This document shows, piece after piece, positions 1 through 64,000 of a stretch of DNA of 64,000 nucleotides. Below the pieces are notes generated by a model. That model did not search any database, was not told the origin of the DNA, and saw only the letters and a list, made by a program, of their open reading frames with translations. Within the stretch, counting starts at the first letter, position 1. The number at the start of each line of letters is the position of its first letter. The DNA comes from Chloroflexota bacterium (GTDB taxonomy: Bacteria; Chloroflexota; UBA11872; UBA12225; JAJDUF01), in the NCBI GenBank assembly GCA_022826725.1, contig JAJDUF010000012.1:186001-250000 (forward strand), given 5' to 3'. The position numbers and the translations under genes were made by a program.

Positions 1-532
1 CGTCGCGCCGGTGAATGACATAGAGCTTACGGGCGTACTTCGTCAGATAGGTGCCTTCCTCGACGGCAGCGTCGCCACCGCCGACGACGGCAATGTCCTG
101 GCCCTCGAAGAAGGGTCCGTCGCACACGGCGCAGTACGAGACACCGCGGGCACTCAGGCGCTCCTCGCCCGGTACGTCCAGCTTCCGGGGGTTGCCACCG
201 GCGGTCACGATCACCGCCGGCGCGCGGTAGGTGGCTTCCTCGCCGACGACGATGTGCCGGTCGCCCTCCGAGTAGATTTCGAGCGCGAGGTCGGGGATGA
301 TCTCGGCGCCGAACTTGCGGGCGTGGGACTCGAACTTGGCCGCCAAGTCCGGGCCGGTGATGCTCAGGAAGCCGGGATAATCCTCGACCATATCGGTGTT
401 GAGGATTTCGCCACCGGGGACACCCTTTTCCAAGATGCCGGTCTTCAGCTTCGCTCGTCCGCCGTACATGCCGGCACAGAGGCCGGCCGGGCCGGCGCCA
501 ACGACGAGCAGGTCGTAGTCCATTGTGTTCAC
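1..532 (-). CDS. trxB: Thioredoxin reductase, N-terminal part (gene runs off the window)
   Basis: This is the 5' part (about 177 codons) of an NADPH-dependent flavoprotein that reduces thioredoxin in the cytoplasm. After the start come an FAD-binding Rossmann motif (LLVVGAGPAGL), the substrate-domain region, and near the window edge the redox-active CAVCDG disulfide motif followed by the second, NADPH-binding GGGDAA motif. That order is diagnostic of low-molecular-weight TrxR. A strong GGAGGA ribosome binding site (541-546, minus strand) sits 8 nt before a GTG at 532. I therefore prefer GTG-532 over the ATG at 523, which would lie 17 nt from the site. The 3' end is outside the window. It is transcribed divergently from folB. 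Confidence 0.93.
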   Translation of the reverse strand, partial: MNTMDYDLLVVGAGPAGLCAGMYGGRAKLKTGILEKGVPGGEILNTDMVEDYPGFLSITGPDLAAKFESHARKFGAEIIPDLALEIYSEGDRHIVVGEEATYRAPAVIVTAGGNPRKLDVPGEERLSARGVSYCAVCDGPFFEGQDIAVVGGGDAAVEEGTYLTKYARKLYVIHRRD

Positions 533-660
533 AGCGTGGTTCCTCCATGGAGTGGGGCGTAGCGTGCTGTAGCCCTCTAAACGGTTAAAGTATGCCACGC
601 TCGCTTGACCGTTGGCCGTAGCCGCCGCCACACGATCGCCGGCATGGACTGTGTAGACAC

Positions 661-1053
661 ATGACTATCTCGCTAACCCAGACGAACCCTACCGACTGGA
701 TTCACCTGGAGGGGATGGCCTTCTATGGCTATCACGGCGTTGATCCGGCCGAGCAGCAGCTTGGTCAGCGGTTCATCGTGGACCTCGCGGTGGCCTACGA
801 TCTGCGCCGGGCCGGTGAGACCGATGATCTCCAAGATACGGTCAGTTATGCCCAGTTGTACCGCCTGACGCGCGATGTCGTGGAAGGGCCAAGCTGTCAA
901 CTGCTGGAGGCGGTCGCCGCGCGCATCGCGGCGGCCGTGCTCGACCAAACGCCGGTGGCGGCGGTGCGGGTGCGCCTACGCAAGCCGGAAGTGCCGATCA
1001 AGGGCAGCATCCTCGCCGCCGCCGCCGTGGAGATCACCCGCTGGCGAGACTAG
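661..1053 (+). CDS. folB: Dihydroneopterin aldolase
   Basis: FolB cleaves 7,8-dihydroneopterin to 6-hydroxymethyl-dihydropterin and glycolaldehyde in tetrahydrofolate synthesis. The 130-residue length is standard. Visible family features are the N-terminal LEGMAFYGYHGVDPAEQ segment with the conserved Tyr/His, the DTVSYAQLY segment, and the C-terminal RKPEVPIKGS motif containing the catalytic Lys region. No other folate gene is adjacent. The gene is divergent from trxB and convergent with the minus-strand gene that ends 3 bases downstream. Confidence 0.95.
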   Translation: MTISLTQTNPTDWIHLEGMAFYGYHGVDPAEQQLGQRFIVDLAVAYDLRRAGETDDLQDTVSYAQLYRLTRDVVEGPSCQLLEAVAARIAAAVLDQTPVAAVRVRLRKPEVPIKGSILAAAAVEITRWRD

Positions 1054-1056
1054 GTC

Positions 1057-1662
1057 TCACTCGTCTTCCGGTTCCGTTTTGTGGGCGATGTGCGCCCAGC
1101 GTTGCCGGAGCTTGGCGAGGCGTTGCTCGACCTCGGCCGGCGGTACGCCGCTCTTGCGCCAGTTGGCGCGCACGGCAGCCTCACGCTCGGCCCAGCCGTG
1201 TTCGGTGAACACGTTGCGCTCCTTGGTCGTGACCGCTGCGGCCGCAGCCGCACTACGCGGGCGCCAGTGGGCGATCAGCGCCGCTGCCGCTGCCGCGACC
1301 GAACCTTGTCCTTCCACCGTCAGCCAGACGCGGCATTTGCCGGGGTCCACCTGGGCCGTGACCGCCGCCACTGCGCCGGCATCGCGCATCGTGTCCCGAT
1401 TGTCCCGTTGCATCAGCGGCGCCCAGTTCGCCGGTCGCCAGAGCGGCTGTTCCCCGCTGGCTGGCGCGGCGGGTGGCCGGGCCTGGCGGTCCGTCGAGGG
1501 TGAAGCGGCTGCTGTCGCTCCTTGTAGGCCGAGCGAGTGTGCATCCTGCCGGGTAATCGTCAGGCCGCGCGCCGTGAAGAACGCCGCGGCCTCGCGGATG
1601 GCCGCCTCGGCCGGCCGATCGCAGAAGACTTGCAGCTCGCGGATGGCTGCGGAACTCGTCAT
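1057..1662 (-). CDS. Hypothetical protein, Ala-rich, 201 residues
   Basis: I do not recognise a family. The protein is acidic to neutral, very rich in alanine and has no signal peptide or membrane segment. The N-terminal third (RELQVFCDRPAEAAIREAAA) and a central AVTAQVDPGKCRVWLTVEGQ segment look like alpha/beta secondary structure. The C-terminal third is helical with a run of Arg/Lys/Glu and Trp residues. A roughly 40-residue Pro/Ala/Arg linker lies in between. It starts 55 bases after the end of the DUF6941-like gene on the same strand, so the two may be co-transcribed. Codon usage is GC-rich like its neighbours. Confidence 0.6.
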   Translation of the reverse strand: MTSSAAIRELQVFCDRPAEAAIREAAAFFTARGLTITRQDAHSLGLQGATAAASPSTDRQARPPAAPASGEQPLWRPANWAPLMQRDNRDTMRDAGAVAAVTAQVDPGKCRVWLTVEGQGSVAAAAAALIAHWRPRSAAAAAAVTTKERNVFTEHGWAEREAAVRANWRKSGVPPAEVEQRLAKLRQRWAHIAHKTEPEDE

Positions 1663-1716
1663 GTCTGCTCTCGTCTGCTGCGCGGCAGCGGCAACACGGA
1701 GCGCCGCTGCCGCCGC

Positions 1717-2163
1717 TTACTCTTCGGGTGTCGCTTCCGGCGCCGGTTCGCTCGCGGGCATCGTCTCCTCAGACTGCCAGACCATCAAGGGTACTTCAAG
1801 CTGCGGCTCGTTGTCTACGAGCGCCACGAGCTTATAGAGACCGGCGCTGGGAAACGTCGTCCGCACCGTCAGGAACCACTCGTGTCCCTTGAAGGGTGTC
1901 ACCTCGACAACCAGTTGGTCGGTCGTGACTAGCGCGGCGCTCTCGGCATCAATCAGGCGCAAGTGGATGGTCCCCGTGCCGTGCCCCTTGATATTGCACC
2001 AGACCATGAACTCGGCGGTGAGCGGGAAGCTCTGCGTCGAGAGACGGTCAAAAATGCCGATGAGATGAGTGCGGCCGCGCTCGTCGCGGAACGCATCCTG
2101 GGTCATCACGACCGCCGTCAGGTAGACGCCGCGCGGCCGATCAACCAGGTCGTCGGTTGTCAC
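1717..2163 (-). CDS. DUF6941-like protein
   Basis: The core resembles the DUF6941 family of unknown function: a short beta-strand, then a D..GRTHLIGIFDRL motif and alternating beta-strands (FMVWCNIKG, GTIHLRLID, LVVEVTPFKG, LYKLVALVDN), suggesting a small beta-sandwich. The C-terminal 20 residues are a Pro/Glu-rich tail. The reading frame stays open upstream to 2259, but a GGGAGGA sequence just before GTG-2163 makes that start more plausible. It probably forms a small operon with the downstream hypothetical gene. Function unknown. Confidence 0.6.
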   Translation of the reverse strand: MTTDDLVDRPRGVYLTAVVMTQDAFRDERGRTHLIGIFDRLSTQSFPLTAEFMVWCNIKGHGTGTIHLRLIDAESAALVTTDQLVVEVTPFKGHEWFLTVRTTFPSAGLYKLVALVDNEPQLEVPLMVWQSEETMPASEPAPEATPEE

Positions 2164-2382
2164 ACGTCCTCCCACGAGTGCTGTCGTTGTCCAGTCTACG
2201 TGCCGCGCATCGGTCCTTGCTACCGACGTGCCGGAGGTGTCCGGCGGTGCGGCGCCCACACAGCGACAGCGTCGGCCGGCACTCCAATGTAGCCGCCCGT
2301 TGCCCCGGCACCCGTTCCATTGCGGCGTGGTATGGTGAGCATCGCCGGGCGTGGACGCCGTGAGCGGATTGAGGAGCGCACA

Positions 2383-3204
2383 ATGACCACTCTTGATCTA
2401 CCTTTACGCTACTACTGGCTGCCGACGCCGGCTGACATACCTGGCGACGAGCACAATTTCGCTCACCACGAAAAGGCGTTTTCCATCCCCACTGCACAGG
2501 CCGCGGTCGTCGTGGTGGACGCCTGGGACTTCCACTATCTCCAGAGTCACTTTGCGCGGACCTCGGAGATTTGCCGCGGGAAGATCGCCCCGGTGCTGGC
2601 TGCGGCGCGGCGGGCGGGAGTGACCGTCGTACACGCGCCGGGTGACGACGTGGCCCGGCGCTTTCCCCAGTGGGTGCGCTACGCCGGTGAGACGGAGTTC
2701 AGCGCTCCCGCGCGGGAGGAACCGGATTGGCCGCCACGCGAGTTTCGGCGCCGCGAGGGGCGCTACGCTGCGCTGGCCCAGCCGGACAGCCCGGCTATTG
2801 AGGCTACCCACCAACAGAGAGCCGAGCGCATGATTGACGCCGCAGTGGCTCCGGAGCCTGACGACTTCGTGGTTGCCACCGGCCATCAGCTGCACCGGCT
2901 CTGTCGAGATCGCCGGATCATGTATCTCTTCTATTGCGGATTTGCAACGAATATGTGCGTCCCGAATAAGCCCTACGGCATGAAAGAGTTCGCCAGCCGC
3001 GGCTACCACCTGACGCTGCTCCGCGACTGCACGACAGCGGTTGAGGGACACGACACGGTGGATGTGCAGCGTGGCACCCAGCAGGCCATTCGGGAATTAG
3101 AGTTCGGCGGCACGTTTACTACGACATCGGACGTGTTCATCCGGGCCTGCCGCACTGCCATGGCCCAAGAGCAGGCCACAGTAGAAGCGCCGGTCGCGGT
3201 GTGA
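2383..3204 (+). CDS. Isochorismatase-like cysteine hydrolase
   Basis: A 273-residue member of the isochorismatase/cysteine amidohydrolase superfamily. The catalytic Asp is in VVVVDAWD (about residue 44). The nucleophile Cys is in the FATNMCV motif near residue 190, the usual site in this fold, and YHLTLLRDCTTAVEG follows as in nicotinamidase-like enzymes. It is longer than typical family members (180-220), mainly through an extended N-terminus and a 60-residue segment between strands 2 and 3. The start at 2383 follows GAGGAG at 2371-2376, although the frame is open from 2320. The substrate cannot be assigned. It converges on the solute-binding protein gene 7 bases away. Confidence 0.85.
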   Translation: MTTLDLPLRYYWLPTPADIPGDEHNFAHHEKAFSIPTAQAAVVVVDAWDFHYLQSHFARTSEICRGKIAPVLAAARRAGVTVVHAPGDDVARRFPQWVRYAGETEFSAPAREEPDWPPREFRRREGRYAALAQPDSPAIEATHQQRAERMIDAAVAPEPDDFVVATGHQLHRLCRDRRIMYLFYCGFATNMCVPNKPYGMKEFASRGYHLTLLRDCTTAVEGHDTVDVQRGTQQAIRELEFGGTFTTTSDVFIRACRTAMAQEQATVEAPVAV

Positions 3205-3211
3205 TCTACGG

Positions 3212-4534
3212 TCAGGTAGTCGCGAGCAGTTGACGCAGGGCTTCGCTCGCGTCGCGAACGGCCGTCTCCGGGGACTTTGCACCCAGGAGGATCGGCATAT
3301 CCAGCTCGGCAAGCAACACGCCCAACACCTCATGGTAACGCGGCCAGGGCGGTGCCTGCGCGTAGTCCAGCGCCGACTGCATTACCGCTATATCACCGTC
3401 GGTTAGCCGTGGCTCGATCTGCCGTAAGCTGCCGGCGAGCGATTTCCGTGGTGGGATCAAGCCGCGGTGCTCCAGGGAGGCTGCCAGCGCCCGGAGCGCG
3501 GCCCAGGCTACATCCGGGTGCGCTGATCCCGCACCGATGCCGAGGCCGGAGGTCGTCAGCGTGGTGGCTGGCTGTTGTTGGCGTGGTGGCTCGACCAGAT
3601 TGAGATTGAGTGGTGAGTCGCGCCAGAAGATGCCGTGAGACAGGTGGAACTGAAACAGTCCTGCCCCATTCTGTTGTATTAGTTGGCCCATTTGGTCCAG
3701 GCTTACCTGACTAAGGCTGGGACTGACCCGCGCTTCTCGGATCAAGCCGGCCATAAACATGATAGCCTCCAGCCCCGCCGGCTCGTCCAGCCGCACTGAA
3801 CCGTTGGGACCGAGCACCGCGCCGCCGTTCTGCCAGATGTATTGCACCGACAGTGGCGACCCCGGTAGCTGGAGATACCCCCATTGGTCGGTGCGGCCAT
3901 CGCCGTCGAGGTCGCGGGTCAACGCCGACGCCGTGACCACAAGATCGTCCCACCTCCAGTCTGCGCTCGGCGGCAGCAGATTGGCGGCGGCGAATAGGTC
4001 CGGCGGATAGTACATCACCAGGGGAGAGGCGATGAAGGGCAGCGCATAGAGCCGGTCTTGCCATGAGTGAGCCGCCAACACCGGCCGGTAGTAGTCGTCC
4101 AGGTCCAGTGACCGTTCGCGCTTGCGATAGCTCTCCAGGGAGAGGAGTGCCTGACTCGCTTGCAACGCCGGCACGTCCCCGAGGTGGACGGCGAGCAGGT
4201 CTACCGACATCGCTCCGGCGCTCCGTAGCTCGCCGATTAGCTGCGACCACTTGGCTGCGTCTGTTTCCAGCGCCTGCACCGTGAGCCGGTAGGCCGGCGG
4301 CTCGGTAGCGTTCAGGTCATTGACGGCGGCGTCCATCCAATCGGGAAGTGGATCCACCATTGCGTCCTGCAGGCGTGGTACAAACACCCGGAGATGCACC
4401 GGCTCTTTCGGAGCAGCCGGGGCCGGGGCGGACGGCTCGCCCGGCACACACGAAAGCGCGGCCGCACCTGCCGTGCCGGCCAGCAGCGCACTGGTGCTGT
4501 GTCTCAGGAGTTGGCGCCTGCTCAAGCGATTCAT
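3212..4534 (-). CDS. Extracellular solute-binding lipoprotein (family 1), Tat-type signal
   Basis: A periplasmic or cell-surface ligand-binding protein of the sugar ABC-transporter class (family 1, MalE-like), 440 residues. It opens with a twin-arginine signal (LSRRQLLRHS) and a lipobox-like AALSC, giving lipid-anchored export of a folded protein. The middle part has family-1 hallmarks: LYALPFIASPLVMYYPPDLF, WRWDDLVVTASALT, DLDGDGRTDQWGY and GAGLFQFHLSHG. No permease or ATPase gene is adjacent, so it is an orphan receptor or works with a transporter elsewhere. A GTG at 4543 is an alternative start 3 codons upstream. It lies 24 bases downstream of mutS on the same strand. Confidence 0.88.
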   Translation of the reverse strand: MNRLSRRQLLRHSTSALLAGTAGAAALSCVPGEPSAPAPAAPKEPVHLRVFVPRLQDAMVDPLPDWMDAAVNDLNATEPPAYRLTVQALETDAAKWSQLIGELRSAGAMSVDLLAVHLGDVPALQASQALLSLESYRKRERSLDLDDYYRPVLAAHSWQDRLYALPFIASPLVMYYPPDLFAAANLLPPSADWRWDDLVVTASALTRDLDGDGRTDQWGYLQLPGSPLSVQYIWQNGGAVLGPNGSVRLDEPAGLEAIMFMAGLIREARVSPSLSQVSLDQMGQLIQQNGAGLFQFHLSHGIFWRDSPLNLNLVEPPRQQQPATTLTTSGLGIGAGSAHPDVAWAALRALAASLEHRGLIPPRKSLAGSLRQIEPRLTDGDIAVMQSALDYAQAPPWPRYHEVLGVLLAELDMPILLGAKSPETAVRDASEALRQLLATT

Positions 4535-4558
4535 CGGCTCCACCTCGTACTGCCTTCC

Positions 4559-7480
4559 CTACTCGTCCTGGACGCTCTGCTGTAGCTCGTGGAGCTTGGT
4601 CAAGGCTTCCAGCGGCGTCATCGCCAGGACATCGAGCTGTTTCAACTGCTCTACAACGGCGTGCGGCGGCGCGAACAGGGACAGCTGCATGGCGCCAAGC
4701 TCCGGGTTGGCGGCCGGCTGTTGAACTTGGGACGCCGGCTCGGTCGGTAGCTCGGCGCGAGCGCCGTCTTCGAGCGTGTGCAGCACTTCCTCGGCCCGCC
4801 GGATGACGGCTCGCGGCACGCCCGCCAGGCGGGCGACATGGATACCGTAACTGCGGTCGGCGCTGCCAGGCACCACGCGATGCAGGAAGATGACCTGATC
4901 GCCTTCCTCGCGGACATCCATCCGGGCCGTATGAACCCGCGGTAGCGCCCGCTCCAGGTCCGTTAGCTCGTGGTAGTGCGTCGCAAAGAGCGTTCTGGCG
5001 CGTGTGTCGGGATGGTTGTGCAGGTACTCGACCACGGCTTGGGCGATCGCCAGCCCATCATACGTGCTCGTGCCCCGGCCGATCTCGTCGAGGAGGACGA
5101 GGCTCTGCGGCGTGGCGTGGCGGAGGATGGTCGCCGTTTCGAGCATTTCGACCATGAACGTGCTGCGCCCGGTGGCCAGGTCGTCCTGGGCGCCGACGCG
5201 CGTGAAGATGCGGTCAACGAGGCCGATCCGCGCGCGGTCCGCGGGCACGAAACAGCCGACCTGTGCCAGCAGCGCAATCAGCGCCACCATCCGCAGATAC
5301 GTAGACTTGCCGGCCATGTTCGGGCCGGTCAGGAGCACGATCTGGCGGTCGGCGGTATCGAGCCGGCAGTCGTTGGCGACAAAGCCGGACGTAGCGGCGA
5401 GACCGGGGCGATCCTCAGCCAGTGCCTGCTCCAACGCCGCCTCGACCACCGGATGCCGGCCGGCGATAATCTCCAGCTCGCCACTCGCGTCGAGTGCCGG
5501 GCGCACGTAGCGGTGCTGCATGGCGAGGTCGGCAAAGCCGAGCAGCACGTCGAGCCGTGCCAGGGCCTCCGCGCTGCGTTGGAGCCGCCGGTGGTAGCTG
5601 GCAATCTCTTTGAGCACGCGAGCGTACAGGTCGCGCTCTAGCTCGGCGATGCGTTCTTGGGCCGTGAGGACGCGCGTTTCGTATTCCTTCAACTCGGGCG
5701 TGATGTAGCGCTCGCCCTCGGTGAGCGTCTGGCGACGGACGTACTCCGCCGGCACCTCGCCGCGGTAGGCATTGCTGACCTGAATGTAGTAGCCGAAGAC
5801 TTTGTTGTAGCCCACCCGGAGCGACTTGATGCCGGTCCGCTGGCGCTCCACGCCTTCGAGCGATGCTATCCAGCGGCGCGCCGCGGCGGTGCCGGTAACA
5901 AGCTCGTCCAGCTCCGCGCTAAAACCGGGCCGAATCAAACGCCCTTCGCCGGCCGGACCCACCGCATCGGTCCCTCCCGCCTCGTCGTCGGCTGCCACCA
6001 GCGCTCGCTCGATCAGCGCGGCGACTTCCGGGCACGGATCAATCGCCGTCAGCAACTGCGCCAGCGGACCGACCTCACTCCCCGGCCCCCGTTCCACTTG
6101 TGGAGCGGGGGAGACGGCCGCTGCATCGCTGTCGCTGCCCTCATCCTGGTTGTCCTCACTCTGGCCTTCTGCCGCGGGGAGCGGGAGCTGTTGCTGCAGG
6201 CGCTCGCTCGCCAGGAGGCTCTCGCGGATGGCGACCAGCGCATTGGGCGGAGCCGATCCCTGGACGACCCGGTTGGTGAGGCGCTCCAGATCGCCGATCT
6301 GCCGCAAGTCTGCGCTCAGGTCATCCCGCAGCTGGCCGTTGCCGACCAGCGCGGCCACGACATCGTGGCGGCGCTCCAGTGCGGCGAGGTCGCGGAGCGG
6401 GAGATTCAGCCAGCGCCGCAGCAGGCGGGCGCCGAGCGGGCTGCGGGTCCGGTCAACGACGGAGACGAGGGTTGCTGCGGCCTCCTGACGCCGCCCGCCG
6501 GGACCGCCTGTGCGGGGGGGATCGGATGGGGTCAGCGGGCGTGCCGCCTGGCTGCCGGCCCGCTGCGCCGGCTCCAGGATTTCCAAGTTATGTCGCGTGA
6601 ACGTGTCGAGCGTGACGTACCGGCCCGGATTGTACGAGCGCACCTCGGCGAGCGAGGCCAGCAGCCGCGTGTGCGTCTGCTCCAGGTAGGCGACGAGTGC
6701 CCCGGCAGCGGCGATGGCCGCCGGCTGGCGGTCGAGGCCGAACCCCTCCAGGGAGGCCGCCTCGTAGCGGGCCAGCAGTCCCTCCTCGGCCGTCGTCGGG
6801 TCGAAGCGCCAGCCATCGTAAGGAGTTACCAGCCCGGTCAGCGGTCCGCCGCCGGACTCGATCCGCGGCCACCAACCGGGTAGCCCGTCGCCGCCATCCG
6901 TGCCCTTTGGGACCAGTACCTCGGCCGGCTGAAGCCGGTCCAGCTCCTGACGCAACGCGGTGGCCCATTGCTCGCCGCCGAACTGCGTGGCTGCAAACTC
7001 TCCGGTAGACACGTCTGCATACGCCAGACCCGCTTGGTGTCCATGGGCAGCGACGGCGCAGAGGTAGTTATTCCGGGCCGCCGTGAGCATGTCCGGTTCG
7101 GCGACGGTGCCCGGCGTGACCACGCGGACGACTTTGCGCTCCATCATGGATGCGCTGGCACGCCTGGCGCCGCGGCGGGTGTCCTGTCCCCTCGGCGCTG
7201 GCACCCCCGACTGCGGCGCGACCTGCTCGCAGACGGCCACCCGCTCGCCGGCGGCAATCAGGCGGGCGATATATGTATCGGCGGCGTGTGCGGGCACTCC
7301 GGCCATCGGCACGCGATTGCCGCGGCCCATTTCGCGCGACGTGAGGGTGATCTGCAGGAGCCGCGCCGCCCGCTCCGCATCGTCATCGAAGGTCTCGTAG
7401 AAGTCACCCAGCCGGAAGAACAAGATGGTATCCGGGTGTTGGCGCTTGAGCCGCAGGTATTGGCGACGTAGTGGAGTCAT
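4559..7480 (-). CDS. mutS: DNA mismatch repair protein MutS
   Basis: MutS recognises mispaired bases and uses ATP to recruit MutL. At 973 residues it is longer than the usual 850-880. The N-terminal mismatch-reading domain carries FFRLGDFYETFDDDA with the conserved Phe and Glu. The ATPase domain has Walker A GPNMAGKST near residue 718, then STFMVEM and LVLLDEIGRGTSTYDG (Walker B). A DNA-clamp segment with YNKVFGYYIQV is also present. The extra length comes from two low-complexity inserts, a Pro/Gly/Arg stretch near residue 325 and an acidic Ser/Glu/Asp stretch near residues 450-475. No mutL is present in the window. No clear Shine-Dalgarno sequence precedes the ATG. Confidence 0.97.
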   Translation of the reverse strand: MTPLRRQYLRLKRQHPDTILFFRLGDFYETFDDDAERAARLLQITLTSREMGRGNRVPMAGVPAHAADTYIARLIAAGERVAVCEQVAPQSGVPAPRGQDTRRGARRASASMMERKVVRVVTPGTVAEPDMLTAARNNYLCAVAAHGHQAGLAYADVSTGEFAATQFGGEQWATALRQELDRLQPAEVLVPKGTDGGDGLPGWWPRIESGGGPLTGLVTPYDGWRFDPTTAEEGLLARYEAASLEGFGLDRQPAAIAAAGALVAYLEQTHTRLLASLAEVRSYNPGRYVTLDTFTRHNLEILEPAQRAGSQAARPLTPSDPPRTGGPGGRRQEAAATLVSVVDRTRSPLGARLLRRWLNLPLRDLAALERRHDVVAALVGNGQLRDDLSADLRQIGDLERLTNRVVQGSAPPNALVAIRESLLASERLQQQLPLPAAEGQSEDNQDEGSDSDAAAVSPAPQVERGPGSEVGPLAQLLTAIDPCPEVAALIERALVAADDEAGGTDAVGPAGEGRLIRPGFSAELDELVTGTAAARRWIASLEGVERQRTGIKSLRVGYNKVFGYYIQVSNAYRGEVPAEYVRRQTLTEGERYITPELKEYETRVLTAQERIAELERDLYARVLKEIASYHRRLQRSAEALARLDVLLGFADLAMQHRYVRPALDASGELEIIAGRHPVVEAALEQALAEDRPGLAATSGFVANDCRLDTADRQIVLLTGPNMAGKSTYLRMVALIALLAQVGCFVPADRARIGLVDRIFTRVGAQDDLATGRSTFMVEMLETATILRHATPQSLVLLDEIGRGTSTYDGLAIAQAVVEYLHNHPDTRARTLFATHYHELTDLERALPRVHTARMDVREEGDQVIFLHRVVPGSADRSYGIHVARLAGVPRAVIRRAEEVLHTLEDGARAELPTEPASQVQQPAANPELGAMQLSLFAPPHAVVEQLKQLDVLAMTPLEALTKLHELQQSVQDE

Positions 7481-7548
7481 GGTGTTATACAGAGAATCCG
7501 GGTGAGATCGAGGCTATCCGAGGGCTAACGACACCGGTTGGCACAATC

Positions 7549-9519
7549 CTATTGCCGCGTCGGTGGTGGCCCAAGCGGGGCTTTACTGGCACGCGCCAAG
7601 CCTACCACCAGCACCAGCGCCGCGGCCGCGAGCAGAGCTACCACGAGCCAACCGGTGTGAGCGGCCAAGTAGAGGTCGAAGCTGCCCTGCTGCTGCCCAT
7701 ACCAGAGGCGGAGCAGCCGCAGTTGTGCGCCGATCATCGAGAAATTGGGTGTCCACGTGATGCTCCACAGCGAAGCATCCATCGCCCAGAGGTTCTGCCA
7801 GCCACGATTGAAGTCAATCAGCACGGCCAGCCCGTTCACTACGGTACCCCATAGCCCCAGCCCGGCGAGCGTGCCCATGGCCATGTAGTTGCGGGCGTTG
7901 CGTTTGATAAAGGCCGCCAACGGCAGGCAGAGCATGGGTGTCATGGTGACCAGATAGCGGGATGCCCAGGTCGGTTCGGCCCGCCAGGCGCCAAAGCTAC
8001 CGTAGAACAGGATGCAGCCTACGGCAATGGCGGCAATCACGGTTGCCAGCTGTGGAGCATCTTCTCGGAGCCAGACCAATGCCAGTGCTGCCAACGCGAG
8101 CACCGGCGCATGGACAAAGAGACCAAAGCCCGGACTCATCAGTGTGCCGTAGATACCGATGTGGGGCTTGTCGCTCCAGCCGGCGAGCGTCTGCTGGCTC
8201 CCATAGCCGAAGTCCAGCGGATGTCCGCTTGTCACCATATTCGGCAGCAGGACACCGACGGCGATGACGGCAGCCCACGCGCCGGTATAGGCGACTACCG
8301 GCACGATGGCGCCCCGTAGTCGGGCGGTACGGGTTTGGGACCAGGCCTGCGCGGCGACAAGCGCGCCGATGGGCAGGACTAGAAGCAGCAGCTCGTAGCG
8401 CGAGGCACTGGCCAGCCCGGCAGCCACCCCGGCTACGACCGGCCATGACCAGCGGCCAGGCTGACTGCGTGCGGCGGCGCCAAGCCCCATGACGAGTAAG
8501 AACCCTGCTGGCACAACGTTGAGCAGTGTTTTCGAGTATGGCCACCAAGGCGTGGCGACGGCTAACAGCCCGGCCACGATGAGCGCCGTGCCGAGGCCGT
8601 AGCCGGCACCGCGCAGCAACCAGACCACCGCAGCGAGAGTGGCGGCTGCCCAGGCGGGGCCGACGAGCAGCGGCACGAGTGGCCGGCCGCGTTTCTCGTT
8701 GGCGTATAACTCGGAGTCGCGATCAGGTTCCGAACCAACGGCCTGCGCGAGCGCATAGACCGGCGCGGCAGCAACCGGTGGTACGAGCGGCCACTTGGTG
8801 TAGCCGGCTGCCGGCTGCTCTCCGGGGGGCGTGACGGCACGGACGCCGATGTGGTGCAGCGGGTAGGGGTCGTTGTCCTGCACGAGGATGCTCGCGCGGG
8901 TCGCCAGCGAATGCGCGACGGCGTGGGCCGCCCACTCGTCGGCGCTATAGAGGTGGCCGCCACCGGAGGCGATGAAGACCAGAAATCCGGCGAGGCCCGT
9001 ATAGAAAGCGGGCGCTTTCCAGAGCTGGAGTACACGCAGCCAGCCGCGTCCCTCGTCGGCAGTCCATAGCAGCGTCGCCCAGATAGTGCCGGCGGTGATG
9101 CTGCCGAGCGCCACGCCGATGAGTAGGCGCAGCCGCGGCAGAACTCGTAGCGTCTGGGCAACGTCAGGATCGAGAGCGGTAAAAGCAGTGATGAGACCTC
9201 CGAGGAGTGCCGGTAAGAGCGTCAGGGCCGCGCGCCGGATAGCAATAGCGCGCGGGTGCTTGCCGAGGACGTGTAGGCAAAGGACGTACAGTACCGCGAT
9301 GCTCGCACTGCCGAGGGTGGCGAGCGTGAAGACTCCGGCCCAGTAGCGGTCGGCAACTGGGCTTGGTGCTTGGCCCGTCGTCAGCGTTGCCACGGTAGCG
9401 CTGGCACCCAGTATCTCGGCAAACAAGAGGATTCCCCAACGCCGACGACCGTGCCGAGAGCTGCCTGCCGGTGAAGCTGCTGCTTGTGTGCTAACAACCG
9501 CCGGTGCCCGGTCATCCAT
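7549..9519 (-). CDS. Polytopic membrane protein, GT-C glycosyltransferase-like
   Basis: A 656-residue integral membrane protein with roughly 12-13 hydrophobic segments. After two N-terminal helical pairs there is a long extracytoplasmic loop beginning SGGGHLYSADEW and ending YTKWPLVPPVAAAPVYALAQ. This layout is typical of actinobacterial/Chloroflexi membrane proteins related to GT-C (dolichyl-phosphate-sugar type) glycosyltransferases, with acidic residues in the first loop. A second conserved region is SRYELLLLVLPIG. It overlaps the upstream hydrolase gene by 8 bases, so translation is likely coupled, and it has a GGAGGGA site 7 nt before the ATG. Sugar donor and acceptor are unknown; a plain transporter is possible. 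Confidence 0.7.
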   Translation of the reverse strand: MDDRAPAVVSTQAAASPAGSSRHGRRRWGILLFAEILGASATVATLTTGQAPSPVADRYWAGVFTLATLGSASIAVLYVLCLHVLGKHPRAIAIRRAALTLLPALLGGLITAFTALDPDVAQTLRVLPRLRLLIGVALGSITAGTIWATLLWTADEGRGWLRVLQLWKAPAFYTGLAGFLVFIASGGGHLYSADEWAAHAVAHSLATRASILVQDNDPYPLHHIGVRAVTPPGEQPAAGYTKWPLVPPVAAAPVYALAQAVGSEPDRDSELYANEKRGRPLVPLLVGPAWAAATLAAVVWLLRGAGYGLGTALIVAGLLAVATPWWPYSKTLLNVVPAGFLLVMGLGAAARSQPGRWSWPVVAGVAAGLASASRYELLLLVLPIGALVAAQAWSQTRTARLRGAIVPVVAYTGAWAAVIAVGVLLPNMVTSGHPLDFGYGSQQTLAGWSDKPHIGIYGTLMSPGFGLFVHAPVLALAALALVWLREDAPQLATVIAAIAVGCILFYGSFGAWRAEPTWASRYLVTMTPMLCLPLAAFIKRNARNYMAMGTLAGLGLWGTVVNGLAVLIDFNRGWQNLWAMDASLWSITWTPNFSMIGAQLRLLRLWYGQQQGSFDLYLAAHTGWLVVALLAAAALVLVVGLARASKAPLGPPPTRQ

Positions 9520-10327
9520 CGCACGCTCCCTCCCTATCGTTCAACGACGGGGAAGCAGTTGAGGAATGCGGCGCAGAGCGCCGGTGCTGCGCGTCTATCA
9601 GCGTGCCCAGGCGCCGGAGTGCTTCCGGGGCCTGCCGGCTCTTCATGCCGTGGGGGGGATACGGCTGCAAGTTGTCGTTCCAGAGCCATACCTGGATGTT
9701 TTCCACGCCACGGAGCCGCCCGCCGGAGGTATCGAGCCAGTTGTTGATGGTGAGACAAGGCACGTCGGCGGGTGCTTGCCAGCGCAGGGTCGGGCGCAGG
9801 CCCCACCGGAAGGCCGCTCCCGCCAACTCACGCAGCGGATCGAGCGGCGCGTCCACGAATATCGCGCCGAGCGGGCGCGTGCCAGCGTTCCAGGGCCAGT
9901 CGGCTCCGAGGAGGTATTTGATTACCGCACCACCCTTGCTGTGTCCCACGAGCACCACGTTGCGGAGCGTCTGCAAGTCCGCGCGGACTTGCCGGGCGGC
10001 GTGGCGCACGTCCCCGTGTGTTGATCCGCCGGGGGTACGCCGCCAATTATAGAAATACACGCGGTAGGTGGCCATGAGTGCCGACCGCGCCCGGTCGGCA
10101 GCGGGTGGCGCCAACTGCTGCGTCTGCGCCCAGAGCGTGGCGAATTGCTGCCACTCCGCCTCGGACCAACCGTGAAAGGCACATACCCAGCTTTTCCAGG
10201 CGACCGGATTATCCCACCAGGTATCGGTCCAGATGCCCGCGATGCAGTAGATGATCGCCGCATCCGGCCAAGTCGCCAGACTACCGGCGGTCTCGGACGG
10301 ATTGAGGGCACTGCCGCGCATATCCAT
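9512..10327 (-). CDS. Alpha/beta hydrolase-fold protein with a 35-residue module shared with RseP
   Basis: A 271-residue lipase-like protein. The nucleophile elbow is GHSKGG (about residue 129) after the strand NVVLVGHS. Downstream strands include GAIFVDAPLD (candidate acid) and a late PPHGMKS His (candidate base). The first strand is AIIYCIAGIWTD. Between strand 1 and the nucleophile lies an insert (residues 54-88, positions 10064-10168) that aligns without gaps to a segment of the neighbouring RseP protein. Translation is probably coupled to the overlapping membrane-protein gene downstream. The substrate is unknown; an ester or lipid substrate at the membrane would fit the context. Confidence 0.75.
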   Translation of the reverse strand: MDMRGSALNPSETAGSLATWPDAAIIYCIAGIWTDTWWDNPVAWKSWVCAFHGWSEAEWQQFATLWAQTQQLAPPAADRARSALMATYRVYFYNWRRTPGGSTHGDVRHAARQVRADLQTLRNVVLVGHSKGGAVIKYLLGADWPWNAGTRPLGAIFVDAPLDPLRELAGAAFRWGLRPTLRWQAPADVPCLTINNWLDTSGGRLRGVENIQVWLWNDNLQPYPPHGMKSRQAPEALRRLGTLIDAQHRRSAPHSSTASPSLNDREGACDG

Positions 10328-10373
10328 AGCACTGGACTACCGAGCAAGACCGGACGGGTTACGGTCGGGCCGG

Positions 10374-11543
10374 CTACCCTATGATCTGGGCGATATCTCG
10401 ATACGAGATGTACACCATCAGCATGATGAGCAGCAGCAGACCAACCATGTGGATGACGCCTTCAGTGGCGGGATTGACCCGCCGCCCGCCGCGCAGGGCC
10501 TCCAGCCCGACGAACGCGAGCCGCGCCCCGTCCAGACCGGGTACCGGTAGGAGGTTCAGGATGGCGAGGTTGAGCGAGAGGAAGCCGGTGAAGTTGAGCA
10601 GCTGCGCCAAGCCGTCTTGTGCGGCCTCGCCGGTGAGGCGCGCGATTCCCACCGGTCCGGCCACGTCGGCTGCAAGCTGCCCGGTCACGATCATGAAGAG
10701 GCCGCGGATGAGCAGGCCCAGCAGCTCGCCGGTCCGCTGAACCCCCAGCGGGAGCGCCTCCCAAGGCGGGTACCTGACGATTGGTGGCCCGAGCGCAATG
10801 CCGAGCGCCCCCTGCGGCGCCGACGTGGTGACCCGCGGGACGGCGGAGGTGGTCAGTTCGGCGCCGTCCCGCAGGAGTGTGATAGACAGCGGCTGATCGA
10901 GCGATCGCTGGACGACGGCCCGTACCGCTGTCATGTACTCGATCGCTTCGCCATCCATCCGCAGCAATATATCGCCGGGTTGCAGGCCTGCCTGGGCGGC
11001 CGGAGAGTCCGCCCGCACCTCGTGGACTTGGACTTCTCGGCAAGTGTGGCAGGGGGCGCCGAGCATGTAGGCGGCTGCGAAGAGCAGCGGGGCGATCAGC
11101 AGGTTCATGCCGACTCCGGCCACGAGGACGAGTGCGCGCTGGGAGCGGCTTTTGCTGGCGAAACTGTCGCTGTCATCTTCCTCGACCGGGGGGTTATAGG
11201 CCTTAATGAGCGCTATCTGCCTCCGTCTAGCCTCCGGCTGCGGCAGCCGCTTCGCCATCGTCCACAGCGCGGCGAACCGTTGCCACTCCGACTCCGTCCA
11301 GGTGTCTTCCCGTGCCGTCGGTGCGCCATTCTCGCCCTTCATCTTCACAAACCCGCCCAAGGGCAAGAGGTTGATCGAGAACAGCGTGTCGTTGCGCCGG
11401 ATGCCGAAGAGCCGCGGCGGAATGCCGAGGCCGAATTCTTGCACGCGGATACCGGCGCGGCGGGCCGCGACGAAATGGCCGATTTCGTGCGCGAGCACGA
11501 GCACACTGAGGACGACCAAAAACCAAAGAATCGTGAGGAACAT
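10374..11543 (-). CDS. rseP: RseP/site-2-type intramembrane metalloprotease
   Basis: An M50 zinc protease that cleaves membrane proteins such as anti-sigma factors within the bilayer. The active-site HEIGH lies in the first transmembrane helix (LVLAHEIGHFVAARR). A PDZ domain occupies the middle (SPAAQAGLQPGDILLRMDGE) and the third zinc ligand is in NLLPVPGLDGARL near the C-terminus, followed by a final transmembrane helix. The protein has about 45 additional residues just after GGFVKMKGE, where homologues run almost directly into the SFASKSR..RALVL segment; this insert carries the module shared with the adjacent hydrolase. ATG-11543 is preferred; GTG-11570 would add 9 residues and overlap dxr by 17 bases. 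Confidence 0.94.
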   Translation of the reverse strand: MFLTILWFLVVLSVLVLAHEIGHFVAARRAGIRVQEFGLGIPPRLFGIRRNDTLFSINLLPLGGFVKMKGENGAPTAREDTWTESEWQRFAALWTMAKRLPQPEARRRQIALIKAYNPPVEEDDSDSFASKSRSQRALVLVAGVGMNLLIAPLLFAAAYMLGAPCHTCREVQVHEVRADSPAAQAGLQPGDILLRMDGEAIEYMTAVRAVVQRSLDQPLSITLLRDGAELTTSAVPRVTTSAPQGALGIALGPPIVRYPPWEALPLGVQRTGELLGLLIRGLFMIVTGQLAADVAGPVGIARLTGEAAQDGLAQLLNFTGFLSLNLAILNLLPVPGLDGARLAFVGLEALRGGRRVNPATEGVIHMVGLLLLIMLMVYISYRDIAQIIG

Positions 11544-11553
11544 ACCTAGGATG

Positions 11554-12783
11554 TTACCGAGTTTCGGCACCGACCGGCATACGACCGCTGCGGTGGGCCA
11601 TCCGTCGGGCGGTTTCTTCGGACTGCTCGAGTGCCCAGCGTTCGACCGCCAGCAGCTGCTCGACGCTCTCCACCGCCTGCGGGGGATGCTCGTTCAGCAC
11701 CGCTTCGATTACCGTAGCGATAGCGGTGAAGGGCAGCCGGCCGTCGAGGAACCACCGGACGACCACCTCGTCGGCAGCGCAGAGCACGGCGGGGGCCGTG
11801 CCACCCAGTCGCCCCGCCTCGCGGGCCAGCGATAAGCACGGGAACCGTACCGGATCGGGCGCCTCGAAGGTCAGTTGTCCCAGCGCGGCCAGATCGAGCG
11901 GCCGGAAGCTGCTGGCGAGCCGCTGCGGATAGCCGAGCGCGTACTGGATGGGTAGCTCCATGTCGGGATAGCCGAGTTGGGCCTTGACCGACCCGTCGCT
12001 GAACTCGACGAGCGAGTGGACAATACTCTGGGGATGGATCACCACGTCCACGTAGTCGAGTGTGCGACCGAATAGGATGCCAGCTTCGAGGACCTCCATC
12101 CCCTTGTTCATCAGCGTCGCCGAATCGATAGTAATCTTCGGCCCCATTTGCCACGTCGGATGAGCTAGTGCCTGCTCCGGGGTGATCTTGGCCATCGCTG
12201 CGGCCGGCAGGGTGCGGAATGGGCCGCCGGAGGCGGTCAGGATGACGCGGGTAACGCGCGAGCGATCTTCGCCGACGAGACATTGGAAGATGGCGCTGTG
12301 CTCGCTGTCAACGGGCAGGATCGCCGCGCCGCTCCGGCTGGCCGCTGCAAAGAGCAGGTCGCTGGCCGCAATGAGGGACTCTTTGTTGGCTAACGCCACG
12401 TCAATGCCGGCTTCCAAGGCGGCCAGGATGGCCGACAAGCCGACCAAGCCCGTCGTCGCCGCAACCACAATGTCCGGCTTGGTGGATAGGGTGAGGTCTC
12501 GCAGGCTGTCCGCGCCCGCATACACCCGTGCCCCATCAGGGCTGCACGATTGGAGGTCTGCCCAGGCGCTACCGTTTTGGCCGTCTGTCCGCGCGGCCGG
12601 CGGCGGCGCGTGGGTGAGGGCGAGCGCTTCCGGCCGGAACTCCTGCGCCTGATCGCGCAGCAGCGCCAGATTCCGCCCCGCTGCCAGCCCGACGACCGTG
12701 AACGATGCAGGCTGGGCGCGGATGACGTTCAACGCCTGATGACCAACCGAGCCGGTTGAACCGAGAATGGCAACACGTTTCAT
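11554..12783 (-). CDS. dxr: 1-deoxy-D-xylulose 5-phosphate reductoisomerase
   Basis: The enzyme converts DXP to MEP with NADPH, the second step of the MEP isoprenoid route, feeding the neighbouring undecaprenyl synthase. It starts with the NADPH-binding motif MKRVAILGSTGSVG. Conserved metal/substrate regions follow: ALANKESLIAA, PVDSEHSAIFQCL, TASGGPF, NSATLMNKGMEV written here as IDSATLMNKGMEV, and HPQSIVHSLVEF. The length of 409 residues is slightly over the usual 380-400. The frame also opens at a GTG (12861) that overlaps the cdsA stop codon as GTGA, adding a 26-residue Ser/Thr/Arg-rich leader. I keep the ATG because it matches the family N-terminus, but the coupled GTG is a real alternative. 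Confidence 0.95.
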   Translation of the reverse strand: MKRVAILGSTGSVGHQALNVIRAQPASFTVVGLAAGRNLALLRDQAQEFRPEALALTHAPPPAARTDGQNGSAWADLQSCSPDGARVYAGADSLRDLTLSTKPDIVVAATTGLVGLSAILAALEAGIDVALANKESLIAASDLLFAAASRSGAAILPVDSEHSAIFQCLVGEDRSRVTRVILTASGGPFRTLPAAAMAKITPEQALAHPTWQMGPKITIDSATLMNKGMEVLEAGILFGRTLDYVDVVIHPQSIVHSLVEFSDGSVKAQLGYPDMELPIQYALGYPQRLASSFRPLDLAALGQLTFEAPDPVRFPCLSLAREAGRLGGTAPAVLCAADEVVVRWFLDGRLPFTAIATVIEAVLNEHPPQAVESVEQLLAVERWALEQSEETARRMAHRSGRMPVGAETR

Positions 12784-12857
12784 GGTAGCTCTGCTGTGTA
12801 CTCGTTGGGTTGAGCCGGATTGGGTCCGAGGCGGCCGGGTGGATTTGCCGGCGCCGG

Positions 12858-13787
12858 TCACCCGGCCGGAACGACCACTAACGTCACATAGTAATATACG
12901 ACAAGTACGGAGAAAAGGAGACTATCTATCCGGTCGAGCATCCCGCCGTGACCGGGGATGAGGCCGCCGGCGTCCTTGGCGCCGGCCTGGCGCTTGATGA
13001 GAGACTCGGCGAGGTCGCCGAGTTGGGCGGCGGCGGCAACGCCGAGGGCGAGTGGTATGGCGTGCCAGTGCCAGAGCGGGAGTGCCTGCCAGCCCCAGAA
13101 CGTCAACGGCAAGCCACTGGCAACGGTAACGAGCGCGACGGCGACAGTGCCACCGGCGACGCCTTCCCAAGTCTTGTTGGGGCTGATCCGGGGTAGGAAG
13201 CGGTGCCGGCCCAGGAATGACCCGGTGAAGTAGGCCGCCGTGTCGTAGGCCCAGGTGGCCGCCAGCACGTAGAGCACCCATCCGCGCCCGGCCTCGGCCG
13301 GTCCGATCAGGCGCAAGGGAATGAAGTGCCCCAGCAGCCAGGCGACATAGAGGCAGCCGCTCATCGTGGCAATCGCGCTGGTGGCACCCTGACGGCCGGG
13401 TGAGCGCCGGAATATCTCGAAACTAAGCGGCACCACGATGCCGGCGGTGATGAGTAGCTGGCTCGCTGCCCCTCGCCCCTCGCCGAACAGCTCGAATCCG
13501 ACCAGTCGGTCGCCGCCGAGCACGGCCAAGAGCAGCAGGGCCAGGGGATAGCCGAGTAGGCGGCGGGGCTGCCACCCCGCGTGCTCAACCAGCGCGTAGA
13601 CTTCGCGCAGCGCCAAATAGGTGATGAGTATCGCCGCTAGGAGGTAGAGCGGGCCGCCGAAGTAGGAGGACACGAGAATTGCGGGGGCGATGACGAGCGC
13701 CGAAGCGAGGCGTCGCCGCAGGGCGAGGAGCCAGCGTGCCGAGAGCCGGCGGACCGGGGCCGTGGGCGGTGCCTGCTGTTTACTCAT
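12858..13787 (-). CDS. cdsA: Phosphatidate cytidylyltransferase
   Basis: CdsA makes CDP-diacylglycerol from phosphatidate and CTP in the membrane, the entry to phospholipid synthesis. The protein has 309 residues with about eight hydrophobic helices. The C-terminal CDS signature is complete: SLIKRQAGAKDAGGLIPGHG followed by GMLDRIDS. The segment ISPNKTWEG is also characteristic. It sits between uppS (83-base gap) and dxr, the order seen in many bacteria, so it is part of the rpsB-to-rseP operon. No convincing Shine-Dalgarno is visible before the ATG. Confidence 0.96.
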   Translation of the reverse strand: MSKQQAPPTAPVRRLSARWLLALRRRLASALVIAPAILVSSYFGGPLYLLAAILITYLALREVYALVEHAGWQPRRLLGYPLALLLLAVLGGDRLVGFELFGEGRGAASQLLITAGIVVPLSFEIFRRSPGRQGATSAIATMSGCLYVAWLLGHFIPLRLIGPAEAGRGWVLYVLAATWAYDTAAYFTGSFLGRHRFLPRISPNKTWEGVAGGTVAVALVTVASGLPLTFWGWQALPLWHWHAIPLALGVAAAAQLGDLAESLIKRQAGAKDAGGLIPGHGGMLDRIDSLLFSVLVVYYYVTLVVVPAG

Positions 13788-13870
13788 GGTCAGGGTGGCG
13801 CGTCAAGCGCCGCACCCATCGTGGGTGTCGTCAGGCCGGGCCGCTATAGGCGCCCAGTCGTTCACGGCAG

Positions 13871-14812
13871 CTAGCCAGGTGCGAGGTCGGCAGCCCCATT
13901 AGGTGTGGCTGCGCCGGGAGCGCCCGTCGGCTGGTGATTGCCGGTGGTCTCCGGCAATACACGCCCGAAACGCCGCACGCGCTGGTTATAGGCCGCCAAC
14001 GCTTGATAATACTCGTACACACCGAAAGCCGGCCAGAGGACCGGGGTCACGTAGACCTCGCTATAGATTGATTGCCACGTGAGGAAGTTGGATGAGCGCA
14101 TCTCACCACCGGGCAGAATAATCAGATCGGGGTCCGGCTGCCCCGCCGTGTAGAGATACCGGCTGACCGTGTCTTCCGTGACGGATTCTGCCGGGAGACC
14201 GGCCCGAATGATCCCTCGGAGTGCTCGCACGATTTCCGCTCGTCCCCCGTAGTTGAACGCGACGTTCAGGATCAAGCGTTGGTTGTGGCGGGTGAGTGCG
14301 AGGGCCTCTTGGATGCGGTCAGCGAGGTGCGTGGGCACGCCCTCCAGCGAGCCGAGATGCCGAATCTGGACGCCGTTGGCGTGCAACTCCGGTGTCTCCT
14401 GCTTGATCGCCTCGCCGAGGATCGTGAGGATCGCGTCCACCTCGGCCTGTGGCCGGTTCCAATTCTCGGTCGAGAAGGCATAGACGGTGACAATGCGGAT
14501 GCCGAACTGCACGGAGGCTTCCAGGATGGGACGGAGATTCTTGGTGCCGCGCCGGTGGCCCGCGATCCGGGGGAGGTTACGTGCCCGTGCCCAACGGCCG
14601 TTCCCATCCATCTTGATGGCGACGTGCGTGGGTACGCGGGGCAGGCGCGGAAACTCCGCCGGCCAGGATTCGCTGGCTGCCGATGCTCGTGCCCCGGCGC
14701 CGACCGCCATTTCCGGCATTGCCAGGCTTGCGCTCCCGATTCCCGTTTGATCGCGTTTGTGTACTTTGTCTTGATTGTGCAGACCCGGCGTGTTGTCTAC
14801 GGAAGCTGTCAT
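13871..14812 (-). CDS. uppS: Isoprenyl transferase (undecaprenyl diphosphate synthase), with Arg-to-Leu change in a key motif
   Basis: A cis-prenyltransferase that condenses IPP units to make the C50-C55 lipid carrier for cell-wall and polysaccharide synthesis. Family features are IKMDGNGRWA (catalytic Asp), YAFSTENWNRP, NVAFNYGGRAEIVRA and SNFLTWQSIYSEVYVTPVLWPAF. The protein is 313 residues long because of a roughly 60-residue disordered N-terminal extension and a 25-residue tail. In the IPP-pyrophosphate binding motif, normally R-T/P-S/G-G-E-x-R, residue 233 is Leu (CTG at 14114-14116): the sequence reads ILPGGEMRSSNF. The later Arg and Ser are retained. A GGGGA site lies before the ATG at 14812. 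Confidence 0.92.
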   Translation of the reverse strand: MTASVDNTPGLHNQDKVHKRDQTGIGSASLAMPEMAVGAGARASAASESWPAEFPRLPRVPTHVAIKMDGNGRWARARNLPRIAGHRRGTKNLRPILEASVQFGIRIVTVYAFSTENWNRPQAEVDAILTILGEAIKQETPELHANGVQIRHLGSLEGVPTHLADRIQEALALTRHNQRLILNVAFNYGGRAEIVRALRGIIRAGLPAESVTEDTVSRYLYTAGQPDPDLIILPGGEMRSSNFLTWQSIYSEVYVTPVLWPAFGVYEYYQALAAYNQRVRRFGRVLPETTGNHQPTGAPGAATPNGAADLAPG

Positions 14813-14865
14813 ACGTCCCCTGTTACCCCCCGCTGCTTGTCACCCTTTAACGACTGGGGACCGGA

Positions 14866-15438
14866 TCACTCCTCCAATAGCTCCTTCACTTTGTCTTCGC
14901 CCAGCAGGCCGGCCTGTTCCACCGAGCGATCCGTCAACTCTTGCAGCCGGTTCTCGGACCAGCGCAGGTCGTCTTCGGTCATCAACCGTTCGCGCTGTAG
15001 CTCCCGTAAGTCGGCCAACGCCTGTCGCCGCACGTTGCGGATGGCCACCCGCCCATCCTCGACGCGCCGCTGTACCGCCCGCACCAAGTCACGGCGGCGC
15101 TCTTCCGTGAGCGGGGGCAGCACGATCCTGATGATATTCCCGTCGTTCGAGGGGGTGAGACCCAGGTCCGACTGCTGGATGGCCGTCTCGATAGCATCGT
15201 GGGTCGTGCGATCCCACGGTTGGATCGCAATGAGGCGCGGCTCCGGCACGCTGATTCCGGCCAACTGTTGCAGCGGGACCGGCGATCCGTAGTAGTCTAC
15301 CGGCAGACGCTCGACGAGCGACGGTGACGCCCGCGAGGTCCGCATGGTCTGGAGGTCGGACCCGAGCACGGATACAGCGGTCTGCATCTTCTGGTCCGCG
15401 TCGCTCAATACTTCCGTCGCTAGCTCTTGCTCCATCAT
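14866..15438 (-). CDS. frr: Ribosome recycling factor
   Basis: RRF, with EF-G, splits the post-termination ribosome. The 190-residue sequence has the standard three-helix-bundle landmarks: [49 protein letters not shown], and [13 protein letters not shown] followed by RVAIRNVRR. The start overlaps the pyrH stop by 4 bases (ATGA), indicating translational coupling. Confidence 0.97.
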
Positions 15439-16271
15439 CCCACCCCCACAGATTGCCTGGACCGCACTGCATCGGACTCTAGCGGGTGATGCACGCCCGG
15501 CGTGCCCGGCGTGTCACCGTCTTGCCAGGTCTGCGTCGCAGCGCCGGGAGACCAGTCCGGACTGGCGATCAGCGTGCCGATCTGCTCTCCGAGGATTGCC
15601 CGCCGCAAGCTGCCCGGCTCGTCCAGCTTGAAGACTAGGATGGGCAGATTGTGCTCCATGCAGAGCGTGATGGCCGTGCTGTCCATGACGCCGACACGCC
15701 TATTCACGGCCTCGATATAGCTCAGGCGCTCGAAGCGCCGTGCGTCCGAGTGCTTGGAAGGATCGCGGTCGTAGACACCGTCTACGTTCGTGCCCTTGAA
15801 TAGCGCTTGGGCGCCAATCTCCATCGCCCGCAGCGCCCCGGCGGTGTCGGTAGTGAAGAAGGGATTGCCACTGCCGGCGGCAAAGATCACCAGCTTGCCG
15901 TCCTCAAGATGGTTGGCGGCCCGCCGCCGGATATACGGCTCGGCGACCGCGCGCATCTCGATGGCCGTTTGCACCCGGACCACCATGCCCTCAACTCGCT
16001 CCAACGCTTCCTGCAAGGCGAGGGCATTGAGTACCGTCCCCAACATGCCGATATAATCGGCGGTGGGTCGGTCCATGCCCTGCGCGCTGCCGGTTGCGCC
16101 GCGCCAGATGTTGCCACCGCCGAGCACGATGGCCATTTCTACGCCCGTCTCGCGGACCGTGGCGGCGATCATGCGCGCCAGCCGCTCGGCGGTGGGCGGA
16201 TGAATCCCGTACTCGCCGGTCTCCGCCAGCGCTTCGCCACCCAGTTTCAGCAGGATGCGCCGGTACGTCAC
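15435..16271 (-). CDS. pyrH: UMP kinase with C-terminal extension
   Basis: PyrH phosphorylates UMP to UDP for pyrimidine nucleotide supply. The amino-acid-kinase fold is clear: [60 protein letters not shown], and the [13 protein letters not shown] motif. The fold ends near residue 237 at [13 protein letters not shown]. About 40 further residues, rich in Pro/Gly/Thr/Ser, form a tail not seen in typical 235-245 residue homologues. Four-base overlaps join it to tsf upstream and frr downstream. Confidence 0.96.
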
Positions 16272-16819
16272 TCCGCTTGCTCCGACTGGTCGGTGGCCTG
16301 CGACAGTTCGTAGCGCACAAAGCGACGCACTTGGATGTTCTCTCCCGTTTTTGCGCTTGCCTCCGTGACCAATTGGCCGATGGTCTTGCTGGGATCGCGG
16401 ATGTAGGGCTGCTCGGCCAGGAACAGGGTGGCCCGCCGATCCGGCGTCAGGTCCTCCCGGTCAGGGGAGTCCGCCGGCAGGTCAGCTTCGCTGACGTAGA
16501 GCGGCTGCATGGCCGCCACCTGCAACGCAACTTCATGCGCCAGGTCGGCAAACTCGCTCGTGCGGGCGACAAAGTCGGTCTCGCAGTTCAACTCCACGAG
16601 CACGCCGATACGATCACCCGGGTGTACATAGGCGGTAACCCGCCCTTCGCTGGTGGCACGTTGGGCCAGCTTGCTGGCGGCGGCCAGGCCTTCCGCTTCC
16701 AACAGCTTCTTGGCACCCGCCACATCCCCATCGGTATCGGTAAGTGCCCGCTTGCATGCCATCACGCCGGCGCCGGTTTCCTCCCGGAGTTGGCGGACCA
16801 TCTCGACTGTTACTGCCAT
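16268..16819 (-). CDS. tsf: Elongation factor Ts, short form
   Basis: EF-Ts is the guanine nucleotide exchange factor for EF-Tu. The N-terminal UBA-like domain reads [19 protein letters not shown], then comes [17 protein letters not shown] and the core signature [12 protein letters not shown]. At 183 residues it lacks part of the second core subdomain, as in the short EF-Ts of Thermus and Chloroflexi. The start is fixed by [11 protein letters not shown] and by two tandem purine-rich sites upstream. The open frame upstream to 17119 is non-coding in character. It overlaps pyrH by 4 bases. Confidence 0.96.
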
Positions 16820-16843
16820 CGTTGTTTTCCCTCGTTGTTTTCC
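16820..16843 (-). promoter_or_regulatory. Tandemly duplicated ribosome-binding region of tsf
   Basis: Two direct copies of an 11-base unit (CGTTGTTTTCC on the plus strand) lie at 16820-16830 and 16833-16843, offset by 13 bases. Read on the minus strand each gives a GAGG(G/A)AAAACAACG block, so two Shine-Dalgarno-like sequences stand in series, the nearer one 6-9 nt from the tsf ATG. Basis is direct reading; a functional effect is inference. Confidence 0.6.
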
Positions 16844-16926
16844 TCGGCGGCGGCGGCCGGGGTCATGGTTATCGCCGCGTGTTGGTGCATACCATACTGA
16901 ATAGCGCACGACTGAGCGTGGGGCGT

Positions 16927-16957
16927 GCCGGCAGCCGTCCTCAGAGAGGCTGCCGGC
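16927..16957 (-). terminator. Perfect 10-bp hairpin between rpsB and tsf
   Basis: GCCGGCAGCC at 16927-16936 pairs perfectly with GGCTGCCGGC at 16948-16957 around an 11-base loop. No U-run follows on either strand, so it is not a classical intrinsic terminator. It may act as an attenuator or mRNA-processing barrier that sets the S2:EF-Ts ratio. It lies in the 315-base gap (16820-17134) between rpsB and tsf, which otherwise holds no gene that I can support. Confidence 0.55.
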
Positions 16958-17134
16958 GCGGTCCGCAGTCACTTGTCCGGCACCACCCGGCCGTTGCTCC
17001 CATCGCCGGGACCTCGTGCTGGATGCCGGGTCGAGGCGCACCATACGATGCGACTCGGGTGACAGGATCGGCTTGGCGCTGCCCACGCTGGCGACGGCAG
17101 GAATGCTCTGTGCCGGCACTGCCGCAGCGGCCGA

Positions 17135-17944
17135 CTAGAACTCGCTGCCGGTTTCTTGATCCGCTTCCGGCACGTACTCTTCCTCCAGCGCAGACAACCC
17201 CACGTCAGAGTCCTCTTCCGCGTCCAGGTCGGCCTCAGCCTCGTCCTCGCTCGCGGCGCCACGAACCTGGAAACCTTCGGAGCAGGCGTCGGCGATATGG
17301 CTGGTAATCAGTCGAATGGCGCGGATGGCATCGTCGTTGGCCGGGATGGGCCAGTCTATTTCCGTCGGGTCGCAGTTGGAGTCGACCAGCGCGATGATGG
17401 GAATGCCCAAGCGCCGCGCCTCGGCTACGGCGATATGCTCGTGCTTGGTATCCACGATGTAGACGGCGCCCGGCAGGTCGCGCATCGTCTCAATACCACC
17501 GAAGATCCGGTGCAGGCGGTTGAGCTGCTCTTGCAGCTTGATCGCTTCCTTTTTGGGGAGTAGCTCGAACTCGCCGCGCTCCTTTTGGTACTTCAGATTC
17601 TGCAAATACTGAATACGCAACTGGATCGTCTGCCAGTTCGTAAGCTGCCCACCAAGCCACCGCTGATTGATGTAGGGCTGGCCGGCGCGCTTGGCCTCTT
17701 CTTCGATGGTCTCCTGCGCCTGTTTCTTGGTACCGACGAACAACACGTTTTCACCCGCGATGACGAGATCGCGCAGGAACTCGCACGCGGCCTGCAAACG
17801 ATGGACCGTCTGCTGGAGATCGAGAATATGGATACCGTTCCGTTCGGCGAAGATGAACCGCCGCATCTTGGGGTTCCAACGCCGCGTATGGTGGCCGAAA
17901 TGTACGCCGGCCTCCAAGAGAGTCTTCATTGAGACGTTAGCCAT
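17135..17944 (-). CDS. rpsB: 30S ribosomal protein S2
   Basis: S2 is a late-assembling small-subunit protein. The N-terminus ([22 protein letters not shown]), [23 protein letters not shown] and [15 protein letters not shown] segments, and [14 protein letters not shown]-like and [13 protein letters not shown] segments, are all standard. The protein has 269 residues; the last 40 form a very acidic Asp/Glu-rich tail ending GSEF. GGAGGAG lies 10 nt upstream of the ATG. It heads the minus-strand run that includes tsf, pyrH, frr, uppS, cdsA, dxr and rseP. Confidence 0.98.
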
Positions 17945-18170
17945 GTAAACCGTGCTCCTCCGTGCAGCTGTATGCTGAGTGTCTACTGTGCCAAGCTATC
18001 ACCAGCGAGATCAGGTCTTTGACCGCGAGACGGCAATCGGAGGCGCCGAATGCCTCTTTACCTGGACAAGACAGGCGGGGGTGCTGTACGTCATACACGT
18101 GCTTGATGCGCCGGGCAAGAGTACAACACGCTCCGCCTCTCCGGCGGTGCTGCTGTAGTGGGTCCCGCAG

Positions 18171-18200
18171 AGTATAGCGGACAGCCGACGTTCGCAGCAA
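18171..18200 (-). promoter_or_regulatory. Sigma-70-type promoter for rpsB operon and long leader
   Basis: On the minus strand TTGCTG (18195-18200) and TATACT (18171-18176) are separated by 18 bases, a good housekeeping promoter. Transcription would start near 18164, leaving a leader of about 220 nt before rpsB. The leader contains a short CCGCC-loop-GGCGG hairpin (around 18134-18150). A long structured leader ahead of rpsB suggests feedback control by S2, as known in several phyla; this is inference. The region 17945-18326 otherwise contains no gene that I can support. Confidence 0.55.
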
Positions 18201-18326
18201 TCCGGCGCCTCACGTTGAGTGATCCGCTTGCGGCGACCCTGGATATTAGGTAGCGTGTGAGGCTGGCCCGTGACGATTATCCCAACTGTGGGCAGTCGGC
18301 TGAAGGGCGAGGCAGAGAAGATCGAC

Positions 18327-18692
18327 ATGGCGAGCGACATCGTGGCCCGACAGACGAAGACCGAACCGGCCGCGCGCAGGGGCAGTGAAGCGCACTTGGA
18401 TGGGGACGACTATTTTCCGACAACCGAGAATGGGAATACGATGCTAGACCTGCTGGAGGGTCAAGGCGAGGACAGAGCACTCGCACGAGACTTGGCCCTG
18501 GCTATCGCCGAATCCTGGGTATCCGGGAGTGCGAGCTACACAAGTAAGGCCGTGCAAACGCTTATGGACTGGATGGCGACGGCAGAGGAGTATGCTAATC
18601 CTGAAGGCTTGGAGGAGATTAGGGAAGCAAGGAGAAGTATAGAACGCGGTGAGGGTATTCCGTGGGACTCGGTGAAGGAGCAGTTGGGCTAA
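18327..18692 (+). CDS. Probable type II antitoxin
   Basis: A 121-residue acidic protein directly upstream of a RelE/ParE-like toxin. The last 30 residues (EEIREARRSIERGEGIPWDS region) match the C-terminal pattern of Phd/RelB-type antitoxins, where a helix with basic spacing ends in an IPxxxV motif that wraps the toxin. The N-terminal half is divergent and poorly ordered. The ATG at 18327 has a purine-rich AGAGAAG sequence 6 nt upstream; GTG-18270 and ATG-18438 are alternatives, the latter giving a more typical length near 84 residues. Base composition is visibly lower in GC than the flanks. Assignment rests on context plus C-terminal pattern. Confidence 0.6.
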   Translation: MASDIVARQTKTEPAARRGSEAHLDGDDYFPTTENGNTMLDLLEGQGEDRALARDLALAIAESWVSGSASYTSKAVQTLMDWMATAEEYANPEGLEEIREARRSIERGEGIPWDSVKEQLG

Positions 18693-18695
18693 TAA

Positions 18696-18965
18696 ATGAC
18701 GACGGCACCTGCGTTCAGAATCAGAGACATATCCGATAGGGCAGTGAAGTTCCTGGATAGGCGAGATAGTGATTCTGAGCGTATGCAGCAGTGCATAAGC
18801 GATATACTCAAGAATCTCTATATCAATAGTAGGCATCTGAAGGGTAAGGATCGGTGTAACTGGCGTCGTCGTGTCGGGCGCAATCGCATAATCTTCAGCA
18901 TCGACCAGAGGCTGTCGCTGATTGACATTATCTACATCGGGCCGAGAGATAAAGCATACCGATAG
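18696..18965 (+). CDS. RelE/ParE-superfamily toxin
   Basis: An 89-residue basic protein starting 3 bases after the antitoxin stop. The C-terminal half has the RelE pattern: HLKGKDRCNWRRRVGRNRII, then beta-strands IFSIDQ and IDIIYIGPRDKAY. In RelE-family mRNA interferases these strands carry the basic residues that bind and cut mRNA on the ribosome. The ParE (gyrase-targeting) subfamily has the same fold and cannot be excluded. AT-richer codon use than neighbours suggests acquisition by transfer. Confidence 0.65.
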   Translation: MTTAPAFRIRDISDRAVKFLDRRDSDSERMQQCISDILKNLYINSRHLKGKDRCNWRRRVGRNRIIFSIDQRLSLIDIIYIGPRDKAYR

Positions 18966-18990
18966 CCATTGGATGCCAGTCAGGGCAGAG

Positions 18991-20400
18991 CTACAGCGCC
19001 GTGATGGCGGCGAGGAGGGCCGGCTCATCGCCGGGGAGGACGGTGCGGGGATCGAGCAAGAGCGCTTTCCGCTCAATGCGGCCGATGACGGGCGGCGTCA
19101 CTCGCCGCAGGGCCGCCGCGATGTCCTCGACAGTGCGCTGCCGGGGCCGTAGCGAGACAACGGCCGTCGGCAACGTGACGCCCGGCAGCGAGCCGCCACC
19201 GATGGCCGACTCTGCATCGCGCACACTCACCTCCAGGGTGCGCGACTGCCGCGCGATGACCGCTGCCCACCGCTGCGCCCGCTGCGACAAGTCCTCCTGG
19301 CCGGCGCCGATCATCTGCCACACCGGTAGCGCTCGTTCGGCCTCGCCGCGCTGGTAGTGCTGGAGGGTAGCAACCAGTCCGGCGATGGTCACTTTGTCCG
19401 GGCGCAGCGCCCGCACCAGCGGATGGCGCCGCAGCGCCGCCAGCGGCTCGCGCCGCCCGACGATCAGCCCGGCTTGCGGCCCACCGAGCAGCTTGTCGCC
19501 GGAGAAGCAGATCACGTCGGCGCCCGCGGCCACGCTGTCCTGTGGCCGCGGCTCCTGAAGCTCCCCGCCGAGGCCAAAGCGAGCGGTGTCGAGCAGACAG
19601 CCGCTCCCTAGATCGTCGGCCACCGCTACCGCGCGCTCATGCCCCAGCCGGACGAGCGCCGGGAGTGGCACGCTCTCCGTAAAGCCGACGACGCGAAAGT
19701 TGCTGGTGTGGACACGCAGCAGCAGCGCCGTAGCGGTGGTGATTGCGTCGGCATAGTCGGCGAGTCGGGTGCGGTTGGTCGTGCCCACGTCCACCAGCCG
19801 GGCGCCGCTCTGACGCAATACGTCGGGAATGCGGAACCCGCCACCGATCTCGACCGCTTGGCCACGCGAGACGATCACTTCTCGTCCGGCCGCGAGCGCC
19901 GCGAGCACCAGCAACAGCGCGGCCGCATTGTTGTTGACGACCAGCGCCGCCTCGGCGCCGGTTAGCCGGGTCAGCAGTGTCTCGACATGCACGTGCCGGC
20001 TGCCGCGCTCGCCGGCACTGAGGTCGTATTCCAGGTTGGAGTAGCCGGTGGCCGCAGCGGCCATCGCGCGCTGCGTTGCGACACTCAGCGGCGCGCGGCC
20101 GAGGTTGGTGTGGAGGACGATGCCGGTCGCATTGATTACGCGCCGCAGCGATGGTGCCAAGATGCGCTCGACCTGCGCGACGATGCGGCTGGCGAGGTGC
20201 TCCAGAGGAGGTGGTGCGTCGGAACTCGCCTCCTGACGGGCCGCCGCAAGCACTCCGCGAGCAACGTCCACCAGCACATCGTGGGACACATGCTCGGCGA
20301 GCGCCGCGACCGGTGGCGCGTTGAGGAGCCGATCCACGCTGGGCAGCCGGCGCCGCGCATCGAGGTTGCTGCCAACATTGGATTTGCGCACGCTGCTCAT
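18991..20400 (-). CDS. selA: L-seryl-tRNA(Sec) selenium transferase
   Basis: SelA is the PLP enzyme that converts seryl-tRNA(Sec) to selenocysteyl-tRNA(Sec) using selenophosphate, forming a large homodecamer in the cytoplasm. The 469-residue sequence has the N-terminal LPSVDRLLNAP tRNA-binding segment, INATGIVLHTNLGRAPLS, YSNLEYDL, VVNNNAAALLLVL, VADDLGSGCLLD and the PLP-Lys motif FSGDKLLGGPQAG near residue 300. ATG-20400 matches family starts; the frame is open 7 codons further. No selB, selD or tRNA-Sec is visible nearby, but a UGA-containing selenoprotein gene lies at 54942. Confidence 0.96.
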   Translation of the reverse strand: MSSVRKSNVGSNLDARRRLPSVDRLLNAPPVAALAEHVSHDVLVDVARGVLAAARQEASSDAPPPLEHLASRIVAQVERILAPSLRRVINATGIVLHTNLGRAPLSVATQRAMAAAATGYSNLEYDLSAGERGSRHVHVETLLTRLTGAEAALVVNNNAAALLLVLAALAAGREVIVSRGQAVEIGGGFRIPDVLRQSGARLVDVGTTNRTRLADYADAITTATALLLRVHTSNFRVVGFTESVPLPALVRLGHERAVAVADDLGSGCLLDTARFGLGGELQEPRPQDSVAAGADVICFSGDKLLGGPQAGLIVGRREPLAALRRHPLVRALRPDKVTIAGLVATLQHYQRGEAERALPVWQMIGAGQEDLSQRAQRWAAVIARQSRTLEVSVRDAESAIGGGSLPGVTLPTAVVSLRPRQRTVEDIAAALRRVTPPVIGRIERKALLLDPRTVLPGDEPALLAAITAL

Positions 20401-20449
20401 GGTGACGCACTCAGTCTGCACTACCGTAGCTTACATTGGGCGGCAAGGG

Positions 20450-21661
20450 TCAGGACCCGAACTTGGCGAGCTTGCCGGCATGAGCCAGCATGAGAGGCAT
20501 CGCATCGGTCGCCGGGAAGCGCCCTAGGCCGCCCTGCATACAGGCCCGTTCCGAGAACGTCGTTGTCTGGTCGGGAAACACCGTCTTGGCGTGGAGTAGG
20601 AACGGGACCGGATGCCAGGAGTGTGCTCCCATGACGGCCGGCGTGGAATGATCGCCGGCAATCACGAGCACGTCCGGCTCGACATCAAGCAGTGCCGGGA
20701 CGTGCGCGTCGAACGCCTCGAGCAGCGCAACCTTGCGGTCGAAATCGCCGTCCTCGCCAGCGCTGTCGGTCCACTTGTAGTGGACGTAGAAGAAGTCGTA
20801 CTCGGCGCGGTGCTTCCGCAGTGTCTCGACCTCAGCGGCGAAGTCGGTGCCCGTGTCCAGCACCGTCATGCCGGCGAGACGCGCCAGCCCGTGATACACC
20901 GGGTAGACGGCGATGGCCGCCGGGCGCAAGCCGTATAGCTCCGTGAGCGACGGGAGCGAGGGACGCTCGGCAAAACCACGGAGCAAAACAGCGTTGGCCG
21001 GGCGTTCGTCTGTGAGAATCCGGTGCGCCTGCGCGATGAACTGGTTGACCAACTCCGCCGTATGGGCAGCCTCGGGCTGTTGTGGCCGTATTGGCCGCGG
21101 CGGCTGCCCGGTGGTCTGCGGATCGCTGTCGGTCAGGGCCGCCGACAGCCCCGCGCCGCGCATCACCAGCAGAAAGCGGTAGCCGGTTTCCGGCTGCACG
21201 AAGCACTCCGCGCCGGGGATGGTAATGGCACGTAACCGCGCACACAGCTTGGCGCTCAACTCCGTCGGGATGCGGCCGGCGCGCCGGTCGGTGATACACC
21301 CCTGCGCGTCCACCGCGGCGAAGTTCCCGCGGGCGGCAACGTCACCCGGCTGCAAGGGGAAGTTGAGTCCCAGCGCCGACAGGGCGCCGCGCCCGACCTG
21401 ATGCCGTACCGGGTCGTAGCCGAACAGCCCGAGGTGACCAGGCCCACTGCCGGGGGTAATGCCTACACCCACCGGGTCGCACAGGCCGAGCACGGAACCG
21501 GCTGCCAGCTTGTCGAGGTGCGGAGTCCGGGCGGTCTCCAGCTCGCTCTGGCCCGTCTTGGGGTGCGGCAGCCCTCCCAGACCATCAATGACCGTCAGGA
21601 CGATACGGGTATCCTGAGCGATGGCGAGGCCGGAGACAACTTCCGTAGCGATTGCGCCCAC
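20450..21661 (-). CDS. apgM: 2,3-bisphosphoglycerate-independent phosphoglycerate mutase, archaeal type
   Basis: ApgM interconverts 3- and 2-phosphoglycerate in glycolysis and belongs to the alkaline-phosphatase superfamily. Visible features are RIVLTVIDGLGGLP (metal-binding Asp), TARTPHLDKLAAGSVLGLCDPVG, GSGPGHLGLFGYDP (catalytic Ser region), FFYVHYKWTDSAGEDGD, and VLVIAGDHSTPAVMGAHSWHPVP (metal-binding Asp/His). GTG-21661 gives 403 residues, the family length; the frame continues upstream to 21922 but that part is Arg/Ser-rich and lies opposite the divergent methyltransferase. It ends 49 bases before selA. Confidence 0.93.
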   Translation of the reverse strand: MGAIATEVVSGLAIAQDTRIVLTVIDGLGGLPHPKTGQSELETARTPHLDKLAAGSVLGLCDPVGVGITPGSGPGHLGLFGYDPVRHQVGRGALSALGLNFPLQPGDVAARGNFAAVDAQGCITDRRAGRIPTELSAKLCARLRAITIPGAECFVQPETGYRFLLVMRGAGLSAALTDSDPQTTGQPPRPIRPQQPEAAHTAELVNQFIAQAHRILTDERPANAVLLRGFAERPSLPSLTELYGLRPAAIAVYPVYHGLARLAGMTVLDTGTDFAAEVETLRKHRAEYDFFYVHYKWTDSAGEDGDFDRKVALLEAFDAHVPALLDVEPDVLVIAGDHSTPAVMGAHSWHPVPFLLHAKTVFPDQTTTFSERACMQGGLGRFPATDAMPLMLAHAGKLAKFGS

Positions 21662-21827
21662 GACGTTGCTCTCTTGATCGGCTCGGCCGCACTCCCTCGA
21701 ACTCCGGCCGACGATGCAGCCGAGCCGGGTCGCGCTCAACCGGCAGCGGACCTTAGCATGGCTCTGTCCGGCTCGCCAAGTCGCCGGCCGGGCTGCCGCT
21801 ATACTGAGCCGCTGGCAGGCCAGAGGC

Positions 21828-23336
21828 ATGAGACCAACTGTGGCCCACGGCGATGAGGTGGGTCGAACCGCCCGGACCACGCCGCGGCGCGTCGTCAATC
21901 GCTTGAACGACCTCGATGGCAAGCGGTGGCTCCCCTTTCAGAAGAGCTGGTTTCGCGATCACCCGGCAGTACATGAGGAGTGCATCCGCTTCTTCACCAA
22001 GCGACTGCGGCCCGATGGCACGCCGTCCGTGGTGCTGACGCTGGCCGGCACTCCCGCCGAGCGTGCCGTGGTTGAGGCGGCTAGGACAGCCGGCCGCCGC
22101 GTGGTCGTGTGGGACGCTGATCGGCCCGCGCCGCAGCCGCCGGCCGACTATGTGCTCGTTGATCTCCGGGGCCGGCTCCCGACACTGCCGGCACTGCGGA
22201 CGTTTCTGCAACGGACGGCGCCGTTCTGGTCCGCATTGGGCCAATCGGACATGCTGCGCGAGCGCGGCTATGCGACCGTCCTCATTGACAACTGGCAGCA
22301 GGACGGCGTGCTGGTGCCCGTGGCCTGGGAGCTGGCGCGGTATCTCGGCGGCCGGCTCACCCTGAAGGACGAAAAGATCGGCTGCCGGTCGCCGGCCGAA
22401 ACTGGGCAGACGCCGCACTTCGAGACCGACGGGCAGGTCTACTACGCCTTGAACTTTCGCCGGGAAGCGGCTCGTAGCCAGGAGCCATTCACCAGTCACC
22501 GGTGGCCGGAAGTCGGGCAGCACGGGCCACGGAGCAACGACCACCAACCACTGACCGGGCCGCGCTTATGCTCGTGGTTTGTGCCCCGGCCGCCGCCGCG
22601 GGAGCCGGGCAAGCTCACGCATCCCGCCACCTATCCCGAAACGCTCGTCGCGGAGTTCGTCGCGCGGTGTACGCAGCCGGGCGACCTGGTGCTCGATCCG
22701 ATGGTCGGAACCGGCAGCACGCTGCTGGCTTGCCAGCGGATGGCCCGGCGCGGGTTCGGGGTCGAGCTAAACCCGGAGTACGCGGCCATCTCCCAGCGGC
22801 GTCTTGCCGAGAGCGGCTGCGCGGCTGGTGGTGTGCAGCGCAGCACACTCGCCACGCAGTCGGTGATCGTCGGCGATGCATTGCAACTCGCCGCCATCAA
22901 GGACCTGCCGCCGCAGGTGGACTACTGCATCACCAGTCCACCCTACTGGGACATGCTCAATATGCGCGGAGCGATGACGCAGCGCGGACGCCGGCAGCGC
23001 GGCCTGCACGTCAGCTACGGCGACGATCCGCGTGACGTGGGCAACGTCGCCGCCTATGGGCAGTTTGTGGCCGCCCTCGTGCAGGTCTACCGGCAAGTTG
23101 CCGCGCGGCTGCGCCCCGGCGGCTATCTCACGGTCGTCGTCAAGAACGTCAAGAAGCAAGGCACGATCTACCCGCTCGCGTGGGACCTGGCCGCTGCCCT
23201 GGGGGAGTTTCTCCAGGTGTGTCCGGAGCGGTTCTGGTGCCAAGACGATGTGCGGCTGGCGCCGTATGGCTACGGCAACGCCTGGGTCAGCAACACCGTC
23301 CACCACTACTGCCTGACCTTCCGCAAGCCGTGCTGA
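21828..23336 (+). CDS. Orphan site-specific DNA methyltransferase (N4-cytosine/N6-adenine), with long inserted domain
   Basis: A SAM-dependent DNA methyltransferase of 502 residues. The catalytic motif IV is TSPPYWD and the SAM-binding motif I is LDPMVGTGSTLLACQ, in the order I then IV. The N-terminus has NRLNDLDGKRWLPFQKSWF, found in this class. Between that element and HPATYPETLVAEFV lies an insert of about 220 residues containing a Rossmann-like half (PSVVLTLAGT..VVVWDADRP..YVLVDLRGRLP) that may be a target-recognition or regulatory domain. No restriction endonuclease gene is adjacent. ATG-21828 follows AGAGG. The recognition sequence cannot be deduced. Confidence 0.88.
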   Translation: MRPTVAHGDEVGRTARTTPRRVVNRLNDLDGKRWLPFQKSWFRDHPAVHEECIRFFTKRLRPDGTPSVVLTLAGTPAERAVVEAARTAGRRVVVWDADRPAPQPPADYVLVDLRGRLPTLPALRTFLQRTAPFWSALGQSDMLRERGYATVLIDNWQQDGVLVPVAWELARYLGGRLTLKDEKIGCRSPAETGQTPHFETDGQVYYALNFRREAARSQEPFTSHRWPEVGQHGPRSNDHQPLTGPRLCSWFVPRPPPREPGKLTHPATYPETLVAEFVARCTQPGDLVLDPMVGTGSTLLACQRMARRGFGVELNPEYAAISQRRLAESGCAAGGVQRSTLATQSVIVGDALQLAAIKDLPPQVDYCITSPPYWDMLNMRGAMTQRGRRQRGLHVSYGDDPRDVGNVAAYGQFVAALVQVYRQVAARLRPGGYLTVVVKNVKKQGTIYPLAWDLAAALGEFLQVCPERFWCQDDVRLAPYGYGNAWVSNTVHHYCLTFRKPC

Positions 23337-23543
23337 CTCGCTAGGCTCGGCTTACGCAGTTGCAGGCAAGTCTGAGGGCATTGTTCGTCGAGTCCACATG
23401 GCAATCAAAGGCGGCCATGCTACCTGGAGTGAAAAAGCAGGGGCGGTATACTCAAGTGTCGCAAGCTATTCGAGCACCGGAATGCAAGCCAATAATGGAC
23501 TAGCGTGGTGTCGGACCGCGTAACGTAGATAGGCAAGGCAGCG
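23337..23543. other. Intergenic region without recognised features
   Basis: About 207 bases between the methyltransferase and the MoaD-like gene. It is less GC-rich than its surroundings and may hold the promoter of the AOR operon, but I see no convincing -35/-10 pair, hairpin or small gene. Confidence 0.5.
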
Positions 23544-23876
23544 ATGCGCTGCACGGTTGAGTTGTTGGGGGTGGCGCGGCTGCGAGCGGCGCGGCGCGCA
23601 GTCGAGGTGCGGCTGGGCGAGCGATGCGGTGACCGTGGGCGGTGTCGGGCGGCGACTGTCGCGGACGCGCTGAGTGCGCTCGCCGCCGCGTGCCCAGTGC
23701 TGGTGGGGCCGGTGCTCAGGCCGGATGGTCGCTCGCTCTGCACCGGCTACCTGCTCAACCGCAACGGTCGCGAGTTCGTTGATCGGACGGATGCGCCGCT
23801 GGCGGACGGCGACCGGCTCCTGCTGATCTCCAGCGCGGCCGGGGGCGGCCGGTTGGCGACGGCGGCGCGGTGGTGA
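23544..23876 (+). CDS. MoaD/ThiS-like ubiquitin-fold sulfur carrier, with residues beyond the Gly-Gly tail
   Basis: A 110-residue beta-grasp protein. The strands MRCTVELLGVARL and RAVEVRLGERC, the helix VADALSALAAACP and the final DGDRLLLISSAAGGG are the MoaD/ThiS pattern, in which the terminal Gly-Gly carries sulfur for molybdopterin assembly. Small MoaD-like proteins are commonly encoded beside AOR-family tungsten/molybdenum enzymes, as here. Oddly, the chain does not end at Gly-Gly but continues for 8 residues (RLATAARW). Either the tail is trimmed, or the protein is not a sulfur carrier. It has an AAGG site and lies 14 bases before the AOR gene. Confidence 0.75.
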   Translation: MRCTVELLGVARLRAARRAVEVRLGERCGDRGRCRAATVADALSALAAACPVLVGPVLRPDGRSLCTGYLLNRNGREFVDRTDAPLADGDRLLLISSAAGGGRLATAARW

Positions 23877-23890
23877 GAAAAAGCTGCAAC

Positions 23891-25762
23891 ATGAGTGACC
23901 GTCTTTGCGGCTATCACGGTCGGATGCTCGTCGTGGACCTGACGCGGCAGGTGTGGTCGGTGGAGCCGCTACCGGCCGAGATGCTGCGGTCGGTGCTCGG
24001 CGGCACTGGACTGGCGACGCGGCTGCTCTACGACCTGACGCCGCCGCAGGCCGATCCGCTCGGCCCGGAGAACGCCCTGCTGTTCGTCGGTAGCCCCCTC
24101 GTCGGTACGCCGCTGACCACCACGAGCAAGTTCATCGTCGCGGCCCGGTCGCCGCTGACCGGCTTCATTGGCGACTCGCTCTCGTCGAGTCACCTGGCGC
24201 TGGAGCTGAAGCGGTGCGGCTTCGACGCGGTGGTGTTGCTGGGCGCGGCAGCACGCTGGTCCACGGTCGCGATCTCGTGGCTGGGACCGCAGGAGGCGCA
24301 GCCGACCGTGCGGTTTCTCGACGCGAGCGATCTCCTGGGCTATGACACGGCTGCCACTGCCGAAGCGGTGCGGGCGCAACTGGGTAGTAAATGGCGGGTT
24401 GCGTCAATAGGGCCAGCCGGCGAGTCGCTGGTGCGCTACGCGACGATCAGTAACGATGGGCGCCACGCCGGACGCACCGGTACGGGTGCGGTCATGGGCA
24501 GCAAGGGACTCAAGGCGCTGGCGTTGAACGGCGGTTGGTCGGTGCCCGTTGCCCACCCGGAGGCGCTGGCGGCGACGGCGGAGCGGCTGCGGGAACGCAG
24601 CCTGGGGCCGGATACGGCCAAGTACCGCGAAATGGGCACCGTTGCCAATCTGCTGACTTTCGACCGGCTCGGGACGTTGCCCACGCGCAACTTTCAGCAG
24701 GCCACGTTCGAGGGTGCCGAGCGCCTGAGCGGCGAACGCCTGCATACGGACCGTTACGTGCGCCGCACGGCCTGCGCGAACTGCACCATCGGCTGCGAGC
24801 AGCTCTTTCGCGTATCGAACGGAAAACGCGCCGCCGCTGGGAATGGCGCCGGCGAGGAGCACCAGCGGAGCCGGCGCCTGGAATACGAGACACTCTTTGC
24901 CTTGGGGCCGCTGCTCGGTATTGACGATCCCGATTTTGTGCTCCATCTCGCGGCCCGCTGTGATGAACTGGGCATGGACACGATCTCGACCGGCGGCACG
25001 ATTGCGTGGGCGATGGAGGGCGCCGAGCGCGGGGTGCTGGATCGCGGCGCGCTCGACGGTCTGGACCTCCGCTTCGGCAGCAAGAAAGCCGTAGCCACGC
25101 TGGTCGAGCGCATCGGCAGCCGCGCAGGGGTTGGACACCTCCTCGCGGAGGGGTCGCGCCGGGCGGCTGCCCACGTCGGTCACGGCTCGGCGGACTGGGC
25201 GATGCACGTGAAGGGGCTGGAGCTGCCCGGCTACGAGCCGCGCAGCCTGAAGACGATGGCGCTGGGTCTGGCGATTGGGTCGCGCGGCGCCTGCCACAAC
25301 CGCGTACCCACCTATGAAGCCGACTTCTCCACGCAAGTGGATCGCCTCGCGGCCGATGCCTCGCGCGGGCAGCTTGCGGCGGAGGCCGAGGACCGGGAAG
25401 CGGTGATGGACTCGCTGATCCTCTGCAAGTTCATCCGCAAGTGCCTCGACAACTTCGAGGAAGATGCCGCGCACTTCTGGCGGCTCGTGACCGGCTGGGA
25501 CGTGGACGCTGCCGAGGTGCGTCAGGTTGGCGCCCGGATTAGCACGCTCAAGAAGGTCTACAATGAGCGCGAGGGGTGGAGCCGCGCGGACGACACGTTG
25601 CCGCCGCGTCTATTGGCCGAGCCACTGCCGGACGGCCCGGCCAGCGGCACCGCGCTCACCCAGGCGGAGTTGGATTCGATGATCGCCGGCTACTACGCGG
25701 CGCGGGGCTGGACTGCGGACGGTCGCGTACCCGCCAGCCAGCGCCGGGAGTTGGGCGCATGA
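23891..25762 (+). CDS. Aldehyde:ferredoxin oxidoreductase-family tungsten/molybdenum enzyme
   Basis: A 623-residue enzyme of the AOR family, which oxidise aldehydes to acids with ferredoxin using a bis-pterin tungsten (sometimes Mo) cofactor and one [4Fe-4S] cluster. The N-terminal domain has LGGTGLATRLLYD and SPLTGFIGDSLSSSHLALELK. The cluster ligands are CANCTIGC (about residues 294-301) plus a Cys in DSLILCKF (about residue 510). GYEPRSLKTMALGLAIGSRG and the pterin-binding GMDTISTGGTIAWAME segments are also typical. ATG-23891 is preferred over the GTG at 23870. The stop overlaps the next gene (ATGA). The physiological substrate is unknown. Confidence 0.93.
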   Translation: MSDRLCGYHGRMLVVDLTRQVWSVEPLPAEMLRSVLGGTGLATRLLYDLTPPQADPLGPENALLFVGSPLVGTPLTTTSKFIVAARSPLTGFIGDSLSSSHLALELKRCGFDAVVLLGAAARWSTVAISWLGPQEAQPTVRFLDASDLLGYDTAATAEAVRAQLGSKWRVASIGPAGESLVRYATISNDGRHAGRTGTGAVMGSKGLKALALNGGWSVPVAHPEALAATAERLRERSLGPDTAKYREMGTVANLLTFDRLGTLPTRNFQQATFEGAERLSGERLHTDRYVRRTACANCTIGCEQLFRVSNGKRAAAGNGAGEEHQRSRRLEYETLFALGPLLGIDDPDFVLHLAARCDELGMDTISTGGTIAWAMEGAERGVLDRGALDGLDLRFGSKKAVATLVERIGSRAGVGHLLAEGSRRAAAHVGHGSADWAMHVKGLELPGYEPRSLKTMALGLAIGSRGACHNRVPTYEADFSTQVDRLAADASRGQLAAEAEDREAVMDSLILCKFIRKCLDNFEEDAAHFWRLVTGWDVDAAEVRQVGARISTLKKVYNEREGWSRADDTLPPRLLAEPLPDGPASGTALTQAELDSMIAGYYAARGWTADGRVPASQRRELGA

Positions 25763-26814
25763 GCGCGCGGTCAGGCGGGGTGCGTGGGGCACGCCGGCTA
25801 GTCTTCACCGGCCCTGGCCGCGGGGAGATGGAGCGATTTGACCTCCCGGCGCCGGCGCCGCACCAAGTATTGGTCCGCGCGACACGCACCTTGATCAGCG
25901 CCGGCACCGAGGTCAAAGGCTTCCAGGGTATCGCCCCGAGCGGCCCGTCCCGTTTTCCGGTGCGCCCCGGCTACTCGTTCGTCGGAATCGTCGAGCAGGT
26001 CGGCGCGGCGGTCACTGCGGTGCAGCCCGGCGACCGGGTAGCGACCCAAAAGGGCCATGCCAGCCATGCCCTCGTTGACTTGAGCGACCAACCGGCCGGC
26101 AAGACCGGCCAGCGTGCCCCGGAGTACCTACAAGTGGTCCCCGCAGGCCTGACCGATGAGCAGGCTACGTTCGCCGTGCTCGGCAGCGTGGCGATGCACG
26201 GTGTCCGCAAGGCTGCCATTGCCCTTGATGAGTCGGTTGTGGTGATGGGCCAAGGTGTCGTTGGACAGCTAACCTTGCAGCTTGCACGGCTCGCTGGTGG
26301 GCGACCGGTCATCGGCGTTGACCTCGTAGAGGAGCGATTGACGACGGCGCGTGCGAACGGCGCCGACGCCGTAATCAACGCGGCGACCGAGGATGTCATC
26401 GCGGCCGTGGAGCGGATCACCGCCGGGCGCGGCGTGGACGTCGGCTGCGAATGCACGAACACGCCACGGACATTTCCCACGTTGCTGCGGATAGCCGGTG
26501 TCGGCGGCCGCATCGTGATTGTGGGGAGTCTCCCCGGCACGGTCGAAATCTCGCTGTTCGATGAGCTCCAGCGCAAGGAGTTGACCGTCATCGGGGCCTT
26601 TCAGCCCAGTGCCCCTCTACTACCACACCACACGTTTCCGTGGACGCAATCGCGCAACCGTCTGGGTATCCTCGAACTCATCGCTGCCGGTCGGCTCAAA
26701 GTGGACAACCTCATCACCGACGTTGCGCCGGCTGCGGAGGCGCCGGCTGCCTTTGCGCGGATGGCCCGGGGGCCGGCGGAGTGGCTGGGCGTCATCCTCG
26801 ACTGGGAGCGTTAG
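25759..26814 (+). CDS. Medium-chain (MDR) dehydrogenase lacking the catalytic zinc cysteine
   Basis: A 351-residue NAD(P)-dependent MDR protein translationally coupled to the AOR gene by a 4-base overlap. The N-terminal GroES-like domain has ATRTLISAGTEVKG where zinc-dependent alcohol dehydrogenases have a C-G-x-C-G-S-D motif. The cofactor domain has VVVMGQGVVGQLTLQLARLAGG (Rossmann glycine motif) and later GGRIVIVGS. The ISAGTE variant is shared with BchC-like and related MDR groups that lack catalytic zinc. Operon position suggests it interconverts the aldehyde or alcohol handled by the AOR enzyme; this is inference. Confidence 0.85.
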   Translation: MSARSGGVRGARRLVFTGPGRGEMERFDLPAPAPHQVLVRATRTLISAGTEVKGFQGIAPSGPSRFPVRPGYSFVGIVEQVGAAVTAVQPGDRVATQKGHASHALVDLSDQPAGKTGQRAPEYLQVVPAGLTDEQATFAVLGSVAMHGVRKAAIALDESVVVMGQGVVGQLTLQLARLAGGRPVIGVDLVEERLTTARANGADAVINAATEDVIAAVERITAGRGVDVGCECTNTPRTFPTLLRIAGVGGRIVIVGSLPGTVEISLFDELQRKELTVIGAFQPSAPLLPHHTFPWTQSRNRLGILELIAAGRLKVDNLITDVAPAAEAPAAFARMARGPAEWLGVILDWER

Positions 26815-26839
26815 CCGCGATAAAGATCACCCCATCCAG

Positions 26840-27229
26840 TTAGCTATCCCCTCTTTCAGACGCCAGGCGCTTGAGCCGCACAGCCGGCAGCCGCTTCAAC
26901 CGCTGACTCACCGGGTCCACCTCAATACCCACGGACTCCAGGGCCGTCACTCCCAATAGCGGCTCAACACCAGCCTCCCCGTAAAGGATCGTGCCGCCGA
27001 CGATTTCGCCCATGAACTCGATCTCAGCGACCGTGACGTCTAGCCTGAGTTCGCTCCCGTCCGCCAACTCGTAGATCCGTTTACCTCTAGGCGCCAGACC
27101 GATAGCTTCCAAGTGCGGCCTGGGAACCAAGGAGTCTGTCGCCCCGGTATCGACTAGGAACAGCCCTTCCCACGTCCGCTCCGGCTCCGCCGGGTTCCGA
27201 ATCGTGACCGTTACGGGTGTTGCCCCCAT
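26840..27229 (-). CDS. Retropepsin-like aspartic protease family protein
   Basis: A 129-residue protein with the single-domain aspartic protease signature LFLVDTGATDSLVPRPHLEAIGL (catalytic Asp in DTGA) and a later GVEPLLGVTALESVGIEVDP, matching the LLG.xxL motif of clan AA proteases, which act as dimers. No signal peptide or membrane segment. It starts 76 bases downstream of the ABC permease end on the same strand and converges on the MDR gene. Substrate unknown. Confidence 0.8.
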   Translation of the reverse strand: MGATPVTVTIRNPAEPERTWEGLFLVDTGATDSLVPRPHLEAIGLAPRGKRIYELADGSELRLDVTVAEIEFMGEIVGGTILYGEAGVEPLLGVTALESVGIEVDPVSQRLKRLPAVRLKRLASERGDS

Positions 27230-27305
27230 CCGCTCACCCTTTCCGCTGAATACGGCGCCTATTCGTCTTTGTCATTTCCACGCCCGTCGCCATCCACAAC
27301 ACTCC

Positions 27306-28964
27306 CTAGCCCGTCTGCCGCAGGTCTCGTCGCTCGAACAGCAGGACCGATAGCGCAATCAAGACCACCGCCAGTCCGGCGAGAAGCGCCGCGTGGCTCC
27401 AGTCCAGGCCGTTGTTCAGCGGGTCGTTTCCCAGGTAGTAGTAGAAGGGCAACCACTGGACCATGTCCGCCATGCTCTCGTTGAGCGCGGCGAACCCATT
27501 GACGAGGTGGAGCACGAGCGCCGCGCCGATGGTCACGAAGACGGCAATCCGCGTCCGTCCCGTGCCGGCGCTCAAAATCAGCGCCAGCGCGCCGAAGGCC
27601 AAGCCGAGCAGCGTTTGCAGCAGGCAGGTTGCGGCGATGTTGCCGATGTCCATGCCGAGGTCGGCAAGCAGGGAGCCGAGTGCAACTCCGGCGAAGGTGG
27701 CGAATCCTACGGCAAAGGCGTAGAGCGTCATCGTCCAGCTCTTCTCCAGCACGATCCGCGAGCGCCGGACCGGGTTGGCAAGCAGCAGGCCGATGGTCCG
27801 GCGCGATTCCTCGCCGGCCAATGCGCCGGCCCCTATGGCAATGGTGACCACCATGACCGAGACCGGCGCCATCAGGCCGAACGTCTCGATCTGGTACCAG
27901 CCCTCCGGGGTGCTGATGTCACCACCGCCGGCCAGCGCGATCAGGGCTTCCGGGAGGCTCTCGAAAGCCGTCAGGGTTTCCTCGGGAATGGCTTTGTAGA
28001 AAGGCCCCATCATCACGCCCATCATGAGGAACATCACCGCCGCCGTGACCAGCAGCAGCCCCTGATACTCCGAGGCTGCCTTGAGCCAGATCGAGGAGAC
28101 GCGGGCCGAGCCGGCCAGCTGGCCGATGACCTTCCTGGTCAGCGGATTGCCGCGCAGCCGATCTATCAGCGTAACACCGACGGACTGCCCCTTCAGGTCG
28201 CGGCGATTGACACCGATCACGGCGATGGCGCCAAAAATCGCAGCGCCGGCCAGCAGCACACCGAGATGACCCCAGTTGATACCGTTGTAGACTGGCTCGC
28301 TACCGTCGAAGTAGTACCACGGGAACGCTTTGACCAGTTCTTTCAGGTCCTCAATGAGTGGCAGCAAGCCGACGGCAAAGAACGACAGGACCAGCACCGC
28401 GGTCGTGACACCGGCCGCCGCCCCCCGGTTGCCGGTCCAGGCGCTGACGGCCATCGCCAGCAAGCCGTAGAAGAGGACGTTGACGAACATGTGGAGGGAG
28501 AGCGCTTCCACGTCCAGGCCGCCGATCTCGACGCCGAGCATGGCTGCGATGCCGTAGACCGCGCCCCACAAGATGAGCACGCTCAACGCCGCGAGCAGCA
28601 CCATGGCCCCGGCTTTGGAGACGAGCACGTAGGTCCGGCCCTTGGGATTGCCGAGCAGGATGCCCATGGTCCCGTCCCGCTCCTCGCCAGCGATGGAGGA
28701 TGCACCCAGCGCCAGCGCCATTGCTGCCAGGGTGATGGCGCCGTAGAGGCCGTGGATGGCTTGGACGGCGAGGCCGCCCGCGTCAACGTCCTCGCGGATG
28801 CCGATGAGCGCGACATAGGCCTCCGGCATTGACGTGAGGATGGAAAGGTCAATCTGGCGGTAGACCGCCATCCCGTACAGGATGAGTAGCATGAGGCAGA
28901 CGACGGCGATGGTCCAGCCCAGCCAGCGGTCCCGGAGCGTTTTGGTGAAGACGTTGGTCAACAT
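27306..28964 (-). CDS. ABC-2-type exporter permease, double-length
   Basis: A 552-residue membrane protein of about 12 helices made of two similar halves. Each half begins with a helix, a long extracytoplasmic loop, and a GEE(R/S)-containing cytoplasmic loop: IAGEERDGTMGILLGNPKGRT in the first and LAGEESRRTIGLLLANPVRR in the second. This internal duplication means one polypeptide can supply both permease halves. It overlaps the ATPase gene by one base (shared TGATG), so they form one exporter, perhaps for a drug, peptide or lipid. The substrate is unknown. Confidence 0.88.
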   Translation of the reverse strand: MLTNVFTKTLRDRWLGWTIAVVCLMLLILYGMAVYRQIDLSILTSMPEAYVALIGIREDVDAGGLAVQAIHGLYGAITLAAMALALGASSIAGEERDGTMGILLGNPKGRTYVLVSKAGAMVLLAALSVLILWGAVYGIAAMLGVEIGGLDVEALSLHMFVNVLFYGLLAMAVSAWTGNRGAAAGVTTAVLVLSFFAVGLLPLIEDLKELVKAFPWYYFDGSEPVYNGINWGHLGVLLAGAAIFGAIAVIGVNRRDLKGQSVGVTLIDRLRGNPLTRKVIGQLAGSARVSSIWLKAASEYQGLLLVTAAVMFLMMGVMMGPFYKAIPEETLTAFESLPEALIALAGGGDISTPEGWYQIETFGLMAPVSVMVVTIAIGAGALAGEESRRTIGLLLANPVRRSRIVLEKSWTMTLYAFAVGFATFAGVALGSLLADLGMDIGNIAATCLLQTLLGLAFGALALILSAGTGRTRIAVFVTIGAALVLHLVNGFAALNESMADMVQWLPFYYYLGNDPLNNGLDWSHAALLAGLAVVLIALSVLLFERRDLRQTG

Positions 28965-29884
28965 CAGTCCGTCACCTCCTCATCGTGGTAGTACGTGAGG
29001 AAGATCTCTTCGAGGTCGGCCTCGTTGGTAGTGATGTCAACGATGGTGTGCAGCCCAGTCGCGGCTTGGAGGAGTACGCCCATGTCGCCGTCGAACGACA
29101 GGCGAACGTGGTTGTGCTCGACCGTCACCTCACGCGCCCCCGGCACGGCCGCGAACAGAGCCGCCTCCGCTGGCGAGTCCAGCTCCAGTTCGACTTGCCG
29201 CATTGCTTTCGACCGGAGATCGGCGACGGACTCGACGGTGACGAGCCGACCTTGGCGGATGATGCCGACCCGTCCGGCGACCCGCTGCACCTCCGATAGC
29301 GTGTGGCTGGAGAGGAACACGGTCCGTCCATCGGCAGCCACTTCCCGCACCATGTTCTGGAACTCGCGTTGGATCAGCGGGTCCAGACCGGAGCTAGGCT
29401 CGTCCATGATGAGCACATCCGGCCGGTTCATAAAGGCCTGGATCACCCCAACCTTCTGACGGTTGCCGGAGGAGAGGTTCCCCACCTTTCTGGACAGGTC
29501 GGCGTCGAGCCGCTCGGCAAGCTCGTTGACGTATGACCAATCCACACCGCCGCGCAAGTTTGCAAAGTACGTGAGAGTGTCTCGACCGGTCAGGTTGGGG
29601 TACAGCGCCAGATCGCCCGGAATGTAGCCGAGGTGCCGGCGTATCTCGACGGACTTGGCGTGGGTATCGAGTCCCAGGATCGCGGCCCGGCCCGCGGTCG
29701 GCCTGATCTCATCGAGCAGCATCCTGATGGTGGTCGTCTTCCCGGCCCCGTTAGGACCGAGGAAGCCAAAGACCTCACCGCGCTGCACGGTAAACAAGAG
29801 GTCCTGCGCGCCAACCACCGCCCCGTAGTGTTTGGTCAGACGGTCTACCTCGATGACCGATTCGGCGCTGCTCACGGAAGCCAT
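28964..29884 (-). CDS. ABC transporter ATP-binding protein
   Basis: A 306-residue CcmA/drrA-type ATPase partnering the adjacent ABC-2 permease. Walker A is GPNGAGKTTT, the signature is LSSGNRQKVG (a less common form of LSGGQ with Ser-Gly-Asn), and Walker B is VLIMDEPSSGLDP, followed by the switch His in LSSHTLSEVQR. The C-terminal 80 residues form an accessory domain. A GGAGAG site is well placed before ATG-29884. Confidence 0.93.
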   Translation of the reverse strand: MASVSSAESVIEVDRLTKHYGAVVGAQDLLFTVQRGEVFGFLGPNGAGKTTTIRMLLDEIRPTAGRAAILGLDTHAKSVEIRRHLGYIPGDLALYPNLTGRDTLTYFANLRGGVDWSYVNELAERLDADLSRKVGNLSSGNRQKVGVIQAFMNRPDVLIMDEPSSGLDPLIQREFQNMVREVAADGRTVFLSSHTLSEVQRVAGRVGIIRQGRLVTVESVADLRSKAMRQVELELDSPAEAALFAAVPGAREVTVEHNHVRLSFDGDMGVLLQAATGLHTIVDITTNEADLEEIFLTYYHDEEVTD

Positions 29885-29937
29885 GGTCGTTCTCTCCTCG
29901 TTCGTGCAACCGGGCGGCCGCGCCGGATTGGCGACGC

Positions 29938-31314
29938 CTACTGGCCACTGACCATCATCGTGCCGATACGAAAGGTTGGCGCGGCGGTGCCGCTGCGGAA
30001 TTGGAGGTCGTTCGCCACCATGTCCAGGTTGGCCAGCATCTCGGCGAGGTGGCCGGAGACGTTGATCTCGCTCACCGGGTAGGTCAGCCGCCCGCCCTCG
30101 ATCCAGATGCCGCCGGCGCCGCGCGAGAAATCGCCCGTGGTGATGTTCTCGGCAAACCCGATGAGGTCGGTGAGGAAGAGTCCCTGATCTACCGAGGCGA
30201 TGATCTCATCCGGGGTATGGGTGCCCGGCTCGATAAAGAAGTTGGACGTGGTCACGGTCGTCAGCGCGCCGCCGCGTCCGGCGCTGTGGGTGCTGGTCTT
30301 GCCCAGCTTGCGGGCGCTGTACGTGTCCAGCAGAAAGTCGGTGAACCGGCCGGCATCGAAGAGCACGTTGCGTTGCGTGGGTAGGCCCTCGCCATCGAAG
30401 GGCCGGCTCGCGGGCAGCCCGGGGCGCGTCGGGTCGTCCACGATGACCGCACTCGCCGAGCCGATAGTCTCACCCTCACGTCCGAGCAGGAACGTTGACC
30501 GCCGATAGGCCGCGTGTCCGTCGGCGGCGCGGGCATAAATGCCCAGCAGCGCCGGCCCCACGGTCACGTCCCAGACGACCGGGACGGCGCCGGTCGGGGC
30601 TTGGCGAGCGCCCAACTGCCGCACCGTGCGCTCGGCCGCCGTGCGCCCTACCGCCTCCGGCGACTCGAGCTGGCTGGCGCTCCGATGGCTGCTCCACCAC
30701 CAGCCGTTGCGTTTCTTGCCGTCCTCGTCGTCGGCGATGGCCTCAATCCCGATACCGCAGGAGCTGCGCCGATAGGAAGCGGCAAAGCCGTGGCTGTTGG
30801 CCAGCGTCACCCGCATCGTGGTGCGCCCTGCCGTCCCGCCGTCCGAGTTCGTCACGCGAGCGTGGGCGTCGAACGCAGCCTGCTCGGCGCGCCCGGCCCA
30901 GTCAATCAGCCGCTCCGGGGTCAACGTGGCGGTCGCGGGATCATACGTCTCCAGATCGTCGGGATCGGCGGATAGGCCAAAGCCGGCGTCCGGCAGGCCA
31001 CCATACTCGTCGGGGTCGCTGATCTTGGCCAGGTCCACGGCGTCGCTCGCCGCGCGGCGGATGGCTGCCGGGGAAAAGTCGCTTGTGGAGACCGAGGCCG
31101 CTCGTCCACCGACGAACACCCGCAGCGACACCCCCTTGGAGCCGGATTCGAGCAGCTTTTCCGTCTTGCCCTGCCGGACCGTCGCCGAAAAGTCGTTGCC
31201 GGCGCCGACGGCGGCCTCCGCTTCCTCGGCCCCGGCTTTTCGGGCCGCGGCCACGGCCGCTTCTGCCACGTCGAGGTAGTCCTGTTCGGTGAGGTCTGCG
31301 CCATTGACGGACAT
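29938..31314 (-). CDS. TldD/PmbA family protein, PmbA(TldE)-like subunit
   Basis: A 458-residue partner of the TldD metalloprotease. It lacks the HExxxH zinc motif, as expected for TldE/PmbA. N-terminal features are AAVAAARKAGAEEAEA and SKGVSLRVFVGGRAASVSTSDFS; the C-terminal part has FLLDTYSARKLG and RGAGGIWIEGGRLTYPVSEINVSG. TldD/TldE heterodimers process modified peptides (microcin B17, antitoxin CcdA in E. coli). The gene starts 33 bases after tldD ends, in one operon, with an AGGAG site. No precursor peptide is visible nearby. Confidence 0.92.
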   Translation of the reverse strand: MSVNGADLTEQDYLDVAEAAVAAARKAGAEEAEAAVGAGNDFSATVRQGKTEKLLESGSKGVSLRVFVGGRAASVSTSDFSPAAIRRAASDAVDLAKISDPDEYGGLPDAGFGLSADPDDLETYDPATATLTPERLIDWAGRAEQAAFDAHARVTNSDGGTAGRTTMRVTLANSHGFAASYRRSSCGIGIEAIADDEDGKKRNGWWWSSHRSASQLESPEAVGRTAAERTVRQLGARQAPTGAVPVVWDVTVGPALLGIYARAADGHAAYRRSTFLLGREGETIGSASAVIVDDPTRPGLPASRPFDGEGLPTQRNVLFDAGRFTDFLLDTYSARKLGKTSTHSAGRGGALTTVTTSNFFIEPGTHTPDEIIASVDQGLFLTDLIGFAENITTGDFSRGAGGIWIEGGRLTYPVSEINVSGHLAEMLANLDMVANDLQFRSGTAAPTFRIGTMMVSGQ

Positions 31315-31347
31315 CGCACGTACTCCTGACTGCTTGAGCGTTTTGTC

Positions 31348-32793
31348 CTATTGCTGCGTGCCACCGATGTTCAGCTCCGAGACGAGCAGCGTCGGGCAGC
31401 CAGCGCCAACGGGCACGCCCTGGCCCTCCTTGCCGCACGTCCCGGTACGCTTCGGGATGTCGGGATCGCTGCCGATCATGGTGACGTTTTGGAGCAGCGT
31501 CGGACCGTTCCCGATCAGGCTGGTGTGCTTGAGCGGCGCCGTCTGCTTGCCACCCTCGATGAGATACGCCTCGACGGTGCTGAACACAAAGTCGCCGTTG
31601 CTGATGTTGACCTGTCCGCCGGAATAGTTGACGCAGTACACACCCTTGTCCACGGAGCGGATGATCTCATCGGGGTCCACCTCGCCACCGAGCAGGTAGG
31701 TGTTGGTCATGCGCGGGACCGGGTAGTGGTGATAGTTCTGGCGCCGGCCGTTCCCCGTCCGGTCGGTATTGAAGTGCCGGGCGCTGATCCAATCGTGCAT
31801 GTAGCCCACGAGCACGCCGTCCTCGATGAGCACCGTGCGCTGGCCCGGCGTGCCCTCGTCATCCATATTCAGGGAGCCGATGTAGCCGGGTAGCGTGGCG
31901 TCGTCAATCAGGGTCACGCCGGGGGCGGCGACCTGCTCTCCGACGCGGTCGGTGTAGAGGCTGGTCCGCTTGCGGTTGAAATCGGCCTCCAAGCCGTGGC
32001 CGACGGCCTCGTGCAACAGGACACCGGACCAGCCGTTCCCCAGCACGACCGGCATCGCGCCGGCCGGCGCGTCCACGGCGTCGTGCAGCGTCGTCGCCAT
32101 CCGCGCGGCCTCGCGGGCCGTCTCCTCGGGGGAGTATTCGTCGGTGAAGTACGCCAACCCTTCTCGCGCCGCACTCCCTTGAAACGCGCTCTGCCGGTCG
32201 CCGTTGCGCTCGGACACGACTTGCAAGGCGAGTGTCACCCGGGGCTGCACGTCCGCTGCCAGAACCCCCTCGCTCGTCGCGACCATGGTGCGGCGCTCTT
32301 CCTCGGCAAACATCACCATGACGTGAGTAATCGTCGGCGCGTAGGCCCGCGCCGTGCTATCGGCGCGCCGGATCAAGTCCAGCTTGGCCTCGGCCGGCTC
32401 GTTGACGGCGGGACTAGCCACTGCATAGTAGTCGGGGAGCGGTACCGTTGCGACGGCAATCGGCGCGTGCTGACCGCCCGCCTGCGCGATATTGCCAGCG
32501 GTCCGTGCTGCCCGTTGCAGGCTCGACCAGGCGAAATCCTCGCTGTAGGCATAGCCGATGGCATCGCCGCTGACGACCCGCACGCCGACCCCTTGCGCCG
32601 TGCTGGCACTCGCCGACTTGATGGTCTCTTCCTCGAAGTTGATGTTGCGGTGGAGCGAGTACTCCGCGAACACGTCGGCATAGTCGCCGCCACGACCCAA
32701 CGCCAGATCGAGCAGGCGGCCAAGCTCGGCGGTGCCGAGGCCGTACTGCTCGGCGAAGAAACGATCGGTAGTCTGCGGTGCTTGCACGGACAT
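31348..32793 (-). CDS. tldD: TldD-like zinc metalloprotease subunit
   Basis: A 481-residue TldD. The zinc-binding motif is LLHEAVGHGLEADFN near residue 260 (HExxxH), with the third ligand expected in the late VNYSGGQVNISNGDFVF region (a Cys precedes it in GVYCVNYSGG). Other conserved segments are YADVFAEYSLHRNINFEE and EGTPGQRTVLIEDGVLVGYMHD. It is the upstream gene of a two-gene operon with the PmbA-like subunit and is divergent from the epimerase gene. It has an AGGA site before the ATG. Confidence 0.94.
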   Translation of the reverse strand: MSVQAPQTTDRFFAEQYGLGTAELGRLLDLALGRGGDYADVFAEYSLHRNINFEEETIKSASASTAQGVGVRVVSGDAIGYAYSEDFAWSSLQRAARTAGNIAQAGGQHAPIAVATVPLPDYYAVASPAVNEPAEAKLDLIRRADSTARAYAPTITHVMVMFAEEERRTMVATSEGVLAADVQPRVTLALQVVSERNGDRQSAFQGSAAREGLAYFTDEYSPEETAREAARMATTLHDAVDAPAGAMPVVLGNGWSGVLLHEAVGHGLEADFNRKRTSLYTDRVGEQVAAPGVTLIDDATLPGYIGSLNMDDEGTPGQRTVLIEDGVLVGYMHDWISARHFNTDRTGNGRRQNYHHYPVPRMTNTYLLGGEVDPDEIIRSVDKGVYCVNYSGGQVNISNGDFVFSTVEAYLIEGGKQTAPLKHTSLIGNGPTLLQNVTMIGSDPDIPKRTGTCGKEGQGVPVGAGCPTLLVSELNIGGTQQ

Positions 32794-32949
32794 GGGGCGG
32801 TCCTTTCTCGATCAGCGGTGCTGTCCACTATAACAGGTAGCGTGGCGTCCGCTGCGCGGTGGACGTGGGCTACTGTTCACGGCCCTTTGCTATGATGCCT
32901 GCTGACATTTCGCTATCTACTCGACCACACCGAGAACGGAGCGTTGACG

Positions 32950-33699
32950 ATGGCCGAAACGCCCAGTGCGCCCAAGCGTGTGCTCATTACCGGTGGCGCG
33001 GGGGTCATCGGGCAGGCGCTGCGCGACGAGCTACATCAGCGGTATCGGCTCCGGCTGATGTACCATCGCACCGTCCTCCCGCAGCAGGGCCGCGATGAAG
33101 TGATCGTGGCCGACATCACGGACCTGGCGCAGATGGAGGCTGCGTGTGAGGGGATGGATGCCGTCGTCCATCTCGCCGCGGACCCCAACACCGGGGCACC
33201 GTGGTCGTCCATTCTGCCCAAGAATATCGTCGGCGCTTACAACATCTACGAAGCGGCGCATCGGTGCGGGGTGGACTGCGTCGTGTTTGCCAGCACCAAC
33301 CACGTCATGGGCATGTACGAGAAGGACGGCGTCCCCCAGCGGCCGGAGCTGCTGCCCGTGCGCCCGGACGGGTACTACGGCGCGTCCAAGGCGTTCGGCG
33401 AGGCGCTGGGACGCTACTATGCCGACGCTTTCGGGTTGCGCGTGATCTGCCTCCGCATCGGCTCGTTCGTATCGCAGCCCACGGCGCCGCGCACCTTGGC
33501 GACCTGGTTAAGCTCCCGCGACATGGCCCAGCTCACCTGGCGGTCCATCGAATCGAGCATCCCGTTTGGGGTGTATAACGCCATCTCCGGCAATACGCGG
33601 CGCTATTGGGACATCACCAGTGCCCAACGCGAGTTAGGCTACGACCCCGAGGACAATGCCGAGGACTACGCGGCCGCTATCCTGGCTGCGCCGGCATAG
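32950..33699 (+). CDS. NAD-dependent epimerase/dehydratase (extended SDR)
   Basis: A 249-residue SDR protein with the NAD-binding VLITGGAGVIGQAL motif, VVHLAADPN, and the catalytic YYGASKAFGE (Tyr-x-x-x-Lys). The closest pattern known to me is the uronate-dehydrogenase-like group (VVFASTNHVMGMY, SFVSQPTAPRTLATWLSSRD), which oxidise hexuronates to lactones; that specificity is a guess. It is slightly shorter than UDP-sugar epimerases. A TTG at 32944 is an alternative start two codons upstream. The Nudix gene follows 18 bases downstream. Confidence 0.85.
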   Translation: MAETPSAPKRVLITGGAGVIGQALRDELHQRYRLRLMYHRTVLPQQGRDEVIVADITDLAQMEAACEGMDAVVHLAADPNTGAPWSSILPKNIVGAYNIYEAAHRCGVDCVVFASTNHVMGMYEKDGVPQRPELLPVRPDGYYGASKAFGEALGRYYADAFGLRVICLRIGSFVSQPTAPRTLATWLSSRDMAQLTWRSIESSIPFGVYNAISGNTRRYWDITSAQRELGYDPEDNAEDYAAAILAAPA

Positions 33700-33717
33700 G
33701 GACACCCTCTCGCACTG

Positions 33718-34230
33718 ATGGTGAGCATGACGACACTACGACCGGTCGAGGCTGAGGCGCGCGCCTGCCCGGAGCGCGAGTTCACCGTGGCGGTGTTCGT
33801 CGTCCATGATGGCGCGGTGCTCCTGCATCGGCACAAGAAGCTGGATATGTGGCTGCCGCCGGGCGGACACGTCGAGCCGGGTGAGCTACCCGATGAAGCC
33901 GCGATCCGCGAGACGAAGGAAGAAGCGGGCCTCGACATTGTGCTGGTGGACACGTCCGACGATCCACAGCCCGCGCCGCCCGGTCCGCAGCGGCTGTGCC
34001 GCCCGCTGGGCATCCAGTTGGAGGACATTCCTCCAGCCCCTCACCACCAGCACATTGACCTGATTTATGCCGCCGTGCCCCGCGATCCGGTACCGCCGTC
34101 CCTGGGCGGCGAGAGCGCCGGGCAAGGTCTCGGCTGGTATGACCGCGCGGCCTGTCGCCGCCTGGACGTGAGCGACGAGGTGCTGCGCTGGGCCGAGGCG
34201 GCCCGCCGCGCCGTCGCGGCAGCCCGGTAG
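33718..34230 (+). CDS. Nudix hydrolase
   Basis: A 170-residue pyrophosphohydrolase of the Nudix superfamily. The Nudix box is intact: GGHVEPGELPDEAAIRETKE then EAGL, with the metal-binding Glu residues in place. The N-terminal strand is FTVAVFVVHDGAVLLHRHKK. It acts on a nucleoside diphosphate linked to another moiety; the exact substrate is not predictable. Probably co-transcribed with the upstream epimerase. Confidence 0.9.
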   Translation: MVSMTTLRPVEAEARACPEREFTVAVFVVHDGAVLLHRHKKLDMWLPPGGHVEPGELPDEAAIRETKEEAGLDIVLVDTSDDPQPAPPGPQRLCRPLGIQLEDIPPAPHHQHIDLIYAAVPRDPVPPSLGGESAGQGLGWYDRAACRRLDVSDEVLRWAEAARRAVAAAR

Positions 34231-34336
34231 TGGCCGCCGACTGTTAGGTCCCTTACACACCGTCCGCCGCTACCTTGTGTATACTGAATTTAAGACTGGG
34301 CAACCATGGTCTTTGTGGGAGTGAGGAGGCACTGTA

Positions 34337-36016
34337 ATGGATAGTGGCGCGGGACCCGGAAACGGCGCCAACACCGCTCGGATCAACACCAAGCCGGTCT
34401 GGCCGGGCTTGGCGGTCGGATTGCTGGCCGTCCTCAGCGCGACGGCCGTGATGCTCTTTTTGCGCTTTGCATTTCAGGCCTTCATGCCGATTGAGTTGAT
34501 CGCGGAGTGGGTGCCGACGGTTACGCCGGTCAGTGCTCAAGCCGACGGGATCGCCACGTTCGGCGAGGCGCTCAAGCCGCTCGGCTACACGCTGCTGCTC
34601 GGCGGGCAGCTCTTACTGGGCACGCTCTGGGGCCTCGGGGTGACGATCCGGCGCCAGCGCCGCCGGCTCACGTCGCGGGCGCACGAGACATGGTTCCTCG
34701 CCGGTGGTCTGCCGACCATCTTTTGGCTCGTGTTGTGGCTGCTCCTGCCGGCCGTCCAGAATCGCGGGTTGGAGTTCTTCACCGGCCTCGTCGGTGTCGC
34801 CACGTTCGGCCTGACGCTGGTGGCGTTGCAGACAACGCTGGGCATCCCGGCGCTGACACCCTCGACCGCGCCGGTAGCGGCGCCGGGTCAGCGTCAGGCC
34901 CGCCGCCCCACGTTCGTCCAGATCGCCTGGAGTGGCGTGCTCATCGTCGCCGGCATCGGTCTCTGGCAGTTCCTTACGCGCTCATTCGGGGGCAACATGT
35001 TGACCATGGGCGGCGGCGGGGGCGGTGGCCGGGATGCCCGTGCCCTGGGGATGCAGTCCGAAATCACGCCCATTGACGATCACTACACCGTCTCCAAGAA
35101 CTTCAGAGACCCGACCGTTGACGCAGAGGACTGGAAGCTGGAGATCGCCGGACTGGTGGACCGGCCCTATTCGCTCACGTACAACGACATCTTGGAGATG
35201 CCCACCCGCGAGCAGATCCACACGCTCATCTGCATTAGTAACCCGGTGGGGGGCGAATACATCGGCAATGCGCGATGGGAAGGCTTGCCCTTGAAGACGT
35301 TCCTGGACACCGCCGGAATCGGCACCGGGGTCCAGGACGTTGTGGTTCACGGGGCCGATAACTACGCCGACAGCTTTCCTTTCGAGAAGGTGATGGACCC
35401 GGGCACGATGCTCGTCTGGAAAATGAACGGCCAGCCGCTCCCCACGCAGCACGGCTTCCCTATCCGCCTGCTGATACCGGAGATTTACGGCATGAAGAAC
35501 GTCAAGTGGATCACCAAGATCGAGTTGGTGGACCACGACTACACGGGCTTCTGGCAAAAGCGGGGCTGGAGTGACATTGCCACCGTCAAGACCATGTCGC
35601 GTATTGACGTGCCGGAGAACGCCTCACGCATCGCGGCCGACACGGAGCACATCATTGGCGGTGTGGCGTTCGCCGGGCCGCGCGGCATCTCCAAGGTCGA
35701 AGTGAGCGCCGATGAAGCGCGGACGTGGATGACTGCCGACATACGACCGCCGCTCTCCAAGTTTGCGTGGTCGCTGTGGACGGTGCCGTGGCGGCCCAAG
35801 GCCGGATCGTATCGCTTGCTCGTGCGGGCTACCGACGGCGATGGCAACGTGCAGCCGTCCGAGCACACGGCATCGCTACCCGACGGAGCGGATGGCTGGG
35901 ATCAGATTTCGATTAACGTCGTCCCTAGGGCGCAGGTCCAGCCGCAGTTGCCGCCCATCGAGAGCGAGCGAGCGCCGCTGCTCCCGCAGCTACCGCGCGA
36001 AGAGGGTGGCCGCTGA
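34337..36016 (+). CDS. Membrane-anchored sulfite-oxidase-like molybdopterin oxidoreductase
   Basis: A 559-residue protein with two parts. Residues about 20-225 contain 4-5 transmembrane helices. Residues about 245-545 form a sulfite-oxidase-fold domain with the molybdenum-ligand Cys in IHTLICISNPVGGEYIGNARWEG (near residue 298), PTQHGFPIRLLIPEIYG, and a C-terminal Mo-Cob dimerisation domain (GISKVEVSADEARTW..SLWTVPWRPKAGSYRLLVRATDG). The catalytic part should face outside. GAGGAGG lies 9 nt before the ATG. A TATACT -10-like hexamer at 34280-34285 has no well-spaced -35. Substrate unknown; sulfite or methionine sulfoxide are candidates from the family. Confidence 0.88.
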   Translation: MDSGAGPGNGANTARINTKPVWPGLAVGLLAVLSATAVMLFLRFAFQAFMPIELIAEWVPTVTPVSAQADGIATFGEALKPLGYTLLLGGQLLLGTLWGLGVTIRRQRRRLTSRAHETWFLAGGLPTIFWLVLWLLLPAVQNRGLEFFTGLVGVATFGLTLVALQTTLGIPALTPSTAPVAAPGQRQARRPTFVQIAWSGVLIVAGIGLWQFLTRSFGGNMLTMGGGGGGGRDARALGMQSEITPIDDHYTVSKNFRDPTVDAEDWKLEIAGLVDRPYSLTYNDILEMPTREQIHTLICISNPVGGEYIGNARWEGLPLKTFLDTAGIGTGVQDVVVHGADNYADSFPFEKVMDPGTMLVWKMNGQPLPTQHGFPIRLLIPEIYGMKNVKWITKIELVDHDYTGFWQKRGWSDIATVKTMSRIDVPENASRIAADTEHIIGGVAFAGPRGISKVEVSADEARTWMTADIRPPLSKFAWSLWTVPWRPKAGSYRLLVRATDGDGNVQPSEHTASLPDGADGWDQISINVVPRAQVQPQLPPIESERAPLLPQLPREEGGR

Positions 36017-36171
36017 CGGAAGCCGGCCCCTTTTGGGCTAGGCCAAGGCGCATTTCCACTCCCTCCGTCGCCATCATGTGTTGACCGGCCGGCGCCGGCC
36101 GCTTACAATGGCAACGGTATCCCGCCGGCCGGCTGGTGAGTTTTGGGGCCGGGGGAGGAGGCGTTCTGCCG

Positions 36172-36669
36172 ATGCGCGACGTCGCACGCCCCATGATCGC
36201 CTTCCTGCTCACGTTCGCCGCCCTGACCTTTGCGCCCCTGGCACTGATCGTCTGTTTCTTCCTTCTGTCGCAGTTTTGGAGCTTTCGGTTCGGCCCTTAT
36301 GCGTTTTGGGCGGCGCTGGGCGCCTTTATCATCTGTGTGCAGGCGGCCAGGATGCTCCTGAAGTACGCCGATAACCTCCTGATTACCCCGGACGACCCGA
36401 ATGCTCCCGTTGCCCCACGGGATGAATACTCGCACGACTGGCGCGAGTATTCGGAGCAGATAGGGCGGTACAAGCGCTGGGCCTATTACCGCCGCACCCG
36501 GCAGTTCGACAAGCTCGCGGCCCTGGAGCAAGAGGAGCGCGAGCTGGCCACCAAAGCCAAGGCGCGCGCGCGCAACGGCTCGGCGACAGGCAGCCCGGTG
36601 GTCGCGGCGCGGCCGGTTGAGAGTCGTTCGCCGGCGGTGAGTCGTCGTCCCCCGGAGCGACCCTCGTAG
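36172..36669 (+). CDS. Membrane protein of unknown function, two helices and basic tail
   Basis: A 165-residue protein with two transmembrane helices near the N-terminus (IAFLLTFAALTFAPLALIV and GPYAFWAALGAFIICVQ), followed by a cytoplasmic-type region rich in Arg/Lys/Glu and a disordered C-terminal tail of Arg/Pro/Ser. ATG-36172 has a strong GGAGGAGG site; the frame is open from GTG-36136. It overlaps the pilin-like gene by one base (TAGTG), so translation is coupled. No known family recognised. Confidence 0.7.
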   Translation: MRDVARPMIAFLLTFAALTFAPLALIVCFFLLSQFWSFRFGPYAFWAALGAFIICVQAARMLLKYADNLLITPDDPNAPVAPRDEYSHDWREYSEQIGRYKRWAYYRRTRQFDKLAALEQEERELATKAKARARNGSATGSPVVAARPVESRSPAVSRRPPERPS

Positions 36670-36860
36670 TGCCTCCCCGCGCACCTACGCCGCTGCACTC
36701 AAGTGACACGCCGGGTTCCCAGCACGGCCAAGGCGTCGTCGAGTACGTGCTCGTCATCTGCCTCTGTGCCGTCACGGTGGTCGTCGTGCTGCTGGTCCTG
36801 GGCGAGCAGGTAGCCATGCTCCTCACTGCCGTGTACGAGCGCATCGCGGCGCTGCTATGA
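36669..36860 (+). CDS. Flp/Fap-type pilin-like small protein
   Basis: A 63-residue protein with a 23-residue leader and the type IVb prepilin motif GQGVVEYVLVICLCAVTVVV: the cleavable Gly, Glu at +5 and Tyr at +6 are the Flp hallmarks, followed by one hydrophobic helix. Flp pilins are processed by a TadV peptidase and assembled by Tad machinery, none of which is in the window. GTG start coupled to the preceding membrane-protein gene. Confidence 0.7.
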   Translation: MPPRAPTPLHSSDTPGSQHGQGVVEYVLVICLCAVTVVVVLLVLGEQVAMLLTAVYERIAALL

Positions 36861-36867
36861 AGTACCC

Positions 36868-36947
36868 CGGCTCCGTCATTGCCGTGCAAGCAGGAATCCG
36901 ACGGGCCTGCGGGTCTTCGATCCTCGCTTTCGCGCGAATGACCACGG
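36868..36947. repeat. Imperfect palindrome resembling the widespread GTCATTCCCGCGAAAGCGGGAATC repeat
   Basis: The left arm (around 36871-36899: CCGTCATTGCCGTGCAAGC and so on to GGAATCC) and the right arm (around 36919-36942: GATCCTCGCTTTCGCGCGAATGACC) are imperfect inverted copies. Together they look like a diverged member of the REP-like family that reads GTCATTCCCGC..GCGGGAATGAC in many genomes. It begins 8 bases after the pilin stop and could also act as a transcript-stabilising or terminating hairpin. Confidence 0.55.
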
Positions 36948-36991
36948 GGGCTGGCTGCCACCGACCGGTAAAGCCGCGTATACTCCCCGTG

Positions 36992-37408
36992 ATGGCCAAG
37001 AACGTGACCAAGGGCAATCTGTGGGGGTACATCCAGAGCCGCCCCTACGCCAGCGTGGCGGATATTCGCCGCCAGTTCAGTCTGGAGAGCGAGGCGGCCA
37101 TCCCGCTGCGGACCACGCACGGCGTCGTGTACATCGGGCTACCCAATCGCGGGGCGCAATACCTCCGCCAGCTGCTGCGCGAGGGCCGGATTGCACTCGA
37201 CTTCTTGCCGGACGTGCGGGGGCACGTCGTGACCGGGGTCTATGCGATCCAAGCTCCCAATCGCAAGGGGACGCCAGGTGGGCCGGCGAAGGGAAAGGGT
37301 ACGCGCAAGCGCAACCGCCGGTCGCGGCGAGGCGGTCGGACCGCCACTGCTGTCGCGCCGACCCAGCAAGCGGCGGCAGCGTCAACCACCGGCAATGCGT
37401 CCAGCTAA
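36992..37408 (+). CDS. Small basic protein with possible winged-helix domain
   Basis: A 138-residue protein. Residues 5-80 (NLWGYIQSRPYASVADIRRQF, a strand pair around HGVVYIGLP, then helix QYLRQLLREGRIAL) have the helix-turn-helix plus wing spacing of a small DNA-binding domain. The last 45 residues are a Gly/Lys/Arg-rich basic tail (for example KGKGTRKRNRRSRRGGR), as in nucleic-acid-binding proteins. I do not recognise a family. The frame is open upstream through the palindromic repeat, which is why the start at ATG-36992 is preferred. Confidence 0.6.
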   Translation: MAKNVTKGNLWGYIQSRPYASVADIRRQFSLESEAAIPLRTTHGVVYIGLPNRGAQYLRQLLREGRIALDFLPDVRGHVVTGVYAIQAPNRKGTPGGPAKGKGTRKRNRRSRRGGRTATAVAPTQQAAAASTTGNASS

Positions 37409-37602
37409 TCCCGCGCTACACAACTTCTACGCCCCCGGATTCGTTCAGGTGGGGAGGCGGTGCATCCGGCGCCGGCCGGGAACGGTTGATGGTAGCGCCA
37501 TGCGCGTGTTATCCTCGTAGTAATACCTCCCTTAGGATGGAGTTTCATCCGTTCTCCCCGGTCCATCGCCTCGCACACGTAATGCCTAGGTGGTAGCGCG
37601 AA

Positions 37603-38817
37603 GTGACCGCATCGTCTCCCCCAGAGCTACGGACCACCGGTCGCAGTGCTTCGGTCCGGTCATCAAGAGTAGTTGGCTCGCGGCGGCCGCCGCCGGCCCG
37701 CCCGCGCCGTGATGGCGCACCAGCGGAGCCGGCCCCGCCACCACGGCCACCCGAGGGATGGACACTTGGGCCGCGTGGGCGCATTGCCGTCTTCTGGGCG
37801 CTGATCGCGGCGGCAGTGGTCTTCCTCTTTGCCGTCCGCGGGATCGTCGCACCCTTCCTCTGGGCGCTGATCCTGGCCTATCTGCTCAATCCGGTCGTCA
37901 AGCTGGTTTGCCGGTACTTGCGGGTGCCGCGCATCGTGGCCGTCACCATCATCTACGTGGCGCTTGGCTCGGCCATTGCCTGGTTGTGGGTGACGACCTC
38001 GCCGCTCTTGCTCGGTCAAATCCAGGACCTTGGCGAGGCCCTGCCCGGCTTGGTGGATCAGACCGTCGCTCTCTTGGCTTCAACCGACTCCATCATGGTG
38101 CTCGGCTTCAAGATAGACATCGAGCCGTTGGTCGCCGACATCGGCCCCGCGGTCAACGAGCTCGTGACTGAGGGGACTCGCCGGCTCCTGGAAACGGCGG
38201 TCGAGGCACTTGAGGTCATCCTGCACTTCCTCCTGACGCTGGTCGCCACGTTCTACCTCCTGATTGACCTGAACCGCCTTAGTGAGTTCGGCCGGCGCCA
38301 CATTCCGGCCCGCTTTCGGATGGAGTTCGGCCCCCTCGCGCAGCGGATTGACCGGATCGTCGTGCGCTTTATCTACGGTCAGTTGGCGCTCGTTGCCATC
38401 ATGAGCACCGTCACCTACATTGCGCTCACGATCCTCGACGTGCGGTTCGCCCTTGTGCTGGCCATTGCGACCGGCTTCCTCGAGCTGATCCCCTACATTG
38501 GCCCCATCACGGCCGGCGGATTAGCCGTGCTGGTCTCGTTTGGGCAGACGCCGCCCTTCGGCTGGACGCCGGTCGTGTACGCAGCCGTGATCGCGTTCGT
38601 GTATTTCGTGCTGCGCCACGCCGAGGACTATTTCGTGATCCCCAACGTCGTCGGCCGGGTGGTGAAGCTGCACCCGGTGCTCACCATGTTCGCCATTTTC
38701 TCCGGCGCCGTGCTCGGCGGAATCATGGGCATGCTCCTCGCAGTGCCGATTGCAGCCATCCTGCGCCTCATCGTGCAGTTCATGTGGCGGAAAGTGGTTG
38801 AAACCGAGAAGTTCTAA
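37603..38817 (+). CDS. AI-2E family (PerM-like) transporter
   Basis: A 404-residue integral membrane protein with about 8 helices. Conserved family segments are RGIVAPFLWALILAYLLNPVV, the long amphipathic middle region, GFLELIPYIGPI, HAEDYFVIPNVVGRVVKLHP, and GIMGMLLAVPIAAI. Members export diverse small molecules, and evidence for AI-2 itself is limited to a few. The first 55 residues are an unusual cytoplasmic Arg/Pro/Ser-rich tail. Start is GTG with an AGGTGG site 9 nt upstream. Confidence 0.92.
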   Translation: MTASSPPELRTTGRSASVRSSRVVGSRRPPPARPRRDGAPAEPAPPPRPPEGWTLGPRGRIAVFWALIAAAVVFLFAVRGIVAPFLWALILAYLLNPVVKLVCRYLRVPRIVAVTIIYVALGSAIAWLWVTTSPLLLGQIQDLGEALPGLVDQTVALLASTDSIMVLGFKIDIEPLVADIGPAVNELVTEGTRRLLETAVEALEVILHFLLTLVATFYLLIDLNRLSEFGRRHIPARFRMEFGPLAQRIDRIVVRFIYGQLALVAIMSTVTYIALTILDVRFALVLAIATGFLELIPYIGPITAGGLAVLVSFGQTPPFGWTPVVYAAVIAFVYFVLRHAEDYFVIPNVVGRVVKLHPVLTMFAIFSGAVLGGIMGMLLAVPIAAILRLIVQFMWRKVVETEKF

Positions 38818-39010
38818 GTCAGGGAGTCTTGCCAGGCCAATGCGGCCTCTGCGCCGGCGGTCGTCACGCGATGGCCAGCCACATCCTTTTCGACTGATCC
38901 TCCGGCCTTCAACCGGGCGCCGCTCCCGATTTGCCTTCCTAGAACTTTATTTCTAAACTGAGTTGACCCGACATCCCGTCCGGTACTTCAGCTTCAAGGA
39001 CCTGTTATTT

Positions 39011-39922
39011 ATGTCTAGTCTAGCCGCCGCGCCTCCTGCCTCCGGGCCGTTGCCGAGCGACCTCGGTATGGACCGCATCTGCGATTGCCCGCCCAAGCAC
39101 CTCAATTGTCTGACGGCCAAGGAGTGGATTAAGCGACAGATCGGAGTCTGGCGGTTCGCCTATGAATCGCGCGACGTGCGAGATAAGCGCATCCACCCGG
39201 CCACCTTTCCCATCGCCTTAGCCAGGGCGGTCATCGAGCTATTCACCCATCGTGGGGAGTTGGTGCTCGATCCGTTTGTCGGCAGCGGCACCACCCTGGT
39301 CGCAGCGCAGGACCTGGAGCGCAACGCCGTCGGCTACGATCTCCAGCCCGGCTACGTGGCAGCGGCCCAAGAACGGCTGGCGGCTGCGGCCGAGCGCCGT
39401 GACGATACGCGCCAACTGGCGCTCGTTGCCGACGCGCGGGCGATTCGTGAGCAACTCCGGCCGGAGTCCGTGGCGCTCGTCCTCACCTCGCCGCCCTATG
39501 CCAATCTGCTCAATCGCCGGCGGAAAAACAAGAGCAGGCGCGGCGACCTCCGCCGGAACGACCAATATCTGAAGGTGGAGCAATACTCGCAGGACCCTCG
39601 GGACCTCGGCACCCTGCCCCTCGACCGCTATACCGAAGAAATAGGAGCAATCTTTGCCTCGTTGCTCCCACTGCTGCGCCCCGGCGGTCACTGCGTCATC
39701 AACGTGCCCGACATGTGGTGGGAGAATCAGCGCATCACCATCCACATCGCGGTGGTCGAGGCGCTGCGGCAGGTGGGTTACGAGCTACGGAACACGATCA
39801 TCTGGGATCGGACCAATATCGTGAACCGGGTCGGCATCTTCGGCTGGCCGAGCAACTACATCACGATGGGCACGACGTTCGAGTACTTACTCGACTTCCG
39901 GCGGCCACCGGCAGCCAAGTAG
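39011..39922 (+). CDS. Orphan DNA methyltransferase (N4/N6 class)
   Basis: A 303-residue SAM-dependent DNA methyltransferase. LTAKEWIKRQIGVW is the N-terminal element, HPATFPIALARAVIELF precedes motif I LDPFVGSGTTLVAAQ, and the catalytic motif is LTSPPYANLLNRR. A SAM-binding Glu/Asp follows (AVGYDLQPGY). It shows the same element order as the methyltransferase at 21828 but without the large insert. No partner restriction gene is visible. An AAGGA site lies 10 nt before ATG-39011; the frame is open to TTG-38963. The 193-base gap upstream (38818-39010) holds an AT-rich stretch near 38940 but no clear promoter. Confidence 0.88.
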   Translation: MSSLAAAPPASGPLPSDLGMDRICDCPPKHLNCLTAKEWIKRQIGVWRFAYESRDVRDKRIHPATFPIALARAVIELFTHRGELVLDPFVGSGTTLVAAQDLERNAVGYDLQPGYVAAAQERLAAAAERRDDTRQLALVADARAIREQLRPESVALVLTSPPYANLLNRRRKNKSRRGDLRRNDQYLKVEQYSQDPRDLGTLPLDRYTEEIGAIFASLLPLLRPGGHCVINVPDMWWENQRITIHIAVVEALRQVGYELRNTIIWDRTNIVNRVGIFGWPSNYITMGTTFEYLLDFRRPPAAK

Positions 39923-40011
39923 AACTGCCGGCTCCTCGCCATTCCGGCACGCACCGGCCTCTGCCGTGGTCATGTATGGTGCCAGCACGGCGGATGGATA
40001 TACGGAGCATG

Positions 40012-41577
40012 ATGGCTCAACGCTCGCTCGCCCGCGTCGTGATGGTGCAAGGCACCGCCTCGTCGGTGGGCAAGAGCGTGCTCGTAACCGGGCTGTGCCG
40101 GCTGTTCAGGCAGGCAGGCTATCGCGTGGCGCCGTTCAAAGCCCAGAACATGGCGCTCAACTCGTATGCCACCCCCGACGGCCGCGAGATCGGCCGCTCG
40201 CAGGCCGTCCAAGCCGCGGCGGCCGGTGTAGCACCGACCATTGAGATGAACCCCATCCTGCTCAAACCCGAGGCCGGCGGTCGCAGCCAAGTTGTGCTCT
40301 TGGGCCGGCCGGTCAGTACGGAGGATCCTGCAGAGTATGCGCGCCGCTATACCGAGCGATGGGACATCGTCACTCAAAGTCTCGATACACTGCGCTCCGC
40401 CTACGACGTTGTCGTGATCGAGGGCGCGGGCAGCCCGGCCGAGGTCAACCTGCGGGAGCGCGACATCGTGAACATGCGCGTCGCTCGCTATGCCCAGGCG
40501 CCGGTCCTGCTGGTTGGCGACATTGACCGGGGCGGTGTCCTGGCGGCGCTCGTCGGCACAATAGAACTGCTGGAGCCGGACGAGCAGGCATTGGTGCGCG
40601 GTTTCGTAATCAACAAGTTTCGCGGCGATGTAGCGGGGTTCACGCCGGCATTGAATTTCCTGGAGCAACGGACCGGCATCCCCACCCTGGGTGTCCTCCC
40701 CTACTACCGTGACATTCGGATTGCCGACGAGGATTCGGTGGCGCTCGACGAGCGGCAGATTGTTGACGGTGAGACTGGCGCGACGCAACTCGACATCGCC
40801 ATTGTGCGGCTGCCGCACATCAGCAACTTCGACGACTTCGCGCCGTTGGACGCCGAGCCGAGCGTGCGGCTGCGTTACGTCGAGCAGGCCGCCGACCTCG
40901 GCTGGCCGGATGCACTCATCATCCCCGGTAGCAAGTCTACTGTGGCCGATCTTCGGTTTCTGCGCGCCAGTCGGCTTGATGCGCGCATCATCGGTCTCGC
41001 GGCCGCCGGTGTGCCGGTACTCGGCATCTGCGGTGGCTACCAGCTACTTGGAGAGCGCATTCTTGATCCCCACGGCGTCGAGTCCCAGGAGCGCGAGACG
41101 CTTGGACTCGGCCTCCTACCGGTGGTGACGACCTTTGCCACCGAGAAACGCACCAGACAGGTTCGTGCGCGGGTCACAGCCGAACATGGTCCACTGGCCG
41201 GCGCGCGTGGAGCAGACTTCAGCGCTTATGAAATCCACATGGGTCATTCACAGGCGGCCCCGAGCACATTGGCGGAACACTTGGCACCGTTCTCTGTCAT
41301 AGATGGAGAAGTGTGCTACGCGGATGGCTGTCTGAGCACGAGCGGGACGATTATCGGCACGTATCTGCATGGCCTTTTCCAAGATGAGCCGGTGCGCCAC
41401 GCGCTCATCACCTGGCTGGCGCGTCAACGCGGCTTGGATGCACAGTTGACCGCAGCAACGCCCGCGATGACGACGCCGGAGGTGCAATACGACCGTCTAG
41501 CGGACCTCCTGCGATCTCACCTGGACGTGCCAGCACTGTTCGGGCTGGTTGGCCTCGCACCACCCTCCGGTCAGTAA
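40012..41577 (+). CDS. cobQ: Cobyric acid synthase (glutamine-hydrolysing)
   Basis: CobQ/CbiP amidates the side chains b, d, e and g of adenosylcobyrinic acid a,c-diamide in B12 synthesis. The N-terminal MinD-like ATPase has VMVQGTASSVGKSVLVTGL (Walker-type) and PFKAQNMALNSYAT, then EGAGSPAEVNLRERDIVN and DIDRGGVLAALVGT. The C-terminal class I glutaminase domain has the nucleophile in GICGGYQLLG and the His in YEIHMGHS. At 521 residues it is standard. No other cobalamin gene is in the window. Starts at 39994 and 40009 are equally open. Confidence 0.96.
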   Translation: MAQRSLARVVMVQGTASSVGKSVLVTGLCRLFRQAGYRVAPFKAQNMALNSYATPDGREIGRSQAVQAAAAGVAPTIEMNPILLKPEAGGRSQVVLLGRPVSTEDPAEYARRYTERWDIVTQSLDTLRSAYDVVVIEGAGSPAEVNLRERDIVNMRVARYAQAPVLLVGDIDRGGVLAALVGTIELLEPDEQALVRGFVINKFRGDVAGFTPALNFLEQRTGIPTLGVLPYYRDIRIADEDSVALDERQIVDGETGATQLDIAIVRLPHISNFDDFAPLDAEPSVRLRYVEQAADLGWPDALIIPGSKSTVADLRFLRASRLDARIIGLAAAGVPVLGICGGYQLLGERILDPHGVESQERETLGLGLLPVVTTFATEKRTRQVRARVTAEHGPLAGARGADFSAYEIHMGHSQAAPSTLAEHLAPFSVIDGEVCYADGCLSTSGTIIGTYLHGLFQDEPVRHALITWLARQRGLDAQLTAATPAMTTPEVQYDRLADLLRSHLDVPALFGLVGLAPPSGQ

Positions 41578-41654
41578 ACGGATGCCTAGGCGCTTATGCT
41601 TTGACGCTGCCCCGGCCTAATGTTACGGTCCGGCTGGCTTCCGAGGAAGGATGC

Positions 41655-42620
41655 ATGTCAGAAAACGCAGCCGTGCAGGAGTTGGACGGGGTGTGGCGGA
41701 TTACCTGCCCGTTCGCGGCGGGTAGTCAGGTCATGGCCTATTTCATCGCGGCGCCGCAGCCGGCGATCATTGATACCGGCGTAAGCGCTTCGCCGAGAGC
41801 GGTGATCGGCCCGGCGCTGGCGGCGGCCGGCTTGGACCTGGCCGACACGCGGTTCATCCTCAATACCCACGGTCACTGGGACCACATGGGCGGCAACGAG
41901 GCGCTGCGTGGCATCGCCAGCGGCGCGCAGGTGGTGGCGCACCCGGCGGAGGAGCGCTTCTTTCACGACATCGCCACCCACACGCGCAGTTACCGGGACC
42001 TGGTAGCAGAATTGCCGGCCTTTGCGGCGCTGGCGACGGCCTACACCGGGCAGTTCGCCGACAACATCGGGCTGCCGACACAGGTTGATGTCTGGCTTAC
42101 CGCCGAGCAGGAGATTGATCTCGGCGGCGGCATCGTCTTGCAGGCCATCCATCTACCCGGCCATGCCCATGGCCTCGTGGGCTACTGGTGGCCGGAGCGC
42201 CGGCTGCTGTTTACCGGCGATGGGGTGCAAGGACTCGGGAGCCAGGTCGGGAGCTTCCCGCTCGTCTTTGCCAGTGCCGCCGACTACCGCGCCAGCATCG
42301 CACGCATCATCGAGCTGGAGCCGGCCGCCCTCTGCATGGGACACAACTTCCTCGACCGTGAAGGTCGGCAGGCGGCGGTGCGGCGCGGGCCGGCCGCGAC
42401 GCGCTTCCTGCGGGAGAGTCTGGAGATCACCGAGCACGTGGCCGAGGTAGTCGGCGCCGCGGCCACAGCAGCACCGGACTATCCGTTCGAGGAGATCGCC
42501 CGCGCCGCGCTGGCGGTACTGTGTGAGACGTACCCGTTGCAGCTCGATCCCGCTACCGGTCTACACCTGCGCGCGCTCTTCCTGCTGCAAGCCATATGGC
42601 GCGAGCTACGGTCCCAGTAG
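41655..42620 (+). CDS. MBL-fold metallo-hydrolase
   Basis: A 321-residue metallo-beta-lactamase-fold enzyme. The metal-binding motif is NTHGHWDHMGG (HxHxDH), with the later His in HLPGHAHGLVGYW and the Asp in LLFTGDGVQ. The final third (after GHNF) is a helical extension typical of larger MBL hydrolases. No DNA/RNA-type beta-CASP insert is seen. A GAGGAAGG site is placed 5 nt before ATG-41655. Substrate unknown; it converges on the oligopeptidase gene. Confidence 0.88.
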   Translation: MSENAAVQELDGVWRITCPFAAGSQVMAYFIAAPQPAIIDTGVSASPRAVIGPALAAAGLDLADTRFILNTHGHWDHMGGNEALRGIASGAQVVAHPAEERFFHDIATHTRSYRDLVAELPAFAALATAYTGQFADNIGLPTQVDVWLTAEQEIDLGGGIVLQAIHLPGHAHGLVGYWWPERRLLFTGDGVQGLGSQVGSFPLVFASAADYRASIARIIELEPAALCMGHNFLDREGRQAAVRRGPAATRFLRESLEITEHVAEVVGAAATAAPDYPFEEIARAALAVLCETYPLQLDPATGLHLRALFLLQAIWRELRSQ

Positions 42621-42632
42621 CGAGCGGACCGA

Positions 42633-44684
42633 TCATTTTCCGGCCATTCCCAGCACCTTGAGAATGAAGGCGTATTCCAGGGCCACTTCTTTCAGCCGCT
42701 CGAATCGGCCGGAGGCGCCAGCGTGACCCGAGTCCATGTGAGTCTTCAGGAGTAAGAGCTTGTTGTCGGTCTTGAGGTCACGGAGCCGCGCGGTCCATTT
42801 GGCCGGCTCCCAATAGGTGACGCGAGGGTCGCTGAGGCCGGCGGTAACGAGCATGTGCGGGTAGTCCTGGGCCGTTACGTTGTCGTAGGGCGAGTAGGAC
42901 TTGATGTATTCGTAGAACTCGCCGGATTGGGGATTGCCCCACTCGTTGTATTCCATGGTGGTGAGTGGCAGCGTGTCGTCCAGCATGGTGTTCAGCACGT
43001 CCACGAACGGCACGTGGGCCACGATGGCTCGGAACAAATCGGGCCGCATATTCGCCACGGCCCCCATGAGCATCCCACCGGCGCTGCCTCCTACCGCTAC
43101 TAGCTTCTTGGGAGAGACATACCCCTCCCTCGCCAGCTGCTCGGCGCAGGCGATGAAGTCGGTGAAGGTATTCTTCTTGTCCAGCAGCTTGCCTTGCTCG
43201 TACCAGTCCCAGCCCAGCTCCATGCCACCGCGAACGTGCGCTGAAGCGAAGACAAACCCCCGGTCCACCAGGCTGATGCGATTGGAGCTAAAGTCCGATT
43301 CCATGACCGCGCCGTAGGAGCCATAGCCGTAGAGATACAGGGGGGCTGATCCGTCCAGCGGCGTATCTTTCCGGTAGAGGACGGAAATGGGTATGGTGGC
43401 CCCGTCGCTGGCCGTGGCCCACAGGCGGCGGGTCCGGTAGTGCTCGGATTCAAACCCGCCCGGCACCTCGGTCCGCTTTTTCAGCTCCCGCTCACGAGTC
43501 GCCATGTCGTAGTCGTACACGGTGGCGGGCGTCGCCAGCGAGGCGTAGGTGAACCGCAGGACGGTGGTCGCCCACTCCCGGCCCGATTTCACGCGCAGCG
43601 AATAGTCCTCCTCGTCAAACGGTACGGTGTGGACTTCCTCGCCGGGCAGCGTTATCACCTGCAATTGGGGGAGACCGTTCCGCCTGAAGGTAACGGCCAG
43701 GTGGTCTTGAAACGAGAGCACGCTCAGGATCGGGCGACCCGGCTCGTGGGCAATAAAGTCCTGCCAGTTGGCCTTGCCCGGTGCCGAAACGGGCGTTTCG
43801 GCGACCTTGAAGTCTTTGGCGCCGTCGCCATTGTGCCACACCAGGAATCTGTCGCCGTGGTCTACCACGTCGTATTCGAAGTCGGGCCGGCGCGGCTCGA
43901 CCAAGGTAAGCTGACCGTCCGGGCGGTTGGCGTCAAGGAAACGCCATTCGGACATATTGTTGCCGCTGGCGACCACGTAGATGAATCGCCTACTGAGCGA
44001 CTTGCCGAGGTCAACGAAAAACCGCTCGTCCGTCTCCCGGTACACCAGCTTGTCGGTGGAGGGGGCTTGGCCTAGCCGGTGTTGCAGTATCTTGACCGGG
44101 CGATGGTTCTCGTCGAGCACGTCGTAGAAGACGGTCCGGCTATCGTTGGCCCACTCCAGGGAGTAGTAGGAGTTGGGGATGGTCTCCGGCAGGTGCTCGC
44201 CGGTTGCCAGATTCTTGAAGTGGATGACGAATTTCTCCGAGCCGTCGGTGTCCAGTGAGTAGGCCAGCCACTGGTGATCGGGGCTGTTTTCGAGAACACC
44301 GACTTGGAGATAGTCCTGGCCCTCGGCCAACTCGTTTACGTCGAGGATGATTTCCTCCGGCGCAGCCAAGGTCAGGTGCTTGCGGCAGTGGATGGGGTAT
44401 TGGGCGCCCTCCTCGAAGCGAACATAGTAGTAATAGTCCCCCTCTTTCTCCGGCACCGTCGAGTCATCTTCCTTGATGCGTCCCCGCAACTCTTCGTAGA
44501 GGTCGTTCCGTAGCCGGTCGGTCGGCTGCATCACGGCCGCAGTGTAGGCATTCTCCGCCTGCAGGTACTCCGTCACTGCCGGGTCGTCAATATCGCGCAG
44601 CCAGAACCACGGGTCTACGCGCACGTCTCCGTCGGTGGTCAGCTCCTTGGGCCGCTGGGGAGCGGCGGGAGGATGGATACTCAT
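42633..44684 (-). CDS. ptrB: Oligopeptidase B-like S9 serine peptidase
   Basis: A 683-residue prolyl-oligopeptidase-family enzyme that cleaves short peptides, in OpdB after basic residues. The N-terminal half is a beta-propeller that gates access. The hydrolase domain has Ser in LVAVGGSAGGMLMG (about residue 530), Asp in GLSDPRVTYWEP (about 618) and His in DSGHAGASGR (about 654). HVRGGMELGWDWYEQGK and LYLYGYGSYG are OpdB hallmarks. ATG-44684 has a GGAG site; longer starts would run through a GC palindrome. No signal peptide, so cytoplasmic. Confidence 0.93.
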   Translation of the reverse strand: MSIHPPAAPQRPKELTTDGDVRVDPWFWLRDIDDPAVTEYLQAENAYTAAVMQPTDRLRNDLYEELRGRIKEDDSTVPEKEGDYYYYVRFEEGAQYPIHCRKHLTLAAPEEIILDVNELAEGQDYLQVGVLENSPDHQWLAYSLDTDGSEKFVIHFKNLATGEHLPETIPNSYYSLEWANDSRTVFYDVLDENHRPVKILQHRLGQAPSTDKLVYRETDERFFVDLGKSLSRRFIYVVASGNNMSEWRFLDANRPDGQLTLVEPRRPDFEYDVVDHGDRFLVWHNGDGAKDFKVAETPVSAPGKANWQDFIAHEPGRPILSVLSFQDHLAVTFRRNGLPQLQVITLPGEEVHTVPFDEEDYSLRVKSGREWATTVLRFTYASLATPATVYDYDMATRERELKKRTEVPGGFESEHYRTRRLWATASDGATIPISVLYRKDTPLDGSAPLYLYGYGSYGAVMESDFSSNRISLVDRGFVFASAHVRGGMELGWDWYEQGKLLDKKNTFTDFIACAEQLAREGYVSPKKLVAVGGSAGGMLMGAVANMRPDLFRAIVAHVPFVDVLNTMLDDTLPLTTMEYNEWGNPQSGEFYEYIKSYSPYDNVTAQDYPHMLVTAGLSDPRVTYWEPAKWTARLRDLKTDNKLLLLKTHMDSGHAGASGRFERLKEVALEYAFILKVLGMAGK

Positions 44685-44750
44685 GGATCTATCTCCGGCG
44701 CTTGTCATTCCGCCCCCCTTACCCCCCGCTGCGGCAGGGTACGGCGTGTT

Positions 44751-44776
44751 CCCTCCCCCGTCGGGACGGGGGAGGG
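44751..44776 (-). terminator. Perfect 12-bp hairpin between topA and ptrB
   Basis: CCCTCCCCCGTC (44751-44762) is followed, after a 2-base centre, by its exact complement GACGGGGGAGGG (44765-44776). It lies after the topA stop and before ptrB on the minus strand. No U-run follows. It may end topA transcription or be a member of a CCCTCCCCC-type intergenic repeat family. Confidence 0.6.
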
Positions 44777-44811
44777 CTAGGGAGGGGGCCAGCACACCCC
44801 CAGGCCCGGAG

Positions 44812-47160
44812 CTAAACCGGGACGGCGACTTCTTTCTCGGCAGCGGCCGGCACGTGCGTGTGGCCGCACGCGGTGCAGGTCAGCTTGTCGCGGGCCGATT
44901 GCGTCTGGAGGCCGCCGCACTGCGGGCAGGGCGCGGCGACCGGCCGCTGCCAACTCACGAAATCGCAGTCGGGATACCCGCTGCACCCGTAGAAGGTGCG
45001 TCCGCGCCGGCTACGGCGGACGACAAGATCGTTGCCGCACTTGGGGCAGGGCACGCCCAGCTTGGTGAGCAGCGGCCGGGTATGTCGGCATTCCGGAAAA
45101 CCGGTGCAGGCCAGGAACCGCCCGTAGCGACCGTGCTTGATGACCATCGGCTGGCCGCACTCTGGGCAAATCTCATCGGTTGGCTCGTCCTCGATCTGCA
45201 CCTTTTCCAGCGTCGCTTCGGCTGCCGCGACCGCCTTTGCGAACGGCTCCCAGAACTCGCGGACGACCGGCACCCACGTCGTGTCGCCCTCCGCTACCCG
45301 ATCAAGGTCATCTTCCATCCTGGCCGTAAAGCTGGCATCTACCACATCGGGGAATTGCTCCACGAGCAGGTCGTTGACGACGTTGCCCAAGTCGGTGGGG
45401 TGCAGGCGCCGCTCGCGTCGCTCGACGTAGCCGCGCTCCTGGATGATGGAGACGGTGGGGGCGTAGGTGCTCGGCCGGCCGATGCCGGCCTCTTCCATCG
45501 CCCGGATCAGGCTCGCCTCACTGTAGCGCGGCGGCGGCTGCGTGAAATGCTGCTCCGGCTTGAGATCGTGCAGCGTGAGCGGATCGCCGGCCGCGAGGGG
45601 CGGCAGGATTGACTGCTTGGCCGGTGCCCCCTTGGACCGTGTCGAGGTGCGCCGGCCGGCCGCACCGGTGGCTTTGGCCGCGCTCGCCTTGCCGTTCTCG
45701 TCCCGGCTCTCTTCATAGAGCTGCTGGAAGCCCGGAAAGCGCACGATGCTCCCGCGGGCACGCAGCAGATAGTCGTCGGGGCGGGCGCGATCATCGCTAT
45801 GCGGCGCAGCGTGGATGGGATAGACCTGTCCCCGGGCCGCGCTACCGTTCGCACTGGCCGAATCCAGCGGCGTCGCGCGAATATCAATGCGCGTCGTATC
45901 GAGGACTGCGGCGGCCATCTGGCTGGCCATAAAGCGCTTCCAGATGAGCGTGTAGAGCCGATACTGATCTTGGGTCAGATGGGAGCGTATTGCTTCGGGC
46001 CGGCGCGCGGCCGAAGTCGGCCGGATGGCCTCGTGGGCTTCCTGCGCGGCCTTGGCTTTGGTCCGGAAACGCCGCGGCTTGTCGGGTACGTACTCTTTCC
46101 CGAACTGCTCTCCGATGACCTGCCGCGCCTCTGCCAGCGCCTCGGCAGCGACGTTGGTCGAGTCGGTACGCATGTAGGTGATGAGGCCCACCGGGCCTTC
46201 CTTGCCTACCGCTAACCCTTCATAGAGCTGTTGAGCCACGCGCATGGTGCGGCGGGGCGCAAAGCGGAGCCGGCGCCCCGCCTCTTGCTGCAACGTGCTG
46301 GTGGTGAAAGGAGCCGCCGGCTGGCGCCGCTGTTCGCGCTTACGCACCTCCTGGACGGCAAAGCTCATCCCGCGCAAGGCGTTGACCGTGGCTTGCGCGT
46401 GGGCCTCCGTCGCGATGGACAGCTTCTCGCCGCGGTGCTGGATCACTTCCGCCCGGAACACGGTTTCTTGTGTCCCGTTGGTGCTAGCTGGAGCTAGGAG
46501 CGCCTCAATGGTCCAGTATTCCTCGCTCACAAACTGCTCGATCTCGCGCTCCCGCTCGACCACCATCCGCAGGGCGGGCGACTGCACGCGACCCGCCGAC
46601 AGGCCGCGCCGCACCTTGGCCCCCAGCAGCGGACTCAGCTTGTAGCCGATCAGCCGATCCATCACGCGCCGCGCCTGCTGGGCCTGCACGAGATCGTCGT
46701 CTATGTCCCGCGCGTGCCGAAAGGCATCCTGCACCGCACTCTTGGTGACCTCGTGGAAGACGATTCGTTGCGCCTCGACCGGCCCGGCGGCGCGAGCCTT
46801 GGCACCGCCGCGGCTGTTGATGGCCGCCAAGAGGTGCCACGCAATCGCTTCACCCTCGCGATCCGGGTCGGTGGCGAGATACACGCCGGAGGCCTGGCGT
46901 GCGGCCCGCGCCAGCTCGGTCACGGTCTTGCTCTTGTCCCTGGGGATCACATACTTGGGTGCAAAGTCCTGCTCGACATCTACGCCCAGATCGCTCTTGG
47001 GTAGGTCCCGGATGTGCCCCAGTGATGCCTGCACGCTGTAGTGACGCTTGCCTAGGTAGCGTTCGAGCGTGCGGGCCTTCGCCGGTGACTCGACAATCAC
47101 CAGCCGCTTTGCCGCTCGCTTGGTTGGCCGTTTCACCGGCCGCTTGGTTGCCCCTGCCAT
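44812..47160 (-). CDS. topA: DNA topoisomerase I
   Basis: Type IA topoisomerase that relaxes negative supercoils. After a Lys/Arg/Pro-rich 18-residue leader the Toprim domain begins (RLVIVESPAKARTLERYLG..DPDREGEAIAWHL). The active-site Tyr is in GLITYMRTDSTNVA near residue 330. The C-terminus carries three Cys4 zinc ribbons (CPECGQP, CPKCGND, CPQCGG..CTACG). Length is 782 residues. A roughly 60-residue Lys/Ala/Arg-rich insert near residue 500 is lineage-specific. Confidence 0.97.
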   Translation of the reverse strand: MAGATKRPVKRPTKRAAKRLVIVESPAKARTLERYLGKRHYSVQASLGHIRDLPKSDLGVDVEQDFAPKYVIPRDKSKTVTELARAARQASGVYLATDPDREGEAIAWHLLAAINSRGGAKARAAGPVEAQRIVFHEVTKSAVQDAFRHARDIDDDLVQAQQARRVMDRLIGYKLSPLLGAKVRRGLSAGRVQSPALRMVVEREREIEQFVSEEYWTIEALLAPASTNGTQETVFRAEVIQHRGEKLSIATEAHAQATVNALRGMSFAVQEVRKREQRRQPAAPFTTSTLQQEAGRRLRFAPRRTMRVAQQLYEGLAVGKEGPVGLITYMRTDSTNVAAEALAEARQVIGEQFGKEYVPDKPRRFRTKAKAAQEAHEAIRPTSAARRPEAIRSHLTQDQYRLYTLIWKRFMASQMAAAVLDTTRIDIRATPLDSASANGSAARGQVYPIHAAPHSDDRARPDDYLLRARGSIVRFPGFQQLYEESRDENGKASAAKATGAAGRRTSTRSKGAPAKQSILPPLAAGDPLTLHDLKPEQHFTQPPPRYSEASLIRAMEEAGIGRPSTYAPTVSIIQERGYVERRERRLHPTDLGNVVNDLLVEQFPDVVDASFTARMEDDLDRVAEGDTTWVPVVREFWEPFAKAVAAAEATLEKVQIEDEPTDEICPECGQPMVIKHGRYGRFLACTGFPECRHTRPLLTKLGVPCPKCGNDLVVRRSRRGRTFYGCSGYPDCDFVSWQRPVAAPCPQCGGLQTQSARDKLTCTACGHTHVPAAAEKEVAVPV

Positions 47161-47236
47161 CGTTGCCTCTGTTCCTACCCTATCGTTTCTGTGCGCGTTT
47201 TGGAAAGGTCGCCGGCTGCTTAACGGGGATCAACTC

Positions 47237-47290
47237 CCCACCTAATCCCCGGCCCTTTCCCTTGAAAGAGGGAGGTTGGGAGTAGGTGGG
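47237..47290. repeat. Inverted repeat between mfd and topA
   Basis: CCCACCTA (47237-47244) and TAGGTGGG (47283-47290) are exact inverted arms enclosing a pyrimidine-to-purine core (CCCTTTCCCTTGAAAGAGGG) that is itself partly palindromic. The pattern is like GC-rich intergenic repeats seen in many genomes. It is located between the 3' region of mfd and topA on the minus strand. Confidence 0.5.
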
Positions 47291-47315
47291 CCTCCCCAAT
47301 ACCGCTTTTCTACTT

Positions 47316-50300
47316 CTACGTGTCTCCCCGCCGAGCACCAGCGTGTAGCTCCGAGAAGAGACTCGACCGCTCAGTGGTTAATGAACGCGCGTCCACGGTT
47401 GTAGTCTCTTTTGCCGGGCCGTCCTCGCCCCGGCGTCCAACGGCCCGAAGCAACTGCAGCAGTTGGAGGAGATCGGCCTGCCACTCCGCCGCTGCCGGGC
47501 GGCGGGGAATTGTAATCACTCCCCGGCGGACCTGCGCTTGGCGCCCAAAGGCCTTGTAGAGCGCCAGGCGATCCGTGACGACGAACGGGCTGGTACGGAC
47601 GATCAACTCGCGGTCGGTGGCCTCCACGGCCCGTAGCATGCGTGAGCGGGCTAGGGCACGGATACGCAGGCTGAAGAGCAGGTCCACGACCGGCGGCGGC
47701 GGCGGGCCGAACCTATCGGCGAACTCCTGCTCCATCGCCTCAACCTCATCGAGACCCACCACGGATGCCAGCCGCCGGTAGAGGCGTATCTTGAGATCGG
47801 GGTCGCCGATGTAGTCGTCCGGCAGCCGCGATCCGAGCGGCAAGTCTATCACCAACTCTTGCTCCGGCAGGCGGCGCTTGCCGCGCAGCTCCTCAACCGC
47901 CTCGGCCAGCAGGCGCACGTAGAGATCGAAGCCAACCGCGTTCATAAAGCCGCTCTGCTCGGCTCCCAGGAGGTTTCCGGCGCCCCTGATCTCCAAGTCT
48001 TTCAACGCGATGCGGAAGCCGGCGCCCAAGTCGGTCGTCTCGTAGATCGTGCGGAGCCGTGCCTCCGCCTGCGCCGTCAAGGGCCGTTGCTGCCGGTACA
48101 GGAAATAGGCGTAGGCTTGCGCCGCGCCGCGTCCGACCCGCCCCCGCAGCTGGTAGAGCTGCGCCAGCCCGAAATGCGCGGCGTCGTTGACGATGATCGT
48201 GTTCACGTTCGGGATGTCCAGACCGTTCTCGATGATCGTGCTGCAGACGAGTACATCGTGCTGTCCGTTGGCGAACTCCACCATCACCTGTTCCAGATCA
48301 TCTTCAGGCATCTGACCATGGCCGACCACCAGATCGGCTTCCGGCACAAGCTGCGCCAAGCGCCGCGCCGCCATGTAGATCGTCTGGACCCGGTTGTGGA
48401 CGAAGTAGCATTGCCCACCCCGGTCCAGTTCCCGCAAGATGGCGTGCCGCACCGCGTCGTCATTGGTCTGGGTCACGTAGGTCTTGATCGGGAGCCGTGC
48501 CGCCGGTGGTGTCTCGATCACACTCATCGGCCGCATCCCGGCCAGCGACATGTGCAGGGTGCGCGGAATCGGCGTGGCCGTCAGGGTCAGCACGTCTACG
48601 TGGTGGCGCAGCCGCTTCAGGCGCTCCTTCTGCTCGACACCGAACCGCTGCTCTTCGTCAATGACGATCAAGCCTAGGTCCTTGAACTGCACGTCGCGTT
48701 GGATGAGGCGGTGGGTGCCGACCACCACGTCCACCGTGCCCTGCCGCAGGCCGTCGAGGACCGCGGCTTGCTCCTTCGGCGTGCGAAAGCGGCTCAACAA
48801 CTCTACCTTGACCGGAAACGCCTGCATCCGCTCGCGGAAGGTCTGAAAGTGCTGGAGAGCCAGCACCGTCGTCGAGGCCAGGACCGCCGCCTGCTTGCCG
48901 TCCATGAGCACCTTGAAGACGGCCCGCACCGCCACCTCGGTTTTGCCGAAGCCGACGTCACCACAGACGAGCCGGTCCATCGGCTTGTCCTGCTCCAGGT
49001 CCTCTTTGACCGCTTGGATCGCTGCGACCTGATCCGGCGTTTCGATGTACGGGAACGATTCCTCCAGCTCCCGCTGCCACACACTGTCCGGCGGGTACGC
49101 ATGGCCGGTGGCGATCTCGCGCGCCGAATACAGCTCCAGCAGCCCTTTGGCGATGTCGCGCACGGAGCCACGCACCCGACTCTTGGCCCGTTCCCAGTCG
49201 GCGCCGCCAAGCCGGTGCAACGTCGGCTCTTGATCGGCAGCGCCAACGTATTTGTCCACCCGGTCGAGTTGGTCCGTCGGGACGTAGAGGCGGTCGTTGC
49301 CGGCATATTGCAGCAGCAGGTACTCGCGCTCGCCACCCTGGCGGGACAGCGTAACGAGCCGGATATAGCGCCCGATGCCGTGGTCAATATGCACCACGTA
49401 GTCGCCCGGCTGTAGCTCGGTGAGCAGGACTTCCCCTGTAGCACGGCGACGCTGGAACAAGCGGCGCGGACGGAGCCAGCCGAACACTTCCGCATCGCTC
49501 AACACCGACAGCTTGAGTGCCGGGCATTGCCAGCCCTCCGGGAGCGTACCGGCGACGAGGGCCAGCGTACTCGCCGCCGGCACTGCGGCCAGCCGGTCGG
49601 CCGGCGACACGACCAGGCCCGTTTCGTGCAGTAGCTCGGCCAGGCGGGCTGCTTGCTGCGACACGAGGACCACCCGCCCGTCGCCACGGAGCAAGCGCCG
49701 CACCTGCTTGACGGCCTGCTGCACCTTGCCGCCAAAGCTCGGCGGCGGCGCAAAGGCGTACAGGTTGTGTACGGGATCGTCCGCTTCGGTGGCCGGTAGC
49801 CGACGGTCGGTGGTCGGTACCGGAGCGCGGTAGGCCAGCTCCACGTGCGGCCGGTCGGTCAAGTCCACCCACAGCGTTTCCGGCTCGACCAGCGCCGCCC
49901 GGAAAGACGGGGGCAGCGAGCCGCTGGCCGTTTGCTTCTCCTGTAGCTCCTGCGCCCGCGCTGCCAGCTCTTCGACCGTCTCGATGACGGCCTCCGGCTC
50001 GTCCAGGATCACCACTGCATTCCGCAGGTAATCGAGCAGGGTAGCGGGTTGCTCCAGCAGGTAGGCGGCGAAGAATGGCGCCTCGGCAAAGCTCTGTCCT
50101 TGCTCCAACAGCGCCAGCTGCCGCTGCCACTCCTCCTTGACCTCCGGCCGTATTCCGGACCAGTCGAGCGCGCGCACGGCCGCGGCGGCTCGCCGCCCGC
50201 GCACCGGTAACGCCGTCAACTCGCTGGCCGGCGCCAGCACTACCTCATCTCGCGCGTCGGTCGAGCGCTGCGTGGTCGGGTCGAACGACCGCAGCGAATC

Positions 50301-51041
50301 GATCTCGTCGCCGAAGTATTCGACTCTTACCGGCTCGTCTGCCGAGGGGGGGAAGAAATCCACAATGCCGCCGCGCTGGCTGTATTGGCCTGGGACCTCG
50401 ACCAGCGGGCTGCGCGTAAACCCACCTGCTTCCAACGCCGCCAGCAGCGTGCTCGGCGCCAGTTCCTCGCCCAGCCGCAGCACGACGACCCGATTGCCGA
50501 ACTCGGACGGTGGCGGCAACCAGCTTGCCAGCGCTGCCGGGGAGGTCACGATGAGCGGTGGTGGCTGGCTACCACCGGCGGCGCTGAGAGCGATCAGCAC
50601 CTCGACGCGGCGCGTGAGCATGTCGGCGGGCACCGGCAGCTGCTCGTAGGGCAGGGCATCGAATGCCGGGAAGAGCAGCACCCGCGACGACGCGGCGCTC
50701 CAGGCAAGCAGGTCTTCGTAGCGCTCCTGTGCCCGGGTAGCGTCGGCTGCGACGATCAAGATGGGGCGTCCCAACTGGCTGTGCAGCCCGGCGAGGACGG
50801 CGGCCTTGGCCGCCTCGCGCACGACGACACGCGCCCGGCGCCCGGACTCGCCGGCCGCAAGCGCCGCAACAAGCTCACGGTAGGCGGGCAAGGCTTCCCA
50901 CAGCGCAAGCAGCGGGGAGAGTGCGCCTGACCGCTGGGTCTGCACCACGTCGGATTTCATCGGATCGCTGACCGGCTCCAAAAGGCGCTGAGGATGGTAG
51001 GTGGCTGCCAGGGCTGCGCCATCAATCCTTACCGGGGGCAT
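47316..51041 (-). CDS. mfd: Transcription-repair coupling factor
   Basis: Mfd is a DNA translocase that removes RNA polymerase stalled at lesions and recruits UvrA. UvrB-like N-terminal domains are followed by the RNAP-interaction domain (LQPGDYVVHIDHGIGRY), Walker A GDVGFGKTEVAVRA (about residue 694), the DEEQ box in LIVIDEEQRFGVEQ, motif III LTATPIPRTLHMSL, and helicase motif VI region GRGAAQAYAYF. The TRG and C-terminal D7 domains follow. Starts at 51041, 50960 and 51104 are all possible; 51041 gives 1241 residues and has AGGCGG upstream, overlapping pth by 20 bases. Confidence 0.95.
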   Translation of the reverse strand: MPPVRIDGAALAATYHPQRLLEPVSDPMKSDVVQTQRSGALSPLLALWEALPAYRELVAALAAGESGRRARVVVREAAKAAVLAGLHSQLGRPILIVAADATRAQERYEDLLAWSAASSRVLLFPAFDALPYEQLPVPADMLTRRVEVLIALSAAGGSQPPPLIVTSPAALASWLPPPSEFGNRVVVLRLGEELAPSTLLAALEAGGFTRSPLVEVPGQYSQRGGIVDFFPPSADEPVRVEYFGDEIDSLRSFDPTTQRSTDARDEVVLAPASELTALPVRGRRAAAAVRALDWSGIRPEVKEEWQRQLALLEQGQSFAEAPFFAAYLLEQPATLLDYLRNAVVILDEPEAVIETVEELAARAQELQEKQTASGSLPPSFRAALVEPETLWVDLTDRPHVELAYRAPVPTTDRRLPATEADDPVHNLYAFAPPPSFGGKVQQAVKQVRRLLRGDGRVVLVSQQAARLAELLHETGLVVSPADRLAAVPAASTLALVAGTLPEGWQCPALKLSVLSDAEVFGWLRPRRLFQRRRATGEVLLTELQPGDYVVHIDHGIGRYIRLVTLSRQGGEREYLLLQYAGNDRLYVPTDQLDRVDKYVGAADQEPTLHRLGGADWERAKSRVRGSVRDIAKGLLELYSAREIATGHAYPPDSVWQRELEESFPYIETPDQVAAIQAVKEDLEQDKPMDRLVCGDVGFGKTEVAVRAVFKVLMDGKQAAVLASTTVLALQHFQTFRERMQAFPVKVELLSRFRTPKEQAAVLDGLRQGTVDVVVGTHRLIQRDVQFKDLGLIVIDEEQRFGVEQKERLKRLRHHVDVLTLTATPIPRTLHMSLAGMRPMSVIETPPAARLPIKTYVTQTNDDAVRHAILRELDRGGQCYFVHNRVQTIYMAARRLAQLVPEADLVVGHGQMPEDDLEQVMVEFANGQHDVLVCSTIIENGLDIPNVNTIIVNDAAHFGLAQLYQLRGRVGRGAAQAYAYFLYRQQRPLTAQAEARLRTIYETTDLGAGFRIALKDLEIRGAGNLLGAEQSGFMNAVGFDLYVRLLAEAVEELRGKRRLPEQELVIDLPLGSRLPDDYIGDPDLKIRLYRRLASVVGLDEVEAMEQEFADRFGPPPPPVVDLLFSLRIRALARSRMLRAVEATDRELIVRTSPFVVTDRLALYKAFGRQAQVRRGVITIPRRPAAAEWQADLLQLLQLLRAVGRRGEDGPAKETTTVDARSLTTERSSLFSELHAGARRGDT

Positions 51042-51657
51042 CGGATAGCGCCGCCTGAACGGGCTGAACTGCCGACGCGGCGGCCGCCGCGCGGGGCGCA
51101 GCATTGTACCGATCCATCGCCGCGATCAGCCCGTCGCGCAGGACACATTCGACTGCTTCCGCCGCGCGGTCGGCAGCGTCTTCGGCCACCGGACGCTCCT
51201 CGGCCGTGAAGTCTCCCAGGACGTAGGAAACGCGGTCACCACCGGGGGGCGGCTGCCCAATACCGATTCGTAGCCGCGGCACGGCCTGCGTACCGAGCGC
51301 GGCCAGCACCGACCCCAGTCCCTTGTGCCCGCCGCCGCCGCCCTGGGGCCGCACGCGGAGTTGACCCAGCGGGAGCGCCAGTTCGTCATATACCACCAGC
51401 AAGTCACTGGTCACCAGGTTCTCGACCGCAACCAAGGCGCGTACCGCGGCGCCACTTTCGTTCATGTAGGTCAGCGGCCTGACGAGCAGCACGGTGGCGC
51501 CGCGGAAGGTGGCCGTAGCCACGGCGGCACGGTGCCGGGCGCGTGGCGGATCGGCGTGCCAGCGCCGCGCCAGGCGCTCGATCACCCACCAGCCAACGTT
51601 ATGTCGGGTACTGCGGTAGGCCGGTCCGGGGTTGCCTAGTCCGATGATGACCCTCAT
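51022..51657 (-). CDS. pth: Peptidyl-tRNA hydrolase
   Basis: Pth releases peptides from prematurely dropped peptidyl-tRNA. Motifs are IIGLGNPGPAYRSTRHNVGWW (catalytic His in TRHNVG), PLTYMNESGAAV, VVYDELALPLGQLRVRPQG and GGHKGLGSVLAALG. The protein is 211 residues with a 25-residue Ala-rich tail beyond the usual end. Upstream of and overlapping mfd, a common arrangement. Confidence 0.97.
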   Translation of the reverse strand: MRVIIGLGNPGPAYRSTRHNVGWWVIERLARRWHADPPRARHRAAVATATFRGATVLLVRPLTYMNESGAAVRALVAVENLVTSDLLVVYDELALPLGQLRVRPQGGGGGHKGLGSVLAALGTQAVPRLRIGIGQPPPGGDRVSYVLGDFTAEERPVAEDAADRAAEAVECVLRDGLIAAMDRYNAAPRAAAAASAVQPVQAALSDAPGKD

Positions 51658-51773
51658 CAGTTCACTTTCAAGAGTGCGGCACGCGCTCGTGTTTCGTCAA
51701 GGCCGGTTCGGCGCGTGTGCGTGGCCAGGCTAGGGTGAAGACAGTGGCATGGACGTCAGTGCGTGTGCCTCGA

Positions 51774-53756
<1,983 letters not shown>

Positions 53757-54677
53757 TCACTCCGACGGTGTAGGGGCCGGCGGTAATGCATCCTGGGAAA
53801 CGCCGGCGGCAGATTCGCGCGTGCGGTCGTAGTAGAAGAGCAGGGTTGCCGCCGAAAGGCCGGTCATCACGTAGGCGTTGGCGACGATGCCAACCATCGT
53901 GCCGAGCGGTTGCGAACCGAGCAACCGCCAAACTATCGGGATGCCGACACTGACGACCAGAATGATGGCGATGAGGCCTAATGCAGACCACAGGCTTGTC
54001 CGGACCACCTGCACACTCGACCTGATCGCAGCGATGGGGCCGTGCTCACCAACCACCACCGCCGGCAGTGCAAAGTAGAGATAAATCGCCGCCCATATGA
54101 TCGCCAGTTGCAGCGCGATGAACACCAGCATCGCCAGCACGGTATGTATTGCCGCTGCGACAAGGAGCAGCACTCCCACCGGCACTCCCACGCCTAGGCC
54201 AACTGCGAGCAGCAACCCGTGCAGCTTCAATGCCCGGCCCCATACTGAGATGACCGACTGCTGCAATGCCGCCAGGCTGACCGGCTGTTGCCGAATGATC
54301 TGCGCGATGGCGGTGAGGTAGACACTTGCAACCAGCAGGCCCAACGGGATGAGCACTAGGGCAAGCAGCAGCGCGGTACCCGGTCCGGCTACCCCGGCCG
54401 TGACCGCCTCCACTTCTCCCACGGTCAGTGCCTGGCCCACGGAAGTGGGCACGTGGATGGCCAGCAGCATCAGGAGGTTGAACGATGCCGGAACGGTTTG
54501 GAGGCCTTCCGCTTGGCCCGATGTGGCGAGCGGCAGAGTGACGGTAGTCGTAAGCCAGTCCAGGCCAAGACGCGGGCCGGCCCAAAACACTAAGTCCAAC
54601 GCGATGGGAATGCTGAGGAGCCAGAGGCGGCGATTCACCGCAGCGTAACCGGCCGACAGCGTGTCAATGACCCCCAA
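53757..54677 (-). CDS. Polytopic membrane protein
   Basis: A 306-residue protein with six long hydrophobic helices in a glycerophosphoryl-type/DUF7544-like arrangement (LWLLSIPIALDLVFWAGPRLG, LLALVLIPLGLLVASVYLTAIAQ, then ALKLHGLLLAVGLGVGVPVGVLLL, and so on). The C-terminus is a short soluble Pro/Ser/Glu tail. No catalytic motif is visible. The start is uncertain: TTG-54677 (LGVIDTLSAGYAAV) has a GGAG 13 nt upstream, and the frame stays open further. The 264-base gap 54678-54941 holds no recognised feature. Confidence 0.7.
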   Translation of the reverse strand: MGVIDTLSAGYAAVNRRLWLLSIPIALDLVFWAGPRLGLDWLTTTVTLPLATSGQAEGLQTVPASFNLLMLLAIHVPTSVGQALTVGEVEAVTAGVAGPGTALLLALVLIPLGLLVASVYLTAIAQIIRQQPVSLAALQQSVISVWGRALKLHGLLLAVGLGVGVPVGVLLLVAAAIHTVLAMLVFIALQLAIIWAAIYLYFALPAVVVGEHGPIAAIRSSVQVVRTSLWSALGLIAIILVVSVGIPIVWRLLGSQPLGTMVGIVANAYVMTGLSAATLLFYYDRTRESAAGVSQDALPPAPTPSE

Positions 54678-54941
54678 ACTACGCGCCCCTCGCTCTCCGG
54701 ATGAACAGTCTGATTCTACCAAATCAGTGGGCCACCAGGCAGGATTAACTCGGCGGATGAAAGCCGGTAAAGACAGGCCATTCCGATACCGGCGGCGGGC
54801 CGACGATAACCGGTGTTGCCGGCGGCTGCGCTGTCGCCTTGGTTGCACGACTGTTCGTTGTGCGTCACAATAGTGTCGGTCCCAACGCCGATCCGTCCAT
54901 GGTACGATTGGCTTGTCGGAATACCACGAGGAGGTAGCAAC

Positions 54942-55202
54942 ATGGCGATGGATGCCCCAGGCGCCCACATCCGGCTCGAATACTGCGTGTCTTGAAACTA
55001 TCTTCCGCGCGCCGCGTGGACGGCGCAAGAGCTACTCGACACGTTCTCGCAGCAGGTTGCCAGCTTGGCATTGGTACCCGGCGCTGGCGGCGCTTTCGAG
55101 GTCTCGGTGGACGGAAACCTGGTCTACTCGAAGCATCAGACCAGACGCTTTCCCGAGTTGAGTGAGGTGATGGAGGCGGTCAAGCCGCTGCTGCCCGACT
55201 AG
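54942..55202 (+). CDS. SelW/Rdx-family selenoprotein, in-frame UGA read as selenocysteine
   Basis: An 86-residue thioredoxin-like redox protein of the SelT/SelW/SelH (Rdx) family. The reading frame is interrupted by TGA at 54993-54995, exactly at the second redox position: RLEYCVS-Sec-NYLPRAAWTAQELL (Cys15, Sec18). Downstream the same frame continues with LALVPGAGGAFEVSVDG, LVYSKHQTRRFPE and EAVKPLLPD to TAG, all matching the family, so this is neither a truncation nor chance. A strong GAGGAGGT site at 54928-54935 precedes the ATG by 6 nt. A SECIS-like hairpin follows the UGA, and selA is at 18991. It probably reduces thiols in the cytoplasm; the substrate is unknown. It has no close functional neighbours. 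Confidence 0.92.
55002..55029 (+). promoter_or_regulatory. SECIS-like hairpin directly downstream of the UGA
   Basis: GCGCC (55009-55013) pairs with GGCGC (55022-55026) around the 8-base loop GCGTGGAC. CTT (55002-55004) can pair with AAG (55027-55029) below a four-base bulge. The apical loop starts with G and lies 19 bases after the UGA. Bacterial SECIS elements recognised by SelB sit inside the coding region just after UGA, with a G among the first two loop bases and a spacing of about 16-37, so this fits. Confidence 0.55.
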
Positions 55203-55315
55203 CCTGACTGTTCGCCAAGGCAAGAACATCAGCGACGGGGAGCTTGACCAGCCTCCGCATGTCTGTATTCTCGTTGTCTCTATGGCGTCAACGACATCGC
55301 CGACAACGGTCGTGA

Positions 55316-55350
55316 CTGGCGGGGCCGCTGCGCCGCCGCAGCCCCGCCAG
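55316..55350. terminator. Strong GC hairpin after the selenoprotein gene
   Basis: CTGGCGGGGC (55316-55325) is the perfect inverse of GCCCCGCCAG (55341-55350). The inner bases can also pair (GCTGCG with CGCAGC), making a stem of roughly 14 bp. It lies 114 bases after the selenoprotein stop and 31 bases before the membrane-protein gene. No T-run follows, so termination is uncertain; it may separate the two transcripts. Confidence 0.5.
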
Positions 55351-55380
55351 GTTGCCCCTAGTCAACTGTAACACTTGACG

Positions 55381-56694
55381 ATGTTCGTTGGCGCCATCTT
55401 CAATCGCGTCGGTTTGGGTAAACGAGCGCGTCATTGGCTCCCGCTGCTCCTCTTTGCCGTGTTGATCGGTGCCCAAACGGCCGCCCGTACCGGCGATTTC
55501 GGCGGCTTCGTGGATAGCACCGAACCAGTTCGCATTCCTAACTACATCTTTTCCACGGCAGATGGCTACGTTGATTTCTGGGACGGTATACCGGTCAACG
55601 GCGATGCCCTGTCCTTCCTTTATCTGACCAGGTTCATGCAGGGTCAGCAGGGACCTGAAGGCACCGGCATCTACGATCGCCGCGCTGGCTACTCGTATCT
55701 AGGCGCACTGGCCTCCCTGCTCATGGGGCACTATCAATCCTTCGTTGCCCTCAATGCACTCGCGTGGCTGGGGGCGGTGCTCGCCATGTACTGGCTCGGT
55801 GGGCGCTTGCTGGGCAGTCGTCTGGCTGCTTGGACAGCGGGTACGCTGACTGCGACCGGGCAGGGCTTCAGCTTCATGGTCGGCACACCGGTCTCAACAC
55901 TCTTGGGCTTTGCGAGCGTGGCGCTGATTCTCGCCTTTGTGGAGTGGTCCGGCGTGCTGCGGCCGCCGTTCCGCTGGCGTGATTGGCTGCACACCGGCTG
56001 GCTCATCGCGGCCGTCTCGCTGATCTATCCGGTCTATCTCGCGCTGCTTGCTTTCGTCTGGTTGTATGGGCTGCGACAGGCGCCGTTCACGCGCTTGCTG
56101 GGCCTTTCCGCGCTAGTGCTGGGCTGGGCCCAAGTTTGGCCGCTCATTGGCACGACGGTCGTAGGGCTGGAGTTCGACACGTTGAACAGTGCCCAACTTG
56201 CGACTGCTCTGAACTTGTGGTGGTCGGCGCTCTTGCACGGTCCGAGTGTTTTTCTCAACACGCTACGCATAGTTCCGAGTGCCGGCACCATCTACGCCGC
56301 GTTCCCTGGCGCGATGCTCTTGGCCGCTGCGTGTGGTTACGTCGTGGCCGGGCCGCGGGTGCGCCGATGGACGCTCGCCCTGTGCCTCGCCACATTCCTA
56401 GCGTCAGTCGTATTCGCCATCATCTTCGCTATTCCCCGCACGGCCTTCTTTGCATATCCGGCGATCTACCTGCTGGCGGCCGCCAGTCTGAGCCAAGTGA
56501 TCCAAGCGACAGCAAACTGGCGTCTGTCGGGTCGTGGTTCAACGCACATGCGCGGCGCGTTGTCAGTAGCCGTGGTCCTACTCGGGCTGCTGCTGCTGGT
56601 AGCGCCGAGCGTAGCAGCGCTGGTCGGCTATGGAGGAGTTGATGCCAGCTTCCACTACTGGACACCTTCGTGGGTGTTGGAGGCTGCTGGCTAA
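55381..56694 (+). CDS. Polytopic membrane protein, GT-C-like, start of sugar cluster
   Basis: A 437-residue protein with about 11 hydrophobic helices. The first extracytoplasmic loop carries STEPVRIPNYIFSTADGYVD and NGDALSFLYLTRF, with acidic residues positioned as in GT-C/PMT-like glycosyltransferases, then GTGIYDRRAGYSYLGALAS. It heads a plus-strand run where each gene overlaps the next (56694, 57473, 57771, 58724, 60334). Its stop overlaps the next start as TAATG. ATG-55381 is preferred over TTG-55375. Function is inferred only from topology and context. Confidence 0.7.
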   Translation: MFVGAIFNRVGLGKRARHWLPLLLFAVLIGAQTAARTGDFGGFVDSTEPVRIPNYIFSTADGYVDFWDGIPVNGDALSFLYLTRFMQGQQGPEGTGIYDRRAGYSYLGALASLLMGHYQSFVALNALAWLGAVLAMYWLGGRLLGSRLAAWTAGTLTATGQGFSFMVGTPVSTLLGFASVALILAFVEWSGVLRPPFRWRDWLHTGWLIAAVSLIYPVYLALLAFVWLYGLRQAPFTRLLGLSALVLGWAQVWPLIGTTVVGLEFDTLNSAQLATALNLWWSALLHGPSVFLNTLRIVPSAGTIYAAFPGAMLLAAACGYVVAGPRVRRWTLALCLATFLASVVFAIIFAIPRTAFFAYPAIYLLAAASLSQVIQATANWRLSGRGSTHMRGALSVAVVLLGLLLLVAPSVAALVGYGGVDASFHYWTPSWVLEAAG

Positions 56695-57473
56695 TGGGCG
56701 GTAAGGCCGTACAAACGGCGCCGGCTACCTGGCCATTGGTGCTCGTGCGTAGTATCGGGCCGCCACTGGTAGCCGCCGCGGTGCTTGCAGTCGCCAGGCC
56801 GCCATGGCCACAGTGGGCTGCCCACGCCTTCTTTCTGGTGTTTCTAGTCCCGGTCGCTATCTTGACCGTTGACCGCGTGCTTGGTGGGAGGGCGGCGCTC
56901 ATTCTAGGTATAGCGATTGTGGCCCTGACCGGTTGGCTCGCCGTCGGCACTATCCCTACGACACACGTAAGCCCGTCCGGCAGATCGGCAGCGTGGGCTT
57001 CCGACTCTGCGCTCGTTCAGCATCGCTGGCGCTTACCACTCCGGTCGTCAGCTTGGCAGGAAGCATGGGAGCGGACCGAGCTTGCCGTCGTCCGTGTGCT
57101 TCTGGACGTTCCGGACACGGCACAGGTGGCTGGTGTGATGGTTGTCCTCAACGGCGTGCAGTTGCCGGCATTAGACCGGGAGAAGAAAGATGGGGCATGG
57201 TTTCGCACGCCGGTGACTCGTAAACAACTCGAATCCTCGCCGGTAACAACCGTTGAACTCCAACGCCAGCCGGAGCATCGCACTGCCGGCCAAGTGATCT
57301 GGAGATATAGCTACCGGCCAACGGCCGGAAAAACGGCGAGTCGCTATTTTGACGGCGAGCGTTGGCACGAGGCAGACCTGGCGCCGGCTACACCCGGCAT
57401 ACAGACGGGAAGATATATAGTGGAGTTGTGGCTGTTTGATCGGTACGGTAGGGTCGTGATGACCTGGTACTGA
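56694..57473 (+). CDS. Membrane-anchored hypothetical protein of the sugar cluster
   Basis: A 259-residue protein with three N-terminal hydrophobic segments, then an extracytoplasmic domain of about 165 residues with alternating beta-strands (TELAVVRVLLDVPDTAQVAGVMVVLNGVQLP and later TGRYIVELWLFDRYGRVVMTWY). It may be a carbohydrate-binding or beta-sandwich domain, but I do not recognise a family. One-base overlaps with both neighbours indicate coupled translation. Confidence 0.7.
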   Translation: MGGKAVQTAPATWPLVLVRSIGPPLVAAAVLAVARPPWPQWAAHAFFLVFLVPVAILTVDRVLGGRAALILGIAIVALTGWLAVGTIPTTHVSPSGRSAAWASDSALVQHRWRLPLRSSAWQEAWERTELAVVRVLLDVPDTAQVAGVMVVLNGVQLPALDREKKDGAWFRTPVTRKQLESSPVTTVELQRQPEHRTAGQVIWRYSYRPTAGKTASRYFDGERWHEADLAPATPGIQTGRYIVELWLFDRYGRVVMTWY

Positions 57474-57778
57474 TGGGCACGGCGGCGGACACCGATTTGG
57501 CGAGGGCAGCGATGGTGGGGACCAAAGGGACAGGATTGGTCGAGATGTTGCAGTCCGTTACGCGCCGGTTTGACCCCGCCGGCTTGGGCTTGGCCATCGC
57601 CGTGCTTTTGTCTTCCTGGGCAGAGCCGTATGCTACGCCCGGCACGGTCTCTGTGGAGACCCGGCTGGATATCATTATCGGTTTGGGCCTGCCTATTATC
57701 CTCATCCTAGTCGTGGCCGATGGTCTGTGGCAGAGGTGGCGGCACTCCGCACGCCCCAATTGGGTAACAAATGAGTGA
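57473..57778 (+). CDS. Small membrane protein of the sugar cluster
   Basis: A 101-residue protein with two hydrophobic helices (GLGLAIAVLLSSWAEPYA and LDIIIGLGLPIILILVVADGLW). It begins at the last base of the preceding stop codon and overlaps the GT2 gene by 8 bases. Possible partner of a neighbouring membrane enzyme; no known family. Confidence 0.65.
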   Translation: MGTAADTDLARAAMVGTKGTGLVEMLQSVTRRFDPAGLGLAIAVLLSSWAEPYATPGTVSVETRLDIIIGLGLPIILILVVADGLWQRWRHSARPNWVTNE

Positions 57779-58727
57779 CGATCAAGAGCCGCCTGTGACC
57801 GAGCACGCCCTCTCGGTCGTGGTACCGGCGCTCAATGAGGCGGCCGGTATTGGTCCGGTGCTCGACAGACTCGTGACCGAGCTTGGTGCGCTTGGCGCGC
57901 CGCACGAAATCATCGTCGTGGACGATGGCTCGGACGATGGAACAGGCGATATCGCACGGCAAAGAGACGGTGTGCGGGTCATCCGGCATCCGCAGAACGC
58001 GGGCTACGGTGCATCCGTGTATGACGGCGTGCTCGCCGCCCGCTATGAGCGTATCGTCATCACCGATGCCGACGGCACGTACCCGATTGAAACACTCCCG
58101 GAGTTGCTGCAATGGGCCAGGGACTACGATATGGTCGTCGGCGCGCGCACCGGGCGGGCCTACCGAGGATCACTCTTCAAGTTTCCGGCCCGGCTGGCCT
58201 TTGGCGCTCTCTGCTCGTTCGTGACGGGCACCGCGATCCCCGATGTCAACTCGGGTCTGCGGGTGATGCGGCGGGACTTGGTGCTGGCCTTCTCGGATCC
58301 ATTGAGTCGCGGCATGTCGTTCACGACGACCATGACGCTGGCGCTGTTGAGTAATGGCTACTTCGTCAAGTTCGTACCGATTAGTTACCATCAGCGGATC
58401 GGCAGCAGCAAAGTGCGCTACGTGCGCGATACGCTGCGCGCCTCCCAGATACTCGTGCAGGCTATTATGCGCTACAACCCGATCAAGCTCTTCCTCGTCC
58501 TCGCAATACTCAGCGCCCTCACAGGATTCATCGGGGTTGGAGTGGGCTGGTTAGTAGATACGGCAGTGCTCTGGACCATTGGTGCATTCCAGTTGGCGGC
58601 TGTGCTCCCATTGTTCGGGCTAGGATTGGTGGCGGACCTGCTCCGGCGCCAGCACGGCGCGACCCTGCCGCCCACGGCGGCGCAGCGTGGCTTCGCTAGC
58701 ACGAGCACTGATGATGACAACTCGTGA
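57771..58727 (+). CDS. Glycosyltransferase family 2 (DPM1-like) with membrane anchor
   Basis: A 318-residue GT-A-fold enzyme. LSVVVPALNEAAGIGPVLDRL is the nucleotide-sugar binding start, followed by EIIVVDDGSDDGTGDIA and the metal-binding region VITDADGTYPIETLPEL (DAD). DVNSGLRVMRRDL and SYHQRIGSSKVRY are typical of dolichyl-phosphate-mannose synthase-like enzymes that load a sugar onto a polyprenyl phosphate. Two C-terminal hydrophobic helices anchor it. Sugar and lipid are not determinable. Confidence 0.9.
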   Translation: MSDDQEPPVTEHALSVVVPALNEAAGIGPVLDRLVTELGALGAPHEIIVVDDGSDDGTGDIARQRDGVRVIRHPQNAGYGASVYDGVLAARYERIVITDADGTYPIETLPELLQWARDYDMVVGARTGRAYRGSLFKFPARLAFGALCSFVTGTAIPDVNSGLRVMRRDLVLAFSDPLSRGMSFTTTMTLALLSNGYFVKFVPISYHQRIGSSKVRYVRDTLRASQILVQAIMRYNPIKLFLVLAILSALTGFIGVGVGWLVDTAVLWTIGAFQLAAVLPLFGLGLVADLLRRQHGATLPPTAAQRGFASTSTDDDNS

Positions 58728-60334
58728 GCGCCTGGAGTATAGACTTGCCTGGGATGGCTGATATGGAAACGGTGGTGGGTGCCAGCGCCTCTCCTTATTG
58801 GGAGGCTGCACAGCGACGGCGCCGGGCAGTTGCCACGGCCTTTGACCAGCACGCCGGGCAACGTACTACTTGGAAACGCCGCGCTACCCATTACCACACT
58901 ACATTGAGCAAGATTTGCCGCCGGTACGTGCTCCCGCAGGGTCGCGTGCTGGAGTTGGGCTGCAATACCGGCGACCTGCTGGCCAGCTTGAAGCCAACCT
59001 TGGGTGTCGGCATGGATATCAGTCGGCACAGCCTCGCCGTTGCGCGCTCGCGCTATCCACAACTGCACTTCGTCGAGGGCGACGCGCAAGCGATCCCCCT
59101 CGATGCCCCGTGGGACGCCATCATCCTGGCCGACACGCTGGGGTACGTTGACGACGTGTGGCAGACTCTGCGCTCGGCCCATGCGGCTGCGACGCCTGAC
59201 ACGCGGGTAATTATCATCAGCCACAATTTCGTATGGCGGCCGGCATTGGCATTCGCCGAGAACGTCGGTCTGAAGATGCCGGTGGGTCTCGAGAACTGGC
59301 TCGGCACCCCCGATATCGAGAACCTCTTGCGCTTGACACACTTCGATGTAGTGGAGCGTGGTCAAGCTATGCTTTCACCCGTCCAGTTGCCGCTAGTACA
59401 GGCATGGCTGGACCAAGCGGCCGACCGATCGTGGCTACGTCATCTTGCACTGGTGCTCTATTGGGTTCTGCAACCACGACCACGACCGCAGCCAAAGCCT
59501 CTGTCCTGCTCGGTCATCGTCCCATGCCGCAACGAGGCCGGCAACATCGAAGCATGTGTGGAGCGTGTGCCGGCGATGGGCACCCACACTGAATTGATCT
59601 TTGTGGATGGGGCATCAACCGATGGCACACCTGAGCTTATCCGCGAGCAGATGGCGCGGCATCGCGGACGCAAGGACATCGCGCTTATTGATCAGGTCCC
59701 CCGAAACGATACCGTCCCGCTCGACGATACGCCGGGCCTACCACCTTCCGCGTCTGAGCAGACCTCGCCAGACCTCATGCTTGCGCTGGGCAAGGGAGAT
59801 GCCGTGCGGAAAGGGTTCGCGGCAGCGCAGGGTGATGTCCTGATGATTCTCGACGCAGACTTGACCGTTTCGCCGGAGGAGCTACCCAAGTTCTATCTGG
59901 CTGTGGCCGAAGGCATCGCTGAATTCGTCAATGGCAGCCGGCTGCTCTATCCTCTGGAAGACGAGGCGATGCGCTTCGCTAACCTGGTTGGTAATAAGGC
60001 CTTCAGCCTAATCTTTACCTGGCTCCTTGGCCAGCGCATCAAGGATACGCTCTGCGGCGCCAAGGTCCTGCCTAAGGAGGCCTACGACCGGCTGGCGGCC
60101 GGACGCGCCTACTTCGGAGACTTCGATCCATTCGGTGATTTCGACCTCCTGTTCGGGGCCGCCCGCCTGGGACTCAGTCTCATCGAGGTACCCATTCGCT
60201 ACCGCCGCCGCTCCTATGGTGCCTCCAAGGTGCGGGTGCTGTCGCATGGCCTCCTGCTGGCACGCATGAGTCTGATCGGCTTTCGGCGGCTTAAGTTGGC
60301 ACAGTGGACAGAACGACTACGTGAGGTGCGATAA
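58724..60334 (+). CDS. Fusion of a SAM methyltransferase and a GT2 glycosyltransferase
   Basis: A 536-residue two-domain protein. Residues about 45-250 form a class I methyltransferase (RVLELGCNTGDLLASL motif I, VEGDAQAIPLDAPWDAIILADTLGYV). From about residue 262 a GT2 domain begins: CSVIVPCRNEAGNIEACVERV, LIFVDGASTDGTPELI, DVLMILDADLTVSPEELPKF (DAD), and a C-terminal RYRRRSYGASKVRVL. The domains are joined by a Pro/Arg-rich linker (RPRPQPKP). GTG start overlapping the preceding GT2 gene by 4 bases. The fusion suggests glycosyl transfer and methylation of one product, for instance a methylated sugar on a polyprenyl carrier. Confidence 0.88.
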   Translation: MSAWSIDLPGMADMETVVGASASPYWEAAQRRRRAVATAFDQHAGQRTTWKRRATHYHTTLSKICRRYVLPQGRVLELGCNTGDLLASLKPTLGVGMDISRHSLAVARSRYPQLHFVEGDAQAIPLDAPWDAIILADTLGYVDDVWQTLRSAHAAATPDTRVIIISHNFVWRPALAFAENVGLKMPVGLENWLGTPDIENLLRLTHFDVVERGQAMLSPVQLPLVQAWLDQAADRSWLRHLALVLYWVLQPRPRPQPKPLSCSVIVPCRNEAGNIEACVERVPAMGTHTELIFVDGASTDGTPELIREQMARHRGRKDIALIDQVPRNDTVPLDDTPGLPPSASEQTSPDLMLALGKGDAVRKGFAAAQGDVLMILDADLTVSPEELPKFYLAVAEGIAEFVNGSRLLYPLEDEAMRFANLVGNKAFSLIFTWLLGQRIKDTLCGAKVLPKEAYDRLAAGRAYFGDFDPFGDFDLLFGAARLGLSLIEVPIRYRRRSYGASKVRVLSHGLLLARMSLIGFRRLKLAQWTERLREVR

Positions 60335-61293
60335 TGACAGCTTCTCCAGCACAGACAGAGTCAACGGAGCCGGCGTCAGCGAGCATAGACCTGGGGGCTT
60401 TCCTCGCGGGAAGCGGCGGAGTCGCGTTGCTCCTGATCGTATCCGTAGCAGCGCGGCTCATGACGTATGACGTGATCGCCGATGGCCCCTACGATTCCTA
60501 CGTGCGATCGGTCGTCATAGCCGGCGTCAGCGCTATCATCGTGGCAATACTCTTGGCCTGGCAGTTCACGCCGGCCTACATCTGGGCCACGGCTGGCCTG
60601 GTCCTCACCCTGCTGCCCGGTGACGCCTGGCACTACGCTCGCCTCTGGAGCACCGAGCAATTTGCCCAAGAGGAAGTCGTCTTCGAGAGCACCTTTGCAG
60701 GCGCGGCGCTCGACCCGGTGCGCTGGGAGAGCGAGCTAGGCTCCGGCGCTACCCTCGCAGTTGCCGATGGGGCGGTTCGGGTGGATACACCGGCCGGCTT
60801 TATCGGCTGGCTGGAGCCGCAGTTCGATCTGGAACGGCCGCCACCGCGCCCTTGGCATCCGGCCGCATTGCGGGAGCGGCAGCCCGACTACACGATTGCC
60901 TGGGAGACGCGCTTTCGGCTTGCCGGCCAGTTCTACATCCTTGTCGAAGCTCTCAACGAGGATGGTCGTCTGTTGCTGCTGCAGGCTCGCCCAGGCGATT
61001 GGCACCTTACACACCCAACGGCCGAGGGACAGGCAGTGGGCACTGAGATCCACGATCCCGCCCCCAGTCCATCCGAGTGGCACCAGCTCACGCTGAAGTT
61101 CGGACCGAGTGGTACCTCGCTGGCGATAGACGGCCGCGAGGTGTGGAGTGGCATTCCGCTCGAAGAATTGAAGCGGTTACGATTCGGCGAGACACGCTCG
61201 GATGATCTGCACGGCGGCGAGATGGAAATACGCCAGGTACGCATTTCGCGGATCATCAACCCCGCCCCGGAGCTCGCCGCCGCAGAGGAATAG
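60334..61293 (+). CDS. Membrane protein with C-terminal laminin-G/concanavalin-like domain
   Basis: A 319-residue protein with three N-terminal transmembrane helices. The outer part (from about residue 125) is a beta-rich domain: ALDPVRWESELGSG, TIAWETRFRLAGQFYILVEA, SEWHQLTLKFGPSGTSLAIDGREVW and RFGETRSDDLHGGEMEIRQVRISRI. The core resembles LamG/DUF1080-type jelly rolls, and the same pattern recurs in the lipoprotein at 62627. It is coupled to the fusion gene by TAATG. It may bind carbohydrate at the surface, but this is inference. Confidence 0.75.
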   Translation: MTASPAQTESTEPASASIDLGAFLAGSGGVALLLIVSVAARLMTYDVIADGPYDSYVRSVVIAGVSAIIVAILLAWQFTPAYIWATAGLVLTLLPGDAWHYARLWSTEQFAQEEVVFESTFAGAALDPVRWESELGSGATLAVADGAVRVDTPAGFIGWLEPQFDLERPPPRPWHPAALRERQPDYTIAWETRFRLAGQFYILVEALNEDGRLLLLQARPGDWHLTHPTAEGQAVGTEIHDPAPSPSEWHQLTLKFGPSGTSLAIDGREVWSGIPLEELKRLRFGETRSDDLHGGEMEIRQVRISRIINPAPELAAAEE

Positions 61294-61360
61294 GCGCCAA
61301 AGGGGTAAGCCGGTGATACTGGCCTGCTGGCACTGGCTAAGTCGGCAATAGCCAGCGAGG

Positions 61361-62617
61361 GTGTTTGCGGGCACGTCAGGAGCAGGCAGCACGTTGGGTC
61401 TGCACAATCCGATGGAGACTATGGTAGGGCAGCCCCGGCAACCGGTCGAGCATGTAGCCCTGCTCTTCCTCGCGCCCTATCTTTCCGGCGCCGAGCATCA
61501 AACGCTGGCGCTCGCGCAGCATCTCAGCCGGCGTTGCCGGGTCTCGCTCCTGGTCGCGGACGAAACCGCCGCCGTCATTCGACGGGAGCGCTGGCTACGC
61601 CGGTCCCTCGCCGCGGTGAGCCTCGTTTCCCTGGGACCGGCATTTGCACCCCTGCCGTTGCATCGCCGACTGCTGGCGTTCACCCGGCTTCAGAGCCGGA
61701 CGCTCCGTTACCTGCGAGACACGCAGCCGCAGGTAGTGCATCTGCTCCTGCTCCCGACGTTCTGGCTCTATGCCCCCCTCTTCTACAACCTGCGCTTCCC
61801 AACGGTCGTCACGATGGCCGGGGAGCTACGCTACGCGCGGCTGCGTTTCTATTCCCGCGTGCGGCGCGCCATCTTGCGCCACGCCACCTGGCACGCCGAC
61901 GCGATCATTGCGTGCAGCAACGACGAACGGCTCGCCTTGAGACGCATGGGCTGGGATCGCGGCGCGCATGTAGTGACACTCGACAACTTCACCGACCCGG
62001 AACGCTTCCACCCACTACCGGCAGCGGGACAAGGGGCCAGGGGTCAGGGGCCGGCGGGCAAGGGGCCGGGAAGCGATGCCTCAAAGGAGCCGCTGGTCAC
62101 CTGGGCCGGGCGGTTGCACTACGAGAAAAACCCCGAGCTGTTCGTCGAAGCGGCGGCCTTGATCCATCAATACTGCCCCGGTGCCCGGTTGGCCCTCTAT
62201 GGTCAAGGCGAGTTGGAGCACCGCGTGCAGGCACTGGTTGCTCGCCACCGCCTCAACTCCGCGCTGCACCTCGCCCACACTGCGGACATCTCCGGCGCGC
62301 TGGCTCGCTCCGCGGTCTTCGTCTCGTGCCAGCGTTTCGAGAACTTGGGCAGCTCCAGTCTGTTGGAATCGATGGCCTGTGAGAACGCCATCGTTGCCAC
62401 CGATGTCGGCCATACGCGGGAGATCGTGGATGAGACTATCGGCGAGTTGGTGCCACCTACGCCTCATGACGTTGCCAGAGGTGTTGTCGGCCTGCTTACC
62501 AACCCGCCGCGTTGCCGGGAGGCCGGGCGCCGCGCCCGCGAGCGAGTGTTAGCGCGCTACAGCCCGGAGAAGTATGTCCAGCGCCTGCTTCAGGTCTACG
62601 CTACAGTCGCGGGGTGA
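61361..62617 (+). CDS. Glycosyltransferase family 4 with low-complexity linker
   Basis: A 418-residue GT-B enzyme. The N-terminal domain has LFLAPYLSGAEHQTLALAQHLS and VVTMAGELRYARLRF, then AIIACSNDERLALRRMGW. The C-terminal domain has LVTWAGRLHYEKNPELFVEAA, FVSCQRFENLGSSSLLESMACENAIVATDVGHTREIV (E-x7-E motif), and the final helix. Between the domains lies a Gly/Gln/Lys-rich linker from about residue 222 encoded by a near-repetitive GGGGCC sequence (about 62027-62075). Start GTG-61361; ATG-61412 or 61421 are alternatives. It is separated from the previous gene by 67 bases. Confidence 0.9.
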   Translation: MFAGTSGAGSTLGLHNPMETMVGQPRQPVEHVALLFLAPYLSGAEHQTLALAQHLSRRCRVSLLVADETAAVIRRERWLRRSLAAVSLVSLGPAFAPLPLHRRLLAFTRLQSRTLRYLRDTQPQVVHLLLLPTFWLYAPLFYNLRFPTVVTMAGELRYARLRFYSRVRRAILRHATWHADAIIACSNDERLALRRMGWDRGAHVVTLDNFTDPERFHPLPAAGQGARGQGPAGKGPGSDASKEPLVTWAGRLHYEKNPELFVEAAALIHQYCPGARLALYGQGELEHRVQALVARHRLNSALHLAHTADISGALARSAVFVSCQRFENLGSSSLLESMACENAIVATDVGHTREIVDETIGELVPPTPHDVARGVVGLLTNPPRCREAGRRARERVLARYSPEKYVQRLLQVYATVAG

Positions 62618-62626
62618 AGTGCGTCG

Positions 62627-63307
62627 TCAGGCCGGACGGCGCACGTAGACGACATCGCGCAGGTCAATCGTGCCGCCGTGCAGCGGGTCGCCGCGCGTGA
62701 TGCCAAAGCGTGCCCGTACAAGCGCAAAGGTACCCGGATACGACCAGCGGACATGGCCGTCGAGAAACAGATGCCAGGACTCCGGCCGAATGCTGATCCG
62801 CCAGGTGTGATACCGCCCGTCATTGGCCGGGAAGTAGGGGATGTCGTGGTTGCGGACGCCCTCCGCCAACTGCTCCACAACCTGGACGCCCCGTTCGGTG
62901 AGCTGGATGCGCCATGGCCGCTCCTCGACCGGCGCCAACTCGACCGTCACCGCCGTCAGGTACGGGAGCCGCCGGTGGACCAGTGCCTCCCACTGCAAAT
63001 CCTCGCGGACGGGAGCAATCTCATCCGCCTCCAAGCGCCGCGAGTCTAGCGTCGGGAGCCGCGGCCGCGCCGTCGCCGTCAGGCCATCCGCGATGATGAG
63101 CCGCATGGACTCGTTGGTGGCGTAGGCTTCCGCCCCGGGCAGACTGTCTACGATCCAGCGCTCGCGATCAATAACACCATCAGCCAGCGGATCGTGGAAC
63201 CGGGCCTCGGCCGGATGCAGCGGCTCCAGCGACGGACCACGCGGCGCGCAGCGCGTGGCTGTCAGGGCCAATCCGGCGGTAGATAGCAGCAGCGTGCGTC
63301 GCTTCAT
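62627..63307 (-). CDS. Exported lipoprotein-like protein, laminin-G-like, paralogous to the 60334 gene
   Basis: A 226-residue protein with an N-terminal signal (MKRRTLLLSTAGLALTATRC), whose Cys may be a lipidation site although the lipobox TATRC is not canonical. The domain shares FHDPLADGVIDRERW, YHTWRISIRPESWHLFLDGHVRW and RFGITRGDPLHGGTIDLRDVVYVRR with the C-terminal half of the 60334-61293 protein. It converges on the GT4 gene. Possibly a surface carbohydrate-binding protein. Confidence 0.75.
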   Translation of the reverse strand: MKRRTLLLSTAGLALTATRCAPRGPSLEPLHPAEARFHDPLADGVIDRERWIVDSLPGAEAYATNESMRLIIADGLTATARPRLPTLDSRRLEADEIAPVREDLQWEALVHRRLPYLTAVTVELAPVEERPWRIQLTERGVQVVEQLAEGVRNHDIPYFPANDGRYHTWRISIRPESWHLFLDGHVRWSYPGTFALVRARFGITRGDPLHGGTIDLRDVVYVRRPA

Positions 63308-63330
63308 CGTATGCAGTGCATTGCGAGGAG

Positions 63331-63360
63331 ATGCACCCTCATCCTGCCCGTGTGGTGCAT
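63331..63360. promoter_or_regulatory. Dyad in the lipoprotein/bioY divergent region
   Basis: ATGCACC (63331-63337) and GGTGCAT (63354-63360) are exact inverted 7-mers separated by 16 bases, located about 118 bases before the bioY start. Bipartite dyads with about 15-base spacing are typical of BirA operators, but this sequence does not match the known BirA consensus. The 170-base region 63308-63477 must contain both promoters. Confidence 0.4.
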
Positions 63361-63477
63361 AGAGATGATAGTCGCAACCGGACAGGAGCGCACAGCGTTG
63401 TATGGGCAGCGCAATGACCCGGCGGCTACCATCAAGGCAACCGTCGCCCCGGTACAAGAGAACGGAGTCATAGCGAT

Positions 63478-64000
63478 ATGAGTGTAGAAGAAAGCCGGCT
63501 TCCGGCCACAGCGGCCCAGCGCCAGAGTCAGATCATGCGCTTGGTGCGCGAGTTAGTGGTGCTCCTCCTCGGCACCGCATTCCTGGCGCTGCTGGCTCAA
63601 GTATCCATTCCGTTGCTCCCGTTCACGCCGGTACCCATTACCGGGCAGACGCTCGGCGTGTTGCTGATCGGTGCCTTGTATGGCCCCTGGCGCGGCGCGC
63701 TCTGCTTGCTTGCCTATCTGGGTGAAGGGGCCGCTGGGTTGCCCGTGTTCGCCGGCGGTACAAGCGGATGGGCCGTACTCGTCGGGCCAACCGGCGGCTA
63801 CCTCGTCGCGTTCCCGGTAGCCGCCGCTATCGTGGGCCTGCTGGTCCAGCCGCTGCGCGGCGTGTTGTCCGGCTGGCGGGCAGTCCCCGGCCTGCTCGTG
63901 GGCACGGTCGTCATCTACCTCATCGGCGTACCGGGGCTGGCGTTGAGCACCGGCATGGGCCTGCCGACCGCCATCAGCAAGGGCATGTTGCCTTTCATCC
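63478..64000 (+). CDS. bioY: Biotin transporter BioY (3' end outside the window)
   Basis: The S-component of an ECF-type biotin importer. The visible 174 codons contain VSIPLLPFTPVPITGQTLGVLLIGALYGPWRG, LAYLGEGAAGLPVFAGGTSGWAVLVGPTGGYL and LVGTVVIYLIGVPGLAL, the BioY core with the GPTGGY motif. It has hydrophobic helices as expected. BioY can work alone or with BioMN ATPase/T components; none is visible before the window ends. Start ATG-63478 begins MSVEESRLPATAAQ. Confidence 0.94.
   Translation, partial: MSVEESRLPATAAQRQSQIMRLVRELVVLLLGTAFLALLAQVSIPLLPFTPVPITGQTLGVLLIGALYGPWRGALCLLAYLGEGAAGLPVFAGGTSGWAVLVGPTGGYLVAFPVAAAIVGLLVQPLRGVLSGWRAVPGLLVGTVVIYLIGVPGLALSTGMGLPTAISKGMLPFI

Follow-up and report, generated by a model that had tools for sequence, protein, structure and literature searches.

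The DNA analyzed here, a 64-kb window (64,000 nucleotides in all) from an uncultured Chloroflexota lineage, carries on its plus strand, at positions 54942–55202, a short gene of the SelW-like (Rdx) family that contains an in-frame TGA and almost certainly encodes a real selenocysteine (Sec)-containing redox protein, as the genome holds the complete Sec machinery and the UGA is kept in nearly all relatives. We hold with high confidence that the gene encodes an Rdx/SelW selenoprotein in which SelB, acting on a hairpin past the UGA, would give rise to Sec, and in which a Cys-x-x-Sec pair would form the redox center. Because TGA is a stop codon in translation table 11, gene calling with that table would cut the gene to 17 residues or drop it altogether.

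The reading frame begins with an ATG at 54942–54944, passes through the TGA at 54993–54995, and ends with a TAG at 55200–55202, exactly as proposed in the original prediction. Read with TGA as Sec, it yields a product of 86 residues, MAMDAPGAHIRLEYCVSUNYLPRAAWTAQELLDTFSQQVASLALVPGAGGAFEVSVDGNLVYSKHQTRRFPELSEVMEAVKPLLPD. The strong ribosome binding site that had been predicted is a complete Shine–Dalgarno sequence, AGGAGGT (54929–54935, plus strand), located 6 nt upstream of the ATG, and since this site belongs to the ATG, we favor it as the start over an alternative in-frame GTG at 54813. The CxxU redox motif, C-V-S-U, comprises residues 15–18 (54984–54995, plus strand), as seen in the translation and in a comparison of 37 related loci; these consist of 30 copies from the same class and seven loci from GTDB genomes, with the window's own copy included and with locus L020 and class copy L027 sharing a contig. 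When 26 in-frame-TGA candidates between the long open reading frames (ORFs) of the window were inspected by eye, the stretch 54813–55199 alone looked selenoprotein-like. Scanning the surroundings of the gene for promoters and terminators yielded nothing informative, and an Rfam scan of the 64-kb window returned no match.

The family assignment is firm. Over its full length, the protein reaches 92.7 bits with the Pfam profile Rdx (PF10262, cut-off 22.6) and 76.7 bits with TIGR02174 for SelT/W/H (cut-off 34.2), thus exceeding both curated cut-offs, and the CxxU motif lies near the N terminus, as in members of the Rdx/SelT-SelW-SelH family. The hidden gene with a Cys-x-x-UGA motif that had been suspected from the open reading frames is therefore borne out as an 86-residue Rdx/SelW reading. 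Homology also continues past the UGA, again as foreseen: the 66 residues from LPRAAW onward are sufficient to match Rdx with 68.9 bits (4.3e-19) and TIGR02174 with 53.4 bits (2.3e-14). When Sec and Cys forms are compared side by side, the UGA, which encodes the U of C-V-S-U, occupies the position where Rdx homologues have Cys, in keeping with the prediction that it falls on the Sec/Cys site of the family. No other Rdx gene was found in this genome. The protein also matches the NCBIfam model NF041051 (SelTWH_Campy), which likewise describes SelT/SelW/SelH family (seleno)proteins; this model is named for Campylobacter, however, and the match is barely at threshold (88.2 bits, cut-off 88). The closest solved structures by sequence are the Cys-type Rdx proteins SAV_2001 (PDB 3dex, the best match at 1.9e-18) and Atu0228 (2fa8). 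SAV_2001 shares the segment RAAWxAQELLxTF with the window protein, but has Cys where the latter has Sec. A thioredoxin-like fold, the fold of the Rdx family, is to be expected for the protein.

Downstream of the UGA, we propose that a hairpin at 55009–55026 (plus strand) serves as the bacterial SECIS element. It has a 6-bp stem, GCGCCG (55009–55014) paired with CGGCGC (55021–55026), and a loop, CGUGGA (55015–55020), that starts 19 nt past the UGA (range for the hairpin, 19–25 nt). The SECIS-like hairpin of the original prediction, which came without coordinates, is thus present, and it is convincing across species, although its folding energy in the single sequence is unremarkable: plain minimum free energy tests were not significant, with single-sequence z values of about −0.6 to +0.3. 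We therefore cannot read the element from one genome, and the comparison between genomes carries the case. A targeted test considered loops of 3–8 nt centered 21–28 nt from the first base (T) of the UGA and compared them with recodings that preserve the protein. Over 28 distinct sequences, the hairpin was more stable than in synonymous recodings by a mean z of −2.0, and GU was present in the loop of all 28 (10.4 expected). These figures are descriptive, and z should not be taken as a probability, because the offset range was picked after the folds had been seen and the sequences are related. For the window sequence alone, the same test is mildly unusual, with 6% of recodings being as stable. 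The signal appeared at one of 16 offsets tested and at none of the other 15.

Stem changes between lineages point in the same direction. The stem GCGCCG/CGGCGC of this genus corresponds to GGGCCG/CGGCCC in Dehalococcoidia/Tepidiformaceae-type relatives with an identical loop, so that one pair has changed from C-G to G-C (Arg CGC to CGG and Ala GCG to GCC), a swap that is synonymous because both changes are at third codon positions. In most other members of the class, the stem is CCGYC/GRCGG, with U-A to C-G exchanges, and the loops are, for example, AGUUU, CGUGC, and GGUCU. The last of these resembles the SECIS loop of E. coli fdhF. Stem pairs covary in two subgroups, and part of this covariation also alters amino acids. 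The species comparison thus reveals a hairpin soon after the UGA with a G in a small apical loop. It is conceivable that the selenoprotein is real while SelB is directed by some other structure, or by no defined structure, rather than by the hairpin at 55009–55026. The ordinary folding energy of the single sequence and the amino acid changes within the covariation would fit such a situation, but the single outstanding offset, the GU in every loop, and the synonymous compensatory pair separating this genus from its Dehalococcoidia-type relatives make it improbable.

The machinery for Sec insertion is encoded in full. The selA gene (L-seryl-tRNA(Sec) selenium transferase) lies in the window itself, as the original prediction had it, at 18991–20421 on the minus strand (TIGR00474, 560 bits). 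The search for the remaining components across the genome (4.14 Mb in 23 contigs) recovered a full-length SelB (321 bits), SelD (370 bits), and a tRNA-Sec with anticodon UCA scoring 74.5 bits against an Rfam gathering score of 47. ARAGORN found no tRNA in the 64-kb window, the tRNA-Sec being on another contig. The combination that marks a bacterium capable of making selenoproteins, selA, selB, selD, and tRNA-Sec, is hence found together in this genome. Neither of the two outcomes that would have overturned the original prediction, a post-UGA segment unlike SelW proteins and a genome devoid of selB and tRNA-Sec, was thus observed. The selD gene (L015:1480–2439, minus strand, contig C21) carries a single in-frame TGA close to the N-terminal end, at residue 11 of the translated stretch, and its mRNA can form a hairpin, GGUCC/GGACC with loop GGA, the loop beginning 17 nt past the UGA; the distance from UGA to hairpin is similar to that in the SelW-like gene. 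The first match to formate dehydrogenase alpha in the genome is without an internal stop and was on that criterion rejected as a Sec protein. In one genus of the class (genomes G001–G006), rdx and selB share a contig and are no more than about 4–6 kb apart.

This parts list argues strongly for decoding of the UGA by SelB and Sec-tRNA. Other ways of reading through it, either near-cognate suppression or a genome-wide reassignment of UGA, are very improbable: no point in their favor was found, and they are contradicted by the presence of tRNA-Sec, SelA, SelB, and SelD, by the other genes of the window, which read normally with table 11 stops, by the placement of the UGA at the known Sec/Cys site of the family, and by a hairpin at the distance typical of a bacterial SECIS.

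Conservation of the UGA is close to complete in the class. An Rdx match was obtained in 38 of 41 genomes, and each of the 39 copies contains a single in-frame TGA, which is the U of CxxU in each of the 30 class copies fetched and in each of the seven loci found separately in GTDB genomes; a Cys form was seen in none of the 38 class genomes that have the gene. After the UGA, the codons of this genome differ from those of a congener by nine synonymous and two non-synonymous changes, with one, one, and nine changes at codon positions 1, 2, and 3. The notion that the TGA arose by decay or sequencing error from the TGC or TGT codon of an ordinary Cys-type Rdx gene, for which one may cite the Cys-type genes of the same phylum and the single base separating TGC from TGA, is refuted by the recurrence of the same TGA in 39 of 39 copies from independent assemblies, with protein constraint on the codons that follow and encoded Sec machinery, and merits almost no credence.

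In a wider draw from the phylum, 138 of 301 genomes had Rdx. Counting the listed rows by hand gives about 100 copies with one TGA and about 50 with none, and among the matches listed there was no internal TAA or TAG, only TGA. Outside the class, a tRNA-Sec accompanies the TGA form in 58 of 64 genomes vs 24 of 37 genomes with only TGA-free forms (hand tally); the UGA-form genomes lacking a tRNA-Sec match are mostly incomplete assemblies. One genome, G103, has both a TGA and a TGA-free form of Rdx and no tRNA-Sec match at 1e-9; its tRNA-Sec may be weak-scoring, in line with the low scores of other members of its family.

The history of the gene is less clear-cut. The Rdx tree (50 rows, 72 columns) leaves most deep forks unresolved, and places the window protein outside a 30-row group (support 91/85) of its other class members; its greatest similarity is to Dehalococcoidia-type copies (62–68% identity). 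One tentative scenario, which we regard as possible but doubtful, is that Sec is the fixed, ancestral form of Rdx in the class, that Cys forms elsewhere in the phylum arose by Sec loss, and that the gene of this genus, being closer to the Dehalococcoidia/Tepidiformaceae copies than to those of its classmates, was transferred together with its own SECIS.

Taken together, the genes suggest the following mechanism. SelA would make selenocysteyl-tRNA(Sec) using selenophosphate supplied by SelD, and the elongation factor SelB, bound to the hairpin just past the UGA, would deliver this tRNA. Because of that delivery, the UGA would be decoded as Sec and translation would continue to the TAG. In the product, the Cys-x-x-Sec pair would act as a thiol/selenol redox center. 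A cellular role as a thiol/selenol redox protein is presumed from family membership; the literature calls the function of the Rdx/SelW family unclear, with the CxxU motif suggesting a redox role (PMC1088965), and the window gene leaves that picture unchanged.

Several other genes in the window were noted. Two adjacent ORFs beside selA, 18270–18692 and 18696–18965 (plus strand), look by eye like an antitoxin and a RelE/ParE-type toxin, respectively; the former has no Pfam match. The window also encodes an aldehyde ferredoxin oxidoreductase (AFOR_N and AFOR_C), which belongs to a family of molybdenum/tungsten enzymes, at 23870–25762 (plus strand), and, at 26843–27358 (minus strand), a small aspartyl protease that resembles retropepsins and has a DTGA motif (PF13975, PF13650). 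Inspection of the neighboring genes at one related locus (L022) gave no functional hint.

The UGA-bearing rdx gene, which table 11 gene calling would shorten or lose, spans an entire, mostly uncultured class of Chloroflexota, and with its class-fixed UGA and synonymous compensatory SECIS changes it provides a comparative set for studying how UGA recoding is maintained. SelW-like proteins as such are already well known in bacteria (PMC1088965, PMC1794560, PMC2398784): they ranked first in abundance among prokaryotic selenoproteins in both the Sargasso Sea survey (48 genes) and the GOS survey (427 genes), and a survey of 2006 gives a table of bacterial SelW-like genes. A literature search of incomplete coverage for SelW in Chloroflexota returned no paper beyond that 2006 survey. 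The window gene shares with the known bacterial examples (PMC1088965, PMC2398784, PMC1794560) the Rdx/SelW domain, the CxxU motif, the in-frame UGA, and a short hairpin after the UGA with a G in a small apical loop. Whereas the earlier copies from complete genomes include those of Deltaproteobacteria, Clostridia, and Symbiobacterium (2006 table), the gene described here adds a Chloroflexota example, from an uncultured lineage in which nearly every member has a SelW-like gene.
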